Source: Streptomyces lincolnensis
Lineage (GTDB): Bacteria > Actinomycetota > Actinomycetes > Streptomycetales > Streptomycetaceae
Assembly: GCF_021173675.1 (NCBI RefSeq)
Contig: NZ_JAIHON010000001.1
Span: 1-64,000, forward strand
Length of the DNA: 64,000 bases
Direction of reading: 5' to 3'
In this document: positions 1 to 64,000 of the stretch, piece by piece
Numbering within the stretch: the first letter of the stretch is position 1
How the letters are laid out: each line of letters opens with the position of its first letter
Program-made: the position numbers and the translations under genes
Notes under the pieces: generated by a model
Database searches by the model: none
Told to the model about the DNA's origin: nothing
The model's input: the letters and a program-made list of their open reading frames with translations, nothing else

Positions 1-2
1 AC

Positions 3-101
3 TGCCTCGACATCGCCCTGGATCACTGGACCGCCTCCGACGGCGCACTCGACCTCATCGGCCTGCTCGACGAGGCCTTCGCCGCGCTCGGTTCGTGTTA
101 G
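3..101 (+). CDS. C-terminal end of a truncated gene (TetR-like tail?)
   Basis: Only the last 32 codons lie in the window, read from base 3 and ending at a TAG at 99-101. The peptide is helical and rich in Leu, Asp and Ala, and resembles the C-terminal ligand-binding region of TetR-type regulators. No motif proves this. The codons have the G/C-rich third positions of neighbouring real genes, so the reading frame is probably genuine. The identity is a guess. Confidence 0.4.
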   Translation, partial: CLDIALDHWTASDGALDLIGLLDEAFAALGSC

Positions 102-198
102 GCCGTCCGCCGCATGACGCGGGTCCGGGTCAGTGGATCATGACCGGAGCTTCCGCCTCCGCAGCGTCCTGCTCGTCGCTCCCTGCCGCGACCCGCGA

Positions 199-336
199 GG
201 CGGTATCGGGCCGGTCTCCGTCAACGCCCACGGCGGCGGCATCGCCCGCGACCTGCCCTTCGGCGGTCACAGTCACAGGGGCATCGGCGTCGAAAACTGC
301 CTGTGGGGCCTGCACAGCTTCACCGCGACCCAGGTC
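199..336 (+). pseudogene. Aldehyde dehydrogenase C-terminal remnant
   Basis: In one frame this stretch encodes VSVNAHGGGIARDLPFGG followed by a GIGxEN motif. That is the conserved C-terminal part of NAD-dependent aldehyde dehydrogenases (usual form VNxxGG..PFGGxxxSGxGxE). The upstream catalytic parts (FTGS, ExGGK, catalytic Cys) are absent, and the surrounding frame carries no start or extended homology. It is therefore a decayed fragment of about 45 codons. The rest of 102-526 holds no gene I can support. Confidence 0.55.
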
Positions 337-526
337 AGCGCCGGCCCGGCCTGCGGCGGCCGACAGGAGACCCAACACTGACAAGTGCCGCTGCTTGGAA
401 GCAAGCAGTCCATCGTGTTGCCGTCGCCCGCAGCGGCATGCCCACCGAATGTCGGGACTCAGGGCTCGCCCAGACCCTCCGCCGGGCTGTCCGTCAGGAC
501 ATCTACGGCTGTGCGCCGTACCGCGG

Positions 527-1438
527 TCATGGAGCCTCAGCAGGCGGGGAGGAGGAGTGTGTGGTCCAGCCGTCCCGCAGTCCTTGGACCTCCGTGTCGG
601 AAGCCGGCGCAGGGGGATCGACGAAGATGTCGTACGCGAGCGTGTCGCCGACGCCGTACTTGGAGAGGTCGTTCATTCCGGCGCCGCGCAGGACATCGGC
701 GTCGATGAAGGTGTTGCCGGTGCAGTCCCGGGACGGCCGAGTGAGGATGTGCAACGCGGCATCGGCGACGATGTCCGGGGTGCGGGACTTCGCCACAGCG
801 TTGTCACCACCAAGCAGGTTCTGGACTGCCGCCGTGCTGATGTAGGTCTCGGGCCAGAGGCAGTTGGCGGCGATCCCCGCGTCGGCGTACTCGGCCGCCC
901 AGCCGAGTGTCTGCAGGGACATGCCGTACTTGGCCACCATGTAGGCGGGCGCGAAGGCTAGCCATCTGGGGTTCATGTTGAGCGGCGGCGACAGGCTGAG
1001 GATGTGCGGGTTCCGGGCCTGACGGAGGTGGGGAAGACATGCCCGGGTCAGCAGGTGACTGCCGCGGAGCTGAATCGCCATCATGAGGTCGAAACGCTTT
1101 GTGGGCAGTTCCTCGGTGGCGCTCAGCGCGATCGCGCTCGCGTTGTTCACACAGATGTCGATGCCACCGAAGTGGTCGACGGTCCTCGCTACGGCCCCTG
1201 CGACCGACTCCTCGTCCCTCACGTCCCCGACGATGGGGAGAGCTTTGCCGCCGGCCGCCTCGATCTCCGCGGCGGCGGTGTGCACTGTGCCCGGCAGGCG
1301 CGGGTCAGGCACGTCGGTCTTTGCCAGCAAAGCCACATTGGCGCCCTGACGGGCGGCGGCGACGGCGATGGCCAAACCGATGCCGCGAGAACCGCCTGAG
1401 ATCAGGATCGTGGGTCCCCGGAGGGCCATGTCACTCAT
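527..1438 (-). CDS. SDR family oxidoreductase (HSDL2-like)
   Basis: A 303-aa classical short-chain dehydrogenase/reductase. The Rossmann cofactor loop GGSRGIG lies near residue 15, the NNAS motif near residue 96, and the catalytic YMVAK (Tyr-x3-Lys) near residue 170. A C-terminal extension past the usual 250 residues, and a run of differences after the nucleotide loop, recall the hydroxysteroid dehydrogenase-like 2 subgroup. The start ATG follows AAGGAGG. It is the last gene of a minus-strand operon, 70 bp after the indolepyruvate oxidoreductase, so it probably oxidises or reduces an intermediate of that pathway. The substrate is unknown. Confidence 0.85.
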   Translation of the reverse strand: MSDMALRGPTILISGGSRGIGLAIAVAAARQGANVALLAKTDVPDPRLPGTVHTAAAEIEAAGGKALPIVGDVRDEESVAGAVARTVDHFGGIDICVNNASAIALSATEELPTKRFDLMMAIQLRGSHLLTRACLPHLRQARNPHILSLSPPLNMNPRWLAFAPAYMVAKYGMSLQTLGWAAEYADAGIAANCLWPETYISTAAVQNLLGGDNAVAKSRTPDIVADAALHILTRPSRDCTGNTFIDADVLRGAGMNDLSKYGVGDTLAYDIFVDPPAPASDTEVQGLRDGWTTHSSSPPAEAP

Positions 1439-1508
1439 CTGTTCTTCCCTCCTTGGGGATTCGTGGTCGAGCGGAAGGCGTCGTTGTGACGCAGGAGGGA
1501 GCAGTGGG

Positions 1509-4500
1509 TCAGGAAAGCCCCAGTTCGGCCAGCCGGGCGCGGTAGCGGTCGACGTTCGCGAGCTTGACGTCCTCGTAGCCGCGAACCATGTCGGCGGCTT
1601 CTGCCGCGGCCACCGCCGTGCTGTATGACTCCTCAGTCAACTCTTTGGCGAGGCGAAGCACTGTCGTACGGTAGGAGTCGCGCAGTTGACGCTCCAGTTT
1701 GCGCACTGCCAGGTGGCCGAAGGGGTCGAACGGGGTGTCTCGCAGGACGCGGCCCTTGGCCAGCATCCTCAGCACCGGGCGCATCCAGGGGCCGAAGGCG
1801 ATCTTCTTCTGGCGTCCCATCGCCTTGAGGATCGGCGGATGCAGCCGGTAGCGCGGCTTCACCCCGCCGGGAACCTCGGCCTGCAGTTGTGCCTCGAAGA
1901 CGGGGTCGATCAGCAGCCGGGCCACCTCGTACTCGTCCTTGTACGCAGTGAGTTTGTACAGCCCTCGAGCGACGGCCTCACTGAACGCCGTGTCCTGCCC
2001 CACTGCGCGTTCCGCGCGCCACACGGTCAGCATGTCGGTGACGTAGCGCTGTGCAACGCTCTTGCTCTGATAGCCGATCAGCTGGGTGGCTCGGATGCCG
2101 GCGAGGCGCCGGGTCTCGCCCGTCAGGTCGCCCAGGTCGATGTCGGCCAGCGCCTTCGGCGTGCTCGCGGGCCGATCCGAGCCCACGGCTGCCGCGAAGG
2201 CGGTGGCGTCGGCGGCGGCGACACGGCCCCACCGGAAGGCGGCGATGTTGTTCTTCACCGCGACGCCGTTGACCTCGATCGCCCACTCGATTGCCGCGGC
2301 CGACATCGGCAGCACACCAGCCTGATAAGCGGCGCCCACCAGAAGGAAGTTCGCCGGCATGCCGTCGCCGAACAGCGCCTGGGCCGCCGCAGTCGTGTCG
2401 AGGGGCAGCACGTCCTTGGTGCACCGGATGAACCGCGAGAGCAGCTCGTCGGCGTCAGGAGGGGTGAGCGAGGCGTCGCGCACCTGCGCGCCGGTCGGAA
2501 GGGCGCTGGTGGAGACGACGGCGACGGTGTGTTCGGGCGACGCGAACGCGAGGTTCTTGGCGTCGGCGCCGACCAGAGCGTCGAAGGCGAGGTAGCAGGC
2601 AACCTCGCCGCCGACCCGGTTCGCCGGTTCGAGGACACTGTCCCGGTGCGCGATCCGCAAGTGCGAGACGACCGGCCCGGCCTTCTGGGACAGTCCGGTC
2701 TGGTCGAGGCCGTTCACGGCCAGCCCATCGCGGATCGCGGCAGTGGCGAGCACCTGGTTCACCGTGACGATCCCGGTGCCACCGATGCCGGCGAGGAAGA
2801 CATCGGACGTGCCGTGCGGCGTCGTCCGGAGCGGCTCTGCCACGGCGGTGGGGTCTGGGCGCTGCGGCGCGGACCGTTTGGACGGCCTTCTGGGTGGCAG
2901 CTCGATCATCATGAACGATGGACAGTCACCGTCGAGGCACGAGTAGTCGGTGTTGCAGGAGCTCTGGTCGATGCGCGTCTTGCGGCCGAACTCCGTGTCC
3001 ACCGGCTGCACCGAAAGGCAGTTGCTCTTGACCCCGCAGTCCCCGCACCCCTCGCAGACCGCCTCGTTGATGACGACCCGAGTACGGCGGACGGGCTGTG
3101 CGCCCCGCTTGCGCAGGCGCCTCGCCTCGGCGGCGCACTGCTGGTCGTAGATGAGGACCGAGACACCCTTCACCTCGGCCAGCACCTTCTGTGCCTCGTC
3201 GAAACGGTCCCGGTGCCACAGGGCCACACCGGCCGGCAGCTTCGGCAGGCGACGGTAGCGCTCGGGTTCGTCCGCGCAGATGATGATCTTGTTGACGCCC
3301 TCCGCGAGCAGCTTCGCGGCGATTGCGGGCACTTCCAGACCACCGGCGGCATCCTGACCGCCCGTCAGGGCGACGGCCTTGTTGTAGAGCAGCTTGAAGG
3401 TGATCGACACACCTGCGGACACACATGCCTGTACGGCGAGCTGTCCGGAATGCGCGAAGGTGCCGTCCCCCATGTTCTGGTACAGGTGAGGGGCCGTCGT
3501 GAACGCTGCCTGGCCGATCCACTGGGCGCCTTCCCCGCCCATCTGGGTCAGCGACACCACATCCGATTCCGGACGCCCGTCGAGCGTGACCATCCCGTGG
3601 CAGCCGATGCCTCCGGCGGCGACCGATCCGTCGGGGACCAGCGTCGAGCGGCTGTGCGGACAGCCCGAGCAGAAGTACGGGGTGCGTCCCGTCGACAGCA
3701 ACTCAAGGACCGGCGGTTCGCGGCGCGACGGCGCGAGGTCGACCCGTCCGCGCAGCACTCTGCGCAGCGGTCCTTCCAGGCTCCGCGCGTTCAGGTCACC
3801 GGTGACGGGCACCAGCGGCCGTCCGTCCGCGTCCGCCGCGCCGAGCACGAGCGGCGCGGCGGACATGCCGTACAGCACGTCACGCACCGCGCGCTCAATG
3901 AACGGCTCCTTCTCCTCAACGACGAGAACCGTTTTGAGGCCGGCGGCGAACGCGCGCACCTTGTCACGCTCGAGAGGGTGGATCATGCCGAGGCGCAGCA
4001 ACCGGATACCGGCACGCCGCAGAGCCGTCTCGCCGTCCCCTTCGTCGAGTCCGACGTCGCGCAGTGTCTGGCGCACGTCCGCGTAGGTCTTGCCGCCCGC
4101 GATGATCCCGAGCCAGGCATCGGGGGTGTCGACCTCCACGGTGTTGATCGGGTTGGCGGCGAGAAAGGCCCGCACCATCGCAGCCCGTGGCCCGTGCAGC
4201 TGCTCCTCCGCCCGCAGGGACGCAGGCGGGGTGAGGCTGGGGTACTGCCGGTAGGTCCAGGGCTTGCCCTCCCACTCCAGCTCCGGAACGGTTACCTCGA
4301 CTTCACCCACTGAGCCGTCGACGGTGTAGATGCCGTCGGCGACGTCCGTGGTGATCTTCATTCCGACCCACATGCCGGACGCACGCGACAGGGCCACGCC
4401 GTAGCGGCCGAGACGCACGATGTCCGCGGCGTCGGCCGGGTAGAGCACCGGCAGCCCGTAGGAGGCGAGTGCCTGCTCGCTCGTGCAGGGGATGGTTGAG

Positions 4501-4976
4501 GACTTGCAGGCCGGGTCATCGCCCGCTAGGACGAGTACACCGCCGTGGGGGTGCGCTCCGCTGATGTTCGCGTGCCGGAACGCGTCCCCGGACCGGTCGA
4601 CGCCCGGGGCCTTCCCGTACCAGATGCCCACTGCACCATCGACCGTGCGCGCGTGCCCGGGCACCTCCAGCTGACTGCCCCACACCGAGGTGGCCGCGAG
4701 TTCCTCGTTGACGGCGGGTACCAGCTTCAGGGCGGCGGTCTCTGTGAGTTCCGATGCCTTCGCCAGGGTCATGTCCAGCCCGGCGAGCGGGCTGCCCTGG
4801 TAGCCGGACACGAAGGTCGCGGTGGTCAGGCCGGTTGCGTCGTCGGCGGCGTGCTGTTCGACCAGCAGCCGGGCGATCGCCTGGACTCCGGTCACCGGCA
4901 CCGGTCCGGCACCCGGTCGGTAGCGGGCAGACAGGTCGAGTTCGGCGGGCGGCCTTGGTGTGGTTGTCTGCGACAA
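1509..4976 (-). CDS. Indolepyruvate ferredoxin oxidoreductase family protein (fused alpha/gamma)
   Basis: A 1155-aa single-chain 2-oxoacid:ferredoxin oxidoreductase. From N to C terminus come a pyrimidine-binding half (GYQGSPLAGLD near residue 58), a TPP-binding half (CSGCPHS and GGIGCHGM near residues 440-465), a Cys-rich iron-sulfur insert (CEGCGDCGVKSNC), the gamma-type domain (GIGGTGIVTVN) and a long C-terminal region. The family decarboxylates indolepyruvate and other aryl pyruvates to acyl-CoA and reduces ferredoxin. The start is TTG at 4976, with AAGGA about 8 bases upstream; no ATG fits better. It lies 15 bp after the FAH-family gene, in an operon that also encodes a ferredoxin. This suggests oxidation of an aromatic 2-oxoacid in the cytoplasm. 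Confidence 0.92.
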   Translation of the reverse strand: MSQTTTPRPPAELDLSARYRPGAGPVPVTGVQAIARLLVEQHAADDATGLTTATFVSGYQGSPLAGLDMTLAKASELTETAALKLVPAVNEELAATSVWGSQLEVPGHARTVDGAVGIWYGKAPGVDRSGDAFRHANISGAHPHGGVLVLAGDDPACKSSTIPCTSEQALASYGLPVLYPADAADIVRLGRYGVALSRASGMWVGMKITTDVADGIYTVDGSVGEVEVTVPELEWEGKPWTYRQYPSLTPPASLRAEEQLHGPRAAMVRAFLAANPINTVEVDTPDAWLGIIAGGKTYADVRQTLRDVGLDEGDGETALRRAGIRLLRLGMIHPLERDKVRAFAAGLKTVLVVEEKEPFIERAVRDVLYGMSAAPLVLGAADADGRPLVPVTGDLNARSLEGPLRRVLRGRVDLAPSRREPPVLELLSTGRTPYFCSGCPHSRSTLVPDGSVAAGGIGCHGMVTLDGRPESDVVSLTQMGGEGAQWIGQAAFTTAPHLYQNMGDGTFAHSGQLAVQACVSAGVSITFKLLYNKAVALTGGQDAAGGLEVPAIAAKLLAEGVNKIIICADEPERYRRLPKLPAGVALWHRDRFDEAQKVLAEVKGVSVLIYDQQCAAEARRLRKRGAQPVRRTRVVINEAVCEGCGDCGVKSNCLSVQPVDTEFGRKTRIDQSSCNTDYSCLDGDCPSFMMIELPPRRPSKRSAPQRPDPTAVAEPLRTTPHGTSDVFLAGIGGTGIVTVNQVLATAAIRDGLAVNGLDQTGLSQKAGPVVSHLRIAHRDSVLEPANRVGGEVACYLAFDALVGADAKNLAFASPEHTVAVVSTSALPTGAQVRDASLTPPDADELLSRFIRCTKDVLPLDTTAAAQALFGDGMPANFLLVGAAYQAGVLPMSAAAIEWAIEVNGVAVKNNIAAFRWGRVAAADATAFAAAVGSDRPASTPKALADIDLGDLTGETRRLAGIRATQLIGYQSKSVAQRYVTDMLTVWRAERAVGQDTAFSEAVARGLYKLTAYKDEYEVARLLIDPVFEAQLQAEVPGGVKPRYRLHPPILKAMGRQKKIAFGPWMRPVLRMLAKGRVLRDTPFDPFGHLAVRKLERQLRDSYRTTVLRLAKELTEESYSTAVAAAEAADMVRGYEDVKLANVDRYRARLAELGLS

Positions 4977-4991
4977 GGATCCGTCCTTCCC

Positions 4992-5915
4992 TCAGCTCGC
5001 GACCGGAACGGCGGCGGGAACGATCCGGTTGGTGAGTGTGCCGATACCGGTCACCTCGATGGCGACCTCGTCTCCCGCGCGGAGGTAGCGTGGCGGCTTC
5101 TGCCCCGCGCCGACCCCGGCCGGGGTGCCCGTGCTCAGGAGGTCGCCCGGCGCGAAGCTGTAGTAGCGGGACATCTCCTCGACGAGCTGCGGAATCCCCA
5201 CGACGAGGTCGGTGATGTGGGCGTCCTGCATCACGGTGCCGTTGAGCCGGGTCGTCAGCCGCAGGGCGCCGGGGTCGGGGACCTCGTCCGCGGTCAGGAT
5301 CGCGGGGCCGACGGGGGCGAAGGTGGGGAACTGTTTGCCCATGAGCATCTCGATGACCGACCAGCGGCCCTCGATCGGTGTGGCGGCCGTGAGAAACGCC
5401 CTCACCCCGTCACGGGCGGAGACGTCGTTGAGGATCGTGTAGCCCGCGACGTAGTCCATGGCCTGGTGCGCACTCACCCGGTGGCACTCGCGGCCGAACA
5501 CCACGCACAGCTCACCCTCGAAATCGACCATCTCGGGGAATTCGGGCGGCAGGACGATGGGTTCGTCCGGACCCGTCACGGCGTTCGGGCTCTTGATGAA
5601 TGACGGCGCCTTCTCAGGTACGGAGTCGCCCATCTCCTCGAGGTGACTTCGGTAGTTGCCACCGGCGCACAGGATCAGCGCGCCGGGCCGGATCGGCGCA
5701 TGCAGGCGCACGTCACTTCGAGGGATGTGCGGCAGGTCGTCGTTGTCGGTCGCCTGCATGACCCGCTCACGGATGTCGTCCCATGCGACGAGCATGTCCG
5801 GGACCGAGGCAGGGGCGCCCGGACCCAGGACGGTGTCGGCGGGCAGGACGGCGTCGCCGACCAGGAAGCCCGGCCGAGGGCTGCTGCCCGGTGTCGAGAA
5901 AGACACGATGTTCAT
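4992..5915 (-). CDS. Fumarylacetoacetate hydrolase (FAH) family protein
   Basis: A 307-aa FAH-fold protein. The signature runs NYRSHLEEMG, then FIKSPNAVTGPDEPIVLPPE, then the metal-binding DFEGELCVVFGRE, and near the end the STGTPAGVGAG loop. Members hydrolyse or hydrate C-C bonds of ring-cleavage products such as 2-hydroxymuconate derivatives. The start is placed at the ATG at 5915-5913, which overlaps the TGA of the ferredoxin reductase gene by four bases (ATGA). A longer reading from 5969 would add 18 untypical residues inside the upstream gene. Position and coupling suggest it processes the product of the nearby VOC protein. Confidence 0.9.
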   Translation of the reverse strand: MNIVSFSTPGSSPRPGFLVGDAVLPADTVLGPGAPASVPDMLVAWDDIRERVMQATDNDDLPHIPRSDVRLHAPIRPGALILCAGGNYRSHLEEMGDSVPEKAPSFIKSPNAVTGPDEPIVLPPEFPEMVDFEGELCVVFGRECHRVSAHQAMDYVAGYTILNDVSARDGVRAFLTAATPIEGRWSVIEMLMGKQFPTFAPVGPAILTADEVPDPGALRLTTRLNGTVMQDAHITDLVVGIPQLVEEMSRYYSFAPGDLLSTGTPAGVGAGQKPPRYLRAGDEVAIEVTGIGTLTNRIVPAAVPVAS

Positions 5916-7147
5916 GCTTGAGCTCCGAGCGTGTCGAGATCCGGTGTGCCTGCGACCACTGACTGCCACCGCGGCGGATCGGACAGCAGGCGGCGCATTT
6001 TCTGGAACTCGCGCATGCGGCCCAGCGCGATCACTCCGGCGAGATCGGGGCCGCGCCGTACCAGGGCGAGGTATGCCTCGGTGTCGGGTCCGCCGTCGAC
6101 GAAGCGCACCTCGTCGCCATAGGTGACACCGGCGATCTGCAGCCGGGCGCCGTGCTGGTCGGTCCAGATGAAGGGCACGTCCCGGTAAGGGACGGTAATG
6201 CCGAGCAGGTCGCGGGCGACGTGGGCAGCCTGGCGATGGGCCGAGGTCCAGTGCTGAAGGCGCACGAGCGCGCCGGTGGCGCTGTCACGGCGACGGGCGA
6301 TGTCGCCGATGGCGTAGACGCCCTCCGCTGGGGTGCGCAGACCCTCGTCGGTGTGGACGCCGTCGCTGAGCTGCAGACCGGACCGGTCCAGCCAGCCGGT
6401 CTCCGGTGCGCCACCGAGACCGAGCACGACGATGCCAGCGGGCAGCCGCGTGCCGTCCGCAAGCTCGACGGACTCGACGCTGCCCTGGCCGTGCAGAGCG
6501 GCCACCGTCCGGCCGCAGATCACTCGCACACCACTGGCTTCATGCAGACGTTCGAGGGGACGGGACAGGCCGGGGGTCAGGACGCTGGGCAGGAGGTTCC
6601 CGCCGCCCTCGACGATCGTCACGTCGAGCCCCTGTTCGCCCGCCGAGGTGGCGACCTCTCCGCCGATGAAGCCACCGCCGACGACGACAACCGGGCCGGG
6701 CTTTGTTCTCAGTGCGTCCCGCAGCGCCCGGGCGTCGGCGAGCGATCTCAGCGTGTGCACCCCGTCGAGCCCGACGAACGCCGCAGGGCGCCGAGGGGCG
6801 ACGCCGGTCGCCAGCACAAGCCGATCGTAGGCAAGCTCGTCGGCGCCGTCAGCGGCAGAGCGCACGGCGACACGCCTGCGGGCGGTGTCGAGGCCGACAG
6901 CCCTGGTCGACAGCCGGAGCTCGACCCGCAGTTCCGTTATCCGGTCGGCGCTCCAGAGCCTGAAGTCGTCCTCGTCGAAGACGCCGGTGAGGAATTCCTT
7001 CGACAGCGGCGGACGGTCGTAGGGCAGTTCGGGGTCGGCGTCGACGACCGTCAGGGCGCCCTCGAAGCCGTTCTCGCGCAGCGACTCCACGACCCGGACA
7101 CCTGCGATTCCCGCTCCCACGACGACGACGCGTTGCGCAGTGCTCAT
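5912..7147 (-). CDS. FAD-dependent NAD(P)H:ferredoxin reductase
   Basis: A 411-aa reductase of the putidaredoxin/rubredoxin reductase class. It has an N-terminal FAD GxGxxG (VVVGAGIAG), PYDRPPLSKEFL near residue 45, a second dinucleotide-binding GGGFIGGEVA for NAD(P)H near residue 150, and the FAD-contact GDIA near residue 275. Such enzymes pass electrons to [2Fe-2S] ferredoxins for oxygenases. The ATG at 7147 is preferred over a GTG at 7189, which would overlap the end of the VOC gene and add 14 residues before the conserved strand. Its 3' end overlaps the FAH gene by four bases. A ferredoxin partner lies two genes upstream, but no terminal oxygenase is present in the operon. Confidence 0.9.
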   Translation of the reverse strand: MSTAQRVVVVGAGIAGVRVVESLRENGFEGALTVVDADPELPYDRPPLSKEFLTGVFDEDDFRLWSADRITELRVELRLSTRAVGLDTARRRVAVRSAADGADELAYDRLVLATGVAPRRPAAFVGLDGVHTLRSLADARALRDALRTKPGPVVVVGGGFIGGEVATSAGEQGLDVTIVEGGGNLLPSVLTPGLSRPLERLHEASGVRVICGRTVAALHGQGSVESVELADGTRLPAGIVVLGLGGAPETGWLDRSGLQLSDGVHTDEGLRTPAEGVYAIGDIARRRDSATGALVRLQHWTSAHRQAAHVARDLLGITVPYRDVPFIWTDQHGARLQIAGVTYGDEVRFVDGGPDTEAYLALVRRGPDLAGVIALGRMREFQKMRRLLSDPPRWQSVVAGTPDLDTLGAQA

Positions 7148-7154
7148 GCGGTGA

Positions 7155-7691
7155 TCACGCGTCCCCGGGGCGGGAAGCTTGTTCGTCACTGCCGGTGTGC
7201 TCCAGCGCGTCCAGGTCGATGTCGGTCCGGCCGGTGATGTCTAGTGCGGGGTTCTCATACATCGGGGCGTAACCACGCGGGCCGAAGTGCACGATCTCCC
7301 ACCAGTTGCCGTCGCAGTCGGCGAAGTAGAACGAGTAGGTCCCGTGCTGCATGAGCGGCTTGGTGACGCGCCCGATCCCGTATTCGCTCTTGTTCGCCAC
7401 AAGGGCGGCATAGGCGTCGTCGACGGCCTCGACACTCGGGACATCGAGGCCGTTGTGGTCGAGTAGGCCCATCGTGCTGGGCTGCCCCGTCTCGACGACA
7501 GCGTAAGTGTGATCGCTGCCCAGGCGGATCAGCATCGACACGGGGCTGGTCTGGATCACCTCCAAGCCGAGGACCTCCTCGTAGAAGCGCCGCGACTTCT
7601 GCAGGTCGAGAGATGTGAGCGTGCCGTGGGAGATCATTCCGACGGGGACGAGCGGTTTTTCGGTACGGCAACTGGTGGTGATCTGGGGCAT
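7155..7691 (-). CDS. VOC family protein (extradiol dioxygenase-like)
   Basis: A 178-aa vicinal-oxygen-chelate protein with paired beta-alpha-beta-beta-beta modules. Likely metal ligands are the His in ISHGTLTSLD (near residue 22), the His in MQHGTYSFYF, and the Glu in NWWEIVHFG (near residue 133). The YFADCDGNWWEI segment is typical of glyoxalase/dioxygenase folds. A tail of about 35 residues after the fold has no clear match. AAGGGAAA lies 6 bases before the ATG. It could be a ring-cleavage dioxygenase acting before the FAH-family hydrolase, but single-pair VOC proteins also include isomerases and binding proteins. Confidence 0.75.
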   Translation of the reverse strand: MPQITTSCRTEKPLVPVGMISHGTLTSLDLQKSRRFYEEVLGLEVIQTSPVSMLIRLGSDHTYAVVETGQPSTMGLLDHNGLDVPSVEAVDDAYAALVANKSEYGIGRVTKPLMQHGTYSFYFADCDGNWWEIVHFGPRGYAPMYENPALDITGRTDIDLDALEHTGSDEQASRPGDA

Positions 7692-7735
7692 GACATTTCC
7701 CTTCGTGTGCCGACGCGGTGGGCCTGAGGGCGCGG

Positions 7736-8047
7736 CTATTTACGCGTGGCGACCGTGAGCTCCAGGCCGTCCAGTGCGGGCGTGTAGACGATCTGACAAG
7801 CCAGGCGGGAGTTCGGCTGCCGGTCCGGCAGCGTCTCGAGCATTTCCTCCTCGTACTGGTCAATCGGTTCGAGCAGGTCCCACTGATCGGGCCGGACCGT
7901 GACATGGCACGTGCCGCACACGGCGTTGCCGCCGCAGACGCCGATGACCCCTACCTTGAGAGGGCGAAGCTGGAGCATGAGGCTGTCGCGGGTGTTGACG
8001 TCGACCTCGCGACGCGTCTGGTCACGGCCATGTACCACAATCGTCAT
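7736..8047 (-). CDS. [2Fe-2S] ferredoxin
   Basis: A 103-aa adrenodoxin/putidaredoxin-type ferredoxin. Cluster cysteines are Cys38, Cys44 and Cys47 (CGGNAVCGTC) and Cys84 (RLACQ), the standard C-x5-C-x2-C...C pattern. AAGGAGG precedes the ATG. It is the first gene of the minus-strand operon and very likely accepts electrons from the FAD reductase three kilobases downstream. The operon also holds a ferredoxin-dependent 2-oxoacid oxidoreductase, although those normally use [4Fe-4S] ferredoxins. The terminal acceptor, perhaps a P450 or Rieske oxygenase, must be encoded elsewhere. Confidence 0.92.
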   Translation of the reverse strand: MTIVVHGRDQTRREVDVNTRDSLMLQLRPLKVGVIGVCGGNAVCGTCHVTVRPDQWDLLEPIDQYEEEMLETLPDRQPNSRLACQIVYTPALDGLELTVATRK

Positions 8048-8513
8048 CAGGTCCTCCTTGTCCGCTGCGACTCATTGCACAGGCAGGCGGCGTCCGGTCG
8101 CATCGGAGGATGCGCGGAAAGCCCTGAGTCAAATGACGTAGCGTGCGAAGACCAGAGTCGAGTGCGGTCCGGCCGGAAGAACACGGCACTGATCAGCCAT
8201 GACGTGCGGTTCCGACGGCGTCAGCGCTATGTTCACCGGTCCGAGTACCACCCCGCCCGGCCGTGCCCGTCCCCGCACGGAGTCCGCCCGCGGGTCTGCC
8301 CGGTCGCGCCTTCCGTGCGGGGTCGCATTCCGGCGAACGGCGTACTCGGCTCAGCAGAGAACGTATGCAAAACTGTCAGATCAGCCTCGCCCTCCCAGCC
8401 ACCTACCAGCACCGGAGCTGCGCACGGATCGTGCCGGGCGTCCGGCATATTCAGCGCGAGGTTCACGAGTATCGAGAGTGCCGAGGGTGCGATATGCGGC
8501 AAGGAGGCCTCGT
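8048..8513. other. 466-bp divergent intergenic region
   Basis: This stretch separates the ferredoxin operon (minus) from the kinase gene (plus) and must hold both promoters. An open frame runs through it into the kinase gene, but its codons lack the usual bias and it gives no recognisable domain. I see no long palindrome or RNA gene. AAGGAGG at 8501-8507 is the ribosome site of the kinase. Confidence 0.5.
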
Positions 8514-9983
8514 ATGACCGACTCCCGAGGAACCGTGACGGCTGAGGCGATACCCGCGTCGTTGACGACGCTGCTGGGGTTCATGCGTGACGGAGTGGTT
8601 CTGATCAACCGCGACCGCCGCATCTCCTACCTCAACGGCGAGGCCAGTCATCGACTCGGGTTGGACACCTCCGTCCTGGTCGGAGAGCGTCCGTTCGTTC
8701 CGCCGGCATCGAGCGACACCGTCGAGGTCGAGTTGGACATCGACGGCGAGCCGTATACCGCCGTCATCGTGCGGGACGACACACGCTCTGTCGCTCTGGA
8801 TCAACGTCGCCTCGTTGCCTTCACCCGCACAACGGCTCGCGCGGCCTGCATGGGCTCCCTTCAGTCCACCCTCAACGCCGTCGCGGCAGAGGTGCTCAAC
8901 GTAACCGCGGCGGTCTCGTGCACCCTGACCCTCACGGACCCGGAGGCCGGCGAAACATGGATCGAGGGCGAGGCCGGGGTTCCTCCGGAACACTGGTCGA
9001 AGGTGCAGGCCGCCCTGCGTCTCGGCGCCCCCCTGCTCGCTCTCGCCGCGGCCAAAGGCCGCAGTCCGTACATGGAGCGAGACCTTCGCATGAGGATGCG
9101 GGACGACGTGCGGCTCGCGCCCTTGGCGCCCATCGTCGAGCAAGGCCACTGGAAGTCGCTGGTGGCGGTGCCCATGGTCGCGCGCGATGTCAGCCTCGGT
9201 GCGCTGACGGCGTACTACCCTGCTCCCGCCCATCCGGACGAGGCAGAGGTCGCGTTCATCAGTGCCATGGCCGACCAGGCGGCGATCGCTGTGAACACGG
9301 CACGGTTGTTCGCCGACGCCCAGGAGAAGGCCGCACTGGAGGAGCGCAACCGGCTCGCGCGTGACCTTCACGACTCCGTGAGCCAAAATCTGTACTCGCT
9401 CGTGCTGCAGGCGCGGGCAGCGCAGTCGACCGCCGAGCGCATCCAGGGTGCTGACGGCGCGATGATGAGGGAACGGCTCCAGACGCTGTACACCCTGGCG
9501 GAAGCGGCCCTCGACGACATGCGATCCGCGATCCTGCAGTTGCGGGAACCTGCGACCATGGGTGATTCGGGCCTCACCGCAGCAGTCCGCGAGCACGCGG
9601 CCGCGGTCGCGCGTCGAGAAGGCACCGACATCAGTGTTTCCATCCCGGACGAGCCGCTGTTGCTGTCGCTGGAGACCGAGCACGAGCTGTTCCGGGTGAT
9701 CTCGGAGGCTCTCACGAACAGCATGCGTCACGCGCGCGCCACCCATGTGGAGATCCGCATCATCGAACCGGATGACCGCAACGAGCTGGTGGTGACGGTC
9801 ACCGACAACGGCACCGGCTTCGACACGTCACGCCATCGCCCCGGTCACGTGGGCCTGGTGAGCATGCGTGAGCGCACTGAACGGCTCGGCGGCCGGCTTT
9901 TCGTCGAGACCTCCGGGGAAGGCACAACCGTTCGCGCCGTTGTGCCGTGCCGACGCTGGCCAACCGGAAGTGCCAGCCAATGA
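8514..9983 (+). CDS. GAF-domain sensor histidine kinase (NarL/LuxR-type partner)
   Basis: A 489-aa cytosolic kinase. A short PAS-like start is followed by a GAF domain (about residues 125-265). The HisKA_3 dimerisation helix has the phosphorylated His286 in RDLHDSVSQNL, and a HATPase domain follows with the N box (EALTNSMRHA) and G boxes (DNGTGFD, GLVSMRERTERLGG). The start is the ATG at 8514, with AAGGAGG seven bases upstream; earlier in-frame starts add unlikely sequence. No membrane segment is seen, so it senses an intracellular ligand or redox state. Its TGA overlaps the response regulator ATG. It is divergent from the ferredoxin/IOR operon, which it may control. Confidence 0.92.
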   Translation: MTDSRGTVTAEAIPASLTTLLGFMRDGVVLINRDRRISYLNGEASHRLGLDTSVLVGERPFVPPASSDTVEVELDIDGEPYTAVIVRDDTRSVALDQRRLVAFTRTTARAACMGSLQSTLNAVAAEVLNVTAAVSCTLTLTDPEAGETWIEGEAGVPPEHWSKVQAALRLGAPLLALAAAKGRSPYMERDLRMRMRDDVRLAPLAPIVEQGHWKSLVAVPMVARDVSLGALTAYYPAPAHPDEAEVAFISAMADQAAIAVNTARLFADAQEKAALEERNRLARDLHDSVSQNLYSLVLQARAAQSTAERIQGADGAMMRERLQTLYTLAEAALDDMRSAILQLREPATMGDSGLTAAVREHAAAVARREGTDISVSIPDEPLLLSLETEHELFRVISEALTNSMRHARATHVEIRIIEPDDRNELVVTVTDNGTGFDTSRHRPGHVGLVSMRERTERLGGRLFVETSGEGTTVRAVVPCRRWPTGSASQ

Positions 9984-10672
9984 GCACTTCATCCACCGAG
10001 GATGACCAGGTCATCCGGGTAGTGGTCGTGGACGATCACGTCGTCGTTCGACGCGGCCTGGCTGCTTTCCTCGACGAGACGCCCGATATCCGCATCGTCG
10101 CACAGGCCTCGGAGGGTTCGGGGGCACTCGCCGAAGTGCAGCGCCTGAAGGCAGCGGGAACCCCACCTCATGTCGTGCTCACCGATCTGATCATGCCCGG
10201 ACTGGACGGCATCGAGACCACGAAACTGATGAAGCACTACCACCCCGATGTGGTGGTCATCGTGCTGACCAGCTTTGGCGAAGCCGACCGCGTCCGAACC
10301 GCTCTCGCCGCGGGCGCGGCGGGATACGTCCTGAAGGACGCCGATGTCGACGAGTTGGCGGCCGCGATCCGGGCGGGCAATCGAGGGGAAATACACCTGG
10401 ATGCCGCCGTCACGCGCCACCTCACGTCCGATCCGACCCAACGCGCCGCGCCCGATGGGCTGACGGCACGGGAGTGGGAAGTGCTACGTCACGTCGCCGC
10501 CGGGCACTCGAACCAGGCGATCGCCGATCGGCTGGTCATCAGTGAACGGACCGTGCGCACCCACGTGAGCAACATCCTCGGCAAACTCGGGATGGCCTCC
10601 CGTACCCAGGCCGCTCTCTGGGCGCGAGAACAGGGCGTCGCATCCGATTGGGGCCGCGGGCTGGCGCGGTAG
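9980..10672 (+). CDS. LuxR/NarL-family response regulator
   Basis: A 230-aa two-component regulator. The receiver domain has the acidic pair in VVDDH, phospho-acceptor Asp69 (LTDLIMPG), the conserved Thr/Ser (VLTSF) and Lys (VLKDAD). A C-terminal LuxR helix-turn-helix follows (LTAREWEVLRHVAAG, then NQAIADRL and RTVRTHVSNIL). The ATG at 9980 overlaps the kinase stop (ATGA), giving translational coupling. The two proteins are therefore an obligate pair. Targets are likely the adjacent catabolic operons. Confidence 0.94.
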   Translation: MSTSSTEDDQVIRVVVVDDHVVVRRGLAAFLDETPDIRIVAQASEGSGALAEVQRLKAAGTPPHVVLTDLIMPGLDGIETTKLMKHYHPDVVVIVLTSFGEADRVRTALAAGAAGYVLKDADVDELAAAIRAGNRGEIHLDAAVTRHLTSDPTQRAAPDGLTAREWEVLRHVAAGHSNQAIADRLVISERTVRTHVSNILGKLGMASRTQAALWAREQGVASDWGRGLAR

Positions 10673-10719
10673 CGCGGTCAGCCTGACCACGTCGCACTCC
10701 GTGCTGCACCGCGCCGGGC

Positions 10720-11592
10720 CTACGACAAGTGCCCCAGCTCGCGCGACGCGGCGGTCACCGTGGTGTGCAACTCGGCGGCCACTTCAGCGAGGTGGTCGGG
10801 TGTTCCGGCACTCTCCGGGAGCGCCACGGACAGTGCGAGCGGCAGCGGATCATTGGCGGCGAACACGGGAGCCGCGACGGAGATGACGCCTGCAATGACA
10901 GCGCTATGGGTCACGGCGTGCCCGCGCTCACGGATATCGGCCCGGATGGCTGCGATGCGCTCCGCAGGCCATTCGCCCTCCCTGCCCCGCACCTCCTGTC
11001 CCAGCACCTCGTTGGTGAGGGTCTCGGGCAAGTGGGACAGATACACCCGGCCGACGGAGGAGGTGAGCAGAGGGAGCGTGGCGCCGACCCGCACCGTGAG
11101 TGGCAGCGGGCGGGTCCCATACGCCCAGCTCACCACGATCGGACCGCGGTCTCCCCACACCGCGACGTTCACGGAGTGGCCCGTGCGATCCCTCAGCCGC
11201 ATCGCGTGGCCGGCGGCGACCGCCACCTCGTTCGTACGCCGCAGCGCCTCCGCTCCGAGGCGACGCATGGAGGGCCCGAAGTCGTAGAGACCGGTCGCGG
11301 AGTCCTGGAAGGTCAGCCCGATGCGCCCAAGGCTGACGAGATAACGGTGCACCTTGCTCGGCTGCATCCCGCTCGCCTGAGCGATCGCCGACAGGCTCAG
11401 AGCACCTCCGCCCTCCTCAAGCGCCAGTAGCACCCGCATCGCGGTTTCAACCGACTGGATCCCCTGGCGTCCGAGCCCGTCGGACACGGCGCGCTGCGCG
11501 TCCTGCCCGTTCTCGGCTGGATCGGCGACCGCCACGGAGCTCTCCTCTGCATGCCGCCGGTGCATGAACGTGTTCAGCCTATCGGAGCCCAC
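10720..11592 (-). CDS. IclR family transcriptional regulator
   Basis: A 290-aa regulator with an N-terminal winged helix (SVETAMRVLLALEEGGG, then LSAIAQASGMQPSKVHRYL, about residues 46-85) and a C-terminal effector domain (PLLTSSVGRVYLSHL and a final VSVAAPVFA motif). The GTG at 11592 has AGGAGGG at good distance. An internal ATG at 11565 is the alternative. It diverges from the decarboxylase/maleylacetate reductase/hydroxyquinol dioxygenase operon, and an inverted repeat lies between them. It is probably the pathway-specific regulator responding to an aromatic acid or a ring-cleavage product. Confidence 0.92.
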   Translation of the reverse strand: MGSDRLNTFMHRRHAEESSVAVADPAENGQDAQRAVSDGLGRQGIQSVETAMRVLLALEEGGGALSLSAIAQASGMQPSKVHRYLVSLGRIGLTFQDSATGLYDFGPSMRRLGAEALRRTNEVAVAAGHAMRLRDRTGHSVNVAVWGDRGPIVVSWAYGTRPLPLTVRVGATLPLLTSSVGRVYLSHLPETLTNEVLGQEVRGREGEWPAERIAAIRADIRERGHAVTHSAVIAGVISVAAPVFAANDPLPLALSVALPESAGTPDHLAEVAAELHTTVTAASRELGHLS

Positions 11593-11675
11593 GATCCACC
11601 CTCCTGACGCCGTGGCCTGCGGTCTTCTCGATGGAACCGGGTGCCGACTCGCACTCGCCGGATGCGAGCCGTTGA

Positions 11676-11709
11676 TTCACCATTGCATAACACGTTACGC
11701 TTTGGTGAA
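11676..11709. promoter_or_regulatory. Candidate IclR operator in the divergent promoter
   Basis: TTCACCA at 11676-11682 and TGGTGAA at 11703-11709 form perfect 7-base arms around a second, inner repeat TAAC/GTTA (11688-11691 and 11694-11697). It lies between the IclR gene and the aromatic operon, in an AT-richer patch. The nesting of two repeats suits a dimer or tetramer regulator such as IclR. Binding is inferred. Confidence 0.55.
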
Positions 11710-11890
11710 ATTCGATAGCCTTCCCGTCATCTCGCCAGTCCGCACCCCGACGAAGGCCAGACCCGGCCGTCGGCAAGAGCCCACCGGCAGCGAACAGCCA
11801 CCTCATGCACGAACCCCGCCACCCCGTGGGCGACGTGCGCTCCGCGCGTTTCGCGCGCAACCACACAAGATCCACCGAGGAGACGCCGCA

Positions 11891-12877
11891 ATGAAGCTGA
11901 TCGCCCTCGAAGAACACTTCGTGACCGCCGATCTGGTCGGCCACGGTGCGTCCACCGCATCCATCGCCCAGCCTCACGTCTGGGCCGAGGCCTCCCGCAG
12001 GCTTCTCGATCTCAACGAAGAGCGCCTCGCCGCGATGGACGCGGCCGGCCTCGACATGCAGGTTCTCTCGCTCAACTCCCCCGGTATCCAGGCGGAAACA
12101 GACCCCGCCGCCGCCGTACGGCAGGCGACCACCGTGAACGACTTCCTCGCCGGCGTCATCGCTGAACACCCTGACCGCTTCTCCGGTTTCGCTGCCCTTC
12201 CTCTGCAGGATCCTGCCGCTGCGGCGGACGAACTGGAGCGTGCGGTGGCGCAACTCGGCCTGCGCGGCGCCCTCGTCAACGCCCACACTCATGGCACCTA
12301 CCTGGACGACCCCGCCCTCCGCGTTGTCTGGGAGCGCGCTGAGCACCTTGATGTACCGCTCTATCTGCATCCGGCGAACGGCGTCGACGCGGCCCACGTG
12401 TTCTCGGGCCACCCCGAACTCGTCGGACCGATGTGGAGCTGGGGGCTCGACACGGCCACCCACGTCCTGCGGCTCATTTTCGGAGGCGTGTTCGACGACT
12501 TCCCGAAGGCGAAGCTCCTGCTCGGGCACATGGGCGAGGGGCTGCCCTACGTGCTGTGGCGCTTGGACTCCCGCTGGGGATTCCACGCGCATCACGGCAT
12601 CGAGCTCAAGCGTGAGCGCCCCTCCGAGTACATCCGCCACAACCTCTACATCACGACCAGTGGCGTCTGCTCGTCCGCCCCGCTGCTCGCCGCCCTGCTC
12701 TCGATGGGCGCCGACCACATCCTCTTCGGCACCGACTACCCGTTCGAGGACATCGAGACGGCCACGCAGTTCCTGCGCACCGCACCGATCAGCGACGCCG
12801 ACCGGCTCAAGATCGGCCAGCAGAACGCCGAGAAGCTCCTCCACCTCACCCCCTCGTCCGCATACGCGGGCGTGTGA
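11891..12877 (+). CDS. Amidohydrolase_2 family decarboxylase (gamma-resorcylate decarboxylase-like)
   Basis: A 328-aa metal-dependent (beta/alpha)8 protein of the ACMSD/resorcylate decarboxylase group. The N-terminal MKLIALEEHF carries the Glu-x-His-type metal site. His in LYLHPAN (about residue 160), the LLGHMGEGLPY segment and Asp in FGTDYPFED (about residue 285) complete the metal site. GAGGAG sits 8 bases before the ATG. Its stop overlaps the maleylacetate reductase GTG. Next to hydroxyquinol-pathway genes, the likely reaction is non-oxidative decarboxylation of a di- or trihydroxybenzoate. Gamma-resorcylate is the best-known substrate of this arrangement. Salicylate- or dihydroxybenzoate-type substrates remain possible. 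Confidence 0.85.
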   Translation: MKLIALEEHFVTADLVGHGASTASIAQPHVWAEASRRLLDLNEERLAAMDAAGLDMQVLSLNSPGIQAETDPAAAVRQATTVNDFLAGVIAEHPDRFSGFAALPLQDPAAAADELERAVAQLGLRGALVNAHTHGTYLDDPALRVVWERAEHLDVPLYLHPANGVDAAHVFSGHPELVGPMWSWGLDTATHVLRLIFGGVFDDFPKAKLLLGHMGEGLPYVLWRLDSRWGFHAHHGIELKRERPSEYIRHNLYITTSGVCSSAPLLAALLSMGADHILFGTDYPFEDIETATQFLRTAPISDADRLKIGQQNAEKLLHLTPSSAYAGV

Positions 12878-13983
12878 GCAGAAGAGTGAGCGCATCCCTG
12901 ACATCCCCGGTGGTGTATGAGTCCTGGGGGCAGCGAGTCCTCTTCGGCTCGGGCACCGCCCGGGCTGACGTGGCAGCCGAAGTCGCGCGGCTCGGCTCGA
13001 CCCGTGTCCTCCTCATCGCAGGTCAGCGGGAAATGGCCATGGCCAAGGAGATCTGCCGGGACGTGCCCACCGTGGCCGCCTTCGGGCACGTCAAACCGCA
13101 TGTACCGGCCGACGTGGCCGACGCCGTACGCGAGGCTGTTCGTGAACACGCGGCCGACCTGCTCCTCAGCGTCGGCGGAGGATCGACGACGGGCACCGCC
13201 AAGGCGGCCGCGCTCACCACCGGCCTGCCGATTCTCGCCGTCCCCACCACCTACGCCGGCTCGGAGGCGACCCCCGTGTGGGGCCTCACCGCGAACGGCG
13301 ACAAGCGCACCGGCGTTGACGCCACCGTTATTCCCCGCGTCGTCGTGTACGACGCGACCCTGATGCTGTCGCTACCGGCACGCCTGTCGGTCACCTCGGG
13401 CCTCAACGCCCTCGCCCACTGCGTCGACGCCATGTGGGCACCGCGGAACAACCCGATCAGCTCGGCCCTCGCGGTCGAAGGCGTTCGCTCGCTGGCCACC
13501 TGCCTTCCGTCCATCGTCACCGACAGCCAGGACGTCACGGCGCGGCGGGACGTCCTCTTCGGCACCTACCTGGGGGCCGTCGCATTCGCCGGCGCCGGGT
13601 CCGGCCTCCATCACAAGATCTGCCATGTACTCGGTGGAGCGTACGACCTCGAACACGCCGCGCTGCATTCCGTGGTCCTTCCACACGTGGTCGGCCTGAA
13701 CCTGCCCGCGGCACCCGACGCGTCGCGCCGGCTCGGATCGGCACTCGGCAACAGCGCCGACCCGTTCGGTGCGTTGCTCGAGCTCTACGCGGAGCTCGAT
13801 CCGCCCGGTTCTCTGCGCGAGCTGGGACTTGGGGAGCCGGCACTCGATCAGGCGGCTGACCTGATCGCGGCACAGGTGCCGGAGTCCAATCCCCGCAGGA
13901 CGACACGCGAGGCCATCCGGGAGCTGCTGGAACGAGCCTGGCGTGGCGAGGCTCCGGTTCTCGTCCCGCTCACCAGCACATGA
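12874..13983 (+). CDS. Maleylacetate reductase
   Basis: A 369-aa iron-containing alcohol dehydrogenase-fold protein. It has the NAD-binding GGGSTTGTAK (near residue 98), VPTTYAGSEATPVWG, and the metal/catalytic His cluster GLHHKICHVLGG (near residue 250) followed by HAALHSVVLPH. These match maleylacetate reductases, which reduce maleylacetate to 3-oxoadipate with NADH. The start is GTG at 12874, overlapping the amidohydrolase TGA (GTGA). Together with the next gene it covers hydroxyquinol to 3-oxoadipate, the lower half of a resorcinol-type pathway. Confidence 0.92.
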   Translation: MSRRVSASLTSPVVYESWGQRVLFGSGTARADVAAEVARLGSTRVLLIAGQREMAMAKEICRDVPTVAAFGHVKPHVPADVADAVREAVREHAADLLLSVGGGSTTGTAKAAALTTGLPILAVPTTYAGSEATPVWGLTANGDKRTGVDATVIPRVVVYDATLMLSLPARLSVTSGLNALAHCVDAMWAPRNNPISSALAVEGVRSLATCLPSIVTDSQDVTARRDVLFGTYLGAVAFAGAGSGLHHKICHVLGGAYDLEHAALHSVVLPHVVGLNLPAAPDASRRLGSALGNSADPFGALLELYAELDPPGSLRELGLGEPALDQAADLIAAQVPESNPRRTTREAIRELLERAWRGEAPVLVPLTST

Positions 13984-14013
13984 GCGATGACTCCCCGACG
14001 AAGGAGCAAACCG

Positions 14014-14892
14014 ATGGCAGAGCAGAGCAGCGACCGTGCCCGGCGGGAACAACGGGTGACGGACCAGGTCGTCGCGAGCTTCGAGACGACCGACAACGAC
14101 CGGTTCAGTGAGGTCATGCAGGCACTCGTACGGAACCTTCACGCGTTCGTGCGAGAGACCCGGCTCACCGAGGAGGAGTGGAACGCGGCGATCGAGTTCC
14201 TGACGGCGGCGGGTCACATCACGACCGACACGCGCCAGGAGTTTGTTCTGCTCTCCGACGTCCTCGGCATCTCCATGCTGACCGTCGCTGTGAACGAACC
14301 CGATCTGGGCGAGGCCACAGAGTCCACGGTGCTGGGACCGTTCTTCGTCCAGGGCGCACCGGAGATTCCCCTCGGCGGCGACATCGCGAAGGGCGCCACC
14401 GGCGAGCCGTCGTGGGTCTACGGCACGGTGACGGACACCGATGGACGACCGATCCCCGGTGCACGCATCGAGGTCTGGGAGGCAGACGACGACGGCATGT
14501 ACGACGTCCAGTACGAGGACGGCGCTCTTGCCGGGCGTGCGCACCTTTTCAGCGACGACGAGGGCCGCTACCGATTCTGGGGGCTCACCCCCACGCCCTA
14601 CCCGATCCCGGACGACGGTCCTGTTGGCCGACTCCTGCGCCGCGCCGGGCGCTCTCCGATGCGGGCGCCGCACCTGCACTTCATGGTGACGGCGCCCGGC
14701 TTCCGTCCTCTGACCACGCACATTTTCGTATCCGGAGGCCCATACCTGGACAGCGACTCGGTGTTCGGCGTGAAGGAGTCCCTCATCCGCACCTTCGAGC
14801 GCCACCCGGCCGGCACACCCGCGCCAGACGGACTCCGTCCGGAGCGCCCTTGGACTTCGGCTCGCTTCGACATCGTCCTTGGACAAGCCTGA
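14014..14892 (+). CDS. Hydroxyquinol 1,2-dioxygenase (intradiol)
   Basis: A 292-aa Fe(III) intradiol dioxygenase. It has the N-terminal helical dimerisation domain (residues 1-100) and a catalytic domain with ligands Tyr163 (GMYDVQYED), Tyr196 ([12 protein letters not shown]), His220 and His222 (RAPHLHFM). The spacing fits the hydroxyquinol/catechol dioxygenase family. It cleaves benzene-1,2,4-triol to maleylacetate, the substrate of the preceding gene product. The ATG at 14014 with GAAGGAG upstream is preferred to an earlier in-frame ATG at 13987, which sits four bases after the reductase stop and lacks a ribosome site. Confidence 0.93.
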
Positions 14893-15250
14893 ACGCGGTG
14901 GTTCACTCGACGGGCGTGCGCGCTGGTGCCTACGTCAAAAGTCGCAGGCAATCCCGACATTCAGCCCTGCACCTGAAAAGGGACTGAGCCTACCGTCCAG
15001 GCATGCATCACTGACATAACGCACTTGTAGAACGTGCCAAGTAGAAGGACCTGTCGCGCCAGCAGCATAGCTTGGCGCCGCAAGCTCGACACAGCAGGTC
15101 TCCTCGCCCTCATCGACGACTCGAACAGTTCATTGCGTTCGTCGAAGCCAACAGGGCAGCCCAGCCCTTTCCCTGCCACAGCATTCGTTGGCGCGGCATC
15201 TACATCAGGCCGCTCCATGGACGACCAGCGAGCAAGAGAGGAGCACACTG
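14893..15250. other. 358-bp intergenic region
   Basis: It lies between the hydroxyquinol dioxygenase and the two-domain VOC gene. Composition is mixed, with several short AT-rich patches near 14930-15050, and no coding frame with gene-like bias was found. It may hold a terminator and the VOC promoter, but I cannot identify either with confidence. Confidence 0.4.
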
Positions 15251-16222
15251 ATGGATTCCCCGATGAGTTCGATGCCCGTGATCCAGGTATCTTTCAGCAC
15301 CCTGAATCTTGAGGCCACCGCAGCGTGGTACCGGGAGGTCATTGGCTTCCTGCCGGGCGGCGCCTGGCAGGGAGTCACCGGGCCTGAAGCCGCAGCCTTC
15401 CTCGGCTTCCCGGCCTGCAACGCCGACCTGATGTGGCTGCTCGATTCGACCGATCTTTTCCAGCTGGAGTTCTTCCAGTTCAGCGAACCTGCGTCCGTGC
15501 CGGGAAGCCGCCGTCCGGACGACGCCGGATGGTCGTTGGTCGGCCTCTACGTCGACGACCTGGACGCAGTCCTGGCCAGGCTGCGTGAGGCCGGCTCTCA
15601 AGTCGGGCCGGTTCTCGGCGACAAGCCGGAGCGTCGGGTCTGTACACGTGATCCTGAGGGGGTATGGCTCGAACTGCGCGAACGCGTTCCGGGAGTTTCC
15701 CTGACCCGCACGATCCGGGATGCTCCAGTGACGACGGCCTTCGTCCGGGTCGTGGTCACCGATCTGGCCGGAGCGCAGAACTTCTTCTGCGACACACTCG
15801 GGCTGCGCGACACCGGCGCGGTACTGCACACGGAGGCCGATGAGGAACTCTGGGGGTCCCCGGCCACCAGCGCCACGTCCTGCGTGCTTTCCGCGGAAGG
15901 TTTCCATGACGGTCCCGTGATCGAGCTGGTGCAGTACGAGACCCGGGTTCCGCGACCGTTGCCGGAGGGCTACCGGGTCTCTGATCAAGGCATCCTCAAC
16001 GTCGCATTCGGATCCCGTTCCCCCGGGATCTACGACGCCGTTCTGGACCGGTTCCGTGCCAGCGGGTTCCAGCTGCACGCCGAACTCAAAGTCGCCTCGG
16101 CCCGGGGCCACTTTGCGGTGGGTGCCGAGGGTCTGAGCGTGGAGTTCCTGACCGTTCCCGACCTCGAGACCGAACAGCTACTCGGATTTGGCCCCAAGGG
16201 CACATTCCCCGAACCTCACTGA
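15251..16222 (+). CDS. Two-domain VOC family protein
   Basis: A 323-aa protein made of two glyoxalase/dioxygenase modules (about residues 10-145 and 155-310). Each carries a conserved aromatic or acidic end strand (VWLELRERV; LSVEFLTV). The usual first-strand metal His is not evident in either module (VIQVSFSTLNL; AFVRVVVTDL). It may therefore be non-catalytic or use an atypical metal site. A GAGAGGAG site lies 6 bases before the ATG. It follows the hydroxyquinol operon in the same direction after 358 bp, so it probably has its own promoter. The function is unknown beyond the fold. Confidence 0.75.
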   Translation: MDSPMSSMPVIQVSFSTLNLEATAAWYREVIGFLPGGAWQGVTGPEAAAFLGFPACNADLMWLLDSTDLFQLEFFQFSEPASVPGSRRPDDAGWSLVGLYVDDLDAVLARLREAGSQVGPVLGDKPERRVCTRDPEGVWLELRERVPGVSLTRTIRDAPVTTAFVRVVVTDLAGAQNFFCDTLGLRDTGAVLHTEADEELWGSPATSATSCVLSAEGFHDGPVIELVQYETRVPRPLPEGYRVSDQGILNVAFGSRSPGIYDAVLDRFRASGFQLHAELKVASARGHFAVGAEGLSVEFLTVPDLETEQLLGFGPKGTFPEPH

Positions 16223-16572
16223 GGAAATGCTGAAGGCTCGGATCCCAGGCGAAGCTCGGCAGAGCGCGATACCAGGCTGGACTTGGCGTCGCGCTCGTTC
16301 TCCGGTTCGCCCTGATCATGGTCGCCACTCGCGGCCCGGGCCGCGTCAGCTCGCCTGAGTTCTCTGACTGCGCATCAAGTCTGGTCCGCTTTCGCCGTCA
16401 CGGCCCGAGGCCCAGACGAGCACCCACGAGCAGCGCACCAGTGTCAGAATGGCGATCACTGTCGATAGGCACATGACCTTCCGGTACTGACACCCGTGTG
16501 CCTTTTGTAGGGCGTCTCATACTGTCGCATCATGGCGCTCCGTCCGACTGACAAGAATCGGAGAGCGCCTTC
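16223..16572. other. 350-bp region upstream of the azoreductase
   Basis: No gene is supported here. The last 100 bases are AT-richer and presumably hold the azoreductase promoter. A GGAGAG ribosome site lies at about 16560. I see no strong palindrome. Confidence 0.4.
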
Positions 16573-17220
16573 ATGTCCTATCTCCTGCACATCGATTCCT
16601 CCTCCCTGGGCGCCGACTCTGTGTCCCGGCAGGTCGCCCAGTCTTTTCGGGATTCGTGGCGGGGCCCGGTCGTTCACCGCGACCTCGGAGCCGCACCGGT
16701 GCCTCACCTCAGTGCCGCCGGCATCACTACTCGCAGCACGGACGAATCCGCACGCACCCCGGATCAGGCCGCGGCCGCGGCGATCCAGGAAGAACTGGTC
16801 GGGGAATTCCTCGGGGCGAGCGCTTACCTGTTCACGGTACCGATGTACAACTACTCGATTCCCTCGGTGTTCAAGGCATGGCTGGACCAGATCATGTCCG
16901 TGGGTACCACGATGGGCCTTCCCGATGGCCCGCCGGCCGCCGGCCGCCCGGCGTTGGTGATCTCCGCCCGCGGCGGCGGCTACGGCCCCGGGGCCCCCAA
17001 CCACGGCATGGACCATGTCATCCCGACGCTGGAGACCGTCCTGGGCCACCGGCTGACGCTCGGCCTCGACGTGCGCGTCCTGACCCCCGAGCTCACCTTC
17101 GCCCGCATAATGCCCCACATGTCGGGACTCATACCGCTCCACGAGGCGTCCCTGGCGGACTCCCATGAGCAGGCCCGCAAGCTGGCGGAAGCCTTCCAAG
17201 CAGCCCTGTTGCGGCTGTAA
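16573..17220 (+). CDS. FMN-dependent NADH-azoreductase / NAD(P)H:quinone oxidoreductase
   Basis: A 215-aa flavodoxin-fold enzyme of the AzoR group. It has an N-terminal beta strand with the FMN phosphate loop (HIDSSSLGADSVSR), the VPMYNYSIPSVFKAWLDQI motif near residue 95 that contacts the flavin ring, and the ISARGGGYG loop near residue 135. It reduces azo dyes and quinones by two electrons, which limits quinone redox cycling. GGAGAG precedes the ATG. It converges on a MarR gene, a common neighbour of azoreductases, which suggests induction by quinones or electrophiles. Confidence 0.93.
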   Translation: MSYLLHIDSSSLGADSVSRQVAQSFRDSWRGPVVHRDLGAAPVPHLSAAGITTRSTDESARTPDQAAAAAIQEELVGEFLGASAYLFTVPMYNYSIPSVFKAWLDQIMSVGTTMGLPDGPPAAGRPALVISARGGGYGPGAPNHGMDHVIPTLETVLGHRLTLGLDVRVLTPELTFARIMPHMSGLIPLHEASLADSHEQARKLAEAFQAALLRL

Positions 17221-17305
17221 AGGTCGCCTTCGCCGCACCTACGGGCGTCGCGGAGCCCGGCTGCGGAGACGAGACTGGAGCCGGCGACGCCGGCCCGCCG
17301 GATCC

Positions 17306-17803
17306 CTAGGGCAGCTCGGTGTCGCTGGCGTGGGCAGCGAGGTTGGTTTCGAGGTGTTCGAGGACGGCGAGAGTCTCGCTGCGTTCGACTTCGGTGAGAC
17401 CGCCGGTGGCGTAGTCCTCGAGGCGGGACCAGAGCTCTTCGACCTGTTGGCGCAAGGCGAGGCTGGCGGCGGTGGGTTCGACCAGGACGGAACGCTTGTC
17501 GCTGGTGGAGCGCTCGCGGCGCACGTAACCGGCCTTTTCCAGCCGCTGAATCGTGCGGGTCATGGTGGCGGCGTCGGCGCCAACGTGTCGGGCGAGGTCG
17601 GTCTGGCGCATCCGGCCGCGGTCCCACAGTTGCATCATGACCAGTTCCTGGGCCGGGTGCAGGCCGACCTCGCGCAGCACCTGGCCGGCGAGCATGCGGT
17701 GCAGGCGGGCCACCCGGAAGATCGCATGGCTGATCGGTCCGCGGCGTGCGGCCTCGGGGAGTTCACCGGTCTCGGAGACCTGGGGTACTGCCTCGGATTC
17801 CAT
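17306..17803 (-). CDS. MarR family transcriptional regulator
   Basis: A 165-aa winged-helix regulator. The recognition helix region is QTDLARHVGADAATMTRTIQRLEKAGYVRR and the wing contains STSDKRSVLVEPT (residues 65-110). Flanking helices form the dimer interface. AAGGCGG lies before the ATG. It follows the old yellow enzyme gene in the same direction after 170 bp and converges with the azoreductase. It is likely to sense quinones or phenolics and repress one or both enzymes, though none of its targets can be shown from sequence alone. Confidence 0.92.
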   Translation of the reverse strand: MESEAVPQVSETGELPEAARRGPISHAIFRVARLHRMLAGQVLREVGLHPAQELVMMQLWDRGRMRQTDLARHVGADAATMTRTIQRLEKAGYVRRERSTSDKRSVLVEPTAASLALRQQVEELWSRLEDYATGGLTEVERSETLAVLEHLETNLAAHASDTELP

Positions 17804-17973
17804 GGTGCCGCCTTCTGCTTTCTCCCGTGCGACCGTCTTTTCCGCGAGCCGCCCGCGGCAGCCGGCACTGGGGCCGGCTGCCGCGGGCGGGCCTTCGAGT
17901 CCGCTTCCTGGGAGCAGGGTATGTGCTGCTCAGGCGTGGCATGCCCGGCTGGCCCAGTTCCGTCTCCCAGCCG

Positions 17974-19059
17974 TCAAGCGCGCGCTTCCTCCAGCGTGGG
18001 GTAGTCGGTGAAGCCCTTCTCGTCGCCGCCGTAGAAGGTTGCGGGGTCGGGGGTGTTGAACGGGCCTCCCTGGGCCAGCCGGGCAGACAGGTCGGGGTTG
18101 GCGAGGAAGAGCTGGCCGTAGGCAAGCAGGTCCACTGTGCCGTTCTCGACGAGTTCCAGCTCGGCGGCTCCGGTGGGCTCCTGGCCGGTGAAGGGGTTGA
18201 GGACAAAGGCCGAGGGCCATGCCTTACGCAACCGAAGCGTCAGATCGCGTACACCGGGAGCCTCCAACTGGTGCAGGTAGGCGAGACCCAGGGGGGCGAG
18301 GGCCTCAACCAGGGCGGTGTACGTGGCCTCGGTGCCGGCGGCGTCGGACTCGTCGATGTCGTTGAAGCCGTTGCCCGGAGAGATGCGGAAGCCGACCCTT
18401 TCGCCGCCAATGGCCTCGGCGACGGCCCTGGCTGTCTCCACGGCGAAGCGGATGCGCTTCTCGGGGCTGCCGCCCCACGCGTCGGTGCGCTGGTTGCTGT
18501 TCGGGGCGAGGAACTGGCTGATCAGATACCCGTTGGCGCCGTGCAGCTCGACGCCGTCGAAGCCGGCCTCGATGGCGTTGCGAGCGGCGGCGGCGTAGTC
18601 GGCGATGGTCGCGCGGACCTCGTCGTCGCTCAGTTCGTGCGGGGTGACGAAGTCCTGGGGGCCTTCGTGGGTGTACACCTGCCCGGCGGCCGCGACAGCG
18701 GAGGGGCCGACGGGCTCCAGGCCCGTCAGTGCGGGGTGTCCGACCCGTCCGGTGTGCATGATCTGCAGGTAGATCACACCGTCCTGGGCGTGCACCGCGT
18801 CCGTCACGTGGCGCCAGGCAGCGACCTGCTCCGCGGTGTGGATGCCCGGGGTGTCGGGGTAGCCCTGGCCGACTCGGGAGGGTTGAGCACCCTCGGTGAC
18901 GATCAGTCCGGCAGTAGCGCGCTGCGCGTAGTAGTCCGCCATGAGCGGCGTGGGGGTCTGACCAGGACCGTAGGCACGGCTGCGGGTCATGGGCGCCATC
19001 ACCAGGCGGTTGGCGAGGCGCTTGCCACTCAGCTCGTAGGGCTCGAATGCCTTCAACAT
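17974..19059 (-). CDS. Old yellow enzyme-type alkene reductase
   Basis: A 361-aa FMN (beta/alpha)8-barrel ene-reductase. Motifs are the N-terminal NRLVMAPMTRSRA, the substrate-binding HTGRVGHP (the usual His/Asn pair region), ELHGANGYLISQFL and a C-terminal YGQLFLANPDL. It reduces activated C=C bonds of enones, maleimides and nitro compounds with NAD(P)H. The ATG at 19059 is preferred to the one at 19065 because the GAGAGAG site would otherwise touch the start. Two copies of a TTGTCCGAACAG operator lie upstream. It belongs to a group of redox-stress genes with the azoreductase and MarR. Confidence 0.93.
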   Translation of the reverse strand: MLKAFEPYELSGKRLANRLVMAPMTRSRAYGPGQTPTPLMADYYAQRATAGLIVTEGAQPSRVGQGYPDTPGIHTAEQVAAWRHVTDAVHAQDGVIYLQIMHTGRVGHPALTGLEPVGPSAVAAAGQVYTHEGPQDFVTPHELSDDEVRATIADYAAAARNAIEAGFDGVELHGANGYLISQFLAPNSNQRTDAWGGSPEKRIRFAVETARAVAEAIGGERVGFRISPGNGFNDIDESDAAGTEATYTALVEALAPLGLAYLHQLEAPGVRDLTLRLRKAWPSAFVLNPFTGQEPTGAAELELVENGTVDLLAYGQLFLANPDLSARLAQGGPFNTPDPATFYGGDEKGFTDYPTLEEARA

Positions 19060-19118
19060 GGTCATCTCTCTCAGGGGGAAGTGGAGTGTCCAGAAGGCCC
19101 CGCAGGTCCCACGAGGCG

Positions 19119-19137
19119 TTACTTGTCCGAACAGTAA
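19119..19137. promoter_or_regulatory. Operator copy 1 upstream of the old yellow enzyme
   Basis: TTACTTGTCCGAACAGTAA: 5-base arms TTACT/AGTAA enclose the core TTGTCCGAACAG. It lies 60-78 bp before the old yellow enzyme start. The same 12-base core recurs 142 bp further upstream (see 19262-19280). Confidence 0.65.
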
Positions 19138-19261
19138 AATCCACTCCCTCCTTCCCGCTGCGCATGTGAGCTGCAACACAAGCCGAATCCCGGGCGGAGA
19201 GATAGCAGATGGTGAGCGTGAATAGAACCTGCTCCGATCAACCATCGGGCCGATTGCGCAT

Positions 19262-19280
19262 TAATTGTCCGAACAGATTA
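19262..19280. promoter_or_regulatory. Operator copy 2 upstream of the old yellow enzyme
   Basis: TAATTGTCCGAACAGATTA: arms TAAT/ATTA around the identical core TTGTCCGAACAG. Two copies this close, with different flanks but the same core and outward-facing arms, indicate a regulator site rather than chance. The remaining bases of 19060-19367 hold no gene. Confidence 0.62.
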
Positions 19281-19367
19281 GGTGCGGCCTTCCAGAGCTT
19301 TCCCGTCGAGGATGCAGGAGCCGGGCGTCCGTCCTCCTCGAGGTCACCCTGCCCGCCCTGCAGCAGC

Positions 19368-19934
19368 TCAGCTGCGGAGCCCCGTCAGCATCACTTCCAA
19401 GTACCGGCGACCGGATGCCAGGCGCGCCTCCCGGTCGTCGGTGTGCACCTTGGCTGCAAAGGCGATCCCGCACACGAGCGGCAGCAGATCGTCCCAGGTG
19501 ACCACGCCACGTACGGCATCTGCCGCGCGGGCACGATCAAGCAGTCGGCCGGCCAGCGAGTCCAATGCGGCAGTAAGTTCCTCGGTGCGGGCCACGACAC
19601 GTTCCGGTGCGGCACGCACAGCGGTGAGCGAGGCATCGGTCAGTAGCGCCTCCACGGTGACGTCGAGGAAGCCACTAAGAGCCTTCCAGGCGTCTTCCTC
19701 GGCCAGCGCCCGTTCCGCGCGAGCGATCAGCGCTTCCAGACCCGGGGTCGCCACAGCCTCCATCAGGGCTTCCGGCGTCGGGAAGTGCCGGTAGACGGTC
19801 GCAACCCCCACGCCGACGAGGCGGGCGACGTCGTTGAGCTGCAGCGGGGTGCCGTCGTCGACGAGCCGCCGGGCCACATCGACGATGCGCTGCCGGTTAC
19901 GGGCAGCGTCTTTACGCATCGGTGCACTGGTCAT
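19368..19934 (-). CDS. TetR family transcriptional regulator
   Basis: A 188-aa repressor. The DNA-binding head (RNRQRIVDVARRLVDDG, then LNDVARLVGVGVATVYRHFPTPEALMEAV) fills residues 10-55, and an all-helical ligand domain follows. The ATG at 19934 is favoured; a GTG at 19940 adds two residues. It diverges from an epoxide hydrolase gene, and two GGAT...ATCC palindromes lie between them. Autoregulation and control of the hydrolase by an epoxide- or lipid-like ligand are inferred. Confidence 0.92.
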   Translation of the reverse strand: MTSAPMRKDAARNRQRIVDVARRLVDDGTPLQLNDVARLVGVGVATVYRHFPTPEALMEAVATPGLEALIARAERALAEEDAWKALSGFLDVTVEALLTDASLTAVRAAPERVVARTEELTAALDSLAGRLLDRARAADAVRGVVTWDDLLPLVCGIAFAAKVHTDDREARLASGRRYLEVMLTGLRS

Positions 19935-19948
19935 GCACACAGACTAAC

Positions 19949-19995
19949 CGGATGAATCATCCGCTTGTGCTAGCATGAACTGGATACATCATCCG
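19949..19995. promoter_or_regulatory. Paired TetR operators
   Basis: CGGATGAATCATCCG (19949-19963, a near-perfect palindrome) and TGGATACATCATCCG (19981-19995) share the ATCATCCG half. Their starts are 32 bp apart, three helical turns, so two dimers would bind the same DNA face. The pair sits in the short divergent promoter between the TetR gene and the epoxide hydrolase. Confidence 0.72.
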
Positions 19996-20032
19996 TTTCA
20001 GTGCGGTCCTGCGCTCCAAGTGAGGAATCCCT

Positions 20033-20929
20033 GTGCCGTTCACCGTCACCGACGTGCCGAACCTGCCCGACGGGTTCACCGACACGTTCACCAGCCACAC
20101 CGTCAAAGCCGACGGCCTGACCCTGCACGCCGTGGTCGGCGGCGACGGGCCGCCGCTGCTGCTCCTGCCCGGCTGGCCCCAGTTCTGGTACAGCTGGCGT
20201 CTGGTCATGCCCGCTCTCGCCGAGCACTTCACCGTCGTCGCTCCCGACCTGCGCGGCATGGGTGCCAGCGACAAGCCGGCGACCGGCTACGACGCCGCCA
20301 CGCTCGCCGACGACATGGCCGAGTTGATGACCGCCCTGGGCCACGAGCGCTTCGCCGTCGTCGGCTACGACCTCGGCATGCTGGTCGGCTACGCCCTGGC
20401 CGCGAGCCACCGCGACAGCGTCACCCGCCTCGCCGTCAGCGAGGCCGTCATCCCCGGGATCTCGCCGTCCCCGCCGCTGATGTCGGACCCGGCCACCAAC
20501 GAGATGTTGTGGCACTTCGCCTTCAACCGCCTCGCGAACATCAACGAGCGCATGGTCGCGGGCCGCGAGGAGATCTACTTCGGCCACACCTTCACATCCA
20601 AGACCGCCGCCCCCGGCGCCATCCCGCAGCAGGCCATCGACGTCTATGTCGACTCGCTGCGCGACCCGGCAGCCCTGCACGCCAGCTTCGAGTACTACCG
20701 GACCCTCGACGAGTCCGCCCAGCAGGCCCAGCGCTGGCGCGACGAGGGGACGCTCACCATCCCGGTCCTGGCCATAGGCGGCCAGTACAGCACCGGCACC
20801 ATGCCGAAGGAGACCATGAGCACGCTCGCCACCGACGTCACCGGGCTGGTGCTCCCCGGAGCCGGCCACTTCCTGCCCGAAGAAGTTCCGCAGGAACTGA
20901 CGAAGGCCCTGCTGAACTTCCTGCACTGA
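20033..20929 (+). CDS. Alpha/beta hydrolase, epoxide hydrolase-like
   Basis: A 298-aa alpha/beta-hydrolase. The nucleophile elbow is GYDLGM with Asp113 in place of Ser, as in epoxide hydrolases and haloalkane dehalogenases. The oxyanion region is LPGWPQFWYSW and the catalytic His lies in GAGHFLPEE near residue 278. A cap domain with Tyr residues (FEYYRTLDES) fits epoxide hydrolase. The GTG start at 20033 has AAGTGAGG upstream. The TetR regulator is divergently encoded with shared operators. It probably detoxifies an epoxide or takes part in its catabolism. Confidence 0.85.
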   Translation: MPFTVTDVPNLPDGFTDTFTSHTVKADGLTLHAVVGGDGPPLLLLPGWPQFWYSWRLVMPALAEHFTVVAPDLRGMGASDKPATGYDAATLADDMAELMTALGHERFAVVGYDLGMLVGYALAASHRDSVTRLAVSEAVIPGISPSPPLMSDPATNEMLWHFAFNRLANINERMVAGREEIYFGHTFTSKTAAPGAIPQQAIDVYVDSLRDPAALHASFEYYRTLDESAQQAQRWRDEGTLTIPVLAIGGQYSTGTMPKETMSTLATDVTGLVLPGAGHFLPEEVPQELTKALLNFLH

Positions 20930-20935
20930 CCCGGC

Positions 20936-20966
20936 CGCGTTCAAGTGGCCACTTCGGCCGGCAGGC
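20936..20966 (+). terminator. Possible hairpin after the epoxide hydrolase
   Basis: AAGTGGCCACTT is a perfect palindrome flanked by complementary GGCCG/CGGCC runs just after the hydrolase stop. The structure could end transcription, although no T-run follows. The remainder up to 21177 has no gene I can support. Confidence 0.4.
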
Positions 20967-21177
20967 CGAGGTGCTCGGAGGCCCACCGTGGTGGTGGCCG
21001 TCCCCTGGCCGCCGACCTGGACAGCGGTGACCTGGGCAAACCACACACTGCCGATCACCTCGAGGCTGCCATGGCCGAACAGCTGGTCGCAAGGTGGGAC
21101 ACCACTTCCTTGTTCTCCGTGGGCAACGGTGGGCCTCCGGTTGGTTACTACGAGAAGATGTAGCAGGAGGCACTCTC

Positions 21178-21606
21178 GTGTCGGATACGGACAGCAACGT
21201 GGCAGCCGAGGACCCCGTCGAGCAGGACTGTTCGATCCGCGATGTACTTGACCGGGTCGGCGACAAATGGAGCGCCCTGATCGTGCTCAGGCTCAGCGAC
21301 GGCCCTCTACGGTTCAACGAACTGCACCGCGAGGTCGACGGGATCAGCCAACGAATGCTGACCCTGATCCTGCGCGCACTGGAGCGCGACGGCCTGGTCA
21401 GCCGCACCGTGTACCGGACGATGCCGCCGCGCGTCGACTACGAACTCACCGATTTGGGCCGCACGCTGCTCACGCCGATCGCCGCGCTGCGCGAATGGGC
21501 CATGGCACACCGCGACGACATTCGACGCGCTCGCGCCCGCCACGACCACACGACCGGCGACCCCGATGCGAAGCCTGCACCCACATCCCTGACGCCAGGC
21601 GCTTGA
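21178..21606 (+). CDS. HxlR family transcriptional regulator
   Basis: A 142-aa winged-helix protein. The hallmark Cys near the N terminus (CSIRDVLDRVGDKWS) is followed by LRLSDGPLRFNELHR and ISQRMLTLILRALERDGLV. The single Cys is the usual thiol sensor of quinones and electrophiles in this family. The GTG at 21178 with GCAGGAGG upstream is preferred to an ATG 84 bases earlier. It stands alone among redox enzymes and could control the old yellow enzyme through the TTACT/AGTAA operators, which resemble HxlR-type sites. That assignment is a guess. Confidence 0.88.
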   Translation: MSDTDSNVAAEDPVEQDCSIRDVLDRVGDKWSALIVLRLSDGPLRFNELHREVDGISQRMLTLILRALERDGLVSRTVYRTMPPRVDYELTDLGRTLLTPIAALREWAMAHRDDIRRARARHDHTTGDPDAKPAPTSLTPGA

Positions 21607-21850
21607 TCAGGACGCCAAGCGTGGACCTCTCGCCCTTCGCAGCGCCTCCGCGGTGGTTGATTCCGCAGCCATCGGCCCGGCACACCGCTGACACGGTGCG
21701 GGCGCCGTTGCCTGCGACGTCGCCTCGGCGGGGTTGCATGGCTCTGCGCAGTAGAGCACCCAGGCACGGCGTAGTCGATGGCGAGAAGATCGGACGCTAG
21801 GCCAGCGCCAGACCACCTCGCGTTGCGCGAGAGCGGCCTATTCTTCTGCT

Positions 21851-22645
21851 ATGAAGAAGTCCGAGGTCAAGTCATCGGTCGGCAGTGGGCCGGCGCCGCA
21901 GTACCCGATCGAGTCGGTGGACAACGCGCTTCGGGTGCTGCTCATGCTCGGTGAGCGGAACGAGCTCAAGCTCACCGACGTCGCTCACCACCTAGGGGTC
22001 GCGAGCTCCACCGCACACCGCCTGCTCGCGATGTTGATGTACCGCGGCTTCATCAGGCAGGCCGGGCGAGGCAAGGCTTACGTACCGGGAACAGCACTCA
22101 CCGGTGTCGCCTTTTCGATTCTGCAGCGCTTCGATGTCCGGCAGGCCCTGCGCCCCTTCCTGGAGCGGCTGAACGCCGAACTGCGGGAGACCGTGCACCT
22201 TGGAGTGCTGGACGGGACGACAGTCCGGTTCGTGGACGCGCTGGAGAGTCCGCGTGCCGTGCGTGTCGCATCCCGCCTCGGTCAGTCGATGCCGGCGCAC
22301 TGCACCTCGACCGGTAAGGCTCTCCTCGCGCAGTTGTCCGGCGATGAGCTGCGACGGCGTTACCCGGACGAGGAGCTTCAGCAGTTGACGCCGAACTCGG
22401 TTGCCACTCGGGCGGAGTTGGAGAAGGAGGTCGAAATGGTCCGCCGACTCGGCTACGCCACGAGCTCCGAGGAAAGCGAGGAGGGCGTGGGCTCCGTCGC
22501 CGTTGCGCTGTCTGCCCAACGAGCCCCCATGCAGGCCGCCTTCAACGTCTCCGTGCCGATCAGCCGGATGAATCACGCCGACCAGCGTCGGATCAGTGCG
22601 GTGCTGCGTGAGGTCGCCGAGGAGGCTGCCGAGGTACTGCACTGA
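21851..22645 (+). CDS. IclR family transcriptional regulator
   Basis: A 264-aa regulator with a winged-helix head (SVDNALRVLLMLGERNE, LTDVAHHLGVASSTAHRLL, residues 20-70) and an IclR effector domain (ETVHLGVLDG, PAHCTSTGKALLAQL, EEGVGSVAVAL). No Shine-Dalgarno is seen. A TATTCT box ends six bases before the ATG, which suggests a leaderless transcript. Regulators of this family control phthalate-type dioxygenase operons in other actinobacteria, so it may act on the gene groups at 23.6 and 27.8 kb. Confidence 0.92.
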   Translation: MKKSEVKSSVGSGPAPQYPIESVDNALRVLLMLGERNELKLTDVAHHLGVASSTAHRLLAMLMYRGFIRQAGRGKAYVPGTALTGVAFSILQRFDVRQALRPFLERLNAELRETVHLGVLDGTTVRFVDALESPRAVRVASRLGQSMPAHCTSTGKALLAQLSGDELRRRYPDEELQQLTPNSVATRAELEKEVEMVRRLGYATSSEESEEGVGSVAVALSAQRAPMQAAFNVSVPISRMNHADQRRISAVLREVAEEAAEVLH

Positions 22646-23330
22646 GCATACGTCGCCTTCTGGCACGGCCTGCGTTCCACCTCGACCTCGTCGCCTGCAC
22701 CCGGCGCGGTCCGAAAGCGCACACTCACGCGCGATGACGGTGTGGGATCCGGGCCTCCGGCTGCCCGGCGGCGGAAGGACGAAGCAGCGCCGAACCCGCA
22801 CCGGAGGCCCCCTACTACGGTCTGCTGCGGCACTCGGCCGTCCGGCCCGCCGCGTCCGCCGTCTGTGAATGACCGGCATTCGGCAGCCGGCGAACGGCTG
22901 GCTTCGGCTAGCTTCTCCGACTCATCGACTGGTCGGCACGGTCACTCACCAAGCGGGGGTCTACCCTACTGCCGACCGGTGCGTCCCTGGACCTGCCGAC
23001 CGGTCCCGCCTCCACCGCGGCCCTGCTGGCCGCTTTCACCACGGGCTGCTCGCGGTACCCGTTCACCGTCGGCCGCAACTTCGTCAAGGGAGGCGGTGAG
23101 CCGCGTCCGGGCAGGTCAACGACAGTTCTGACAAGCCCGGTCCGGGCGAAAGAATCCGCGGCATGGGACCAGCACGTTCCAGGGTGGTTAGGCATTGGTT
23201 TGCGGCATCGCTCAATCTCGGCTGCCGTCCCCGCCGACCGCACGAGTGCCTGGGGACCGTGGCAGTGCCGGTACCAGTACGGACGATGGGCATGGAAGCC
23301 TCCTTGCCCTGCAATGAAGGGCAAGCCATT

Positions 23331-23358
23331 CCATACAGTAGATCCATTGTCTGTATGG
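23331..23358. promoter_or_regulatory. Inverted repeat CCATACAG-N12-CTGTATGG
   Basis: Perfect 8-base arms at 23331-23338 and 23351-23358 in an AT-richer stretch, about 290 bp before the VOC gene. This could be an operator for the upstream IclR regulator or a promoter element. No second copy was noticed in the window. Confidence 0.5.
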
Positions 23359-23607
23359 CGGAAGGACGGCTCGCGAATCAAGCTGCCTGCCAAGCTGCAT
23401 GCCAGCCTGCAGAAGGTGACGCCGGGGACCTCCGAGGCTAGCGCTCCGGCGCGCCCCCTCAGACGGACCGGGATAACTGATGCCAGTTCACTCATGACGA
23501 CCGGCTCTGCGATTGCCGACCGCTGCGGATGATTCCTCTTCGGTGGCTCGACCTGTCGGGTCTGCAGTCTTGTGACAGGGGCTTCCCAGTGCTACCTTCA
23601 GAGAGGT

Positions 23608-23624
23608 ATTCTGCAAGACAGAAT
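23608..23624. promoter_or_regulatory. Operator ATTCTG-N5-CAGAAT (copy 1)
   Basis: A perfect inverted repeat ATTCTG/CAGAAT with a 5-base spacer, ending 21 bases before the VOC start. A near-identical site, ATTCTG-N5-CAGAGA, precedes the dioxygenase operon at 27774-27790. A site this close to the start fits repression or a very short leader. Confidence 0.65.
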
Positions 23625-23645
23625 TTCCGGCAAGGGAGGCGGGAG

Positions 23646-24233
23646 ATGCAACGCGGTATCCACCACATGGGTTTCGCGACGTTCGACTACGAGCGCTGTG
23701 TCGACTTCTACACACGTGTGCTCGGCTTCGAGATCGCATGGCAGGAACTGCAGCAGGCGGAGGACGGGACGGTCACCATGCGCCACGTCTTCTTCGACGT
23801 CGGTGGCGGCAGCTACATGGCCTTCATGGCCCCGACGCCTGAGTCCGGCGCTCCGGCGAGTTGGCCGGCCGACTTGGACAAGGCGCTGGGACTCCGCCCG
23901 TACACCTACCACTTCTCCCTCCGAGTCGACAGCGAGCAGGAGCTGCAGGCCTGGAGGGACCGCCTGGTCGAGCACGGAGTCAAGGCGAGCGCGGTGTTCA
24001 ACCACGGGTGGTGCAGGTCGGTGTACTTCACCGACCCCGACGGGCTCCAGTTGGAGTTCTGCTACAACACGCGGGTCCTGAACGAGGACGACAAGATCCT
24101 CAAGCCTCGCGAACAGCCGTTCATCGACGACCTGCGGCGCGACCCGCAAGCAGCCCGCGAGAGCTCCGAGGCCATGGGCATCCCCCTCGAGGCGTTCCTG
24201 GGTGGGCAGGAGCTCGAAGAGGCCCGCAGCTGA
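23646..24233 (+). CDS. VOC family extradiol dioxygenase-like protein
   Basis: A 195-aa single-pair VOC protein. Candidate metal ligands are His6/His7 (GIHHMGFATFD), the His in TYHFSLRVDS (about residue 104) and the Glu in LQLEFCYN (about residue 152). This is the H-H-E set of type I extradiol dioxygenases and glyoxalases. AAGGGAGG lies 6 bases before the ATG at 23646. It leads a group of genes (SDR, hydrolase, SRPBCC) that share an operator with the dioxygenase operon, so ring cleavage of a catechol is plausible. Small VOC enzymes vary widely in function. Confidence 0.75.
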   Translation: MQRGIHHMGFATFDYERCVDFYTRVLGFEIAWQELQQAEDGTVTMRHVFFDVGGGSYMAFMAPTPESGAPASWPADLDKALGLRPYTYHFSLRVDSEQELQAWRDRLVEHGVKASAVFNHGWCRSVYFTDPDGLQLEFCYNTRVLNEDDKILKPREQPFIDDLRRDPQAARESSEAMGIPLEAFLGGQELEEARS

Positions 24234-24394
24234 GGCATTGCGTGGCCGCAGCTGAAGAAGGGGCGACAAGGACGTGCCGACCGGCCTCGCCCGGCCGCAA
24301 CGGAGAAGGTAGCCGCGGCGGTGATCAGCGCGGTGTGCCCCGAGAGCTGGTCCCGGCGTCCTCGTCCGACAGTTCGGCGAGGCCGCATCCGCCC

Positions 24395-24442
24395 CCGGCC
24401 TTCGTCCCCCCTGCGGTGCACCGCAGGGGGGACGAAGGCCGG
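24395..24442. terminator. Perfect 48-bp palindrome between VOC and SDR genes
   Basis: Bases 24395-24418 are exactly complementary to 24419-24442 (24-base arms, no spacer; centre GGTG/CACC). As RNA it would form a very stable hairpin with a C6/G6 run in the stem. There is no T-tract, as is usual for hairpin terminators in high-GC actinobacteria. It would end the VOC transcript or act as an attenuator, and lies 30 bp before the SDR start. Confidence 0.6.
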
Positions 24443-24472
24443 CAACTCATGTGAGATGGAATCGGAGACGAA

Positions 24473-25180
24473 ATGAGTTCGCTGAAGGGTGAGACGGTCC
24501 TCGTGATCGGAGGGAGCTCGGGTCTCGGGCTTGCGGTCGCAGCGACAGCTCTCGAGGACGGCGCGGAGGTCACGATCGCCGGCCGCTCCGAGGACCGGCT
24601 CCGCGAGGCGAGGGCCGTAATCGGTGACGGGGTGCGGACTGCCGCTGTCGACGCCGTCGACGAGGAACAAGTGGCGGGACTGTTCGATGGTTTCGACACG
24701 GTCGACCACGTTTTCGTCACCGTCGGAGTGGTCGGCGGGGGCACCCTCTTCGAGGCGGACACCGCGACGCATCGTCCGCGTCTGGATGCGCGGGTCTGGG
24801 CGGCGGCGCACGCGGCCAGGTACGGGGCGCCGAAGATGCTCCGAGGTGGATCGATCACCTTCTGCTCGGGAGCGGCCGGTGTCCGACCGGGCAAGACCAC
24901 GAATCCGCTCGCCGCGGCCTCGGCGGGAGCGGTGGAGTCGATGACCCGCACCCTGGCGGTGCAGCTCGCGCCCGTCCGCGTCAACACCGTCGTCCCCGGC
25001 ATCGTCGAGACCCCTCTGCTCACAGCATCGGCGGGTGACCTGGAGGCGATCGCCGAGCGCCTGCCCGTGGGGCGCGTCGGCCGAGCTGAGGACATCGCCC
25101 AGGCGGTGCGGTTCTTCATGACCAACGGATACGTCACGGGCCAGACGCTGATCGTCGACGGGGGCGGCGTCCTCGTCTAG
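24473..25180 (+). CDS. SDR-fold oxidoreductase with non-canonical active site
   Basis: A 235-aa short-chain dehydrogenase fold. GGSSGLGLAVA near residue 13 binds NAD(P), and VRVNTVVPGIVETP near residue 164 and the C-terminal GQTLIVDGG are typical. The catalytic Tyr-x3-Lys is missing: the equivalent region reads KTTNPLAAASAGAVESM. The NNAG motif is replaced by VTVGVVGGG. A divergent SDR subgroup shares these losses, so the protein may be a reductase with another mechanism or a binding protein. It lies downstream of a long palindrome and 64 bp before the hydrolase gene. Confidence 0.85.
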   Translation: MSSLKGETVLVIGGSSGLGLAVAATALEDGAEVTIAGRSEDRLREARAVIGDGVRTAAVDAVDEEQVAGLFDGFDTVDHVFVTVGVVGGGTLFEADTATHRPRLDARVWAAAHAARYGAPKMLRGGSITFCSGAAGVRPGKTTNPLAAASAGAVESMTRTLAVQLAPVRVNTVVPGIVETPLLTASAGDLEAIAERLPVGRVGRAEDIAQAVRFFMTNGYVTGQTLIVDGGGVLV

Positions 25181-25244
25181 GGCCCCCGCGGCTGGGTGAG
25201 CGCCGCGCCAGCAGGACGAAGACAAGAAACGACGAAGGACGGAA

Positions 25245-26429
25245 ATGACCGAGGTCACACGTGAGCCGGTGGCGATCGACTCGCCCACCGCACCGAGGAC
25301 AGCATTCGGGGCGTTCCCACATGAGGGCGTCTACCACACGCTGAAGGGGAGCAGGCCCGACGTCGCCTTCATCATCTGCCACCACGTCGCCAACTTCAGC
25401 GACCACTACCTCGGACCGCTGCTGGCAGAGCAGGGCTTCGGCGTCCTGGGCTGGCCGACCCGATACAAGACCGATCCGGCCTACTTCCAGTTGGAGAACG
25501 CGCTGATCGACATCGGCGTCGGGATCCAGTGGCTGCGTGAGGTCGCCGGAGTGAAGACGGTCGTGATGGTGGGCAACTCCGGTGGTGGTTCGCTGATGGC
25601 CACCTACCAGGCACAGGCCACCGACCCCAGCACGATCAAGGTCGCAGATCAGTTCAAGGCCGCGGCGGACGCGGGCGCCAGCTCGGCGGCCGGCCAGCTG
25701 TCCACCTCGATGGCCGTGCATGTGTCGGTCGAGTCGGAACTGCGGCAGCTGCCTCCGGCCGACCTGTACATCTCGCTCAACGCCCATCAGGGTCGTCCGG
25801 ACGTCCTGACGACGTGGATGGACCCCTCGGTCATCGACGAGAACGATCTCTTCGCGACCGACCCCGAGCTGGACATGTTCAACCCGCGCAACGGTCCGCC
25901 GTACTCGCCGGAGTTCGTGGTCCGCTACCGGCAGGCTCAGCGGGAACGCAGCAACCGCATCAGCAGGTGGGCGCGTCAGGAACTGGCCATCCTCAACGAA
26001 CACGGCGTCACCGACCGCATCTTCACGATCAACAGGCTTTGGGCGGACCTGCGCTTCCTCGACCTGTCCATCGACCCCTCCACGCGGGAGACCGGCTGCT
26101 ACTTGGGTGACCCCCGTACCGCCAACTACGGTGCTCATAGCCTCGTGCCCTTCGTGACCCTCCGAGGCTGGCTCTCGATGTGGAGCCTGGAGGACGCGCA
26201 GTCCCGCGGCACCGATCAGCTCAAGAACATCAAGGTGCCCTCACTCGTGATCCAGGCAACTGGCGACACAGGGGTGTTCCCCTCCGACGCACACGCCATC
26301 CACGACGGACTGGGCGCCGCGGACAAGACGCTCGAGTTCCTCCCCGGCGGACACTTCTTCGAGGGCCCCGGCGAACGCGAAGCGCCCACCAAACTCATCG
26401 TCGAATGGACCAGCAGCCGCACGCACTGA
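25245..26429 (+). CDS. Alpha/beta hydrolase (esterase-like)
   Basis: A 394-aa alpha/beta-hydrolase. The nucleophile Ser112 lies in GNSGGGS (G-x-S-x-G). A long lid insertion with helical segments (about residues 130-285) follows. The acidic residue is probably in QATGDTGVFPSDA, and the catalytic His in FLPGGHFFEGPG near residue 370. No signal peptide is seen, so it is cytosolic. In the context of an aromatic dioxygenase operon it could hydrolyse an aromatic ester or a ring-cleavage product. Families of this size include phthalate-ester hydrolases, but the substrate cannot be read from sequence. Confidence 0.82.
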   Translation: MTEVTREPVAIDSPTAPRTAFGAFPHEGVYHTLKGSRPDVAFIICHHVANFSDHYLGPLLAEQGFGVLGWPTRYKTDPAYFQLENALIDIGVGIQWLREVAGVKTVVMVGNSGGGSLMATYQAQATDPSTIKVADQFKAAADAGASSAAGQLSTSMAVHVSVESELRQLPPADLYISLNAHQGRPDVLTTWMDPSVIDENDLFATDPELDMFNPRNGPPYSPEFVVRYRQAQRERSNRISRWARQELAILNEHGVTDRIFTINRLWADLRFLDLSIDPSTRETGCYLGDPRTANYGAHSLVPFVTLRGWLSMWSLEDAQSRGTDQLKNIKVPSLVIQATGDTGVFPSDAHAIHDGLGAADKTLEFLPGGHFFEGPGEREAPTKLIVEWTSSRTH

Positions 26430-26591
26430 CGCCGCGCGCTGAAGGATCACCGACTCACCATGCCGTGCGGACAGGTCGACACACCGGGGCCCCAGCGCGT
26501 ACGCGATGCTCGAAGTCTGGAGCGCGGCCATCAGATACCTCCCTGTCGTTCAGACCGGAGGCATTCAACACAGCATTTCAAGGAGTGACCG

Positions 26592-27026
26592 ATGCCGCGC
26601 CCTTACGCAAGTGGAGTTGTCGCCGCGCCCGCCTACCGGGTATGGGCCCTTCTCAGAGAGTTCAACGGCCTGCCGGGCTACATGCCCGGCCTCGACCGGA
26701 GTGAGCTCGTCGAAGGGCAGGAGGGGCAGGTCGGTGCTGTGCGCAGGCTGACGCTCGCCGCGGGCGGGGACACGTTCGAGGAAAGGCTCCTGGCCCTCGA
26801 CGACGCCCAACGCACTTGCACCTACGCCTTTCGAGGCGCCAACCCGTTCGGCGTCCGCCGGTATGTCTGCACGGTCCGGGTATCCGAGATCACCGACACC
26901 GGCGATGCCTACGTGGAGTGGTCAGCTGAGTTCGATGCCGACGAGGCCCAGGAGGAGGAGCTGACCCGCTCCTTCGCAGGTAGCTACGCCGGTGGAATCG
27001 AAGGCGTGCGCAAGGTGCTTGCTTAA
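26592..27026 (+). CDS. SRPBCC (Bet v 1-like / polyketide cyclase) protein
   Basis: A 144-aa START-like fold. The N-terminal strand and helix (SGVVAAPAYRVWALLREFNGLPGYMPGL), central strands, and a long C-terminal helix (TRSFAGSYAGGIEGVRKVLA) form a hydrophobic pocket that can bind small aromatic or lipid molecules. AAGGAG lies before the ATG. It closes the small gene group led by the VOC gene, and a 780-bp gap follows. It may be a ligand carrier or a cyclase-like enzyme. No catalytic residues are assigned. Confidence 0.8.
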   Translation: MPRPYASGVVAAPAYRVWALLREFNGLPGYMPGLDRSELVEGQEGQVGAVRRLTLAAGGDTFEERLLALDDAQRTCTYAFRGANPFGVRRYVCTVRVSEITDTGDAYVEWSAEFDADEAQEEELTRSFAGSYAGGIEGVRKVLA

Positions 27027-27344
27027 GCCGCGTATCGAAGGTGTGTCTGGAGCGGTGAGGGGGCCCGCACGAACTGCCGCCATCGCCGGCGATGGCGGAC
27101 ATGTCGCAGGCCCGCGCGTTGTCCCCCGGAACGGGCCCAGGGCGAGGTCCGGAGTCGCAGGGCTCTCCTGCGGGAGGCGGCTGCGGCCGGCCGGAGGTTG
27201 ACGGCGCCCGTGACCATGCCGGGATGGGCACGTCGAGATGGGTGACACGTGCGTGTAGCGGTTGTCGTGCACTCCCCGCTCTCGTGAACGTGGGGTACGG
27301 GATCGGGCGCGGTCATGTTTCCGGTGACCACCCTGTCATGGCTG

Positions 27345-27379
27345 GTAGCCCCTGGTCTTCCCTCGAAGCCAGGGGCTAC
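27345..27379 (+). terminator. Rho-independent-type hairpin
   Basis: GTAGCCCCTGG (27345-27355) pairs perfectly with CCAGGGGCTAC (27369-27379), and a smaller CTTC/GAAG pair lies inside the loop. It stands about 320 bp after the SRPBCC stop and may terminate either strand. Confidence 0.65.
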
Positions 27380-27773
27380 TGGCATTGCGGGTCGCCATTT
27401 CTCCTTGTCGGCCCTGCTGCACGCGGCGAGCTGACGTCGGTCAAGGTTTCGCTGCGGAGCCGGGTGCTGCGAGATATGCGGAACCGCTCGCTGCCGCGAT
27501 GCGGCCGACTCAGGACGGGGCTGACACGTCCTGCGATATGCCCCGCACTCTCGACGCCAGACCGGCCGGGGTTTACGCGCGTTACGCGCCGACTTCCCGG
27601 CCCGCGACGAACGTCGCGGCGACGTGTGCCACTCGGCCGCCCAGGTGCTCCGCGCCGCACTCCGGCCTCCTGCCATCTTCGGCAACAGCGGCTTGATCAC
27701 TGCTCGGGCTCGTCACTGACCGGACGACGCTTGACACGGCGACGCAGTCATGTTTTTTGGTAAGCAGACATTA

Positions 27774-27790
27774 ATTCTGGTTAGCAGAGA
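27774..27790. promoter_or_regulatory. Operator ATTCTG-N5-CAGAGA (copy 2) of the dioxygenase operon
   Basis: It matches the 23608-23624 site in ATTCTG and CAGA with the same 5-base spacer, and ends 19 bases before the alpha-subunit ATG. Two related TAAGCAGA/TTAGCAGA direct repeats lie at about 27761-27789. AAGGAG at 27797-27802 is the ribosome site. Confidence 0.6.
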
Positions 27791-27809
27791 AAATGCAAGG
27801 AGTGAGTCG

Positions 27810-29201
27810 ATGACCGATCTCGACCTCGTGCTGGGCGATGTGCGGCGGGGGATGATCCCCGCGCACATCTACAACGACGAGGAGATCTTCCGTCTCGAGC
27901 GCGAGCGGTTGTTCAGCCGGGCATGGCTGTTCGTCGGGCACGAGTCGGAGATCCCCCAGGCAGGCGACTACGTGGTGAGGCGGGTGCTCGATGACTCGTT
28001 CATCCTGTCTCGGGGGGAGGACGGTCAAGTGCGGGCGCTGTTCAACATGTGCCTGCACCGGGGTATGCAGGTCTGCCGGGCGGAGATGGGCAACGCCTCG
28101 CACTTCCGCTGCCCGTACCACGGCTGGTCCTACCGCAACGACGGGCGCATCGTCGGGCTGCCTTTCCACAAGGACGCCTACGGCGGCGAGGCCGGTTTCC
28201 GGCGTAAGGGGCAGATCCTGCTCCCTGCGCCGTCCATGGACACCTACAACGGCCTGATCTTCCTCAGTCTGGATCCCGACGCCCCGCCGCTGCGTGAGTA
28301 CTTGGGCGACTTCGCCTTCTACCTCGACTACTACACGCGCCAGTCGGCCAGCGGGATCGAGCTGCGCGGTCCGCAGCGCTGGCGGGTGAAGACGAACTGG
28401 AAGATCGGCGCCGAGAACTTCGCCGGCGACATGTACCACACCCCGCAGACGCACACCTCCGTCGTGGAGATCGGGCTGTTCCGTGAGCCCAAGGCGGAGA
28501 AGCGCAAGGACGGCAACACCTACTGGGCCGGCAATGGCGGGGGCACCACGTACAAGCTGCCTCCGGGGACGCTGGAGGAGAAGCTGCGCTACGTCGGCTA
28601 CCCCGACGTGATGATCGAAAGGATGAAGGAGCAGTGGTCGCATGACCAACTCGACGTCATTGGCCGGGACGGGTTCATGATCTCGGCCGCGTCGGTCTTC
28701 CCGAACATGAGCTTCGTGCACAACTGGCCCCGGGTCGAGGACTCCGACGATGTGCTCCCGTTCATCTCGCTGCGCACGTGGCAACCGGTCGGCCCTGACG
28801 AGACCGAGGTCGTGTCCTGGTTCGCGGTCGACGCGGAGGCGCCGGAGGAGTTCAAGGCGCTGTCCTACAAGGCGTACCTGATGTGCTTCGGATCGACCGG
28901 CATGTTCGAGCAGGACGATGTCGAGAACTGGGTCTCGTTGACCAACACCGCGGCCGGGGCCATGGCCCGCAGGCTGCTCCTCAACAGCCGTATGGGCCTG
29001 CTGGAGGACGGTACCGAGGTCGTTCCGCCGCTGACGCGCGAACAGTACTCGGGTCCGGGTGAAGCCCACGTCGGATACGGCGAGTACAACCAGCGCCACC
29101 TGCTGAGCCGATGGGCGGACCATCTGGAACGCCCGGTGGACAAGGTTTCTCAGGTCGAGGTGTCCGGTGTCCCGGCGGACCACAAGGAGGTGCGAGCGTG
29201 A
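27810..29201 (+). CDS. Aromatic ring-hydroxylating dioxygenase, alpha (Rieske) subunit
   Basis: A 463-aa oxygenase large subunit. Rieske [2Fe-2S] ligands are Cys81, His83, Cys101 and His104 (NMCLH, CPYHGW). The mononuclear iron site is Asp207/His210/His215 region (ENFAGDMYHTPQTH) with an acidic ligand in FEQDDVENW near residue 369. It adds O2 to an aromatic ring to give a cis-dihydrodiol. The gene order alpha-beta-(small ORF)-dehydrogenase-[3Fe-4S] ferredoxin-reductase-class II aldolase decarboxylase equals that of actinobacterial phthalate 3,4-dioxygenase clusters. Phthalate or a similar aromatic acid is thus the leading substrate guess; cumate-like acids are an alternative. AAGGAG precedes the ATG. 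Confidence 0.92.
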   Translation: MTDLDLVLGDVRRGMIPAHIYNDEEIFRLERERLFSRAWLFVGHESEIPQAGDYVVRRVLDDSFILSRGEDGQVRALFNMCLHRGMQVCRAEMGNASHFRCPYHGWSYRNDGRIVGLPFHKDAYGGEAGFRRKGQILLPAPSMDTYNGLIFLSLDPDAPPLREYLGDFAFYLDYYTRQSASGIELRGPQRWRVKTNWKIGAENFAGDMYHTPQTHTSVVEIGLFREPKAEKRKDGNTYWAGNGGGTTYKLPPGTLEEKLRYVGYPDVMIERMKEQWSHDQLDVIGRDGFMISAASVFPNMSFVHNWPRVEDSDDVLPFISLRTWQPVGPDETEVVSWFAVDAEAPEEFKALSYKAYLMCFGSTGMFEQDDVENWVSLTNTAAGAMARRLLLNSRMGLLEDGTEVVPPLTREQYSGPGEAHVGYGEYNQRHLLSRWADHLERPVDKVSQVEVSGVPADHKEVRA

Positions 29202-29845
29202 GTGCACAGGCACAGCCGACGGCCCCTGAGCCGGCGAAGGAGAAGGTTGCTGCCGCACCCACCGGAAACGGCGGTCCCTACTCTGCGGAATCCCGGCTGG
29301 GCGGGCACGCGCCACGTACCCAGCGGACTGGTCGGAGCCTGGCGTTCGACGACCCACGTCACCTGCAGGCCCACCACTGGATGGTGGAGGAGGCCTACAT
29401 CCTCGACGCGCAGAACTACGAGGACTGGCTGGACCTGCTCACCGACGACATCCACTACATCATGCCGGTCCGGGTCACCACCGCCCTCACAGCGGGGTTC
29501 GACTCGGCCCCGCACATGGCGCACTTCGACGAGAACAAGTACTCGCTGTCACGACGTGTGGCCCGGTTCCTGACGGAGCACGCCTGGACCGAGGACCCGC
29601 CCTCGCGACTACGTCACCACGTCACCAACGTCCGCACGTTCGCCACGCCGAACCCGGACGAGCTGATCGTGGACACAGCGGTCCTGCTCTACCGAAGCCG
29701 CGGTGACATCCGGGAAGCCTCGATCATCTCGGCAGGCCGCGAGGACCTGCTGCGCCGCGTCGGAGACGGCTGGCAGCTGGCCCGTCGCACCATCCTGGTG
29801 GATGACGCCGTGCTGCGGACCCAGAACCTGGCGGTGTTCCTGTGA
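29198..29845 (+). CDS. Aromatic ring-hydroxylating dioxygenase, beta subunit
   Basis: A 215-aa small subunit of the NTF2-like fold (AHHWMVEEAYILDAQNYEDWLDLLTDDIHYIMPVR; C-terminal RTILVDDAVLRTQNLAVFL). It has a structural role in the alpha3beta3 hexamer. The start is GTG at 29198, overlapping the alpha TGA, with AAGGAGG 6 bases upstream. The first 50 residues are low-complexity Ala/Pro/Glu and longer than usual for this subunit. The stop overlaps the next gene by four bases, so translation of the set is coupled. Confidence 0.92.
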   Translation: MSAQAQPTAPEPAKEKVAAAPTGNGGPYSAESRLGGHAPRTQRTGRSLAFDDPRHLQAHHWMVEEAYILDAQNYEDWLDLLTDDIHYIMPVRVTTALTAGFDSAPHMAHFDENKYSLSRRVARFLTEHAWTEDPPSRLRHHVTNVRTFATPNPDELIVDTAVLLYRSRGDIREASIISAGREDLLRRVGDGWQLARRTILVDDAVLRTQNLAVFL

Positions 29846-30159
29846 CCGAGCAGGGGCGACTGCAGTGGGACGGCGAAGCCGAGGACGCCGCCGCCGCGGG
29901 TCGGGCCGCGGCCGAGCTGCGCGAGCTCAAGGCCCACCAGACCGGAGAGGCCATCGCGCTGGGCAACGAGTTCAGCGAGATCCGGGTGTCCCGGGTCGAG
30001 ACCCGAAACGGTGCGCGGCTGTTGGTCGAGGCGCCGAAGTCCGGTCAGTGGGTGGCGCTGTGCCCACTCGAGGTGGAGTCACTGACCTGGCAGAACGCGG
30101 AAACGTTCTCCGCGATGATCGGTCACCCGTTCGGCCCGTTGTTCGAGGAGGAGACGTGA
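29842..30159 (+). CDS. Small conserved-looking protein of the dioxygenase operon
   Basis: A 105-aa acidic protein that I cannot assign to a fold. An Ala/Glu-rich helix (residues 10-35) is followed by a strand-rich part (EFSEIRVSRVETRNGARLLVEA; SGQWVALCPLEVESLTW). There is no cysteine cluster, membrane segment or Rossmann motif; it has one Cys. It is coupled on both sides (GTGA at 29842; its TGA overlaps the next GTG). The tight coupling between beta subunit and dehydrogenase argues for a role tied to the oxygenase, such as assembly, activation or a product-binding accessory. Similar small ORFs are sometimes labelled dihydrodiol dehydrogenase, which its size and sequence do not support. Confidence 0.8.
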   Translation: MTEQGRLQWDGEAEDAAAAGRAAAELRELKAHQTGEAIALGNEFSEIRVSRVETRNGARLLVEAPKSGQWVALCPLEVESLTWQNAETFSAMIGHPFGPLFEEET

Positions 30160-30941
30160 GTGACTGGTTGACCGGCCGGCGTGCTCTCGTCGTGGGAGCG
30201 GGATCCGGGATCGGCCGCGCGGTGGTCGACGCTTTCCGCTCGGAAGGCGCGCAGGTAGCCGTCCTCGAACGCGACGAGGTCAAATCCGCCAAGCTCTCCG
30301 CCGAGATACCGGGCCTGCCGGTGGTCGTCGGCGATGCCACCACCCGCCAGGCCAACGAGCGGGCTGTTGCGACCGCGGTGGAGGCGTTCGGCGGTCTGGA
30401 CATCCTGGTGAACTGTGTCGGTGTCTTCGACTTCTACCGCGGCATCGGCGACCTCGACGAGGACAGGATCGACGACGCGTTCGACGAGATCTTCCGGGTC
30501 AACGTCAAGAGCCACCTGCACTCGGTGAAGGCCGCTCTGCCTGCCCTGCGGGAGAGCCGAGGGACCATCATCCTCACCGAATCGACCTCGGCGTACTACC
30601 CGGGCCGGGGCGGGGTGCTCTACGTCTCGACCAAGTTCGCCGTCCGCGGGCTCGTCACCGCGCTCGCGCACGAGCTGGCACCCGACATCCGGGTCAACGG
30701 GGTCGCGCCCGGCGGAACCCTCAACACCGACCTGCGCGGGCTGGGCAGCCTCGGGCTGGATCAGCGGCGTCTGAACGACAGCCCTGACCGGGAAACGGAG
30801 TTGGCCGCCCGTGTCCCCTTGCAGGTCGCGCTGTCAGGCGAGGACCACGCGTGGAGCTACGTGTTTCTCGCCTCCGGGCGTTCCCGCGGGATCACCGGCG
30901 GGGTCGTGCATCCGGACGGCGGCATCGGAGCCAAGGCGTAA
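30156..30941 (+). CDS. cis-Dihydrodiol dehydrogenase (SDR family)
   Basis: A 261-aa SDR with GAGSGIGRAVVDAF (residues 11-24), NCVGVFDF in the place of NNAG, a Ser in LTESTSAYYPG, catalytic YVSTK near residue 156, and VRVNGVAPGG. It rearomatises the dioxygenase product to a catechol with NAD+. The GTG start at 30156 overlaps the previous stop. Its place directly after the oxygenase genes and its similarity to BphB-type dehydrogenases make the role likely. Confidence 0.88.
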   Translation: MSDWLTGRRALVVGAGSGIGRAVVDAFRSEGAQVAVLERDEVKSAKLSAEIPGLPVVVGDATTRQANERAVATAVEAFGGLDILVNCVGVFDFYRGIGDLDEDRIDDAFDEIFRVNVKSHLHSVKAALPALRESRGTIILTESTSAYYPGRGGVLYVSTKFAVRGLVTALAHELAPDIRVNGVAPGGTLNTDLRGLGSLGLDQRRLNDSPDRETELAARVPLQVALSGEDHAWSYVFLASGRSRGITGGVVHPDGGIGAKA

Positions 30942-30985
30942 GTTCCGGGGGCCTCAACCCCGGGGAGGACGAGAGGAAGAGCGAC

Positions 30986-31183
30986 ATGGTGATCGTAAAA
31001 GCCGATCTTGAGGCGTGCCAGGGCTACGCGAACTGCGTGGTCGGCGCGGACGATGTATTCGACCTCGACGACGACGGGGTAGTCGTGCTCCGCCGGACGA
31101 CGATCGAGGACTCCGAACGCACCAGAGTCGAGGAGGCAGCCCGCAGCTGCCCGGTCTCCGCGCTGGTGATTGAGGACGACTGA
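30986..31183 (+). CDS. [3Fe-4S]-type ferredoxin
   Basis: A 65-aa single-cluster ferredoxin. Cys11, Cys17 (CQGYANC) and Cys55 (SCPVSAL) remain. The middle Cys of a [4Fe-4S] set is replaced, giving the C-x5-C...C-P pattern of 3Fe-4S ferredoxins that serve P450s and phthalate-type dioxygenases. GAGGAAGAG precedes the ATG. Its TGA overlaps the reductase ATG by one base (TGATG). It shuttles electrons from the reductase to the Rieske alpha subunit. Confidence 0.93.
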   Translation: MVIVKADLEACQGYANCVVGADDVFDLDDDGVVVLRRTTIEDSERTRVEEAARSCPVSALVIEDD

Positions 31184-32424
31184 TGGCACGCACAGTGATC
31201 GTCGGCGCCTCCGTCGGCGGTGTCCGGACCGCCCAGGCCCTGCGGGCGGCGGGCTACGACGGCGAGATCGTCCTGATCGGCGACGAGGATGTCCCGCCCT
31301 ACGACAAGCCGCCGCTGTCCAAGGCACTTCTGGCGGGAACAACCACCGCGGACCATATTGGTCTGTTGCGCGCGGACGCCGCGGCCGAGGCACGCGTCGA
31401 GCTCGCTCTGGGCAACGCGGCAACAGGCGTCGACCGAGAACACCGGCGGGTGCTCCTCACCGACGGCACCAGCCAGTTCTACGACGATCTCGTGATCGCC
31501 ACCGGGGCCCGGGCCAGGCCGTCACCCTGGGGGACACCACCCGGCGTGCACGTGCTGCGGTCTCTGGCCGACGCCGAGGCGCTCGGCGTCGCCCTGAGGG
31601 CCGGCGGACCGTTGGTGGTCATCGGGGCCGGGTTCATCGGCGCCGAGGTCGCGGCCACCGCGCTGGGCATCGGCCTCGACAACGTGACGGTCGTCGACCC
31701 GGTGCCGGTGCCGCTGTCCCGGGTGCTCAACCCCGAAGTCGCCGCTGTGTTCGGCGCGTTGCACGCCGCGCGCGGAGTACACACCCGCTTCGGTGTGGGT
31801 GTCACCGACGTCAAAGAAACCGGGGACGGACTGGAGGTGTACCTCGACGACGGCTCCGTGCTCCCTGCCGCCACGGTCGTTGTGGGAATCGGGGCCGTCC
31901 CGAACGACAACTGGCTTGCCGGCAGTGGGATTCCGACCGACGACGGCGTGCTCTGCGACAGCCACTGCCGCTCCATCGAGGACCCCCACATCTGGGCGGT
32001 CGGGGACGTTGCCAGGTGGCGGCACCCTCGCTACGGGCGCAGCGTCCGGCTGGAGCACTGGACGAACGCGGTCGAGCAGGCCGTCTGCGTGGCCCACAAC
32101 ATCACGCACCCGGAAGCCCTCCGCGACCACACCCCGGTCGAGTACGTCTGGAGCGACCAGTACGACTGGAAGGTCCAGCTGGTGGGGCGGACGGGTGGCG
32201 ACGCGCACGTCCGGGTGGACGGTGCCGACCCCGAGCGTTCCTTCGCCGTGCTCTACGCGGACGAGTCCGACCGGTTCATCGGCGCCCTCACAGCGAACTG
32301 GCCGAAGGCGCTGATCACCTGCCGTCGGCTGCTCAACAGGGCCGATGCGGTGCCCAGCTCGCTGCCTGAGGTGCGCGCGCTCGTGGACGACGTGCGGCCA
32401 GCCGCCCGGATGGAGGCTCCATGA
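31183..32424 (+). CDS. Ferredoxin reductase component (FAD/NAD-binding)
   Basis: A 413-aa reductase like that at 5912-7147. FAD site VIVGASVGGVRTAQAL at the N terminus (the third Gly of GxGxxG is replaced by Ser), YDKPPLSKALL near residue 45, NAD site IGAGFIGAEVAATAL near residue 150, and WAVGDVARW near residue 270. It oxidises NADH and reduces the 3Fe-4S ferredoxin. It is coupled to both neighbours (TGATG upstream, ATGA downstream). Confidence 0.92.
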   Translation: MARTVIVGASVGGVRTAQALRAAGYDGEIVLIGDEDVPPYDKPPLSKALLAGTTTADHIGLLRADAAAEARVELALGNAATGVDREHRRVLLTDGTSQFYDDLVIATGARARPSPWGTPPGVHVLRSLADAEALGVALRAGGPLVVIGAGFIGAEVAATALGIGLDNVTVVDPVPVPLSRVLNPEVAAVFGALHAARGVHTRFGVGVTDVKETGDGLEVYLDDGSVLPAATVVVGIGAVPNDNWLAGSGIPTDDGVLCDSHCRSIEDPHIWAVGDVARWRHPRYGRSVRLEHWTNAVEQAVCVAHNITHPEALRDHTPVEYVWSDQYDWKVQLVGRTGGDAHVRVDGADPERSFAVLYADESDRFIGALTANWPKALITCRRLLNRADAVPSSLPEVRALVDDVRPAARMEAP

Positions 32425-33182
32425 GTATGCTCACACCGGCATCGACCGAGCTCCGGTCCCGGCGGGGGCTGGTCGCACATGCCTGCCGGGTCATGGCCGG
32501 CCGTGGCCTGGCCGACGGCATCCTCGGCCACATCAGCCTGAGAATCGATGACCGCAGGCTGCTCATCCGCTGTCGAGGCCCCCAGGAGCGCGGGCTCGGC
32601 TACACAACGCCCGACGACGTCCGGCTGGTCGACTTCGACGGGACCGAAGGAGCCCCGGGCGAACTGAACGGTTACTCCCCGCCGAACGAACTGCCGCTGC
32701 ATACCGAACTCCTCCGGCAGCGCCCGGAGATCGACGCGGTCCTGCACGCCCACCCACCCGATGTCGTCGCCGCAGACCTCGCCGGCATCAGCATCCGGCC
32801 CATCGTCGGGGCGTTCGACATCCCCGGCACCCGCCTCGCCGCCGGCGGTGTTCCGGTGCATCCGCGCGGGGTCCTGATCCGAAACCGTCGCCTGGCCGAT
32901 GAGATGGTCCGCTCGATGGCGGATCGTCCGGTCGTGGTGCTTCGCGCTCACGGCGTGACCAGTGCCGCGGCCACCGTCGAGCAGGCAGTGCTCCAGGCGA
33001 TCAGCGTCGACGGCCTGGCCCGGCTCTCCCTGCGAATCGTCTCCGCCGGCGGGACCCTCCTCGACCTGCCCGACACCGACATGGCCGAACTGCCTGACCT
33101 CGGTGCGGGCTTCAACACCGACACCGCCTGGCGGCACGAACTCGCTCGGCTTTGTGGCGTCGTTGCTTCAAAACCACTCTGA
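32421..33182 (+). CDS. Class II aldolase/adducin family protein, probable aromatic acid decarboxylase
   Basis: A 253-aa metal-dependent class II aldolase fold. The zinc ligands are the His pair in VLHAHPPDVVAADL (about residues 110-112) and the His in LRAHGVTS near residue 176. NELPLHTELLR carries the conserved acidic and His residues. In phthalate clusters the equivalent protein removes the 2-carboxylate from 3,4-dihydroxyphthalate to give protocatechuate; a CmtD-like decarboxylase is similar. ATGA overlap with the reductase. It is the last gene of the operon. Confidence 0.86.
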   Translation: MSMLTPASTELRSRRGLVAHACRVMAGRGLADGILGHISLRIDDRRLLIRCRGPQERGLGYTTPDDVRLVDFDGTEGAPGELNGYSPPNELPLHTELLRQRPEIDAVLHAHPPDVVAADLAGISIRPIVGAFDIPGTRLAAGGVPVHPRGVLIRNRRLADEMVRSMADRPVVVLRAHGVTSAAATVEQAVLQAISVDGLARLSLRIVSAGGTLLDLPDTDMAELPDLGAGFNTDTAWRHELARLCGVVASKPL

Positions 33183-33334
33183 CCCAGTACCCCGCGGCCA
33201 ACCGTCCCCACCGAGCTCTCAACGGGACGCGGCTGCCGGCCTCCTCGGGCTGCGTGCATGACCTGCCGGTCGCGTCGCCCGGACGCGAGTCCCGGGCGAG
33301 GCTTCGGCCGTCACGGGAGTTCGCATCCCGGGGT

Positions 33335-34000
33335 TCACTCCGCTCGTGCGTTCCACAGCTCCCCGAGTTCCGCCCAGTGCGGTGCCGGGCCCGTCAGGGC
33401 GCCGGGTTCGCCGGCTGGCGAGGTGCGCAGTCCGGCGAGGACCATGTCGAGGTAGCGCAGGTGCAGCGCGGTGGCACGCTCACCGGCGACCGGGATGCGC
33501 GCGGTGAGGTGTTCGAGCAGCAAGGGGATGTCGGCGGAGGTGAAGTCGGTGCGCAGCACCCCGGCCCGCTGCGCACCGACCACCAGGTCGTCCAGGGCGG
33601 CCCGGAGCCTGTCGGCCGCGTCGACGATGTCGTCCGTGGCCGGCAGCCGTCCGCCGACGAGAGGCAGGAGTGGACCGCCCGGCTGCTGGGCGGCCAGTAC
33701 GTCCCGCAAGAAGCGTGCGAAGGCGGACCAGGGGTCGGGCGCCTCGGCGAGAGCGGTGCGTGCCTGGGTGACGAGCTGCTCCATCGCCACGATCCGCATG
33801 CGCTGGGCCAGCGACTCCTTGCTGGGGTAGCGGCGGTAGAGGCTGCCCATGCCGATGCCGGCGCGGCGGGCGATCTCGGAGACGGGAGCGTCCCAGCCGC
33901 GCTCGGCGAAGACCTCGCGCGCCGCCTGGAAGAGGCGGGCGTCGTTACGGTCCGCCTCCCGCCTGCGGCCTCGCGGTCTGCCCTCGTACGTGTCACCCAT
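33335..34000 (-). CDS. TetR family transcriptional regulator
   Basis: A 221-aa repressor. The head is LFQAAREVFAERGWDAPVSEIARRAGIGMGSLYRRYPSKESL (residues 23-64), preceded by a basic tail (RPRGRRREADRND). The rest is helical. It is the second gene of an SDR-TetR operon (15 bp gap). An 18-bp perfect palindrome in that operon's promoter is its likely binding site, which would make it autoregulatory. Confidence 0.92.
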   Translation of the reverse strand: MGDTYEGRPRGRRREADRNDARLFQAAREVFAERGWDAPVSEIARRAGIGMGSLYRRYPSKESLAQRMRIVAMEQLVTQARTALAEAPDPWSAFARFLRDVLAAQQPGGPLLPLVGGRLPATDDIVDAADRLRAALDDLVVGAQRAGVLRTDFTSADIPLLLEHLTARIPVAGERATALHLRYLDMVLAGLRTSPAGEPGALTGPAPHWAELGELWNARAE

Positions 34001-34015
34001 GGCACGGATTCTCCC

Positions 34016-34774
34016 TCAGCGGCGGCCCACGCCGTGCCCGCCGTCGACGGTGACGACCGACCCGGTGACGAAACCGGCCTCCGCCCCCACGAGCATCGCG
34101 ATCGCCCCGGCCACGTCCTCCGGTTCCGCGACCCGTCCGAGCGGGGTGTGGTCGGCCAGGAGCCGCTGGAACTCCACCGGCAGCCGGGCGCTGGCCTCGG
34201 TGCGCACGTAGCCGGGCGCCACGACGTTGACGTTGATGCCGAGCGGGCCGGCCTCGTAGGCGACGAACCGGGCGAAGGTGTTCAGCGCGGCCTTGGCGGT
34301 ACCGTGTGCGACCATGCCCACCATGGGCGGGCCGTCGGCCACCGCACTGGAGACGTACACGATCCGGCCCCCGCCCTGGGCCCCCAAGATGGCCAGCGCC
34401 CGCTGGGTGAGGGTGTAGGCGGACGCGAGTTCGTTCGTCACCTTGGTGTGGAAGTCGTCCCAGGACAGGCCGGAGAGCGGGGTCGGGGTGAAGCGGGCAC
34501 CGGCGTTGCAGACCAGGGCGTCCAGGCGCCCGTCGCCCGCCGAGCGGTCCAGCAGTTCGGCCGCCTGGCGGGGGGCGTGCACGTCGGCCTGTATGGCGAA
34601 GGCTTCGCCGCCGTCGGCCTCGATCCGCTTGACCACCTGGTCGGCGGCCTCGCGGTTCGAGAAGTAGTTGACGGCCACGCGGTAGCCCCGGGCGGCCAAC
34701 GCACGCGAGGTGGCCGCCCCGATTCCCCGGCTGCCACCGGTCACCAGGGCCCTCGGCATGCTCGTCGTCTTCAA
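34016..34774 (-). CDS. SDR family oxidoreductase (FabG-like, His in place of catalytic Tyr)
   Basis: A 252-aa SDR with TGGSRGIGAATSRAL, NAG at residue 93 region, YVSSAVADG and the C-terminal GSVVTVDGGHG. At the catalytic position the sequence is HGTAK instead of YxxxK, so the Tyr is replaced by His while Lys is kept. The start is TTG at 34774 with GGAGG five bases upstream. The first ATG (34759) would lie too far from this site. It shares a promoter with the TetR gene. It probably reduces a carbonyl if His can replace Tyr. Confidence 0.86.
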   Translation of the reverse strand: MKTTSMPRALVTGGSRGIGAATSRALAARGYRVAVNYFSNREAADQVVKRIEADGGEAFAIQADVHAPRQAAELLDRSAGDGRLDALVCNAGARFTPTPLSGLSWDDFHTKVTNELASAYTLTQRALAILGAQGGGRIVYVSSAVADGPPMVGMVAHGTAKAALNTFARFVAYEAGPLGINVNVVAPGYVRTEASARLPVEFQRLLADHTPLGRVAEPEDVAGAIAMLVGAEAGFVTGSVVTVDGGHGVGRR

Positions 34775-34820
34775 TGTGTCCTCCGGGTCGGCGGAACGAT
34801 GTGTCCTGCACGAACATATC

Positions 34821-34860
34821 GGAGCGGAGCGCTCCGCTCAAATAGCACGACCGGACCAGT
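34821..34860 (-). promoter_or_regulatory. Promoter with embedded TetR operator
   Basis: On the minus strand TTGAGC (-35) and TATGTT (-10) are 17 bases apart. The spacer is filled by the perfect 18-bp palindrome GAGCGGAGCGCTCCGCTC (34821-34838). A repressor bound here would block RNA polymerase from the SDR-TetR operon. The same region lies upstream of the divergent XRE gene. Confidence 0.68.
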
Positions 34861-34963
34861 GCAGTCGACAAGCAATCCGCCAGGATGCTGCCGTGGGAGT
34901 CAGTGCTGTGAGGGGTAAAGACAGGGCCCCCCAGCGGCGGCACCGGCTCCCTAGGCTGGCTGT

Positions 34964-35836
34964 ATGGACAATCGGGCTGAAGTAAGCGCATTTCTCAAAT
35001 CCCGCCGTGACAAGATCACTCCGGAGCGGGCGGGAATGCCGGTGTACGGGCAGCGCCGGGTACCCGGCCTGCGTCGTGGCGAAGTGGCGATGCTCGCCGG
35101 CGTGAGTGTGGAGTACTACACGCGCATGGAGCGCGGCGATCTCAGCGGGGTCTCGGACAGTGTCCTGGACGCAGTCGCCCAGGCCCTTCGACTGGGTGAC
35201 ACCGAGCGCGATCATCTCTACGCGCTGGCGCGTGCAGCGAACACAAGCCCGGCTCGGGTGCGGCGGCGTCCGAAGAAGACCGTCGTGCGGCCGAGCGTGC
35301 TGCGCATCCTCGAGGGCCTGCACGACCAGCCCGCGTATCTGCGCAACAACCGCATGGACATTCTGGCGGCCAATCCGCTCGGCCGCGCCCTGCACTACCA
35401 GCTGTTCGAGATGGAGCCGCCGAACACCTGCCGGTTCGTCTTCCTCGACCCCCGCGCCACCCGGGTCTACCCGGACTGGGAGCGCGTGGCTCGGGACGGG
35501 GTCGGTGTGCTGCGGGTCGAGGTCGCCAAGAACCCCTACGACAGAGAACTGTCGAACCTGATTGGTGAGCTGTCCACGCGCAGCGACGCCTTCCGCACCA
35601 TGTGGGGCGCGCACGACGTGCACGTCTTCACCGAGGGCGTCAAGCGGTTCCATCATCCGGCGGTGGGCGAGATGGAACTGGTCCACGAGAGCCTGGACCT
35701 GCCCGGTGACGAGGGGTTGTCCATCACCGTCTACAGCGCCGATCCCGGCACCCCGGCCGCCGATGCTCTGAAGCTCCTGGCCAGCTGGGCCGCCGCGCCG
35801 GACCAAGCTGGAACACCGGCCGACATCGAGAGCTGA
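34964..35836 (+). CDS. XRE-type helix-turn-helix regulator (MmyB-like)
   Basis: A 290-aa regulator. The HTH (VPGLRRGEVAMLAGVSVEYYTRMERGD, residues 33-62) is followed by an MmyB-like ligand-binding PAS-type domain (ILAANPLGRALHYQLFE; YPDWERVARD; VHESLDLPGDEGL). This family is common in actinobacteria and often regulates adjacent reductase genes. No Shine-Dalgarno precedes the ATG. It is divergent from the SDR-TetR operon and 340 bp before the MFS gene. Confidence 0.9.
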   Translation: MDNRAEVSAFLKSRRDKITPERAGMPVYGQRRVPGLRRGEVAMLAGVSVEYYTRMERGDLSGVSDSVLDAVAQALRLGDTERDHLYALARAANTSPARVRRRPKKTVVRPSVLRILEGLHDQPAYLRNNRMDILAANPLGRALHYQLFEMEPPNTCRFVFLDPRATRVYPDWERVARDGVGVLRVEVAKNPYDRELSNLIGELSTRSDAFRTMWGAHDVHVFTEGVKRFHHPAVGEMELVHESLDLPGDEGLSITVYSADPGTPAADALKLLASWAAAPDQAGTPADIES

Positions 35837-36176
35837 CGCCAAGCGCCGTCCGTCCGGTGTCAGGACCTGCACCCGCGGGTTTCCCGCCCTGCGGGCAGAT
35901 CACGCCGGTTCCGGTCTGCTCACCAGCGTCACCGTGCGCTCCCAAAAAGAAGCCGAAAGTGATCGTCTCCGCTCCCCGTGCGTCGGACGCACGGCAAGAG
36001 GGGGGCACTGCCGTTACCCCTTACAAGCGTGACTGCCTGCCGGACGCGGCCGCTGATTACCTGGATCGCGGCGGGCCTGAAGGACTCGGCCCGCGACCCA
36101 TCGGCGCGCATGCCGCTTTGCCGGAACACCTTCGGATGACGGGGGTCCGCGCCAACCTGTCTTGAAAGGAATCTCA
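35837..36176. other. 340-bp leader of the MFS gene with repeat copy 1
   Basis: It contains a tight inverted repeat CCGTGCGTC-G-GACGCACGG (35976-35994), which may terminate the XRE gene, then repeat copy 1 (36001-36080), then GAAAGGA (36164-36170) as the MFS ribosome site. No gene is supported. Confidence 0.5.
36001..36080 (+). repeat. 80-bp leader repeat, copy 1
   Basis: It aligns without gaps to 37612-37691 at 62 of 80 positions by eye. The first 20 bases are nearly identical (GGGGGCACTGCCGTTACCCC here, GGGGTCACTGCCGTTACCCC there) and partly palindromic. It ends 96 bp before the MFS start. Confidence 0.65.
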
Positions 36177-37430
36177 GTGAGTTCCCCTTCGTCCACGAAA
36201 CCGGACACCTCGGCCGCCGCACCGCTCACGGCCGACGACGGCACGTCCGTGGCTGCCGGGAAGGTCAAGCTGCCGCCGGTGGTGTGGCTGATGGGCGGCA
36301 TCACCTTCATCATGGGCACCAGCGAGTTCGTCGTCTCCGGTCTGCTGCCGGAGATCTCCGACGCCCTGAACGTCAGCGTGTCCAGCGCCGGGATGCTCAT
36401 CACCGCCTTCGCCATTGGCATGACGATCGGCGCTCCCCTGATGGCGATCGCGACCCAGCGCTTGCCGCGCCGTTCGGCCCTCATAGCCGCGCTGCTGGTC
36501 TTCGCCGCAGGCCACGTCCTCAGCGCGCTCAGCCCCAACCTGAACCTCGCGATCGTCGGCCGGATCGCCGCCGCGCTGGGCCACGGCACCTTCTGGGCCG
36601 TGGGCGCCGTGATCGCCACCGCCGCGGCCGGCCCCGCCGCCAGCACCCGCGCCACGGGCGTGATGGTCGGCGGCATCACGCTCGCCAACATCATCGGCGT
36701 CCCCCTGGGTACGGCAGCCGGCCAGCTGGGCGGCTGGCAGACCCCCTACTGGATGCTCGCCGCACTCTCTGTGGCCGCCGCGGCCGTGATCGCCCGCCGT
36801 ATCCCGGCCGACACCACCCGCGCCGACAGCTCCGTGCGCGCCGAGGTGGCCGCGCTCAAGCAGCCCCGGCTGTGGCTGGTCTACCTGTCCATCGCCCTGC
36901 TCCAGGCCGGCATCATGGGCGCCTACAGCTACGTCGCCCCCCTGCTGACCGACCGCGCCCACCTGGCGAGCTCGGCGGTACCGCTGGCGATGCTCGGCTT
37001 CGGCATCGGCGCCCTGTCCGGCACGATGGTCGGCGGCCGCCTCGGTGACCGGCGGCCCTACGGCACGCTCATCCCGACCGCCGCCCTGACCACCGCAGCT
37101 CTGGGCGCGATCACCCTGTGGGCGACCAACAGCGTCGTGGCCGTCGTCCTGATCATGCTGCTCGGTGCCGCCGGCTTCGCCGGCAACCCGATCGTGGTCG
37201 GTCAGGTCGTCAAGATCGCCGGACAGGGCCGGTCCCTGCCGGTAGCCGTGGCCACCTCGGCCTTCCAGATCGGTATCGCCACGGGCTCCTGGCTCGGTGG
37301 TGTCGCCCTGAATTCCAGCCTGGACCTGAAGGGCCCGTCTCTGACCGGCTTCGCCTTCGCCCTGGTGGCTCTGCTGCCCCTCGGCCTGCTGGCCGCCTCC
37401 CAGCGCAAGGCGGAGGCAGCGCGGAGCTGA
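36177..37430 (+). CDS. MFS transporter (DHA1-type drug/metabolite exporter)
   Basis: A 417-aa 12-helix transporter. An N-terminal Pro/Ala-rich tail is followed by VVWLMGGITFIMGTSEFVVSGLLPEIS (TM1). Further helices occur in regular spacing, with the motif-A region in the loop after TM2 (TQRLPRRSALI) and GGRLGDRRPYGTL in the second half. It resembles Cmx/AraJ-like exporters. The GTG at 36177 with GAAAGGA six bases upstream is chosen over TTG at 36162. A partial second copy of its 3' end lies downstream (37721-37803). Confidence 0.9.
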   Translation: MSSPSSTKPDTSAAAPLTADDGTSVAAGKVKLPPVVWLMGGITFIMGTSEFVVSGLLPEISDALNVSVSSAGMLITAFAIGMTIGAPLMAIATQRLPRRSALIAALLVFAAGHVLSALSPNLNLAIVGRIAAALGHGTFWAVGAVIATAAAGPAASTRATGVMVGGITLANIIGVPLGTAAGQLGGWQTPYWMLAALSVAAAAVIARRIPADTTRADSSVRAEVAALKQPRLWLVYLSIALLQAGIMGAYSYVAPLLTDRAHLASSAVPLAMLGFGIGALSGTMVGGRLGDRRPYGTLIPTAALTTAALGAITLWATNSVVAVVLIMLLGAAGFAGNPIVVGQVVKIAGQGRSLPVAVATSAFQIGIATGSWLGGVALNSSLDLKGPSLTGFAFALVALLPLGLLAASQRKAEAARS

Positions 37431-37874
37431 CCCTTCCCGGGGGATGTCGGCTCCTCCCGCACGCGTTCGACACCTCCCATCCCAAACATCACGTACGCGA
37501 CTGCTGGAGACGACCGTGGAAGTCCGTCTGCTCGGCCGGCCCGGACTGTCCGTCAGCAGGATGCGCCTGCCTGCATTGGCTCACCGGTACGCCACGCGGC
37601 TCCGGCGCGAGGGGGTCACTGCCGTTACCCCCAAAGAGCGTGCCTGTCAGCGGGACGCGGGAGCTGATTTCGTGGATATCGGCGGCTCTGGACAACTCCG
37701 CCCGCGCCTCCTCTGCCGTTGCGCCCAGGCCCTGCTGCCTCTCGGCCTGCCGGCCGCCCCGCGGCACACGGCGGAATGAGCGCGGAAATGAGCGCGGAGT
37801 TGACACCGCATGGGAAGGCCGGTCCTTCCCGCCCGGCATCCGACACCTTGGCTCCCAGAAATGAAAGGAAGCGC
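37431..37874 (+). pseudogene. Remnant of a second leader-plus-MFS unit
   Basis: This gap contains leader repeat copy 2 (37612-37691) and then, at 37721-37803, a frame ending AQALLPLGLPAAPRHTAE-stop. That parallels the end of the MFS protein (ALVALLPLGLLAASQRKAEAARS), and the DNA matches well (CTGCTGCC.CTCGGCCTG). The order leader-then-3' end, with nearly all coding sequence missing, indicates an ancient tandem duplication followed by deletion. The remaining bases hold the aldo/keto reductase promoter and its GAAAGGA site. Confidence 0.6.
37612..37691 (+). repeat. 80-bp leader repeat, copy 2
   Basis: The second copy of the element at 36001-36080, 184 bp before the aldo/keto reductase ATG. The 20-base core GGGGTCACTGCCGTTACCCC has GGGGT/ACCCC arms, as expected for an operator. 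Confidence 0.65.
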
Positions 37875-38843
37875 ATGCGTACGACGACACTGGGCCCCGG
37901 CGGCCCCGAGGTGGGCGTGATCGGCCTGGGCTGCATGGGCATGAGCTACGCCTACGACATGGCCGCGGCTCGCGACGAGGACACGTACGTCTCGGTGATA
38001 CGCACGGCGCTGGATCTGGGCATAACCCTGATCGACACCGCCGATGTGTACGGACCCTTCACCAACGAGGAACTCGTCGGCCGGGCCCTGTCAGGCGGCC
38101 ACCGCGACCGGGCGGTCCTGGCCACAAAGGTCGGCGCCCTGTCCCGCGACGAAGCAGGCAACCCGGTCCGCGCCGAGAACGGCCGCCCGGAGCACATCCG
38201 CCGCTCCATCGACGAGAGCCTGCAACGCCTGGGCACCGACCACGTCGACCTCTACCAGTTGCACCGGGTCGACCCCCAGGTGCCGATCGAGGAAAGCGTC
38301 GGCGCCCTGGCCGAGACGGTCACCGCCGGCAAGGCCCGCGCGATCGGCCTGTCCGAGGTGGACGTCGAACAGATCAAACGCGCTCAGACGGTGCACCCGA
38401 TCGCCACGGTGCAGTGCGAGCTGTCGCTGTGGACGAGGGACTGGATGCAAGACGTGCTGCCCTACTGCCAGGAACAGAACATCGCCTTCCTGCCCTACTC
38501 CCCCCTGGGCAGGGGCTTCCTCACCGGACGCTTCACCTCGGTGGACGACCTGCCCCAGGAGGACGTCCGCCGCCGGATGCCGCGCTTCCAGCAGGACGCC
38601 CTCCAGCAGAACCTCGCCCTCGTCGGCCGGGTGCGCGAGATCGCCGAGCGGAACGGCGCCGCCCCGGCCCAGGTCGCCCTCGCCTGGGTCCTGGCCCAGG
38701 GCCGGTACGTCATCCCGATCCCCGGCACCAAGACCCCGAAGTACCTGCTGGACAACGCCGGCGCCGCCGACATCCAGCTCAGCGAGGCCGACCTCGCCGC
38801 ACTCAACGCCCTGCCCGCCCCACACGGCGGCCGGGGCAACTGA
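37875..38843 (+). CDS. Aldo/keto reductase
   Basis: A 322-aa (beta/alpha)8 NADPH-dependent reductase (YajO/AKR13-like). The catalytic tetrad is visible in DTADVYGPFTNEE (Asp, Tyr), ATKVG (Lys) and YQLHRVD (His). The NADPH-binding end is IPIPGTKTPKYLLDNAGA. The ATG at 37875 has GAAAGGAAG upstream. It starts a run of three reductases and one hydrolase, all on the plus strand. A general carbonyl detoxification role is likely. Confidence 0.93.
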   Translation: MRTTTLGPGGPEVGVIGLGCMGMSYAYDMAAARDEDTYVSVIRTALDLGITLIDTADVYGPFTNEELVGRALSGGHRDRAVLATKVGALSRDEAGNPVRAENGRPEHIRRSIDESLQRLGTDHVDLYQLHRVDPQVPIEESVGALAETVTAGKARAIGLSEVDVEQIKRAQTVHPIATVQCELSLWTRDWMQDVLPYCQEQNIAFLPYSPLGRGFLTGRFTSVDDLPQEDVRRRMPRFQQDALQQNLALVGRVREIAERNGAAPAQVALAWVLAQGRYVIPIPGTKTPKYLLDNAGAADIQLSEADLAALNALPAPHGGRGN

Positions 38844-38889
38844 CCACCCCTACCCAGCCCACTCCCATCGACATCGAAAAGGCATCACT

Positions 38890-39669
38890 GTGAAGATTGA
38901 AAACACGACCGTCAAGGGCGTGTTCATCGAATACGCGCTCTCCGAAAGCAGCCCCTCAGCCGCGCCCATCGTCTTCGTGCACGGCGGCGGCCAGGGCAGC
39001 TGGGTGTGGGAGAACTACCTCCCCTTCTTCGCCGCGACCGGCCGGGACTGCTACGCCTTCAGCTGGTACAACCACCACCGCTCCCATGAGCTGCCAGATG
39101 AGCAGTTCGCGGCCCGCTCCATGGCCGAGACCGTGGAAGAGCTGGAGATCGTGGTCGACCACATCGGACAGGTACCCGTCCTGGTGACCCACAGCATGGG
39201 CGCACTCGTCGGACAGAAGTACGCCGAGAAGCGCCCAGTCGTCGCCGAGGTGCACATCACGCCCGCCATCTGCGCCGAAGTCGGTCTCCACCCGGAGCGG
39301 GAGCTCGATCTGTCGAAGCCGGTCGGCATCGGCTCGTTCGAGGAGGAGTGGCCTCGTGTGCTCGCGGGGTGTTCGGAAGAGGACGCCCGCCGGTACTACG
39401 CCCTGCTGTCCAGGGAATCGGCCCTCGCCATCCAGGAGACCATCTCCACCTCCTTCAGCGTGGACCGCACGCGCATCGGCGGCCCGTCCCTGGTCATCGC
39501 GGCAGAAAACGACGTCGTCGTCCCCGCCGAAGCGATCCGCCGCAGCGCCGCCTACTTCGGCTCCGACTACCTCTTCCTTCCCGGCCGCACCCACAACGTG
39601 CTCCTCGAACCCGGCTGGCGCGAGACGGCCCAGCGCATCCACACCTGGCTGGAACGCCAGACCTGGTAG
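38890..39669 (+). CDS. Alpha/beta hydrolase
   Basis: A 259-aa alpha/beta-hydrolase with oxyanion motif HGGGQGSW, nucleophile Ser102 (THSMGALVG), acid in AAENDVVVP (about residue 205) and His in [12 protein letters not shown] (about residue 237). No signal peptide is present. The GTG start has AAAAGG upstream. It lies between two aldo/keto reductases with short gaps, so it is probably cotranscribed. It could be an esterase or lactonase; the substrate is unknown. Confidence 0.87.
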
Positions 39670-39776
39670 AAGCCGGACGGCCTGCCGTCAGTGCCCAGGC
39701 CGGCAGCAGCTTCGCTGCCCCACCGGCTGCTGCCCAGCCGACATCCCCCCACCGTCAGAAAGCGGAGGCTTCACCC

Positions 39777-40637
39777 ATGACGATCAAGGTGCCGCAGGTC
39801 GCCCTCAACAACGGCGTGCACATGCCGATCCTCGGCTTCGGCGTCTTCCAGATCCCCGAGGAGCAGACCCAGCAGGCGGTCGAGGCCGCGCTCGAAGCCG
39901 GCTACCGCCTCATCGACACCGCCGCCGGCTACGAGAACGAGCGCGCTGTGGGCCGTGCGATCGCCGCCAGCGGCATTCCCCGCGACGAACTGTTCGTCAC
40001 CACGAAGTTGTGGGTTCAGGACTACGGTGAGGAGAGCGCCAAGCGTGCCTTCGACCGCTCGCTCGACCGCCTGGGCCTCGACTACCTCGACCTGTACCTG
40101 ATCCACCAGCCCTTCGGCGACTACTACGGATCATGGCGGGCCATGGAGGCTCTCAACCAGGACGGCCGCAGCCGGGCGATCGGGGTCAGCAACTTCTACC
40201 CCGACCGGCTCGCCGACCTCATCACACACAACGAGATCGTCCCCGCGGTCAACCAGATCGAGACGCACGTCTTCTTCCAGCGCAGCGCCGACCAGGACCT
40301 GATGCGCAAGTACGGTGTCCGGCATGAGTCCTGGGGACCGCTCGCCGAAGGCGGCCAGGGCTTCTTCGACAACCCTGTGCTCGTCGACGTCGCCCGCGCC
40401 CACGACAAGACCGTCGCCCAGATCGCCCTTCGCTGGCTCGTCCAGCGCGACATCGTCGTGATCCCGAAGTCGGTACGGCCCGAGCGCATGACCGAGAACC
40501 TCGACGTCTTCGACTTCGAGCTCACCGCCGACGAGCTGGACCGCATCGCCGGCCTGGACACCGGCCGCAGCGACATCTTCGATCACCACGACCCGGAAAG
40601 GGTCGTCTGGCTCGGCGGCGTGCGGTTCGACACCTGA
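39777..40637 (+). CDS. Aldo/keto reductase (AKR5-like, 2,5-diketo-D-gluconate reductase type)
   Basis: A 286-aa reductase. It has [28 protein letters not shown] (Asp, Tyr), TTKLW (Lys), [13 protein letters not shown] (His) and the C-terminal [19 protein letters not shown] that binds the NADPH phosphate. GCGGAGG lies 8 bases before the ATG. It reduces aldehydes or diketones. It is followed by a strong hairpin, which probably ends the reductase-hydrolase-reductase transcript. Confidence 0.93.
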
Positions 40638-40684
40638 TGCCGCACCGCGTCGCACTCACCTGATCCTCCCACGCACAGTCAGTT

Positions 40685-40710
40685 CCCCGGCCGCCGACGG
40701 CCGGCCGGGG
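40685..40710 (+). terminator. Hairpin terminator after the second aldo/keto reductase
   Basis: CCCCGGCCG (40685-40693) pairs with CGGCCGGGG (40702-40710) around an 8-base loop, about 50 bp after the stop codon. It is GC-rich with no T-tract. Confidence 0.6.
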
Positions 40711-40779
40711 TATCACCCGGCATGGAGTCTCAGGGCACCGCTGTGTCGTCCTCCAGCCGCTTCCACGGAAAGCAGCACC

Positions 40780-41772
40780 ATGCGCATTCGCTTCGCTCAC
40801 ATCGCGGCAGTCTCCGCTCTGGCGGCTGTCCTCGTCGCGGCCCCGTCCGCGTCCGCCACCAACGGAAAGTACGGTCTTCAGCCGATCATCACTCAGGTGA
40901 AGACGGCGGTCAGGTTCGACTTCGCCTCAGGCGACTCGCCCGAGAACATCAACGTCAACCCTGACCGCTCCCTGACGGTGTCCATGCTGGGTGTGCCCGC
41001 GAACAAGCCGCCGAAGCTGGTACGGATCGCGCCTTCCGGGCAGCGCACTACCCTCGTCACCGGGCATCTGGGCGATCAGATCACCGGTAACACCCGTGGC
41101 AGCGACGGCACGGTCTACTACAACGTGGACTCCGACGACGCCGCCCGTAACGGCGTCTGGAAGCTGCCTGCCCACGGCCGTCCCGAGCGTCTGGCCGCCC
41201 TGCCCGACGGCCTGCCCAACGGCCTGGCCATCGATGCGGCCGACCGTACCCTCTACGCCGCCGACAGCTACAACGGAACGGTGTGGGCCGTGCCCGCCTC
41301 CGGCGGGCAGCCGAAGATCTGGAAGAGCGGCCCGGCGCTCGCGGCCGACCCCGACGGCTCCCTGCCGCTGGGCGTCAACGGCGTCCGCTTCCACAAGGGC
41401 GCCGTGTGGGTGAGCAACTACAGCCAGGGCACCCTGCTCAGGATCCCGGTCGCCGCCCACGGAGCCCCCGGCCGCGTCCACACCGTCGCCGACGACATCC
41501 CCGACCTCGACGACTTCGCCTTCCTCAACAACCACTCTGACATCGTCTTCGCCGCGCAGAACGACCCGACCGACCGGGTCACCGTCGTGCGCCCGAACGG
41601 AACCACCCAGACCGCCCTCACCGTCGACGACGGCCTCGCCTCCCCCACCACCACCGCCGTAAGCGGCAACCATCTGTACATCGCCGACGCCGGGTTCAAG
41701 GCACCCCACGACGCGAAGCTGCAGCGCGGAACCATCAACCTCAAGGCCCTCACCGGGCACTCCCACCACTGA
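40780..41772 (+). CDS. Secreted beta-propeller protein (SMP-30/gluconolactonase-like)
   Basis: A 330-aa exported protein. A Sec signal peptide (MRIRFAHIAAVSALAAVLVAAPSASA) has a probable cleavage site after ASA at residue 27. Repeated propeller strands follow (NGLAIDAADRTLYAADSYNGTVWAVP; LPLGVNGVRFHKGAVWVSNY; LYIADAG). Such folds include lactonases and sugar-binding proteins of the cell surface. No lipobox or anchor is present. It has its own promoter region between a terminator and the gene. Enzymatic activity is not shown. Confidence 0.82.
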   Translation: MRIRFAHIAAVSALAAVLVAAPSASATNGKYGLQPIITQVKTAVRFDFASGDSPENINVNPDRSLTVSMLGVPANKPPKLVRIAPSGQRTTLVTGHLGDQITGNTRGSDGTVYYNVDSDDAARNGVWKLPAHGRPERLAALPDGLPNGLAIDAADRTLYAADSYNGTVWAVPASGGQPKIWKSGPALAADPDGSLPLGVNGVRFHKGAVWVSNYSQGTLLRIPVAAHGAPGRVHTVADDIPDLDDFAFLNNHSDIVFAAQNDPTDRVTVVRPNGTTQTALTVDDGLASPTTTAVSGNHLYIADAGFKAPHDAKLQRGTINLKALTGHSHH

Positions 41773-41984
41773 GCGGCCCGTAAAGTCCGGCGATCCTTCG
41801 AACGGACTCGCGGCAGACACGCGAAGGCAATGACCTCCGGCTCGTTCGGGGGACGGTGACACCGCCCCCCGAACCGTACAAGCCGCACGCCACCTCGGGG
41901 TGACGCCGTAAACCGTTCCGTCGTCCCGAGCCCGCCGCAACTGTCCCCCACCGCGGCGTGAGCCGCGCAACGCCAAGGAGTCCC

Positions 41985-43070
41985 ATGGAGTACCGCAAGC
42001 TCGGCAACACCGGAACCGCCGTCTCCCGCATCGCGTTCGGCACGATGTACTTCGGCGTCCAGACCCCCGAAGACGAGGCGTTCGCGCTCCTGGACGCGTT
42101 CGTGGACGCCGGCGGCAACCTGGTCGACACCTCCAACGTCTACGGCGGCGGAAGGAGCGAAGAGATCATCGGCCGCTGGTTCGCCAGCCGCCCCAACGAC
42201 ATCACCGACCGCGTCGTACTGGCCACCAAGGGCCGCTACGGCACCGGCACCGACGTCAACAGCCTCGGCTCCACCCGTCGGCAGCTGCGCCACTCACTCG
42301 ACGCCTCCCTGCGCCGCCTCGGACGCGACCACGTCGACCTGTACCAGATCCACGCCTGGGACCCCCTGACCCCGATCGAGGAGACCCTGTCGTTCCTCGA
42401 CGACGCCGTCCACGCCGGGAAGATCAACTATGTGGGGCTTTCCAACTTCACCGGCTGGCAACTCCAGCTCACACTCTCCACCGCACTGCGGATGGGCACC
42501 CACGCGCCCGTGTCCCTCCAGCAGCAGTACAGCCTGCTCTCACGGGAGAGCGAGTACGAGGTCATCCCCGCCGCATCGCACAACCAGGTCTCCCTGCTGC
42601 CCTGGTCCCCCCTCGCAGGCGGCTTCCTCACCGGCAAGTACCAGCGCGGCACCACCCCCGATCCCGACACCCGCGCTGGCTCCGACGACGAGCTGTACCA
42701 GTGGGTCTCCGCCGAGTACGCCGCCTCCGACCGTAACTGGCACACCATCGACACGGTCGTCCGCATCGCCCGTGAGACCGGCCACACCCCCAGCCAGGTC
42801 GCCCTGGCGTGGGCAGCCGACCAGCCCTCCGTCGCCGCCCCCATCGTCGGCGCCCGCACCCTCAGCCACCTGACCGACAACCTCGGCGCGGCCGAACTGC
42901 ACCTGGACGCCGACACCACCGCGGCCCTCAACACCGTCAGCACGCCACAGCACGGCGGTTACCCCTACGGCGGCTTCGGCACCGCGCAACGCTCCCGCGA
43001 CTTCCACGGCAGCAAGGCCCAGGCGAACCTCGTCGACGGCGGAAGTGACGCACCCCTCGGCCACGCATAG
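41985..43070 (+). CDS. Aldo/keto reductase (third copy, Tas-like)
   Basis: A 361-aa reductase with the same architecture: MEYRKLGNTGTAVSRIAFGTMYFG, NLVDTSNVYGGGRSEEIIG (Asp, Tyr), ATKGRYG (Lys), YQIHAWDPLTP (His), and a C-terminal PIVGARTLSHLTDNLGA. It is longer than the other two. The ATG at 41985 with AAGGAG upstream is preferred to an in-frame ATG/GTG at 41958. Its tail after residue 330 is Gly/Ser-rich. Confidence 0.93.
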   Translation: MEYRKLGNTGTAVSRIAFGTMYFGVQTPEDEAFALLDAFVDAGGNLVDTSNVYGGGRSEEIIGRWFASRPNDITDRVVLATKGRYGTGTDVNSLGSTRRQLRHSLDASLRRLGRDHVDLYQIHAWDPLTPIEETLSFLDDAVHAGKINYVGLSNFTGWQLQLTLSTALRMGTHAPVSLQQQYSLLSRESEYEVIPAASHNQVSLLPWSPLAGGFLTGKYQRGTTPDPDTRAGSDDELYQWVSAEYAASDRNWHTIDTVVRIARETGHTPSQVALAWAADQPSVAAPIVGARTLSHLTDNLGAAELHLDADTTAALNTVSTPQHGGYPYGGFGTAQRSRDFHGSKAQANLVDGGSDAPLGHA

Positions 43071-43289
43071 TCGCACTCGAAAGCTCGGCAATTCGCTGCC
43101 AGCGAAGCGGATCGGCGCCTCCTGATGCCGGGAGGCCGGAACAGGCCAGCTTTGGGAATGGCTGCGCGACGGAATTGCCGGGGCCCGGGCCCACCGCACA
43201 TCGGCATCCTGGTGCATCGGCGAGCCGGTGCCGCCGCGGCGGCGAGCGGAACCTTGTGGCCGCGCGTCGGCGAGAGGGCGGCACCGGCA

Positions 43290-43784
43290 GAGTCCACCGA
43301 CACCTCCAGCCGGCCGACCCGATCGATCTCCACGACGTTCCAGTGACCGTCGCGCACCACGCCGACGCGTGCGGGCGTGCCGTGGAGATCACATCCCGGA
43401 AGCAGCCGCATCGCGCTCGAGATGTACGACAGAAGCCGCGGGACGTCCCAGATGAGGTCGGCGATGCGGGCGGGCTGCCGCTGTGTGCCGTCCACCGAGC
43501 AACGCATTCGAGCGCCTGGGCGGCTCAGCTTCGTCGGGGGTAACCAGCTGGGCCCCATGGGGGGGAACGTGTCGAAGGACTTGCGGAGCGCGCGGCCCTC
43601 ATTCCGCGGGGTCGCGCATCGTCATGTCGAGTAGGCAGGTGCAGCCGCCGATGTGGTCGAGCTCCACTTCACCCTCCTGGTCGAACCGCCAATCCTGATA
43701 CGGCAGTCGAACGACACCGCCGTCCGGAACAAGAGACAAGGGCGACTTGAGGAAGACGCCGAGAGTGTCGACACCCCGAGGGGA
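43290..43784 (-). pseudogene. Decayed FAH-family hydrolase gene
   Basis: On the minus strand, 43784-43599 reads GVFLKSPLSLVPDGGVVRLP, DWRFDQEGEVELDHIGGC and CLLDMTMRD, then a TGA. A shifted frame continues LRKSFDTFPPMGP (to about 43560), and a further shifted frame gives RMRCSVDGTQRQPARIADLIWDVP, SSAMRLLPG and VVEIDRVGRLEVSV (to about 43290). Together these are the successive conserved blocks of an FAH-family protein, with a deletion after the metal-binding Glu and several frameshifts. The first part is read directly after the MarR stop in the same frame. It is a clear pseudogene. The rest of 43071-43289 holds no gene I can support. Confidence 0.75.
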
Positions 43785-44270
43785 TCAGGCCACTTCCGAG
43801 TGCGCGCCACTCGACTCCGTCGACGGCAGGGCATCCGGATTGAGCTCGGCAAGTATCCGATGCAGCAGGGAGTGAACGACTGACCGCTCAGCCGGGGTAA
43901 GAACCGCAAGCGCCTCCCTGTCGAGACGTTCCACCACATCCCGCGCCCGTTCGGCGACCTTGGCACCCCTGTCCGTGATGGCCAACTGGACGGTTCTGCG
44001 GCTCGAAGGGTGCTCACGGCGCACCACAAGGTCTCGGTCCTCCAACGCGCTGACAGCGGCGCCCATGGACTGCGGAGTGATGCCGGTGCGACGCGCGATC
44101 TCCGCGGCGGAGATTCCCGGCGTCCAGACGAGGTGCTGGAGGGCGTTGTGCTGGGCGATCGTGAGATCGAGCGAGCGCAACGCCCTCTCCAGACGCGTCC
44201 CCATCACATGGGTCACCTGCCACGCGAGATAGCCGGTACGTGCCGAGGGGTCCACCTGAGTGGAACGCAT
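43785..44270 (-). CDS. MarR family transcriptional regulator (paralogue A)
   Basis: A 161-aa regulator. Winged helix: LQHLVWTPGISAAEIARRTGITPQSMGAAVSALEDRDLV and a wing with REHPSSRRTVQL. It closely resembles the MarR at 45505-45960 along its whole length (shared TGYLAWQ start, AQHNALQH, SAAEIARR, QSMGAAV). It diverges from a membrane protein gene, and nested inverted repeats lie between them. The ligand is unknown. Confidence 0.92.
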   Translation of the reverse strand: MRSTQVDPSARTGYLAWQVTHVMGTRLERALRSLDLTIAQHNALQHLVWTPGISAAEIARRTGITPQSMGAAVSALEDRDLVVRREHPSSRRTVQLAITDRGAKVAERARDVVERLDREALAVLTPAERSVVHSLLHRILAELNPDALPSTESSGAHSEVA

Positions 44271-44286
44271 GAGCGCAGCTCCGAAA

Positions 44287-44331
44287 GTAAGGTGCCTGAT
44301 ATTTCTATGGTAGGAATAGAAGGTACCTTAC
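44287..44331. promoter_or_regulatory. Nested inverted repeats (MarR operators)
   Basis: Outer arms GTAAGGTGCCT (44287-44297) and AGGTACCTTAC (44321-44331) are complementary at 10 of 11 bases. Inside them, TTCTAT (44303-44308) pairs with ATAGAA (44316-44321). The region sits between the MarR start and the membrane protein gene, so repression of both by the MarR protein is likely. Confidence 0.65.
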
Positions 44332-44353
44332 ATTTCGAGTGAGGAAGAAGCCC

Positions 44354-45406
44354 GTGTCCACATCGCCCCCCGCTTCCTTCGAGCCCAGCCACGCTCAGCC
44401 CCACCACGCAGTCGACTCCGCTCCCTCGCCGCAGGGTGCGACCGGCGTGAAGGGCGTTCTGATGCCAGTCGTGATCGTTCTGATCATCGGCTCGATCTTC
44501 ATCAGCGTCTTTCTGGCGGCCTTTCACGCTCCGCGACCCCATGACCTTCCGGTCGCCGTCGTGGGAACGACCGAGCAAGCCGAACAGGTCACCGCAGGGC
44601 TGGAGACCGGGCTGCCCGGCGGCTTCGCGGTGAAGCGCTATACCGACCAGAGTGCGGCCCGCCACGCTCTGGAGGACCGCAAGGTGTACGCCGCCTACAT
44701 CACGGGCTCCGGCAAGTCCTCCGAACTTATGTACGCGGGCGCCAACGGCCCTTCGGTGACCTCGACGGTCACCGGCGCCTTCTCGGGTGTCGCCAAGGCG
44801 AGCGGCGTCCGGCTGACCGTCCAGGACGCCGTTCCGGCCTCGGCGGGCGACACCCGCGGCATGTCGGTGTTCTACGCCGGGTTCGGCGTCGTGCTGGCCG
44901 GGTTCCTGTTCGGCATGATGACCTACCAGATCGCTCCCAGCCTGGAGTATCGGTGGAGGCTGACCAGCCTGTTCACCTTCAGCGTCCTCGGCGGGATCGT
45001 GGTCGCGGTGATAGCCGGGAGCGCGGGCTTCGCGGCACTGCCCGGACCCTTCCTGGGCATCGCGGGGGTCATCGCCTTGATGGCCGCAGCTGTCGGCAGC
45101 GCGACCATGGCGTTCATGCGACTCTTCGGCCGAGCCGGGATGTCGCTGGCCGCCGTGGTCCTGTTCACCTTCGGAAACAGCACCAGTGGCGGCACGCTGC
45201 CCACTGCCTACCTGCCGGACTGGCTCCATCCGTTCTCGAAGATCCTCCCGGTGGGAGTCGGCGTCCGAGCCGTCCAAGGGTTGTCCCACTTCAACAACGA
45301 CGGCCTCACCGTCGGCATCGTCGTCCTGGTCGTGTGGATCCTGATCGCCTCCGCGACGCTCTACTGGCGCGACGCGCGCGCTCCGCGCCGCGAAGCCGTC
45401 GCCTGA
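44354..45406 (+). CDS. Membrane protein with ABC-2 permease/YhgE-like topology
   Basis: A 350-aa membrane protein. One N-terminal helix (VLMPVVIVLIIGSIFISVFLAAF) is followed by an external domain of about 150 residues, then about five helices (for example VFYAGFGVVLAGFLFGMM, SVLGGIVVAVIAGSAGFAAL, VGIVVLVVWILIASATLYW). This is the layout of ABC-2 type or YhgE/Pip-like proteins. No ATPase partner is nearby. The GTG at 44354 has GAGGAAG upstream; a GTG at 44339 lacks one. It is flanked by two MarR paralogues, which suggests an inducible efflux or envelope role. Confidence 0.8.
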   Translation: MSTSPPASFEPSHAQPHHAVDSAPSPQGATGVKGVLMPVVIVLIIGSIFISVFLAAFHAPRPHDLPVAVVGTTEQAEQVTAGLETGLPGGFAVKRYTDQSAARHALEDRKVYAAYITGSGKSSELMYAGANGPSVTSTVTGAFSGVAKASGVRLTVQDAVPASAGDTRGMSVFYAGFGVVLAGFLFGMMTYQIAPSLEYRWRLTSLFTFSVLGGIVVAVIAGSAGFAALPGPFLGIAGVIALMAAAVGSATMAFMRLFGRAGMSLAAVVLFTFGNSTSGGTLPTAYLPDWLHPFSKILPVGVGVRAVQGLSHFNNDGLTVGIVVLVVWILIASATLYWRDARAPRREAVA

Positions 45407-45504
45407 CCAGCCTTCCGCCGAGTGTCGTCGCCGACCACCCCACAGCGCCTCCGTCGACGGGGATCGCCCAGGGCAACCATGAAGTGCTCTCGTAAACTGC
45501 CGAT

Positions 45505-45960
45505 GTGACCGACGCCGCCTTCCCCACCACCGGATATTTGGCCTGGCAGTTCTCCCAGATCGTCGCAGGAAGGCTCGAGAAGGCACTGCGCGTGGAGGCC
45601 CTGACGTTGGCCCAGCACAACGCTCTCCAGCATGCCGCGCGCACACCGGGGGTGTCCGCAGCTGAGATCGCTCGCCGCTCCGGCATCACGGCCCAGTCCA
45701 TGGGCGCCGCGGTGGGCCAACTCGTCGAGCGAGGACTGCTGCGCCGCGAGCCCCATCCGACCAGCCGCCGCAGTATGCGCCTGTACGCCACCGACGAAGG
45801 GCACTCGCTGGCCGCCCGCGCGGCGTCGATCGCTGCTCGGATCGAAGCGGAGACGACCTCACCGCTCGGCCCGGACGACAAGGACACCATCCACCGCCTG
45901 CTCCACCAGTTGGTCGAGCAGCTCAACCCCGAGGCCCTTGCCGTCGACGGTCGATCCTGA
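45505..45960 (+). CDS. MarR family transcriptional regulator (paralogue B)
   Basis: A 151-aa paralogue of the regulator at 43785-44270. TTGYLAWQFSQIVAGRLEKAL, then LQHAARTPGVSAAEIARRSGITAQSMGAAVGQLVERGLL and a wing with PHPTSRRSMRL. GTG start at 45505. It lies 98 bp after the membrane protein in the same direction. The two MarR genes bracketing one transporter-like gene probably arose by duplication and may respond to different signals. Confidence 0.92.
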   Translation: MTDAAFPTTGYLAWQFSQIVAGRLEKALRVEALTLAQHNALQHAARTPGVSAAEIARRSGITAQSMGAAVGQLVERGLLRREPHPTSRRSMRLYATDEGHSLAARAASIAARIEAETTSPLGPDDKDTIHRLLHQLVEQLNPEALAVDGRS

Positions 45961-45972
45961 CCTGAGGACGCA

Positions 45973-46377
45973 TCAGAACGGCACCGCGCGGCCACGCTGG
46001 CGCATCTCTTCCGCCACACCGATCGCAGCGACCACGGAGCCGCCCCCGGCGATGGGCAGGCCGCCAGGCAGGATGACGAACCCGGGGATTGCGGTGAAGC
46101 CCGGCTGGGTGGTGGCCAACTTCTGCAACACGTCGGTGGGCGTCTGGAACCCTGCAGCCGTGTACGCCTTCTGCTGACTGACGGCAAGGGTGGCGCCGGT
46201 GGCGGTGTCGGCTCGCTCCTGGACGATGACCACGCCGTCGCGGTCCACGACCGTAACGGAGACGGGGTACCCCTTCGTCTTGCATGCGGCGATGGACGTG
46301 TCGGCTGCCTTTCGGGCCGAGGCGAGCGGGAGGCAGTGACTGTTTCCGGGGGGCTTCCCCTGAAGCGTGGACACCAT
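45973..46377 (-). pseudogene. HbpS/GlcG-family heme-binding protein, truncated by an IS end
   Basis: The frame encodes LPLASARKAADTSIAACKTKG, VSVTVVDRDGVVIVQERADTA and ILPGGLPIAGGGSVVAAIGV, the core of HbpS/GlcG proteins. The first 13 residues (MVSTLQGKPPGNS) are instead encoded by GTGTCCACGCTTCAGGGG-type terminal-repeat DNA of the adjacent IS3 remnant. The signal peptide expected of secreted HbpS is missing. The C terminus ends abruptly after AIGVAEEM without the usual acidic helix. It is probably a dead or altered gene. Confidence 0.6.
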
Positions 46378-46800
46378 TTGCTATGCGGCAGGGGCCAGCG
46401 TGACGATCGCTGTTCGAAGGCGATCGGACTGATGTAGCCAAGCCCCGAGTGCCTGCGTCGTGTGTAGTAGCGGGTGACCCATCGGAACACTGCGAGGCGG
46501 GCATCACGCGCCCCTGACCAGTGTATCTTCCCTTGGAGGGTCTCTCTTCAGGGTTGCGTTGAAACTCTCCGCGGCGGCATTGTCCGCGCTGGTGCCGACC
46601 GCTCCGCGCGAGCGGATCACGCCGAGTCGGCTGCACACCTTCGCGAACTCCTTCGACGCGTACTGCGCCCCGTTGTCACTGTGGAAGATCGCTCCGTCGA
46701 GGCTGCCGCCCTGGGTGCGGGCGGCAGCTTCGAGAAGTCGAACCGCGTTCGAGAGGTCCGACCGGGTTATCGACGAAGGCGCTGCCGTCGGCCTGAGCCG
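46340..46800 (-). mobile_element. IS3-family insertion sequence remnant (transposase OrfB C-terminal part)
   Basis: On the minus strand a DDE transposase tail is recognisable: GAIFHSDNGAQYASKEFAKV (catalytic Asp), SRGAVGTSADNAAAESFNATLKR (with the catalytic Glu), then after a frameshift at about 46550 WVTRYYTRRRHSGLGYISPIAFEQ. OrfA and the N-terminal half of OrfB are gone. The right end at about 46340-46377 looks like an IS3 terminal repeat (GTGTCCACGC...). It lies between the MFS gene and the broken HbpS gene. It is not mobile by itself. Confidence 0.78.
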
Positions 46801-46807
46801 TAGCGGA

Positions 46808-48109
46808 TCACACAGCTGACTGTCGGGGTGTACCGAATGCGGCCGTCCTGGGTGCCGTCGGCTCGGGGTCGGGAGCTGTGGGCAGTCGGGGCACCCAGAT
46901 CAGGCCGATGACCGCCGCGGCCAGCGCCAGGCCGAACAGGGTGCCGAACATCAGGCGGGTGTGGCCTAGGGCGAAGGCGGGGGTGCCGAGGGCGGCCAGT
47001 CCAGCGACGGCCCGGGTGAAGGCCATCGTGACCCCTTGGGCGGTGGCCCTCAGAAGCGTCGGGAACAGCTCCTGCGACCAGACCTTGTAGACGGCCTCGC
47101 CGGCGAAGGAGTTGCCGAGCCCGGAGAGGAGCATGACGGCGACCAGGGTGAACCTGCTCGGCCCCAGCAGGGCGGGCAGCGCCCAGGCCAGGACGATCAG
47201 CCCGGAGCCGGCAGCGAACCAGGCGTGCCGGGACGGTTTGTCGACCACCCGCATAAACAGCAGGCCGGCGGCAAACCCGATCGGCAGTCCGACCAGGGTC
47301 AGCTGGGAGAACTGTGCCACCTCTCCCTTGGCCAGAGCGGTCCACAGGAAGGTGCCGAACTGGCCGAGGGTGTTCGCGCCGAGGTTCCAGGTCGCGTAGT
47401 AGAGGCCCGTCGCGAGCAGGGCGTAGACGGTCGGTGCCCGGAAGAGATCCCGGATGCGGCTGAACTCGATGGCCTCGGAGCGGACCGTCGTCTGCGTGCT
47501 GGCCGCCCGGCGGGCAGCCGCCCATTCGGCCGACTCGCTGAGGCTGAGGCGCAGCAGCAGTACGACGACCGCCACGACGAGCAGATGGGCGAACAGGATC
47601 CGGCCGCCCGGCATGCCCTGGACTCCCATGAAGGAGCTGACGACGAGAACAGTCAGGATCCCGGCGAGCCAGAGCATGCCGGAGAACACCACCATGGTGC
47701 CCTTCTTGCCGGCCGGCGCCTCCTCGTTCACGAGGGCGAGCGAGACGGGGAGGTCTGCGCCGATGGCCAGGCCGGTGGCCAGGACACCGGCGTACAGCAG
47801 AGCGGGTCCTGCCGCCACCAGGAGGAGCAGGACACCGACCGCGTAGAGCACGAGCGAGAGGGTGAAGACCGTCCTGCGGCCGAACCGGTCGCCCAGGCGG
47901 CCGCCGAACAGCGCGCCGACCGCGAACGCCAGCGTCTGCAGGCCCAGCAGGGATCCGATGGCACCGGCGCTGAGCTGGAGCGGCCCGGCGTAGTAGCCGC
48001 CGATGGCGATTCCCGACGTGACGAGGGCCGCGGCGTCCAGATAGGAGGCCATACCGGCGAGGACCGCGGTCTTCCAAGGGCTTACCGCGGTGTTCTTGAT
48101 GCCGGGCAC
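46808..48109 (-). CDS. MFS transporter (sugar-porter-like)
   Basis: A 433-aa 12-helix transporter. Motif A is GGRLGDRFGRRTVF after TM2; TM1 starts WKTAVLAGMASYLDAAALV. The DLPVSLALVNEEAPAGKKG segment resembles the sugar-porter/aromatic acid symporter signature after TM4-5. The start is GTG at 48109 with GGAGGAG upstream; a longer frame from 48196 adds a Pro/Arg-rich stretch without a ribosome site. It diverges from a LacI gene and shares its promoter, so it is probably a glycoside or sugar importer of this locus. Confidence 0.88.
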   Translation of the reverse strand: MPGIKNTAVSPWKTAVLAGMASYLDAAALVTSGIAIGGYYAGPLQLSAGAIGSLLGLQTLAFAVGALFGGRLGDRFGRRTVFTLSLVLYAVGVLLLLVAAGPALLYAGVLATGLAIGADLPVSLALVNEEAPAGKKGTMVVFSGMLWLAGILTVLVVSSFMGVQGMPGGRILFAHLLVVAVVVLLLRLSLSESAEWAAARRAASTQTTVRSEAIEFSRIRDLFRAPTVYALLATGLYYATWNLGANTLGQFGTFLWTALAKGEVAQFSQLTLVGLPIGFAAGLLFMRVVDKPSRHAWFAAGSGLIVLAWALPALLGPSRFTLVAVMLLSGLGNSFAGEAVYKVWSQELFPTLLRATAQGVTMAFTRAVAGLAALGTPAFALGHTRLMFGTLFGLALAAAVIGLIWVPRLPTAPDPEPTAPRTAAFGTPRQSAV

Positions 48110-48225
48110 GGCTCCTCCACGACGAGCAAACGAGGAAGGGGGGCGGGGACGTCTGGTGGCTGGCTGCGAGTCGTCCGGATGACAGTAAGCAGGCACGGCT
48201 CCGAGCGAGAGCTGCCTACTCGATT

Positions 48226-48293
48226 CACTTACGCGTGCCAGTTGAACGATCTGGCCGGTAAACTAACCGCGGCCGTGGGTTTTGACAAGAGGT
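48226..48293 (+). promoter_or_regulatory. LacI-type operator and leader, copy 1
   Basis: CACTTACGCGTGCCAGTT (48226-48243) resembles the half-site CACTTAAACG. It is followed by GGTAAACTAACCGCGGCCG (48257-48275) and CAAGAGGT (48286-48293). The same three boxes in the same order and spacing recur at 54680-54740 and, inverted, at 55915-55852. Here they lie between the MFS and LacI genes. Confidence 0.7.
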
Positions 48294-48312
48294 GCGACCG
48301 AGGCGAGGCGGG

Positions 48313-49311
48313 GTGTCCGAGGGCAGACGGGTGACCAGCGCGGATGTGGCCCGGGAGGCCGGAGTCTCCCGGGCGACGGTGAGCTACGTCCTCAATGGCG
48401 TTCCCCATCAGAAGATCCCCGAGGCCACCCGGCAGCGAGTGTGGGACGCGGCCGCCCGGCTGGGCTACGCGCCCTCCGCCGCGGCACGTGCCCTGCGCAC
48501 GGGACGGTCGGAGATCGTGCTCGGGCTGCTGCCGGACTGGCCGATCGAGCATGTCCTCGGACGGCTCATCCAGCAGCTGACCAATGCCTTCGCCGAGAAC
48601 GGGCTGACCTTCGTGGTGCACTCGTCGGCTCACCCCGGGCGCCCCTTGCGGGACATCTGGAAAGCCATGACCCCGGCGGCGGTGTTGGCCCTCCAGGAGT
48701 TCGACGACCTGGAGGCCGAGGCGATGCGGGCGGCCGGCATCGAGGTGGTCATGGCGATGCACGGGTCGGTCCGGGGTGAGCCCCGCCCTCCCCTGGTGTC
48801 CGAGCATCCGATCGGCGCACTGCAGGCACGGCACCTCGCCGCACCCCACCGCCGGCTCGGCTACGCCTACCCCGACCTGCCGGGACTCGACGTCCTGGCC
48901 CAGCCGAGGCTGGACGGCGTCCGCAAGGTGTGCGCCGAACTGGACATGCCGGAGCCGGACGTCCGGACGGTCCCCCTCGACGCGGTCGGCGCCGCCGAGG
49001 CGGTGAAGGGGTGGCTCGCCGCCGACCCGCCGGTTACGGGAATCTGCGCGTTCAACGACAACGTCGCCCTCGCCGTGCTCGCAGGCCTGAGCCATCTCGG
49101 ACTGCGCGCTCCGCGGGACCTGGCCGTGATCGGCGTCGACGACATCACAGGCGCGTCGCTTGCGCAGCCACCGCTCACCACAGTCGTCCGAGACACCGAT
49201 GCCATCGCGCGGGGCCTGGCCCGTCGGGTCGTCGACACGCTGGGCGGAAAAGAGATCCCCGCCGAACCCCTCCGGGACGGCCTCCTGCTCCGCGTGCGGG
49301 AATCCGCCTGA
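48313..49311 (+). CDS. LacI family transcriptional regulator (paralogue 1)
   Basis: A 332-aa regulator. HTH: VTSADVAREAGVSRATVSYVLN with the hinge helix ATRQRVWDAAARLGYAPSAAARAL (residues 7-55). A periplasmic-binding-protein-like sensor domain follows (IVLGLLPDWPIEHVLGRL; DPPVTGICAFNDNVALAVL; LAVIGVDDITGASLAQPPLTT). The GTG at 48313 aligns with the start of its paralogue at 54827-55834, to which it is very similar throughout. It likely controls the MFS gene and itself in response to a sugar or glycoside. Confidence 0.92.
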   Translation: MSEGRRVTSADVAREAGVSRATVSYVLNGVPHQKIPEATRQRVWDAAARLGYAPSAAARALRTGRSEIVLGLLPDWPIEHVLGRLIQQLTNAFAENGLTFVVHSSAHPGRPLRDIWKAMTPAAVLALQEFDDLEAEAMRAAGIEVVMAMHGSVRGEPRPPLVSEHPIGALQARHLAAPHRRLGYAYPDLPGLDVLAQPRLDGVRKVCAELDMPEPDVRTVPLDAVGAAEAVKGWLAADPPVTGICAFNDNVALAVLAGLSHLGLRAPRDLAVIGVDDITGASLAQPPLTTVVRDTDAIARGLARRVVDTLGGKEIPAEPLRDGLLLRVRESA

Positions 49312-49413
49312 CCGGGACGCGCCAACCCTCAGGCTTTCGCGTCTCGGTGCAGCCGGTGCATGGAAAGTCATCCCACTGAACGGCACCGACAGCCGAGGCC
49401 TGCGGTCGGCTCA

Positions 49414-50253
49414 TCAGGCGGTTGCTGCCTCCACGTCCGTCCGCTGCTGACGGCGGCGGCGTTGCAGGACCGGGTCGGGGACGGGCGCGGCCGCCACCAG
49501 TCGCCGGGTGTACGCATGCTGCGGCCGGTCGCACACGTCGGTGCTGCGGCCCTCTTCCACGATGCGCCCGTGTTGCAGCACCAGTGTGCGTGCGGCGAAC
49601 TCCTTGACGACGGCGAGGTCGTGCGTGATGAACAGGTACGCGCACCCGAGGGTGTCCTGGAGTTCGGACAGCAGGTTCAGGGCGGCGGCCTGGGTGGTGA
49701 CGTCCAGGGCACTGGTCGGCTCGTCGCAGATGATGAGCTTCGGCTTGCGGGCGACGGCCCGGGCGATGGCGATGCGCTGACGCTGACCTCCGCTGAACTG
49801 GGGCGGGTACCGGTCGGCCGCGTCCTCCGGCAGTCCGACGCGGCGGAGCAACTCGGCTATGTGAGCACGGACTTCGTCGCGTGACCGGGCCGAGTCGACG
49901 AGCAGGGGCTCGGCCAGCGTCCGGCCCACGGGCAGCGCCGGGTTGAGCGACCCGTACGGATTCTGGAAGATCGCCTGGAGATCAGAGGACAGCAGCCGGC
50001 GGGCGCGGCCTGTGAGACGGGTGACGTCCCGCCCGTCCAGCAGGACCCGTCCGCCGCTGACGGGCGTGAGTCCCAGTACCGCTCGGCCGATGGTGGTCTT
50101 TCCCGAGCCGGACTCGCCCACGAGGGCGACGGTCTCGGCGCAGCCGACCTCGAACGAGACGTCTTCGATGACCGTGGTCGGGGGCTTTCGGAAGCCACGC
50201 GACGGGTAGCGGACCGCGAGCCCGTCGACCTTGAGTATGGGTGTTCCGGTCAC
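49414..50253 (-). CDS. Opp/Dpp-type ABC transporter ATP-binding protein (OppF-like)
   Basis: A 279-aa ATPase. Walker A GESGSGKTT (about residue 47), Q-loop FQNPYGSLNP, signature FSGGQRQRIAIARA (about residue 155), Walker B LIICDEPTSALD, H-loop THDLAVV, and a C-terminal oligopeptide-type tail (PQHAYTRRLVAAAPVP). The GTG start overlaps the preceding TGA. It is the last gene of the ABC operon, and pairs with the fused permease-ATPase to energise import. Confidence 0.94.
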   Translation of the reverse strand: MTGTPILKVDGLAVRYPSRGFRKPPTTVIEDVSFEVGCAETVALVGESGSGKTTIGRAVLGLTPVSGGRVLLDGRDVTRLTGRARRLLSSDLQAIFQNPYGSLNPALPVGRTLAEPLLVDSARSRDEVRAHIAELLRRVGLPEDAADRYPPQFSGGQRQRIAIARAVARKPKLIICDEPTSALDVTTQAAALNLLSELQDTLGCAYLFITHDLAVVKEFAARTLVLQHGRIVEEGRSTDVCDRPQHAYTRRLVAAAPVPDPVLQRRRRQQRTDVEAATA

Positions 50254-51998
50254 GCGATCCTGCCCTCGGTCCGTGCGATGCTGGGTGTGCTCTCGATGAG
50301 TTTCTTGGTGTACGCGTGCCGGGGCCTGTAGAAGATGTCCTCGACCGAGCCCTCCTCCACGATCCGGCCCTGTTCCATCACGATGGCGCGGTCGCAGGTG
50401 TCGGCCACCACTCCGAGGTCGTGGGTGATCAGGATGATCGCCATGCCGTGCTCGTCGCGCAGCGACCGGAGCAGGTCCAGGATGCCGGCCTGCACGGTCA
50501 CGTCCAGTGCGGTGGTGGGTTCGTCGGCGATCAGCACCTTCGGCGACCCGGCCAGCGCCATGGCGATGACGATCCGCTGGAGCATGCCGCCGGACAGCTC
50601 GTGCGGGTGCCGGCGCGCGACGTCGTCCGGATCCCGCAGGTGGACGCTGGTCAGCAGCTCGCGGATCCGTTCCCTGACGGCGTCCTTCCTGCCCGACACG
50701 GCAGCGGTACGGCGGATGACCTCGGCCAACTGGGAACCGATGGTGAAGTACGGGTCGAGTGCCAGCATGGGTTCCTGCGACACGAGGGCGATCTCGCTGC
50801 CACGGATGCGCTGCAGCTCCCGCTCCGGCAGGCCGCTGAGCCGGGTGTCGGCCAGCCAGGCCGCGCCGCTCGTCACGGCTCCGTTGGGTGGGAGGAGTCC
50901 GAGCAGGGACAGGCCCGTCACGGTCTTTCCGCTGCCGGATTCGCCCACGAGACCGAAGATCTCACCGGGGCGGACCGAGAAGCTGATGGAGTCGACGACG
51001 GTGCGTGGCCCGTGCGCGGTGGCGAAGGCGATCGAGTAGTCGCGCACGGCGAGGACCGCTCCGTCCGACGGCTTGGCCGCGTTCTCGGGGGCCGTTGCGG
51101 GAACCGGCCGCCGCAACCGGCCACCGGTTGCCTGCCGGCGGTCCTGTTCGAGGTCGCGCAGGCCGTCGCCGACCAGCCCGAAGGACAGGGACATGAGGCC
51201 GATCAGGCCACCGGAGACGAACAGCAGGTAGGGGTCCTGCTGCATGATCTGCGCGGCGTCTCCGACCATGCCGCCCCAGCTCGGGGCGGGCGCCGGAGTG
51301 GCCAGGCCGAGGAACCCGAGGCCGGTCTGGATGGCGAGGGCGTTGCCCGAGAAGAGGAAGACCGGGACCAGCAACTGCCCTGTCAGTCTGGGCAGGATGT
51401 GCCGGGCCATGATCCGCGCCGGGCCGAGCCCGGACACCCTGGCGGCGTCCACGAACAGTTCCTCGCGCAGCGCGATGCATGAGCTGCGGATGATCCGGGC
51501 GAGGCCCGCGGAGGCGAAGAAGCCGATCGTGAGCATGGCGGCGGCATTGCTCTGGTAGAAGATCGCGAGGACGGCGAGCGTGATGATGACCGCGGGAACC
51601 GAGAGCATGACGTCCAGCACGGCGACGATGACCCGGTCGGTCCAGCCGCGCAGGTAGCCGGCGAGCATGCCCAGCGACATGCCGAAGAAGGCGTAGACGA
51701 GTACGGCGAGCCCCACCCCGATCAGGGTCGGCCGTCCGCCGTACAGCAGCCGGCTGAGCACGTCGCGGCCGAGGGCGTCGGTGCCCAGCGGATGGTTCGC
51801 CGACGGACCGGACAGCGTGTGGAGCAGGTCCTGTGCCAGCGGTGGGTGCGGTGCCAGGAGGGGGGCGAAGATCACGGCGACGCTGATCCCGACGACCACG
51901 ACGAGCGCCGCGGCGGGGACGGGGCGGCGCCAGATCCCGGCGAAGGGGTTGATCCTCGGCCGCGATCGCGCCTTCGGGGGCGCCTCGACAGTGGTCAT
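50250..51998 (-). CDS. Fused Opp/Dpp-type permease and ATPase (DppC-DppD fusion)
   Basis: A 582-aa fusion. Residues 1-290 form a DppC-like permease (six helices; EAA-loop ELFVDAARVSGLGPARIMARHILP). Residues 310-575 form an OppD-like ATPase with Walker A GESGSGKT, signature ELSGGMLQRIVIAMA, Walker B LIADEPTTALDVT and H-loop THDLGVV. The ATG at 51998 overlaps the DppB-like stop (ATGA). The frame is open further upstream, but that sequence is the shadow of the previous gene. Such fusions are known in actinobacteria. Confidence 0.92.
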   Translation of the reverse strand: MTTVEAPPKARSRPRINPFAGIWRRPVPAAALVVVVGISVAVIFAPLLAPHPPLAQDLLHTLSGPSANHPLGTDALGRDVLSRLLYGGRPTLIGVGLAVLVYAFFGMSLGMLAGYLRGWTDRVIVAVLDVMLSVPAVIITLAVLAIFYQSNAAAMLTIGFFASAGLARIIRSSCIALREELFVDAARVSGLGPARIMARHILPRLTGQLLVPVFLFSGNALAIQTGLGFLGLATPAPAPSWGGMVGDAAQIMQQDPYLLFVSGGLIGLMSLSFGLVGDGLRDLEQDRRQATGGRLRRPVPATAPENAAKPSDGAVLAVRDYSIAFATAHGPRTVVDSISFSVRPGEIFGLVGESGSGKTVTGLSLLGLLPPNGAVTSGAAWLADTRLSGLPERELQRIRGSEIALVSQEPMLALDPYFTIGSQLAEVIRRTAAVSGRKDAVRERIRELLTSVHLRDPDDVARRHPHELSGGMLQRIVIAMALAGSPKVLIADEPTTALDVTVQAGILDLLRSLRDEHGMAIILITHDLGVVADTCDRAIVMEQGRIVEEGSVEDIFYRPRHAYTKKLIESTPSIARTEGRIA

Positions 51999-52936
51999 TC
52001 CGTACGCACCTTCGGGTTGAGGAGGCTGTAGAGGACGTCGACGAGAAGGTTCACCACGATGACCATGACCGTGAAGGTGATGGTGAGGCCCTGGACGACC
52101 GGCAGATCGTGCTGGTTGGTCGCGTCCACGACCGTGGTGCCCAGACCGGGCAGAGTGAAGACGTTCTCGATGAGGATCGTGCCGGGGATGAACGTGATCA
52201 TCATGAGGCCGATCGTGGTCACCACCGGCAGTCCACAGGCCCGCAGCGCGTGCTTCCAGATGATCGACGTGGGTCCGATGCCGGAGGCCCGCAGCGTTCT
52301 GATGTGGTCGAGGGCGAGGGTGGACATCATCGCGTCGCGCGTGACCTTGGAAATGAAGGCGACTCCGCCGATCGAGAGGGATATCACGGGCAGGACGAGG
52401 CCGGCCGCCCACTCCCCCGGCGACTCGGCGAACGGGGTGTACCCGGTGGCGGGGAAGAAGGCGAACTTGACGGCGAACACGGCGACCAGCAGCAGCGCGA
52501 TCCAGAAGTTGGGCACCGCGCTGCCGAGCAGGGACACGATGTCGAACAGCCGGCGACTGAACCGGCCGCGCGTCGCGCTGTACACGCCGAGCACGACGCC
52601 GACCAGGCTCGCGAGCACGGTCCCCCCGATCACCAGCGCCAGGGTGACCGGCAGACGTTGCCCGATCAGCCCCAGCACGGATTCGCCGCTGAACAGCGAG
52701 CTGCCGAGGTCACCCTGCAGAAGGTCTCGGAGGTAGAGCCAGTACTGCACGGCGACCGGCTGGTCGAGATGCATGGCGGCCTGCAGCGCGTCGTACTGCT
52801 CCTGCGTCGCGTTGATGCCGAGCACCGTTCGTGCCGGGTCTCCCGGCACGAACGACTCCAGGACGAAGGTGATCGCCGAGACGACGACGAGGAGCGGGAC
52901 GGACAGCGCCAGCCTGCGGAGAATGATGGGAAGCAT
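51995..52936 (-). CDS. Opp/Dpp-type ABC transporter permease (DppB-like)
   Basis: A 313-aa permease with six helices. The N-terminal MLPIILRRLALSVPLLVVVSAITFVL and FVPGDPARTVLG are typical of DppB/OppB. The EAA loop is HIRTLRASGIGPTSIIWKHAL and the end TILIENVFTLPGLG is conserved. It is followed by the fused permease-ATPase (four-base overlap) and preceded by the binding protein after 9 bp. It forms the transmembrane channel together with the DppC half. Confidence 0.94.
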   Translation of the reverse strand: MLPIILRRLALSVPLLVVVSAITFVLESFVPGDPARTVLGINATQEQYDALQAAMHLDQPVAVQYWLYLRDLLQGDLGSSLFSGESVLGLIGQRLPVTLALVIGGTVLASLVGVVLGVYSATRGRFSRRLFDIVSLLGSAVPNFWIALLLVAVFAVKFAFFPATGYTPFAESPGEWAAGLVLPVISLSIGGVAFISKVTRDAMMSTLALDHIRTLRASGIGPTSIIWKHALRACGLPVVTTIGLMMITFIPGTILIENVFTLPGLGTTVVDATNQHDLPVVQGLTITFTVMVIVVNLLVDVLYSLLNPKVRTE

Positions 52937-52945
52937 CGGCCCTCG

Positions 52946-54502
52946 TCAGCGGGTTGTCCACGTGGTGTTGGAGGTCAGCTGGGCGCCGCCCTCCGGGAAC
53001 TTCACCCCGCGCAGCTTGGTGTTGTACATGGCGATCGTGTCGGTACCCGACACCGGCAGGGCGAGCGCCTTCCGCACGATGACGTCGGTGAGATCCTTCG
53101 ACGCCGCCTCGCTGGACTTCGGGTCCGCGGCGGCGAGCCGGGCGTACGCGGCGTCGACGTCCGGGTCGGCCACACCGAAGACGTTCATGATGCCCGTCTT
53201 GGTGAAACCCGCCTGCTGGGCGTAGAAGTTGGCCTCGCCACCCGTGCCGGGCGAGAGGACAGTGGCGGCGTACTTCTTCGTCAGCAGGTCGTTGATCCAG
53301 CCGCCGAAGTTCGTGGCGGCCCGCAGCTTCAGCTCGACGCCCACCTTGGCCAACTGGTCCTGCACGGCCTGGAGCATCTTGGTCGTCGAGGGGTCGAACG
53401 ACCCGTAGTTGACCGGGATGGTCAGTCCCTTGGCGTATCCCGCCGCCTTCAGCAACTGCTTGGCCTTGGCCGGGTCGTAGGGGTACATCTTCTCGGCTTC
53501 GGAGCTGTAGCCGTCGTAACCGGGCATCTGCGGCTGCGAAATGGGGGTTCCGTAGTCTCCGTAGACCGCCTTCGTGATCGCGGAACGGTCGACGGCGAAG
53601 TTCAGCGCCTGCCGGACCCGCTTATCACCCAGTCCCTTGACGACAGTGCCCTCGCGGTCCAGGAGAAACAGGCCCGCCCAGGTGGTGGGCTTCTTGAGCG
53701 TGGTGAGCGACTTGGTGCCCTCGATGGTCGGCGCCACGTCCGGAGTGCCGTACATGAGGTCGATCTGGCCCGACTTCAGGGCCTGCACCTGCGAGTTGAC
53801 GTTCGGCATCACGCGAACGGTGATCTTCTTGAAGTGGACGGCGTTCTGGTCGTAGAAATTCTTGTTCGGGACGTAGACGTAGTGGTCACCGGAGACCGAC
53901 TGCTGGGCGCTGTACACGTACGGCCCGGCACCGAAGGTCGCGGACGCCAGCTTCTTCGGGGCCTTCAGCCCGGCCGGGCTGATGATGGCGCCGCCCATGT
54001 ACGCGGGCGTGAACAGGGTGCCCATGTCGGGGTTCGGTATCGGGCTGCTGACCACCACGGTCGAAGTGTCCGGCGTGGAGAAGGTCAGGGGGCGGAAGTA
54101 GGCGACGGTCGGTCCGCTGCCCTTCTGGAAGTACTTGAACGAGTTGACGACGTCGGCGGCGGTGATCGGCGTGCCGTCGGCGAACTTCGCGCCCTTGCGC
54201 AGGTGGAGCTCGAACTTGGTGTTCCCTTTGCCGATATAGCCCCACTTGTCGGCCAGTCCGGCCCCCAGCGTGCCGTCGGCCTTGCGGGTCAGCAGCGTCG
54301 CGTACGCGGGGTCCATGTAGTTCAGGAAGGGCCCGACGGCGACCTGGGCGGGGTCCAGGCTGTTCGGCGCCGAGGACAGGGCGATGGTCAGGGTGTCCGA
54401 TCCGGCACCGCCGGCGCCGTTGCCCTGACCGCCGCCGCAGGCGGCAAGGGCAAGTGATGCCGCCACGCCGAGCGAGGCTTGGAGGACGGTTCTTCTCTTC
54501 AT
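52946..54502 (-). CDS. Solute-binding lipoprotein of the Opp-type ABC transporter
   Basis: A 518-aa family 5 extracellular solute-binding protein. The N terminus MKRRTVLQASLGVAASLALAAC is a lipoprotein signal with an LAAC lipobox (Cys22), and a double Arg-type start is absent. The SBP core includes LTIALSSAPNSLDPAQVAVG, DKWGYIGKGNTKFELHLRKGAKFADGTPITAADVVNSF and QALNFAVDRSAITKAVYGD. The ATG at 54502 has GGAG upstream. It is the first gene of the importer operon. Context (GH78, GH3, LacI) suggests an oligosaccharide or glycoside ligand, though the family also binds peptides. Confidence 0.92.
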   Translation of the reverse strand: MKRRTVLQASLGVAASLALAACGGGQGNGAGGAGSDTLTIALSSAPNSLDPAQVAVGPFLNYMDPAYATLLTRKADGTLGAGLADKWGYIGKGNTKFELHLRKGAKFADGTPITAADVVNSFKYFQKGSGPTVAYFRPLTFSTPDTSTVVVSSPIPNPDMGTLFTPAYMGGAIISPAGLKAPKKLASATFGAGPYVYSAQQSVSGDHYVYVPNKNFYDQNAVHFKKITVRVMPNVNSQVQALKSGQIDLMYGTPDVAPTIEGTKSLTTLKKPTTWAGLFLLDREGTVVKGLGDKRVRQALNFAVDRSAITKAVYGDYGTPISQPQMPGYDGYSSEAEKMYPYDPAKAKQLLKAAGYAKGLTIPVNYGSFDPSTTKMLQAVQDQLAKVGVELKLRAATNFGGWINDLLTKKYAATVLSPGTGGEANFYAQQAGFTKTGIMNVFGVADPDVDAAYARLAAADPKSSEAASKDLTDVIVRKALALPVSGTDTIAMYNTKLRGVKFPEGGAQLTSNTTWTTR

Positions 54503-54679
54503 CGAGGTCTCCGTAAGGTCGGGAGGGCTGGAGAGGACGGGGTTGGGAAGGGCGTGCGGGGAGCACGGGGCGATACGACTGGGTCGCAATCGAGCTGTCG
54601 AGGTGGGACGAGCCGGGCGGCGGCGTGAACTGTGCGGCCGCTACGAACGAGCGGAATCAGGAGGATCCGCCGACCTCGT

Positions 54680-54740
54680 CACTTACACCTTTAAGCGAGT
54701 GCCCGTAAACTAACTGTGTCGCCTTCGTTGCGCAAGAGGT
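54680..54740 (+). promoter_or_regulatory. LacI-type operator and leader, copy 2 (without a downstream regulator gene)
   Basis: CACTTACACCTTTAAGCG (54680-54697) is the best match in the window to the ideal palindrome CACTTAAACGTTTAAGTG (15 of 18 bases). GTAAACTAAC (54705-54714) and CAAGAGGT (54733-54740) follow. On the other side, 178 bp away, begins the solute-binding protein gene. No LacI gene starts after it on this strand. Confidence 0.7.
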
Positions 54741-54826
54741 TCACGGAAGACCGTCGCGGCGACAGCGTGAAGCGGGCAGTAGGAGTGCCGGGGGCGGTCG
54801 GTGCACTGCTGCGGCGGCCGAACCGG

Positions 54827-55834
54827 TCAGGCCGACACCCGAACGAGAACCCGAAGCGGGTCCTGGATGGGATCGGCGCAGACCTGCGCCCCGTCGAGGG
54901 TGTCGACGATACGGCGGGCCAGGCCCCGCGCGATGACCTCGGTGTCGCGGACGATGGTGGTGAGCGGCGGCTGGGCCAGCGCCGCGCCGCGGATGTCGTC
55001 GACGCCGATCACGGCGAGATCCCGGGGGGCCCGCAGCCCCAGCGACCGCAGGGCCGCCAGAACAGCCAGGGCAACATCGTCGTTGAACGCACACACGCCC
55101 GTCACCGGCGGATCGGCGGCGAGCCACGCCTTCACCGCTTCGACGGCACCGTCCGGATCGACAGGGACGGTCCAGACATCCGGCTCCGGGAGGCCGAGTT
55201 CAGCGCACACCTTGCGCACACCGTCCAGCCGAGGCCGGGCCAGGACACCGAGCCTCGCCAGGTCCGGGTAGGCATAGCCGAGCCGGCGGTGCACATGGCC
55301 GAGGTGGCGGGCCTGCAATGCTCCGATCGGTTCCTCCGGCACGAGGGGAGACCGAAGCCCGTCCCGTACCGAGCCGTGCACTGCCATGACGACCTCGATT
55401 CCCGCCGCCCGCATGGCGTCGGCTTCGACCTCGGAGAGAGCGTCCAGCGCCAGAACCGCTGCGGGCGTCAAGGCCTTCCAGACCTCCAGCAGGGGGCGGG
55501 CGGGGTGAGCCGCCGAGTGCACGAGAAACGTGAGCTCGTGCTGGGCCAAGGCATCGGTCAGTTGCTGGACGAGCCGGCCGAGGACGTGCTCGATCGGCCA
55601 GTCGGGCAGCAGGCCAAGCACGATGTCCGAACGCCCTCTGCGCAGCGAGCGCGCCGCGGCCAACGGCGCGTAGCCGAGCCGGGCGGCCGCTTCCCGCACG
55701 CGCTGCCGCGTAGCCTCCGGGATCTTCTGGTGAGCGGCGTCGTTGAGCACGTAACTCACCGTCGCGCGGGAGACCTTGGCCTCGCGCGCGACATCCGCGC
55801 TGGTCACACGTCTTCGGCCGAACCTTCCGGTCAT
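54827..55834 (-). CDS. LacI family transcriptional regulator (paralogue 2)
   Basis: A 335-aa regulator with the HTH VTSADVAREAKVSRATVSYVLN and hinge region (residues 10-55), followed by a sensor domain nearly block-by-block the same as paralogue 1 (DWPIEHVLGRL, DPPVTGVCAFND, LAVIGVDDI, AQPPLTT). AGGAGGGG lies before the ATG. It diverges from the hydrolase-rhamnosidase-glucosidase operon. The two paralogues keep the same recognition helix, so they probably bind the same operators. They differ at scattered sensor-domain positions, which may alter effector choice. Confidence 0.93.
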   Translation of the reverse strand: MTGRFGRRRVTSADVAREAKVSRATVSYVLNDAAHQKIPEATRQRVREAAARLGYAPLAAARSLRRGRSDIVLGLLPDWPIEHVLGRLVQQLTDALAQHELTFLVHSAAHPARPLLEVWKALTPAAVLALDALSEVEADAMRAAGIEVVMAVHGSVRDGLRSPLVPEEPIGALQARHLGHVHRRLGYAYPDLARLGVLARPRLDGVRKVCAELGLPEPDVWTVPVDPDGAVEAVKAWLAADPPVTGVCAFNDDVALAVLAALRSLGLRAPRDLAVIGVDDIRGAALAQPPLTTIVRDTEVIARGLARRIVDTLDGAQVCADPIQDPLRVLVRVSA

Positions 55835-55851
55835 GTATCCCCTCCTGACAG

Positions 55852-55915
55852 ACCTCTTGCCAAAGCCCGGCGGCTGCGGCTAGCTTTCCGCACAGCTTAC
55901 CTACACGTTTAAGTG
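55852..55915 (-). promoter_or_regulatory. LacI-type operator and leader, copy 3
   Basis: On the minus strand: CACTTAAACGTGTAGGTA (55915-55898), GGAAAGCTAGCC (55889-55878), CAAGAGGT (55859-55852), then the LacI paralogue 2 start at 55834. The last two boxes and the bases between match copy 1 at 30 of 38 positions by eye. On the plus strand the same DNA is the promoter of the glycosidase operon. Confidence 0.7.
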
Positions 55916-56038
55916 ACGCGACGCGATCGAATGACGCCGCTTATCTCCGAGTCGCCGGTGCTGACCGAGGTGAGGCGCAACCACAGCACGACGACCGCCG
56001 CACACGCCCACACTCGACACATCCCGAAAGGCATCCGC

Positions 56039-56815
56039 GTGATCCGCCATCACGACTTCCGCTACACCGGCATGACGCTGCGCTCCACGCTGCACATCCC
56101 CAAAGGCCCGACGGGAACCCGTCGGCCCACAGTGGTGTTCGTGCACGGCTTCACCTCCAACCGGCTCGAACTGCCGAACTTCGTCGCCATGTCCCGGCTG
56201 CTGGCGGACCACGGCATCGCCTCGGTCCGGTTCGACCTCTCGGGCCACGGGGAGAGCGACGGCGACTTCTTCGACGTGACCCTCACCGGTGAGATCGCCG
56301 AGACCCGCGCGGTGCTCCAGGCAGCCCGGACCTTCGACTTCGTCGACCCCGAGCGGATCGGCCTGGTCGGTATGAGCATGGGAGGTGTGGTCGCGGGCAT
56401 CGTCGCCGCCGAGGAACCGGGGATCGGCGCGCTGTGCCTGTGGTCCCCGGCCGCCGTCGCCCCCTTCGAGATCGGTGGCGGACACCTCAAGGGCCGCAGC
56501 CTCGCGGTCGAGATCGAGCAGAAGGGCTACTTCGACGCCGACGGCCACCGGATGAGCCCCGCGCTCGTGGCAGACATCGCCGGTCTCGACGTGTACGGGC
56601 GCTCCGCGCCCTACCGCGGCCCCGTCCACATCCTGCACGGGGACAAAGACGACATCGCCCCCCTCGCCTATGTACGCCGCTACCTGGACCACTACGACGG
56701 CAACGCGGAACTCGAGATCATCGAGGGCGCGGACCACGCCTGGGGCACAGTCCCGCACCGCACCACGCTGCACCAGTCCACGCTGCGCTTCCTCGAAAGG
56801 CACCTGAAGTCATGA
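56039..56815 (+). CDS. Alpha/beta hydrolase (acyl esterase-like)
   Basis: A 258-aa hydrolase with oxyanion HGFTSNRLE, nucleophile Ser113 (GLVGMSMGGVVAG), acid Asp in HGDKDDIAP (about residue 205) and His in EGADHAWG (about residue 240). The GTG at 56039 with GAAAGG seven bases upstream is chosen; frames from 55913 or 55931 add a low-quality stretch that overlaps the operator. Its TGA overlaps the rhamnosidase ATG. It may remove acyl or feruloyl groups from imported glycosides, as it is coupled to the rhamnosidase. Confidence 0.85.
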   Translation: MIRHHDFRYTGMTLRSTLHIPKGPTGTRRPTVVFVHGFTSNRLELPNFVAMSRLLADHGIASVRFDLSGHGESDGDFFDVTLTGEIAETRAVLQAARTFDFVDPERIGLVGMSMGGVVAGIVAAEEPGIGALCLWSPAAVAPFEIGGGHLKGRSLAVEIEQKGYFDADGHRMSPALVADIAGLDVYGRSAPYRGPVHILHGDKDDIAPLAYVRRYLDHYDGNAELEIIEGADHAWGTVPHRTTLHQSTLRFLERHLKS

Positions 56816-59454
56816 CGACGCCGAGCTCCGAGGCACACCGCACGGCGGACACCGCGACGACGGTCACCGGGCTGCGTACCGCGGACGACTCCGGTCTCGT
56901 CGCCACCCCGTATCCCGAACCCCGTCTGTCGTGGTCATTGGCAAGCGACCGGCCGGACGTCCTGCAGCACGCCTACGAGGTCCAGGTGGCGACGGACCGC
57001 TCCTTCAGCGGTGCGAGCTCCAGCGGCGAGGTCGAGTCCGACGTGGTGACCGACCACCCGTGGCCGGCCGAACCGCTGCGCAGCCGCACGGTCCGGTACT
57101 GGCGGGTCCGGGTCCGTACCGACCTCGGCTGGACGGCATGGAGCGAGCCCGCCCGGGTGGAGGCAGCGCTGCTCGACGACATCGACTGGACGGCCCGTCC
57201 GGTGCATGTCCCCAGTGACCGGGGCCGCTCCTCCCCCGGCCCGGTGCCGCTGCTCCGCCGGGAGCTCGACCTCCCGGCGGAGCCGGTATCCGCACGCCTT
57301 TATGTGACCTCTCTGGGCGTCCACCGCACCGCCATCAACGGTCGGCCCGTCTCCGACGACCTGCTGGAGCCCGGCTGGACCAGCTACCCGAACCGGCTGC
57401 TCTACACCACCTACGACGTCACGAGCCTGCTCGCCCCCGGCCGGAACACCGTCTCCGCCGCCGTCGGTGACGGCTGGTATCGCGGCCATCTCACCTGGCA
57501 CAAGAACCGCAACGTCTATGGCGACACCTCCGCGCTGCTCGCCCAGCTCGAAGTCACGCTGGTCGACGGCAGCACCGTCACGATCGTCACCGACGACCAG
57601 TGGCGGGGCGGTTACGGTGATGTGCTGGCAGCGGACCTGTACGACGGCTGCGAACGCGACCTGCGGCGCGAGCCGCTCGGCTGGCGGTTGCCGGGCTTCG
57701 ACGACAGCGGCTGGGAGCAGGCCGCCGCGCTCCCCCTGCCCACCGGGCTGACGCAGCGCGCCCACCCGCCCGTACGGGTCGTGCAGGTCATCCGGCCGGA
57801 GCGACGCACACTGCCCGACGGCACGATCGCCGTCGACGCGGGCGAGAACATCACCGGCTGGCTCAGGCTCCGGATCAACGGCCCGGCCGGCAGCACGGTC
57901 AGCGTCAGGCACGCTGAGGTCCTCGACGGCGACGGCCGTCTGCTGACCAGCATCCTGCGTGGTGCACGCGCCACCGACCAGTACGCCCTGTCCGGCGGAC
58001 CGGCCGAAGTGGAGCCGGAATTCACCTTCCACGGCTTCCGGTACGCCGAGATCGACGCCTCTCCGGGCGTCACCGTCGAGCAGGTCGAGGTGGTCGTCGT
58101 GGCCAGCGACCTGCCCCGCATCGGTGAGTTCCACTGCTCCGACATCCGTGTGAACGCGCTGTACGCCAACGTTGTCCGCTCCCAGCGCGGCAACTTCCTG
58201 GCCGTCCCCACGGACTGCCCGCAACGTGACGAACGGCTCGGCTGGACCGGAGACATCATGGCCTTCGCTCCTACGGCGTGCGCGACGTTCGACAGCCGCT
58301 CCTTCCTCGACAGCTGGCTCACCGACCTCTCCATCGAGCAGCGACCGGACGGCGCGGTCCCGCTGGTGATTCCCGATGTGGACCTCGGTGAACTGCCGCC
58401 TATGGAGCTGCCGTTCGCCGGCACCGCCGCCGGCTGGGGCGACGCCGCCACCGTCGTACCCGCCGCTCTCTTCGACGCCTACGGCCGGCGCAGCCTGCTG
58501 GGCCGCCACTACGCGGCGATGCGCGCGTGGGTCGAGTTCACCGCCGGCCGGCTCGACGAGGACGGGACCTGGAGCGGGAACGCGCAACTCGGTGACTGGC
58601 TCGACCCGGCCGCACCCCCGGAGGACCCGGCGCGCGCCACGACCGACTCCGCCTACGTCGCCACCGCCTTCGTCGCGCACAGCGCCCGGCTGCTCGCCGA
58701 CGCCGCCCGGGTGCTGGGGCGTACCGACGACGCCGAACGGTACGCGGCCCTGCACCGGCGTACCGCCGACGCAGCCTGGCGGAAGTGGGGCGACCACGCC
58801 CGCACCACCCAGACCGGATGCGCGCTCGCGCTCGAGTTCGGTATCGCGCCCGCCGCCGAACGTGCCGCGGTCGGTGAGGCCCTCGCCTCCCTGGTGCGCG
58901 CCCATGGCGGACGCATCGCCACCGGCTTCCTCGGCACTCCCTTCGTACTGCCCGCACTCACCGGCACCGGCCACACGACCGAGGCGTATCAGCTCCTGCT
59001 CAACACCGAGTGTCCGGGCTGGCTCTACCAGGTCGAGCGCGGCGCCACCACCATGTGGGAGCGGTGGGACGCCATCCGCCCCGACGGCACCATCGACACC
59101 GAGAAGGCCGGCACGATGCTGTCGTTCAACCACTACGCCTACGGCGCCGTCGCCGCCTGGCTCTACCAGTCTGTCGCCGGGCTGCGGGCCGCCGCGCCCG
59201 GTTACCGCACCATCGAGATCGCTCCCCGCCCGGGAGGCACACTCACTTCGGCCGGCGCGTCGATTGCCACCCCGTACGGGACGGCGTCCGTCGCCTGGTC
59301 GATCAGTTCGGGCACTCTCACGGTGAACGCTGATCTGCCGCCCGGCACGAGCGGACGATTCCTGCCGCCCGAGGGCTGGTACTCCGCACAGACCGTCGGC
59401 GGCCTCGGGTCCGGAAGGCACCGCCTGGTCCTGCGTCCGGGCACCGGTTCGTGA
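56812..59454 (+). CDS. Alpha-L-rhamnosidase (GH78)
   Basis: An 880-aa enzyme. N-terminal fibronectin-like region (residues 15-110), Bac_rhamnosid N domains (130-410), the six-hairpin catalytic domain (430-770) and a C-terminal beta-sandwich. The general acid region is PTDCPQRDERLGWTGD (about residues 465-480). The second catalytic Glu lies in ATTMWERWD (about 748). It releases terminal L-rhamnose from glycosides such as flavonoid rutinosides or saponins. There is no signal peptide, so it acts inside the cell after import. The ATG at 56812 overlaps the hydrolase stop (ATGA). Confidence 0.93.
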   Translation: MTTPSSEAHRTADTATTVTGLRTADDSGLVATPYPEPRLSWSLASDRPDVLQHAYEVQVATDRSFSGASSSGEVESDVVTDHPWPAEPLRSRTVRYWRVRVRTDLGWTAWSEPARVEAALLDDIDWTARPVHVPSDRGRSSPGPVPLLRRELDLPAEPVSARLYVTSLGVHRTAINGRPVSDDLLEPGWTSYPNRLLYTTYDVTSLLAPGRNTVSAAVGDGWYRGHLTWHKNRNVYGDTSALLAQLEVTLVDGSTVTIVTDDQWRGGYGDVLAADLYDGCERDLRREPLGWRLPGFDDSGWEQAAALPLPTGLTQRAHPPVRVVQVIRPERRTLPDGTIAVDAGENITGWLRLRINGPAGSTVSVRHAEVLDGDGRLLTSILRGARATDQYALSGGPAEVEPEFTFHGFRYAEIDASPGVTVEQVEVVVVASDLPRIGEFHCSDIRVNALYANVVRSQRGNFLAVPTDCPQRDERLGWTGDIMAFAPTACATFDSRSFLDSWLTDLSIEQRPDGAVPLVIPDVDLGELPPMELPFAGTAAGWGDAATVVPAALFDAYGRRSLLGRHYAAMRAWVEFTAGRLDEDGTWSGNAQLGDWLDPAAPPEDPARATTDSAYVATAFVAHSARLLADAARVLGRTDDAERYAALHRRTADAAWRKWGDHARTTQTGCALALEFGIAPAAERAAVGEALASLVRAHGGRIATGFLGTPFVLPALTGTGHTTEAYQLLLNTECPGWLYQVERGATTMWERWDAIRPDGTIDTEKAGTMLSFNHYAYGAVAAWLYQSVAGLRAAAPGYRTIEIAPRPGGTLTSAGASIATPYGTASVAWSISSGTLTVNADLPPGTSGRFLPPEGWYSAQTVGGLGSGRHRLVLRPGTGS

Positions 59455-59557
59455 ACTCAGCCCCGCCCGTCACCCCACCCCGCCGGACGGCCTCGGTATC
59501 CGTCCGGTGCGCGACGGCGACCGTCCTTCACCCCTCACCCACCCAAGGATCCGCACC

Positions 59558-61831
59558 ATGGCGAACAGCCACGATCACGGCGCAGCCGAACTGAGCCTGG
59601 ACGAGAAGACCGCACTGCTCTCCGGCCAGGACATGTGGACAACCAAACCCGCCGAACGGGCCGGGATTCCTTCCCTCGTACTGAGCGACGGTCCGCACGG
59701 CCTCCGGCGCCCGCGCCCGGACGCCGACGCCCTCGACCTGCACGGCAGTCATCCGGCGACCTGCTTCCCGCCCGCGGTCGCGCTCGCCTCCAGCTGGGAT
59801 CCGGAACTGATCGGCCGGGTGGGCGAAGCGCTCGGCACCGAGGCGCGGGCGCTCGGTGTGGACGTCCTGCTGGGTCCCGGCGTCAATATCAAGCGCTCGC
59901 CGCTGTGCGGCCGCAACTTCGAGTACTTCTCCGAGGACCCGCTCCTCAGCGGCCTACTCGGTACGGCGCACGTGGCCGGCGTGCAGAGCCAGGGCGTGGG
60001 CGCGTCGGTCAAGCACTTCGCGGCCAACAACCAGGAGACCGAGCGGATGCAGGTCAGCGCCGACGTAGACGAGCGCACCATGCGGGAGATCTACCTTCCG
60101 GCATTCGAACGGATCGTGGTCCAGGCCCGCCCGGCGACCGTCATGTGCGCCTACAACAAGGTCAACGGCACCTACGCGGCCGAGAGCCGGTGGCTGCTCA
60201 CCCAGGTGCTCCGCGAGGAATGGGGTTTCGACGGGCTGGTCGTCTCCGACTGGGGCGCCGTCAACGACCGTGTCGCCGCACTGCTCGCCGGCACCGACCT
60301 GGAAATGCCCGGCAGCCACCGCGACACCGACGCGGAGGTCGCCGCTGCCGTCACCTCCGGCGAGTTGGCGGAGAGCGCCGTCGACACCGCCGTCGCCCGG
60401 CTGCGCGGCCTTGCCGAGCGGCTCCGGGCCCAGGCCGGCCCCATGACGGTGGACTTCGACGCGCACCACCAGCTGGCCCGCGAGGTCGCCGCCGACTCTC
60501 TGGTACTGCTGAAGAACCGCCACCAGACCCTGCCACTCGCTCCCACCGGCCGCATCGCCGTCATCGGCGAGTTCGCCACGGTCCTGCGCTACCAGGGTGG
60601 CGGCAGCTCGCACGTCAACGCCACCGTCGTCGACAGTCCGCTGGAGGAACTGCGAGCCCTGCTGCCCGAGGCCCGGGTCGACTTCGCGCAGGGTTATGAC
60701 ACCACCGGGTCCGCGGACGCCGGGCAACTGCGCGAGGAGGCCGTCGAAATCGCAGGCCGGGCGGAGACCGCCGTACTGGTGATCGGCCTGCGCGAGGCGG
60801 ACGAGTCCGAGGGATTCGATCGCGAGCATCTCCAACTCTCGTCTGATCAGCTGGAGTTGGTACGGTCAGTTGCTCAGGTGGCCCGGCGCACGGTCGTCGT
60901 GCTCCTCAACGGTGGTGTGGTGAGCCTGGAGGACTGGCACGACGAGGTGGACGCGGTGGTGGAGGCATGGCTGCCGGGGCAGGCGGGCGGCGGCGCGATC
61001 GCGGACGTGCTAACCGGGCGGGTCAACCCGTCGGGGCGACTCGCCGAGACCATCCCGTTCCGACTGGGCGACACCCCTTCCTTCCTGAACTTCCCCGGCG
61101 AGCAGGGCCACGTCCGCTACGGCGAGGGTGTCATGGTCGGCTACCGGTACTACGAGACGGCCGACGTCGCCGTCCGCCACCCCTTCGGCCACGGACTGAG
61201 CTACACCTCCTTCGACCAGACCGACTTCCATGTCACACTCACCGGCCCGGACAGCGCGGCGGTGCGTGTCACGGTCACCAACACCGGCGACCGCTCCGGC
61301 AAGCACGTGGTACAGGTCTACGTCGCCGCGCCGAGACGCCCGGTCAGCAGCCCGGCCCGGGAACTGCGCGGCTTCGCGAAGGTGGCGCTCGCCCCCGGTG
61401 AGAGCACCACCGTCGAGATCACCCTCGACCGCCGCGCCTTCGCCTACTGGGACATCACCCGCGACGATTGGACCGTCGCCGCCGGGCCGTACCAGGTGCA
61501 GCTCGCCGACAACGCCCACGACGTCGTCGCCACCGCCACCCTCGACCTGGAGGGCGACACCCTGCCGCGGCCGCCGCTCACCCTCGACTCCCCCATCAGC
61601 GAGTGGTTCGGCCACCCGACCGTCGGCCCCGCCCTGACGGCCGCGCTGTCGCCCGGGCTCCCCCAGGAACCGGCGGACGCGGACGCGGAGGGGAACGCCG
61701 ACGCGCTGCTCATGCTGTCGTCCATGGCGATGCGCCAGTTCGCTGGGTTCCTTCCCCGGCCTGTTCCGCACGAGGTACTGCAGCGGCTCATGAAGATGAG
61801 CGAGACGTACCCGGAACCTGCCGACACCTGA
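59558..61831 (+). CDS. Glycoside hydrolase family 3 beta-glucosidase
   Basis: A 757-aa GH3 enzyme. (beta/alpha)8 domain (residues 10-300) with DGPHGLRRP, RSPLCGRNFEYFSEDP and KHFAANNQE, and nucleophile Asp231 in VVSDWGAVNDR. A second sandwich domain follows (GRIAVIGEFA, LREADESEGFDRE), then a fibronectin III-like domain (RVTVTNTGDRSGKHVVQVY). No signal peptide, so it is cytosolic. The ATG at 59558 with AAGGA upstream is preferred to 59507. It is 103 bp after GH78. Together they could strip a rhamnosyl-glucose disaccharide from an aglycone. Confidence 0.94.
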   Translation: MANSHDHGAAELSLDEKTALLSGQDMWTTKPAERAGIPSLVLSDGPHGLRRPRPDADALDLHGSHPATCFPPAVALASSWDPELIGRVGEALGTEARALGVDVLLGPGVNIKRSPLCGRNFEYFSEDPLLSGLLGTAHVAGVQSQGVGASVKHFAANNQETERMQVSADVDERTMREIYLPAFERIVVQARPATVMCAYNKVNGTYAAESRWLLTQVLREEWGFDGLVVSDWGAVNDRVAALLAGTDLEMPGSHRDTDAEVAAAVTSGELAESAVDTAVARLRGLAERLRAQAGPMTVDFDAHHQLAREVAADSLVLLKNRHQTLPLAPTGRIAVIGEFATVLRYQGGGSSHVNATVVDSPLEELRALLPEARVDFAQGYDTTGSADAGQLREEAVEIAGRAETAVLVIGLREADESEGFDREHLQLSSDQLELVRSVAQVARRTVVVLLNGGVVSLEDWHDEVDAVVEAWLPGQAGGGAIADVLTGRVNPSGRLAETIPFRLGDTPSFLNFPGEQGHVRYGEGVMVGYRYYETADVAVRHPFGHGLSYTSFDQTDFHVTLTGPDSAAVRVTVTNTGDRSGKHVVQVYVAAPRRPVSSPARELRGFAKVALAPGESTTVEITLDRRAFAYWDITRDDWTVAAGPYQVQLADNAHDVVATATLDLEGDTLPRPPLTLDSPISEWFGHPTVGPALTAALSPGLPQEPADADAEGNADALLMLSSMAMRQFAGFLPRPVPHEVLQRLMKMSETYPEPADT

Positions 61832-61870
61832 TCCCCCTGCGCCCGGCCCTGGCAACCGGCCTCACAGACC

Positions 61871-61904
61871 GCGGCCCGCTGTGCCCTGACACACGGCGGG
61901 CCGC
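61871..61904. terminator. Bidirectional hairpin terminator
   Basis: GCGGCCCGCTGTG (61871-61883) pairs with CACGGCGGGCCGC (61892-61904): a 13-base stem with one T-G pair and an 8-base loop. It lies between the GH3 stop and the end of the minus-strand Rieske pseudogene, and probably served both. Confidence 0.68.
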
Positions 61905-61928
61905 TCATGTCATGTGCCGCTGTCGCCA

Positions 61929-62254
61929 TCAGCCCTCTCCCGCCATACACACGTATGCGCTCCCGTCGTCGATTCTCACCGGATGGATGGGAACTGGGCG
62001 TGTAGCCGGGGAATCGAGAGGCTTGCGGGCTCGCAGGTCGAACCGGGAGCCGTGCAGCCAGCACTCGACGCTGCAGTCGTCCACCTTCCCCTCGGAAAGG
62101 GAAACCGCGCTGTGCGAGCACGTGTCATGGATGGCGAAGACCTCATGCTCCGTCAGAACCACGGTGACCGGGACATCCTGCACCTCGAAGCACCAGGGAC
62201 ATCCGCTTCGAGCATGTCGAGCGTGCAGAGACAGGCGTAGCCGCTGTCGGGCAT
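61929..62254 (-). pseudogene. Rieske ferredoxin (SUF-cluster type), frameshifted
   Basis: The C-terminal two-thirds encode DTCSHSAVSLSEGKVDDC and ECWLHGSRFDLRA, a Rieske C-x-H...C-x2-H set, and PATRPVPIHPV. The closest family I recognise is the Rieske ferredoxin of actinobacterial suf operons. The N terminus (MPDSGYACLCTLDMLEADVPG, ATG at 62254 with GGGAGAG upstream) is in another frame. A frameshift at about 62183-62200 is needed to join it to EVQDVPVTVVLTE. Intact length would be about 108 residues, which is normal. The region 62255-62510 upstream holds no gene. Confidence 0.72.
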
Positions 62255-62510
62255 CACTCTCCCGGAAGCATACGAAGGTGGTGAGACCAATGGCCCAAAC
62301 CAGTGGCGCAGGAGTGCGCCGGGATGCGGCTCCGGTCCGAGTCCACGTCCGCAAAGGGAACTAGGCCGTCTTCAGACTGCGACCGGCCGCCTGGATTCCG
62401 TGGGTCCGGACCGATCTGCGCTGGACACGGCGATACGGCACTGGATCTGTGAAACTGCAAGGAGGAAAAACCGTGCGTGCTGTCAGGATTTCCATGTTCT
62501 GTGGCACTTC

Positions 62511-64000
62511 TCAGGCAAGAGTCCAGACGACGCTGTCTGTGTACGTGGAGCCGTTGATGGTCGCTGTCACCGACACGGTGTTCCGGCCCTGCCTCAGTGT
62601 CATGCCGGTCCACCTGAAGATGCGGTCGCCGCTCCTCCGGGTCCCCAGGGAGGGCCGTTGAGGGTGTCGGTGACCTCGGCCGCGTTGGAGTAGACCTTCA
62701 GTTCGGTGGTCGCAACGGTGCGCTGGGTCCAGCGGCGGCTGGTGATGTAGAGGGTCGGCGTGGTCGCCCAGTTGGCCTTGTACCAGTAGAAGGCGTCCTT
62801 GCGGATCTGCCGGTCATGGGTGACCAGGCCCTTGTCGTTGATTCCGGGTGTGTCTCCTTCGTTGCGGCCGTCGGAGGCGAAGTCGAACTTGGCCCAGACG
62901 AACGTGACCCAGATGTAAGGGCGTTCGCCGAGCTGCTTCCAGTTCGGGCCTGGGCGGGTTGAGGGCATGTTGCGCGGGGTTGGCGTCGGCGCCGTACTCC
63001 GAGATGCCGATCCTGCGGGAGGGGGCATTCGTGTGCAGGTTGTCGGCCCAGGCACCGAGCTCATCGTCCTTGGAGCCGTAGTACCAGCCGAGGTACTTGT
63101 TGAAGCCGGTGGTCCGCGTGTGCAGCCCTGTCTGCGCGTCGTCGGGGTCTTCGGAGCGCACGGCGTAGGTGGACAGCCGGTCCGGCTCCTCGGATTCGAT
63201 GATGTCGGCCAAGGAGGCGAGCAGCCTGTTCGTGGCGGTTCTGTTGTAGTCGGTCAGTTCGTTGCCGATGCCCCAGAAGACGATGGGATGACGGTGCGGA
63301 CGATCACCGATCTGGTGCTGTTGCTGTCGTTCCACAGCTTCGTCGTCACGGTCACCGTGGCCGACGCCGCGGTCACATTGCTCTGCCGCAGGTACACGCC
63401 CGGGCCGGCGTAGTCCTCCATCCGCACGTGGAGGACGTCCGTGGCCCACAGGCTCACATTGCGGTAGATCCCGCCCTCGAAGGTGTAGTCCGCGCTGACC
63501 GACGCGATGCCGGTGTCGCGGGCGTTGGTCACCCGCACCGCGATCACGTTGTCCTCACCCGGGACGAGCACGCCCGTCACACCGAACCGGAACCGGGAGT
63601 ATCCGCCCTTGTGCTGCCCGAGGTACGTGCCGATCACCCAGACGTCGGCGACCTGGTTCACCCCGGCGAACGGCAAGTACAGCCGCTTCCCCGCCAGTTC
63701 GGAGGGGGCGGTGTAGTGGCGGCGGTACCAGCCCACCCCGCGGTGGTAGTCGTTGCCGCCGTCGGCGCCGTCGACCGCGTTCCAGGTGTGGAACGTGTTG
63801 ACCGACGACCATCCGGAATCATCGAATCCGGGCGCCTGCGCGCCCGCGACGTCCGCTCCGATGAATCGCCACCCCGCGTTGAGATCGATGCGCACACGTG
63901 GACGAGGCGCCGTGTACGTCACGGTGGCGGACGCGGCACTGCTCCTCGGTGTCACCGCCAACGAGGCCAGCACTCCCCCGGCGGTGGCGCCCAGCACCTG
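62511..64000 (-). pseudogene. GH2 beta-galactosidase gene, deleted and frameshifted (continues beyond window)
   Basis: At the right edge a signal-like start (VLGATAGGVLASLAVTPRSSA) leads into the GH2 sugar-binding domain (LNAGWRFIGAD; GVGWYRRHY; YLPFAGVNQVADVWVIG) and the Ig-like domain (to LWNDSNSTRSVIVRTVI, about 63285). The frame then switches to the catalytic acid/base segment IVFWGIGNELTDYN, so most of the TIM barrel between them (some 200 residues) is missing. A further shift at about 62960 gives QLGERPYIWVTFVWAKFDFA and KGLVTHDRQIRKDAFYWYK. Another near 62655 gives the tail ending at the TGA 62513-62511. It is non-functional. Confidence 0.85.

Follow-up and report, generated by a model that had tools for sequence, protein, structure and literature searches.

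A predicted tandem operator for an IclR-family regulator at the phthalate dioxygenase genes of Streptomyces lincolnensis and related actinobacteria

The 64,000-nucleotide stretch of Streptomyces lincolnensis DNA analysed here (the window) carries the same near-palindrome in front of a VOC-superfamily gene and of a dioxygenase operon, which raises the question whether one regulator switches both and, if so, which one. The coordinates of the two sites were confirmed: ATTCTGcaagaCAGAAT (23608-23624), a perfect 6-5-6 palindrome, lies 21 nt before the VOC ATG (23646), and ATTCTGgttagCAGAGA (27774-27790) lies 19 nt before the alpha-subunit ATG (27810). In its exact form, ATTCTG-N5-CAGA occurs in the window only at these two sites (the 23608 site being counted on both strands) and at five places across the 10.5-Mb genome; the other places (C5:211665, C23:474162, C81:178076) are either immediately 5' of a methyltransferase-like gene, as judged by eye, or within reading frames. 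We propose, with a probability of about 0.83, that the IclR-family protein encoded at 21851-22645 (+) has its operators in the near-palindromes and acts as an autoregulated repressor of phthalate catabolism, with the VOC gene as a predicted member of its regulon here.

Judged by protein matches, the pathway is of the phthalate 3,4-dioxygenase type, as had been guessed from the sequence at the outset. The alpha subunit (PhtAa-like, 27810-29201; Rieske and Ring_hydroxyl_A) matches chain A of PDB 9jp5 best (E 5.7e-245), followed by naphthalene dioxygenase (E 1.7e-114). On the same forward strand lie the genes for the beta subunit (29198-29845; PF00866), a small conserved protein (29842-30159) that was matched in seven other Streptomyces clusters and to which profile searches assigned no family, an SDR-type cis-dihydrodiol dehydrogenase in the role of PhtB (30156-30941; NF004849, 385 bits, cut-off 330), a ferredoxin (30986-31183), assigned by position and reading frame, with a ferredoxin annotated in the corresponding position of plasmid clusters, a ferredoxin reductase (31183-32424), matched in 5 of 7 other Streptomyces clusters and annotated in plasmid clusters, and the 3,4-dihydroxyphthalate decarboxylase PhtC (32421-33182; NF053537, 394 bits, cut-off 200). 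A terminator-like hairpin (27345-27379; 11-nt arms, 13-nt loop; -43.7 kcal/mol for 27331-27400) separates the operon from the SRPBCC gene upstream.

The bare pattern is not enriched. With one mismatch, ATTCTG-N5-CAGA gave 23/20 genome matches versus 24/21 in the reversed control, and the match count of the window was reached in 8 of 100 shuffles; because the reversed control is equally frequent, such statistics prove nothing by themselves. The evidence beyond chance, drawn from sequence, is comparative. A 17-bp matrix was built from 24 sites in 12 foreign phthalate-operon promoters, with the window sites excluded from training. It ranked the dioxygenase site at 27774 first in the window (score 21.6), a site over the IclR start codon second (TTCTGctATGAAGAA, 21843-21859, +; 20.3) and the VOC site at 23608 third (+; 19.2). 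These three were also top when the matrix was trained on Streptomyces or on plasmids alone, and no position in 800 kb of background scored at least as high as any of them. In 40 samples of 20 kb from the same genome no position reached 19 (maximum 17.6), and 300 column-permuted matrices gave a mean of 0.02 sites of at least 19 in the window and never three. A weaker operator-like site (GCTCTGCGCAGTAGAGC, 21741-21757; 11.8), which also occurs in S. justiciae, lies 93 nt upstream of the IclR gene. A matrix scan of the pca region (C5:50000-66000, with a protocatechuate dioxygenase at C5:58156) found no operator-like site, the best score being 5.7, and the lower pathway is therefore not under the phthalate operator there.

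The comparison also disclosed sites beyond the original prediction, namely the one over the IclR start codon and, at each of the two promoters, a tandem partner. In the dioxygenase promoter, an upstream copy (27754-27770, +; 13.7) is centred 20 nt from the downstream copy (27774-27790, +) and begins 17 nt past a TTGACA (27731-27736); none of 798,560 background positions reaches the pair score of 35.4. The VOC site has a weak partner 20 nt upstream (23588-23604, +; -0.5, a score attained by 0.19% of background positions) that overlies the presumed -10 region. The 20-nt spacing is found in all 12 training promoters, in the dioxygenase promoter of the window and, weakly, at the VOC gene.

Tandem palindromes 20 nt apart occur in the promoters of all seven close dioxygenase orthologs from six other Streptomyces genomes and at the dioxygenase in five of seven plasmid clusters, which were chosen from 87 records, so that the arrangement ranges from Streptomyces to Arthrobacter and Rhodococcus plasmids. 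One of the two remaining plasmid clusters (L050) has no tandem at the dioxygenase and an IS256 transposase gene just upstream; the other (L054) has a single site instead. The tandem is also absent from nine dioxygenase relatives at 37-43% identity (L016-L024). In the six Streptomyces relatives, the mismatch-free tandem pattern occurs at seven places. Five are dioxygenase promoters; of the other two, one is inside the G198 cluster and the other is 22 kb away from a second G187 cluster. When one mismatch is permitted, there are 16 places versus 5 in the reversed control. Operator sites outside the training set lie at IclR gene starts, at ABC-transporter operons in four plasmid and two Streptomyces clusters, at hydrolases in L050 and L054 (weaker in L048) and at PhtC in L050.

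The IclR gene keeps close company with these sites. Its product scores 55 bits against PF09339 (cut-off 22) and 152 bits against PF01614 (cut-off 24). All six other Streptomyces genomes with a close dioxygenase encode an ortholog (53-88% identity) no more than about 7 kb away from it, and all seven plasmid clusters examined have one of 48-55% identity. In a second, partly degenerate G187 cluster, the 9 kb examined contain no IclR gene. The IclR start codon carries an operator site in five of the six other Streptomyces genomes, the exception being G198. Sites, tandem spacing, conservation and the company of the IclR gene are established by computation, and the original claim that one IclR-family regulator would act on both promoters is well supported by this comparison. 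Beside the IclR gene lies an HxlR-type gene (21094-21606), of which L050 has a 48% match, and relatives have IclR paralogs with similar recognition helices, one of which (L104) is preceded by a site of this kind 175 nt ahead of its start.

We infer binding, repression, an inducer and co-expression of the VOC gene, as follows. Two IclR dimers, forming one tetramer, would bind the tandem copies at 27754-27770 and 27774-27790, which, being 20 nt apart, would face the same side of the helix and cover the -10 region and start site, so that RNA polymerase would be blocked. A compound of the phthalate pathway, most likely phthalate itself, which is the reported inducer of the Rhodococcus pht operon (PMC10434107), would release the protein, and the site over the IclR start codon would provide feedback on its own gene. 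The VOC promoter has one strong copy with a degenerate partner, and the gene is therefore probably induced with the dioxygenase operon. Since the same site stands before the phthalate genes, a neighbouring gene and the regulator gene, and does so also in relatives, one repressor of a common type probably switches them together.

That the protein represses and does not activate is probable, judged by operator position only. A consensus scan found no standard promoter at the dioxygenase or VOC site. In 10 of 12 relatives the centre of the upstream operator follows a -35 box at a distance of 29-34 nt; in the window this distance is 31 nt, which is consistent with overlap of the -10 region. The IclR protein could instead be an activator dependent on these sites, the role reported for HbaR1 and VanR1 in Rhodococcus opacus, and activators are indeed found among IclR-family regulators of aromatic catabolism (PMC9582017, PMC8222616). 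We consider this unlikely, because in those 10 relatives and in the dioxygenase promoter of the window the tandem lies across the presumed -10 region and start site, where a repressor would be well placed.

The VOC gene (23646-24233, +; PF00903) is followed by genes for an SDR oxidoreductase (24473-25180, +; PF13561), an alpha/beta hydrolase with a GNSGGG nucleophile motif seen by eye (25245-26429, +; PF12146 and PF00561, both below cut-off) and a polyketide cyclase-like SRPBCC protein (26592-27026, +; PF10604). In an alternative reading, the dioxygenase and IclR sites would be real operators and the VOC site a chance or relic match, with the VOC group expressed independently. Deep phylogenetic support exists for the dioxygenase and IclR sites only: at E 1e-40 the VOC protein has no relatives in the other 391 genus genomes (only G000 among 392), which leaves just two near-identical loci for footprinting its site, and in the second, that of S. 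justiciae, the site scores 16.2, under the background maximum, and its partner -2.3. At the genome scale, tandem pairs as imperfect as the VOC pair (20 nt, up to two mismatches) are about as common as in the reversed control (30 versus 25 places), although 3 of the 30 fall in the window, 0.6% of the genome. Against a chance match stand the rank of the VOC site and its operator-like distance from the start codon. None of the 798,560 background positions reaches the VOC pair score (18.6) at 20-nt spacing; with spacings of 19-21 permitted, one pair exceeds it (21.7, at 21 nt). A degenerate single-site pattern, allowed at most one mismatch, has 34 places in the genome, and among these the VOC site is third by matrix score, with two others within 0.1 of it. 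On balance, we regard a chance or relic VOC site as improbable.

The shared operator may thus mark the VOC neighbour as part of the phthalate pathway. For the SDR, hydrolase and SRPBCC genes, a part in this pathway, as originally claimed, and transcription from the VOC promoter are possibilities only. A 48-bp perfect palindrome (24395-24442; 24-nt arms, both one base shorter in S. justiciae), possibly a terminator, an attenuator or an mRNA stabiliser, separates VOC from SDR and ends only 30 nt before the SDR start. In 14 other phthalate clusters (stretches of 9-17.5 kb), nothing matches VOC, hydrolase or SRPBCC at E 1e-8, and the SDR has only matches of about 30% or less; all four are present in the almost identical S. 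justiciae locus. Relatives of the VOC protein on plasmids (81 records) are all less than 60% identical, and in the one such region inspected the neighbouring hydrolase does not match that of the window. The hydrolase has relatives at 13 loci in named genomes, and among the stretches examined a close dioxygenase lies nearby only in S. justiciae, the best match elsewhere being 35% (L039). Outside S. justiciae, hydrolase and VOC homologs adjoin each other at 3 of the 12 loci (in Pusillimonas, Caulobacter and an actinomycete bin). In Pusillimonas an FAD monooxygenase stands beside them, a hint of an undescribed module of aromatic degradation. Tentatively, VOC, SDR, hydrolase and SRPBCC might be a side route, acquired by recruitment, for making or salvaging phthalate or a related compound, and in the S. 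justiciae lineage this route might have come under control of the phthalate repressor.

Binding by another regulator, such as the adjoining HxlR-type protein, one of the IclR paralogs or a protein encoded elsewhere, is very improbable, given that the HxlR gene was matched in only one of 14 other clusters, that every genome examined and 13 of 14 clusters (L026 being included by genome comparison) have an IclR ortholog along with the motif, and that the motif covers the IclR start codon.

With the IclR protein as the probable repressor, the tandem of TTCTG-N5-CAGAA-like sites 20 nt apart becomes a candidate operator for phthalate degradation across actinobacteria, including conjugative catabolic plasmids. 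It could guide the search for more plasticiser-breakdown genes by way of their promoters, with the VOC gene as first candidate, and its promoter could serve as a phthalate sensor. A literature search and passages of PMC8222616, PMC9582017 and PMC10434107 gave no description of this operator, which the supplementary regulons of PMC8222616 may list; a term search in PMC10333787 gave no mention of a regulator.

The gene set resembles the pht pathway (phtAaAbAcAdBC) of Arthrobacter, Rhodococcus and other actinobacteria in its dioxygenase alpha and beta subunits, small protein, ferredoxin and reductase, as well as in its PhtC-like class II aldolase gene, IclR gene and tandem operator. It differs in the dehydrogenase, the plasmid clusters having at that place an aldo/keto reductase that does not match the SDR of the window, and in the VOC gene (with SDR, hydrolase and SRPBCC) between IclR and dioxygenase. 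OphR of Rhodococcus sp. DK17 is likewise an IclR-family regulator of a phthalate operon, but its site CGCGTACGCG (PMC8222616), compared by site alone, is unrelated in sequence to the operator of the window. HutR of Corynebacterium resistens shares TCTG...CAGA half-sites (GTCTGWWATWCCAGAC) and differs in its spacer of six and its role in histidine utilisation (PMC8222616). The mechanism itself is of a familiar kind. IclR-family proteins reportedly use tandem sites with 18-22 nt between centres, and in group 1 (WTT-11-AAW), as here, 17-bp palindromes with an odd centre lie in tandem at that distance, mostly at -20 to -80 from the gene start; the regulator's own gene is also controlled, as is predicted here (PMC8222616). 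Set beside the group-1 motif TTYCRY-W3-RYGRAA (PMC8222616), TTCTG-N5-CAGAA has T for C at one symmetric position; compared by eye with the longer consensus GKTYCRYW3-4RYGRAMC, the operator of the window differs at one symmetric position and fits in geometry.

The alpha subunit at the head of the dioxygenase operon (27810-33182) matched the phthalate 3,4-dioxygenase structure 9jp5 with E 5.7e-245, leaving naphthalene dioxygenase far behind (E 1.7e-114). It is followed by genes for the beta subunit, a small conserved protein, an SDR-type dihydrodiol dehydrogenase (matching NF004849 above its cut-off in profile searches), a ferredoxin, a reductase and a 3,4-dihydroxyphthalate decarboxylase (NF053537, 394 bits; cut-off 200). 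In Rhodococcus PAE-6, phthalate is described as inducing the phtAaAbAcAdBC operon (PMC10434107). The nearest named relative found, Streptomyces justiciae 3R004, carries the same genes in its locus L035 (protein identity 95-99%, ferredoxin left out; DNA identity 93-97%), and alpha subunits 80-87% identical are encoded on plasmids of Rhodococcus, Arthrobacter/Pseudarthrobacter, Citricoccus, Kocuria and Microbacterium. These plasmid clusters mostly share the gene set of the window, including an IclR gene, but the window's SDR dehydrogenase has no match in them, and they contain an aldo/keto reductase gene.

The original prediction had placed near-palindromes directly before the VOC and dioxygenase alpha genes, and both were located precisely there. 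Searching 392 genus genomes, evenly sampled from a larger group, we compared seven close alpha orthologs with their flanks (72-87% identity; six other genomes), one of which, the second copy in genome G187, has two stops within its match. All seven promoters contained two TCT-N7-AGA-type palindromes. With pairs picked freely at 18-22 nt and a very slight preference for 20, a spacing of 20 nt was obtained wherever the tandem recurred, in 7/7 Streptomyces and 5/7 plasmid dioxygenase promoters; the tandem was absent from nine loci whose dioxygenases are less closely related (37-43% identity). The window promoter shows the same 20-nt arrangement, TTTTTGGTAAGCAGACA at 27754 and ATTCTGGTTAGCAGAGA at 27774, with a TTGACA box 17 nt before the pair. 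The distance from the -35 box to the operator was 29-34 nt in 10 of 12 relatives, so that the upstream copy would overlap the presumed -10 region.

A symmetrised matrix was derived from 24 foreign sites of our choosing, excluding those of the window and S. justiciae. Its top three positions in the 64 kb were 27774 (21.6), 21843 (20.3) and 23608 (19.2), followed by 8344 (15.4) and 27754 (13.7). A score of at least 19 was reached nowhere in a background of 40 x 20-kb stretches from the same genome (0.8 of 10.5 Mb; maximum 17.6), and 300 column-permuted matrices yielded a mean of 0.02 such sites in the window. Matrices trained on Streptomyces or plasmid sites only left the top three unchanged, and no background position equalled or exceeded any of them. 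A degenerate 15-mer (<=1 mismatch) occurred at 34 places genome-wide, among which the three window sites scored highest and two others came within 0.1 of the VOC site. The TCT-N7-AGA tandem at 20 nt (<=2 mismatches) gave 30 places in the genome versus 25 for the reversed control; only two places had one mismatch, the dioxygenase promoter being one, and three of the 30 (27756, 23590, 23330) fell within the window, 0.6% of the genome. The operator common to these promoters is very probably genuine.

The fourth-best site, 8344-8360 (ACTCGGCTCAGCAGAGA), has a score attained by one background position in 800 kb and is unchanged in S. justiciae. It stands between a ferredoxin-VOC-reductase group on the minus strand (ferredoxin assigned by eye) and a histidine kinase gene on the plus strand, and possibly marks a further regulon member.

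Across the six other genomes, 16 tandem places with <=1 mismatch were found versus 5 control matches. Mismatch-free tandems occurred at seven places: five dioxygenase promoters, one site inside the G198 cluster, and G187:C13:24437-24469, at a distance of 22 kb from G187's second phthalate cluster, which is partly degenerate. Among sites not used for training, tandem operators precede branched-chain-type ABC-transporter operons adjoining the phthalate cluster in two Streptomyces genomes (L028, where the true start of the first gene is uncertain, and L030). In plasmids L049, L051, L052 and L053 an operator likewise precedes the ABC-transporter operon, and in the Rhodococcus pyridinivorans plasmid pNAPH (L050) one precedes PhtC. 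Hydrolase genes are likewise preceded by an operator in plasmids L050 and L054, and by a weaker one (15.1) in L048. In L050 the operator is absent before dioxygenase alpha and kept at the PhtC, IclR and hydrolase genes. About 130 nt upstream of alpha, this plasmid has an IS256-family transposase gene.

The protein acting on the shared operator is most likely the IclR regulator (21851-22645). The IclR start codon is overlapped by an operator in 5/6 other Streptomyces genomes (exception G198) as well as in the window and S. justiciae; in plasmids L050 and L054 an operator is placed at the beginning of the IclR gene or close to it. In 6/6 other genomes the best IclR match (53-88% identity) is found within ~7 kb of the dioxygenase, IclR paralogs listed elsewhere in these genomes reaching <=48%; the 9 kb of the second G187 cluster (L032) contain no such match. 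In G253 the tandem sits between the IclR gene (88%) and the dioxygenase, which are divergently oriented. Read by eye, the HTH segment L[G/S]VA[S/T]STAHR is near-identical across the orthologs; eight paralogs read LGVARSTAHR (five), IGVARSTAHR (one) or LDVADSTAHR (two). The HxlR-type gene at 21094 was matched in 1/14 other clusters (L050, 48%).

In G233, an operator lies over apparent first IclR codons (MQKSQIQSAR, then stop) behind PhtC (L026:1300-1400), and the intact IclR ortholog starts ~3.6 kb further on. A second IclR-family gene in the window (10720-11592, minus strand) adjoins amidohydrolase, iron alcohol dehydrogenase and intradiol dioxygenase genes, a region that looks like another aromatic catabolic cluster. 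Elsewhere in the same genome (L133, C1:448000-462000), IclR-type tandem sites spaced 21 nt adjoin apparent allantoinase, IclR regulator and malate synthase genes (by eye), probably an AllR-like regulon.

At the VOC promoter, the strong palindrome (23608-23624) is accompanied 20 nt upstream by AGTGCTACCTTCAGAGA, a weak copy (score -0.5, attained by 0.19% of background positions). The pair score was reached by 0/798,560 background positions at 20-nt spacing, and one background pair (21.7) beat it at 21 nt; the S. justiciae site and partner score 16.2 and -2.3. A consensus scan found no standard promoter at VOC; our own reading is TTGTGA-17-TACCTT with TG one base ahead (23570-23598). The other 391 genus genomes contained no VOC relative at E 1e-40, which precludes a deep phylogenetic footprint of the site. 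A second 20-nt tandem pair (23328-23364; 11.4 + 10.9), some 280 nt before the VOC gene, has no obviously associated gene and is alternatively readable as an inverted repeat, CCATACAG-N12-CTGTATGG. In S. justiciae its scores are lower (6.9 + 8.7), two symmetric bases co-vary (CCATGCAG...CTGCATGA) and one end base also differs.

The proposal of one regulator and one pathway for the whole four-gene group (23646-27026) held in part: the predicted operator is common to the VOC and dioxygenase promoters, but the case did not extend to SDR, hydrolase and SRPBCC. VOC and SDR are separated by a 48-bp palindrome without mismatches at 24395-24442 (-58 kcal/mol for the fold of 24386-24460), which S. justiciae retains with each arm one base shorter and which may terminate, attenuate or stabilise the VOC message; it ends only 30 nt before the SDR start, leaving little space for a promoter downstream. 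Within the stretches examined, 14 other phthalate clusters contained no match to VOC, hydrolase or SRPBCC, and SDR matches of ~30% or less. Another hairpin (27345-27379) lies between SRPBCC and the dioxygenase operon. Hydrolase and VOC homologs are adjacent at 3/12 loci besides S. justiciae (an actinomycete bin, Pusillimonas caeni and Caulobacter sp. AP07), which suggests that the two proteins probably act together; in Pusillimonas the pair is flanked by an FAD monooxygenase and an SRPBCC-like gene.

New here are the VOC gene as a candidate regulon member and the operator sequence, which did not appear in the literature listings and passages searched. The predicted mechanism is of a familiar type, an IclR repressor that controls its own gene and governs a phthalate regulon through tandem operators, and the tandem of the window and its orthologs corresponds to the architecture described in PMC8222616 for IclR-family proteins, with tandem sites 18-22 nt apart between centres.
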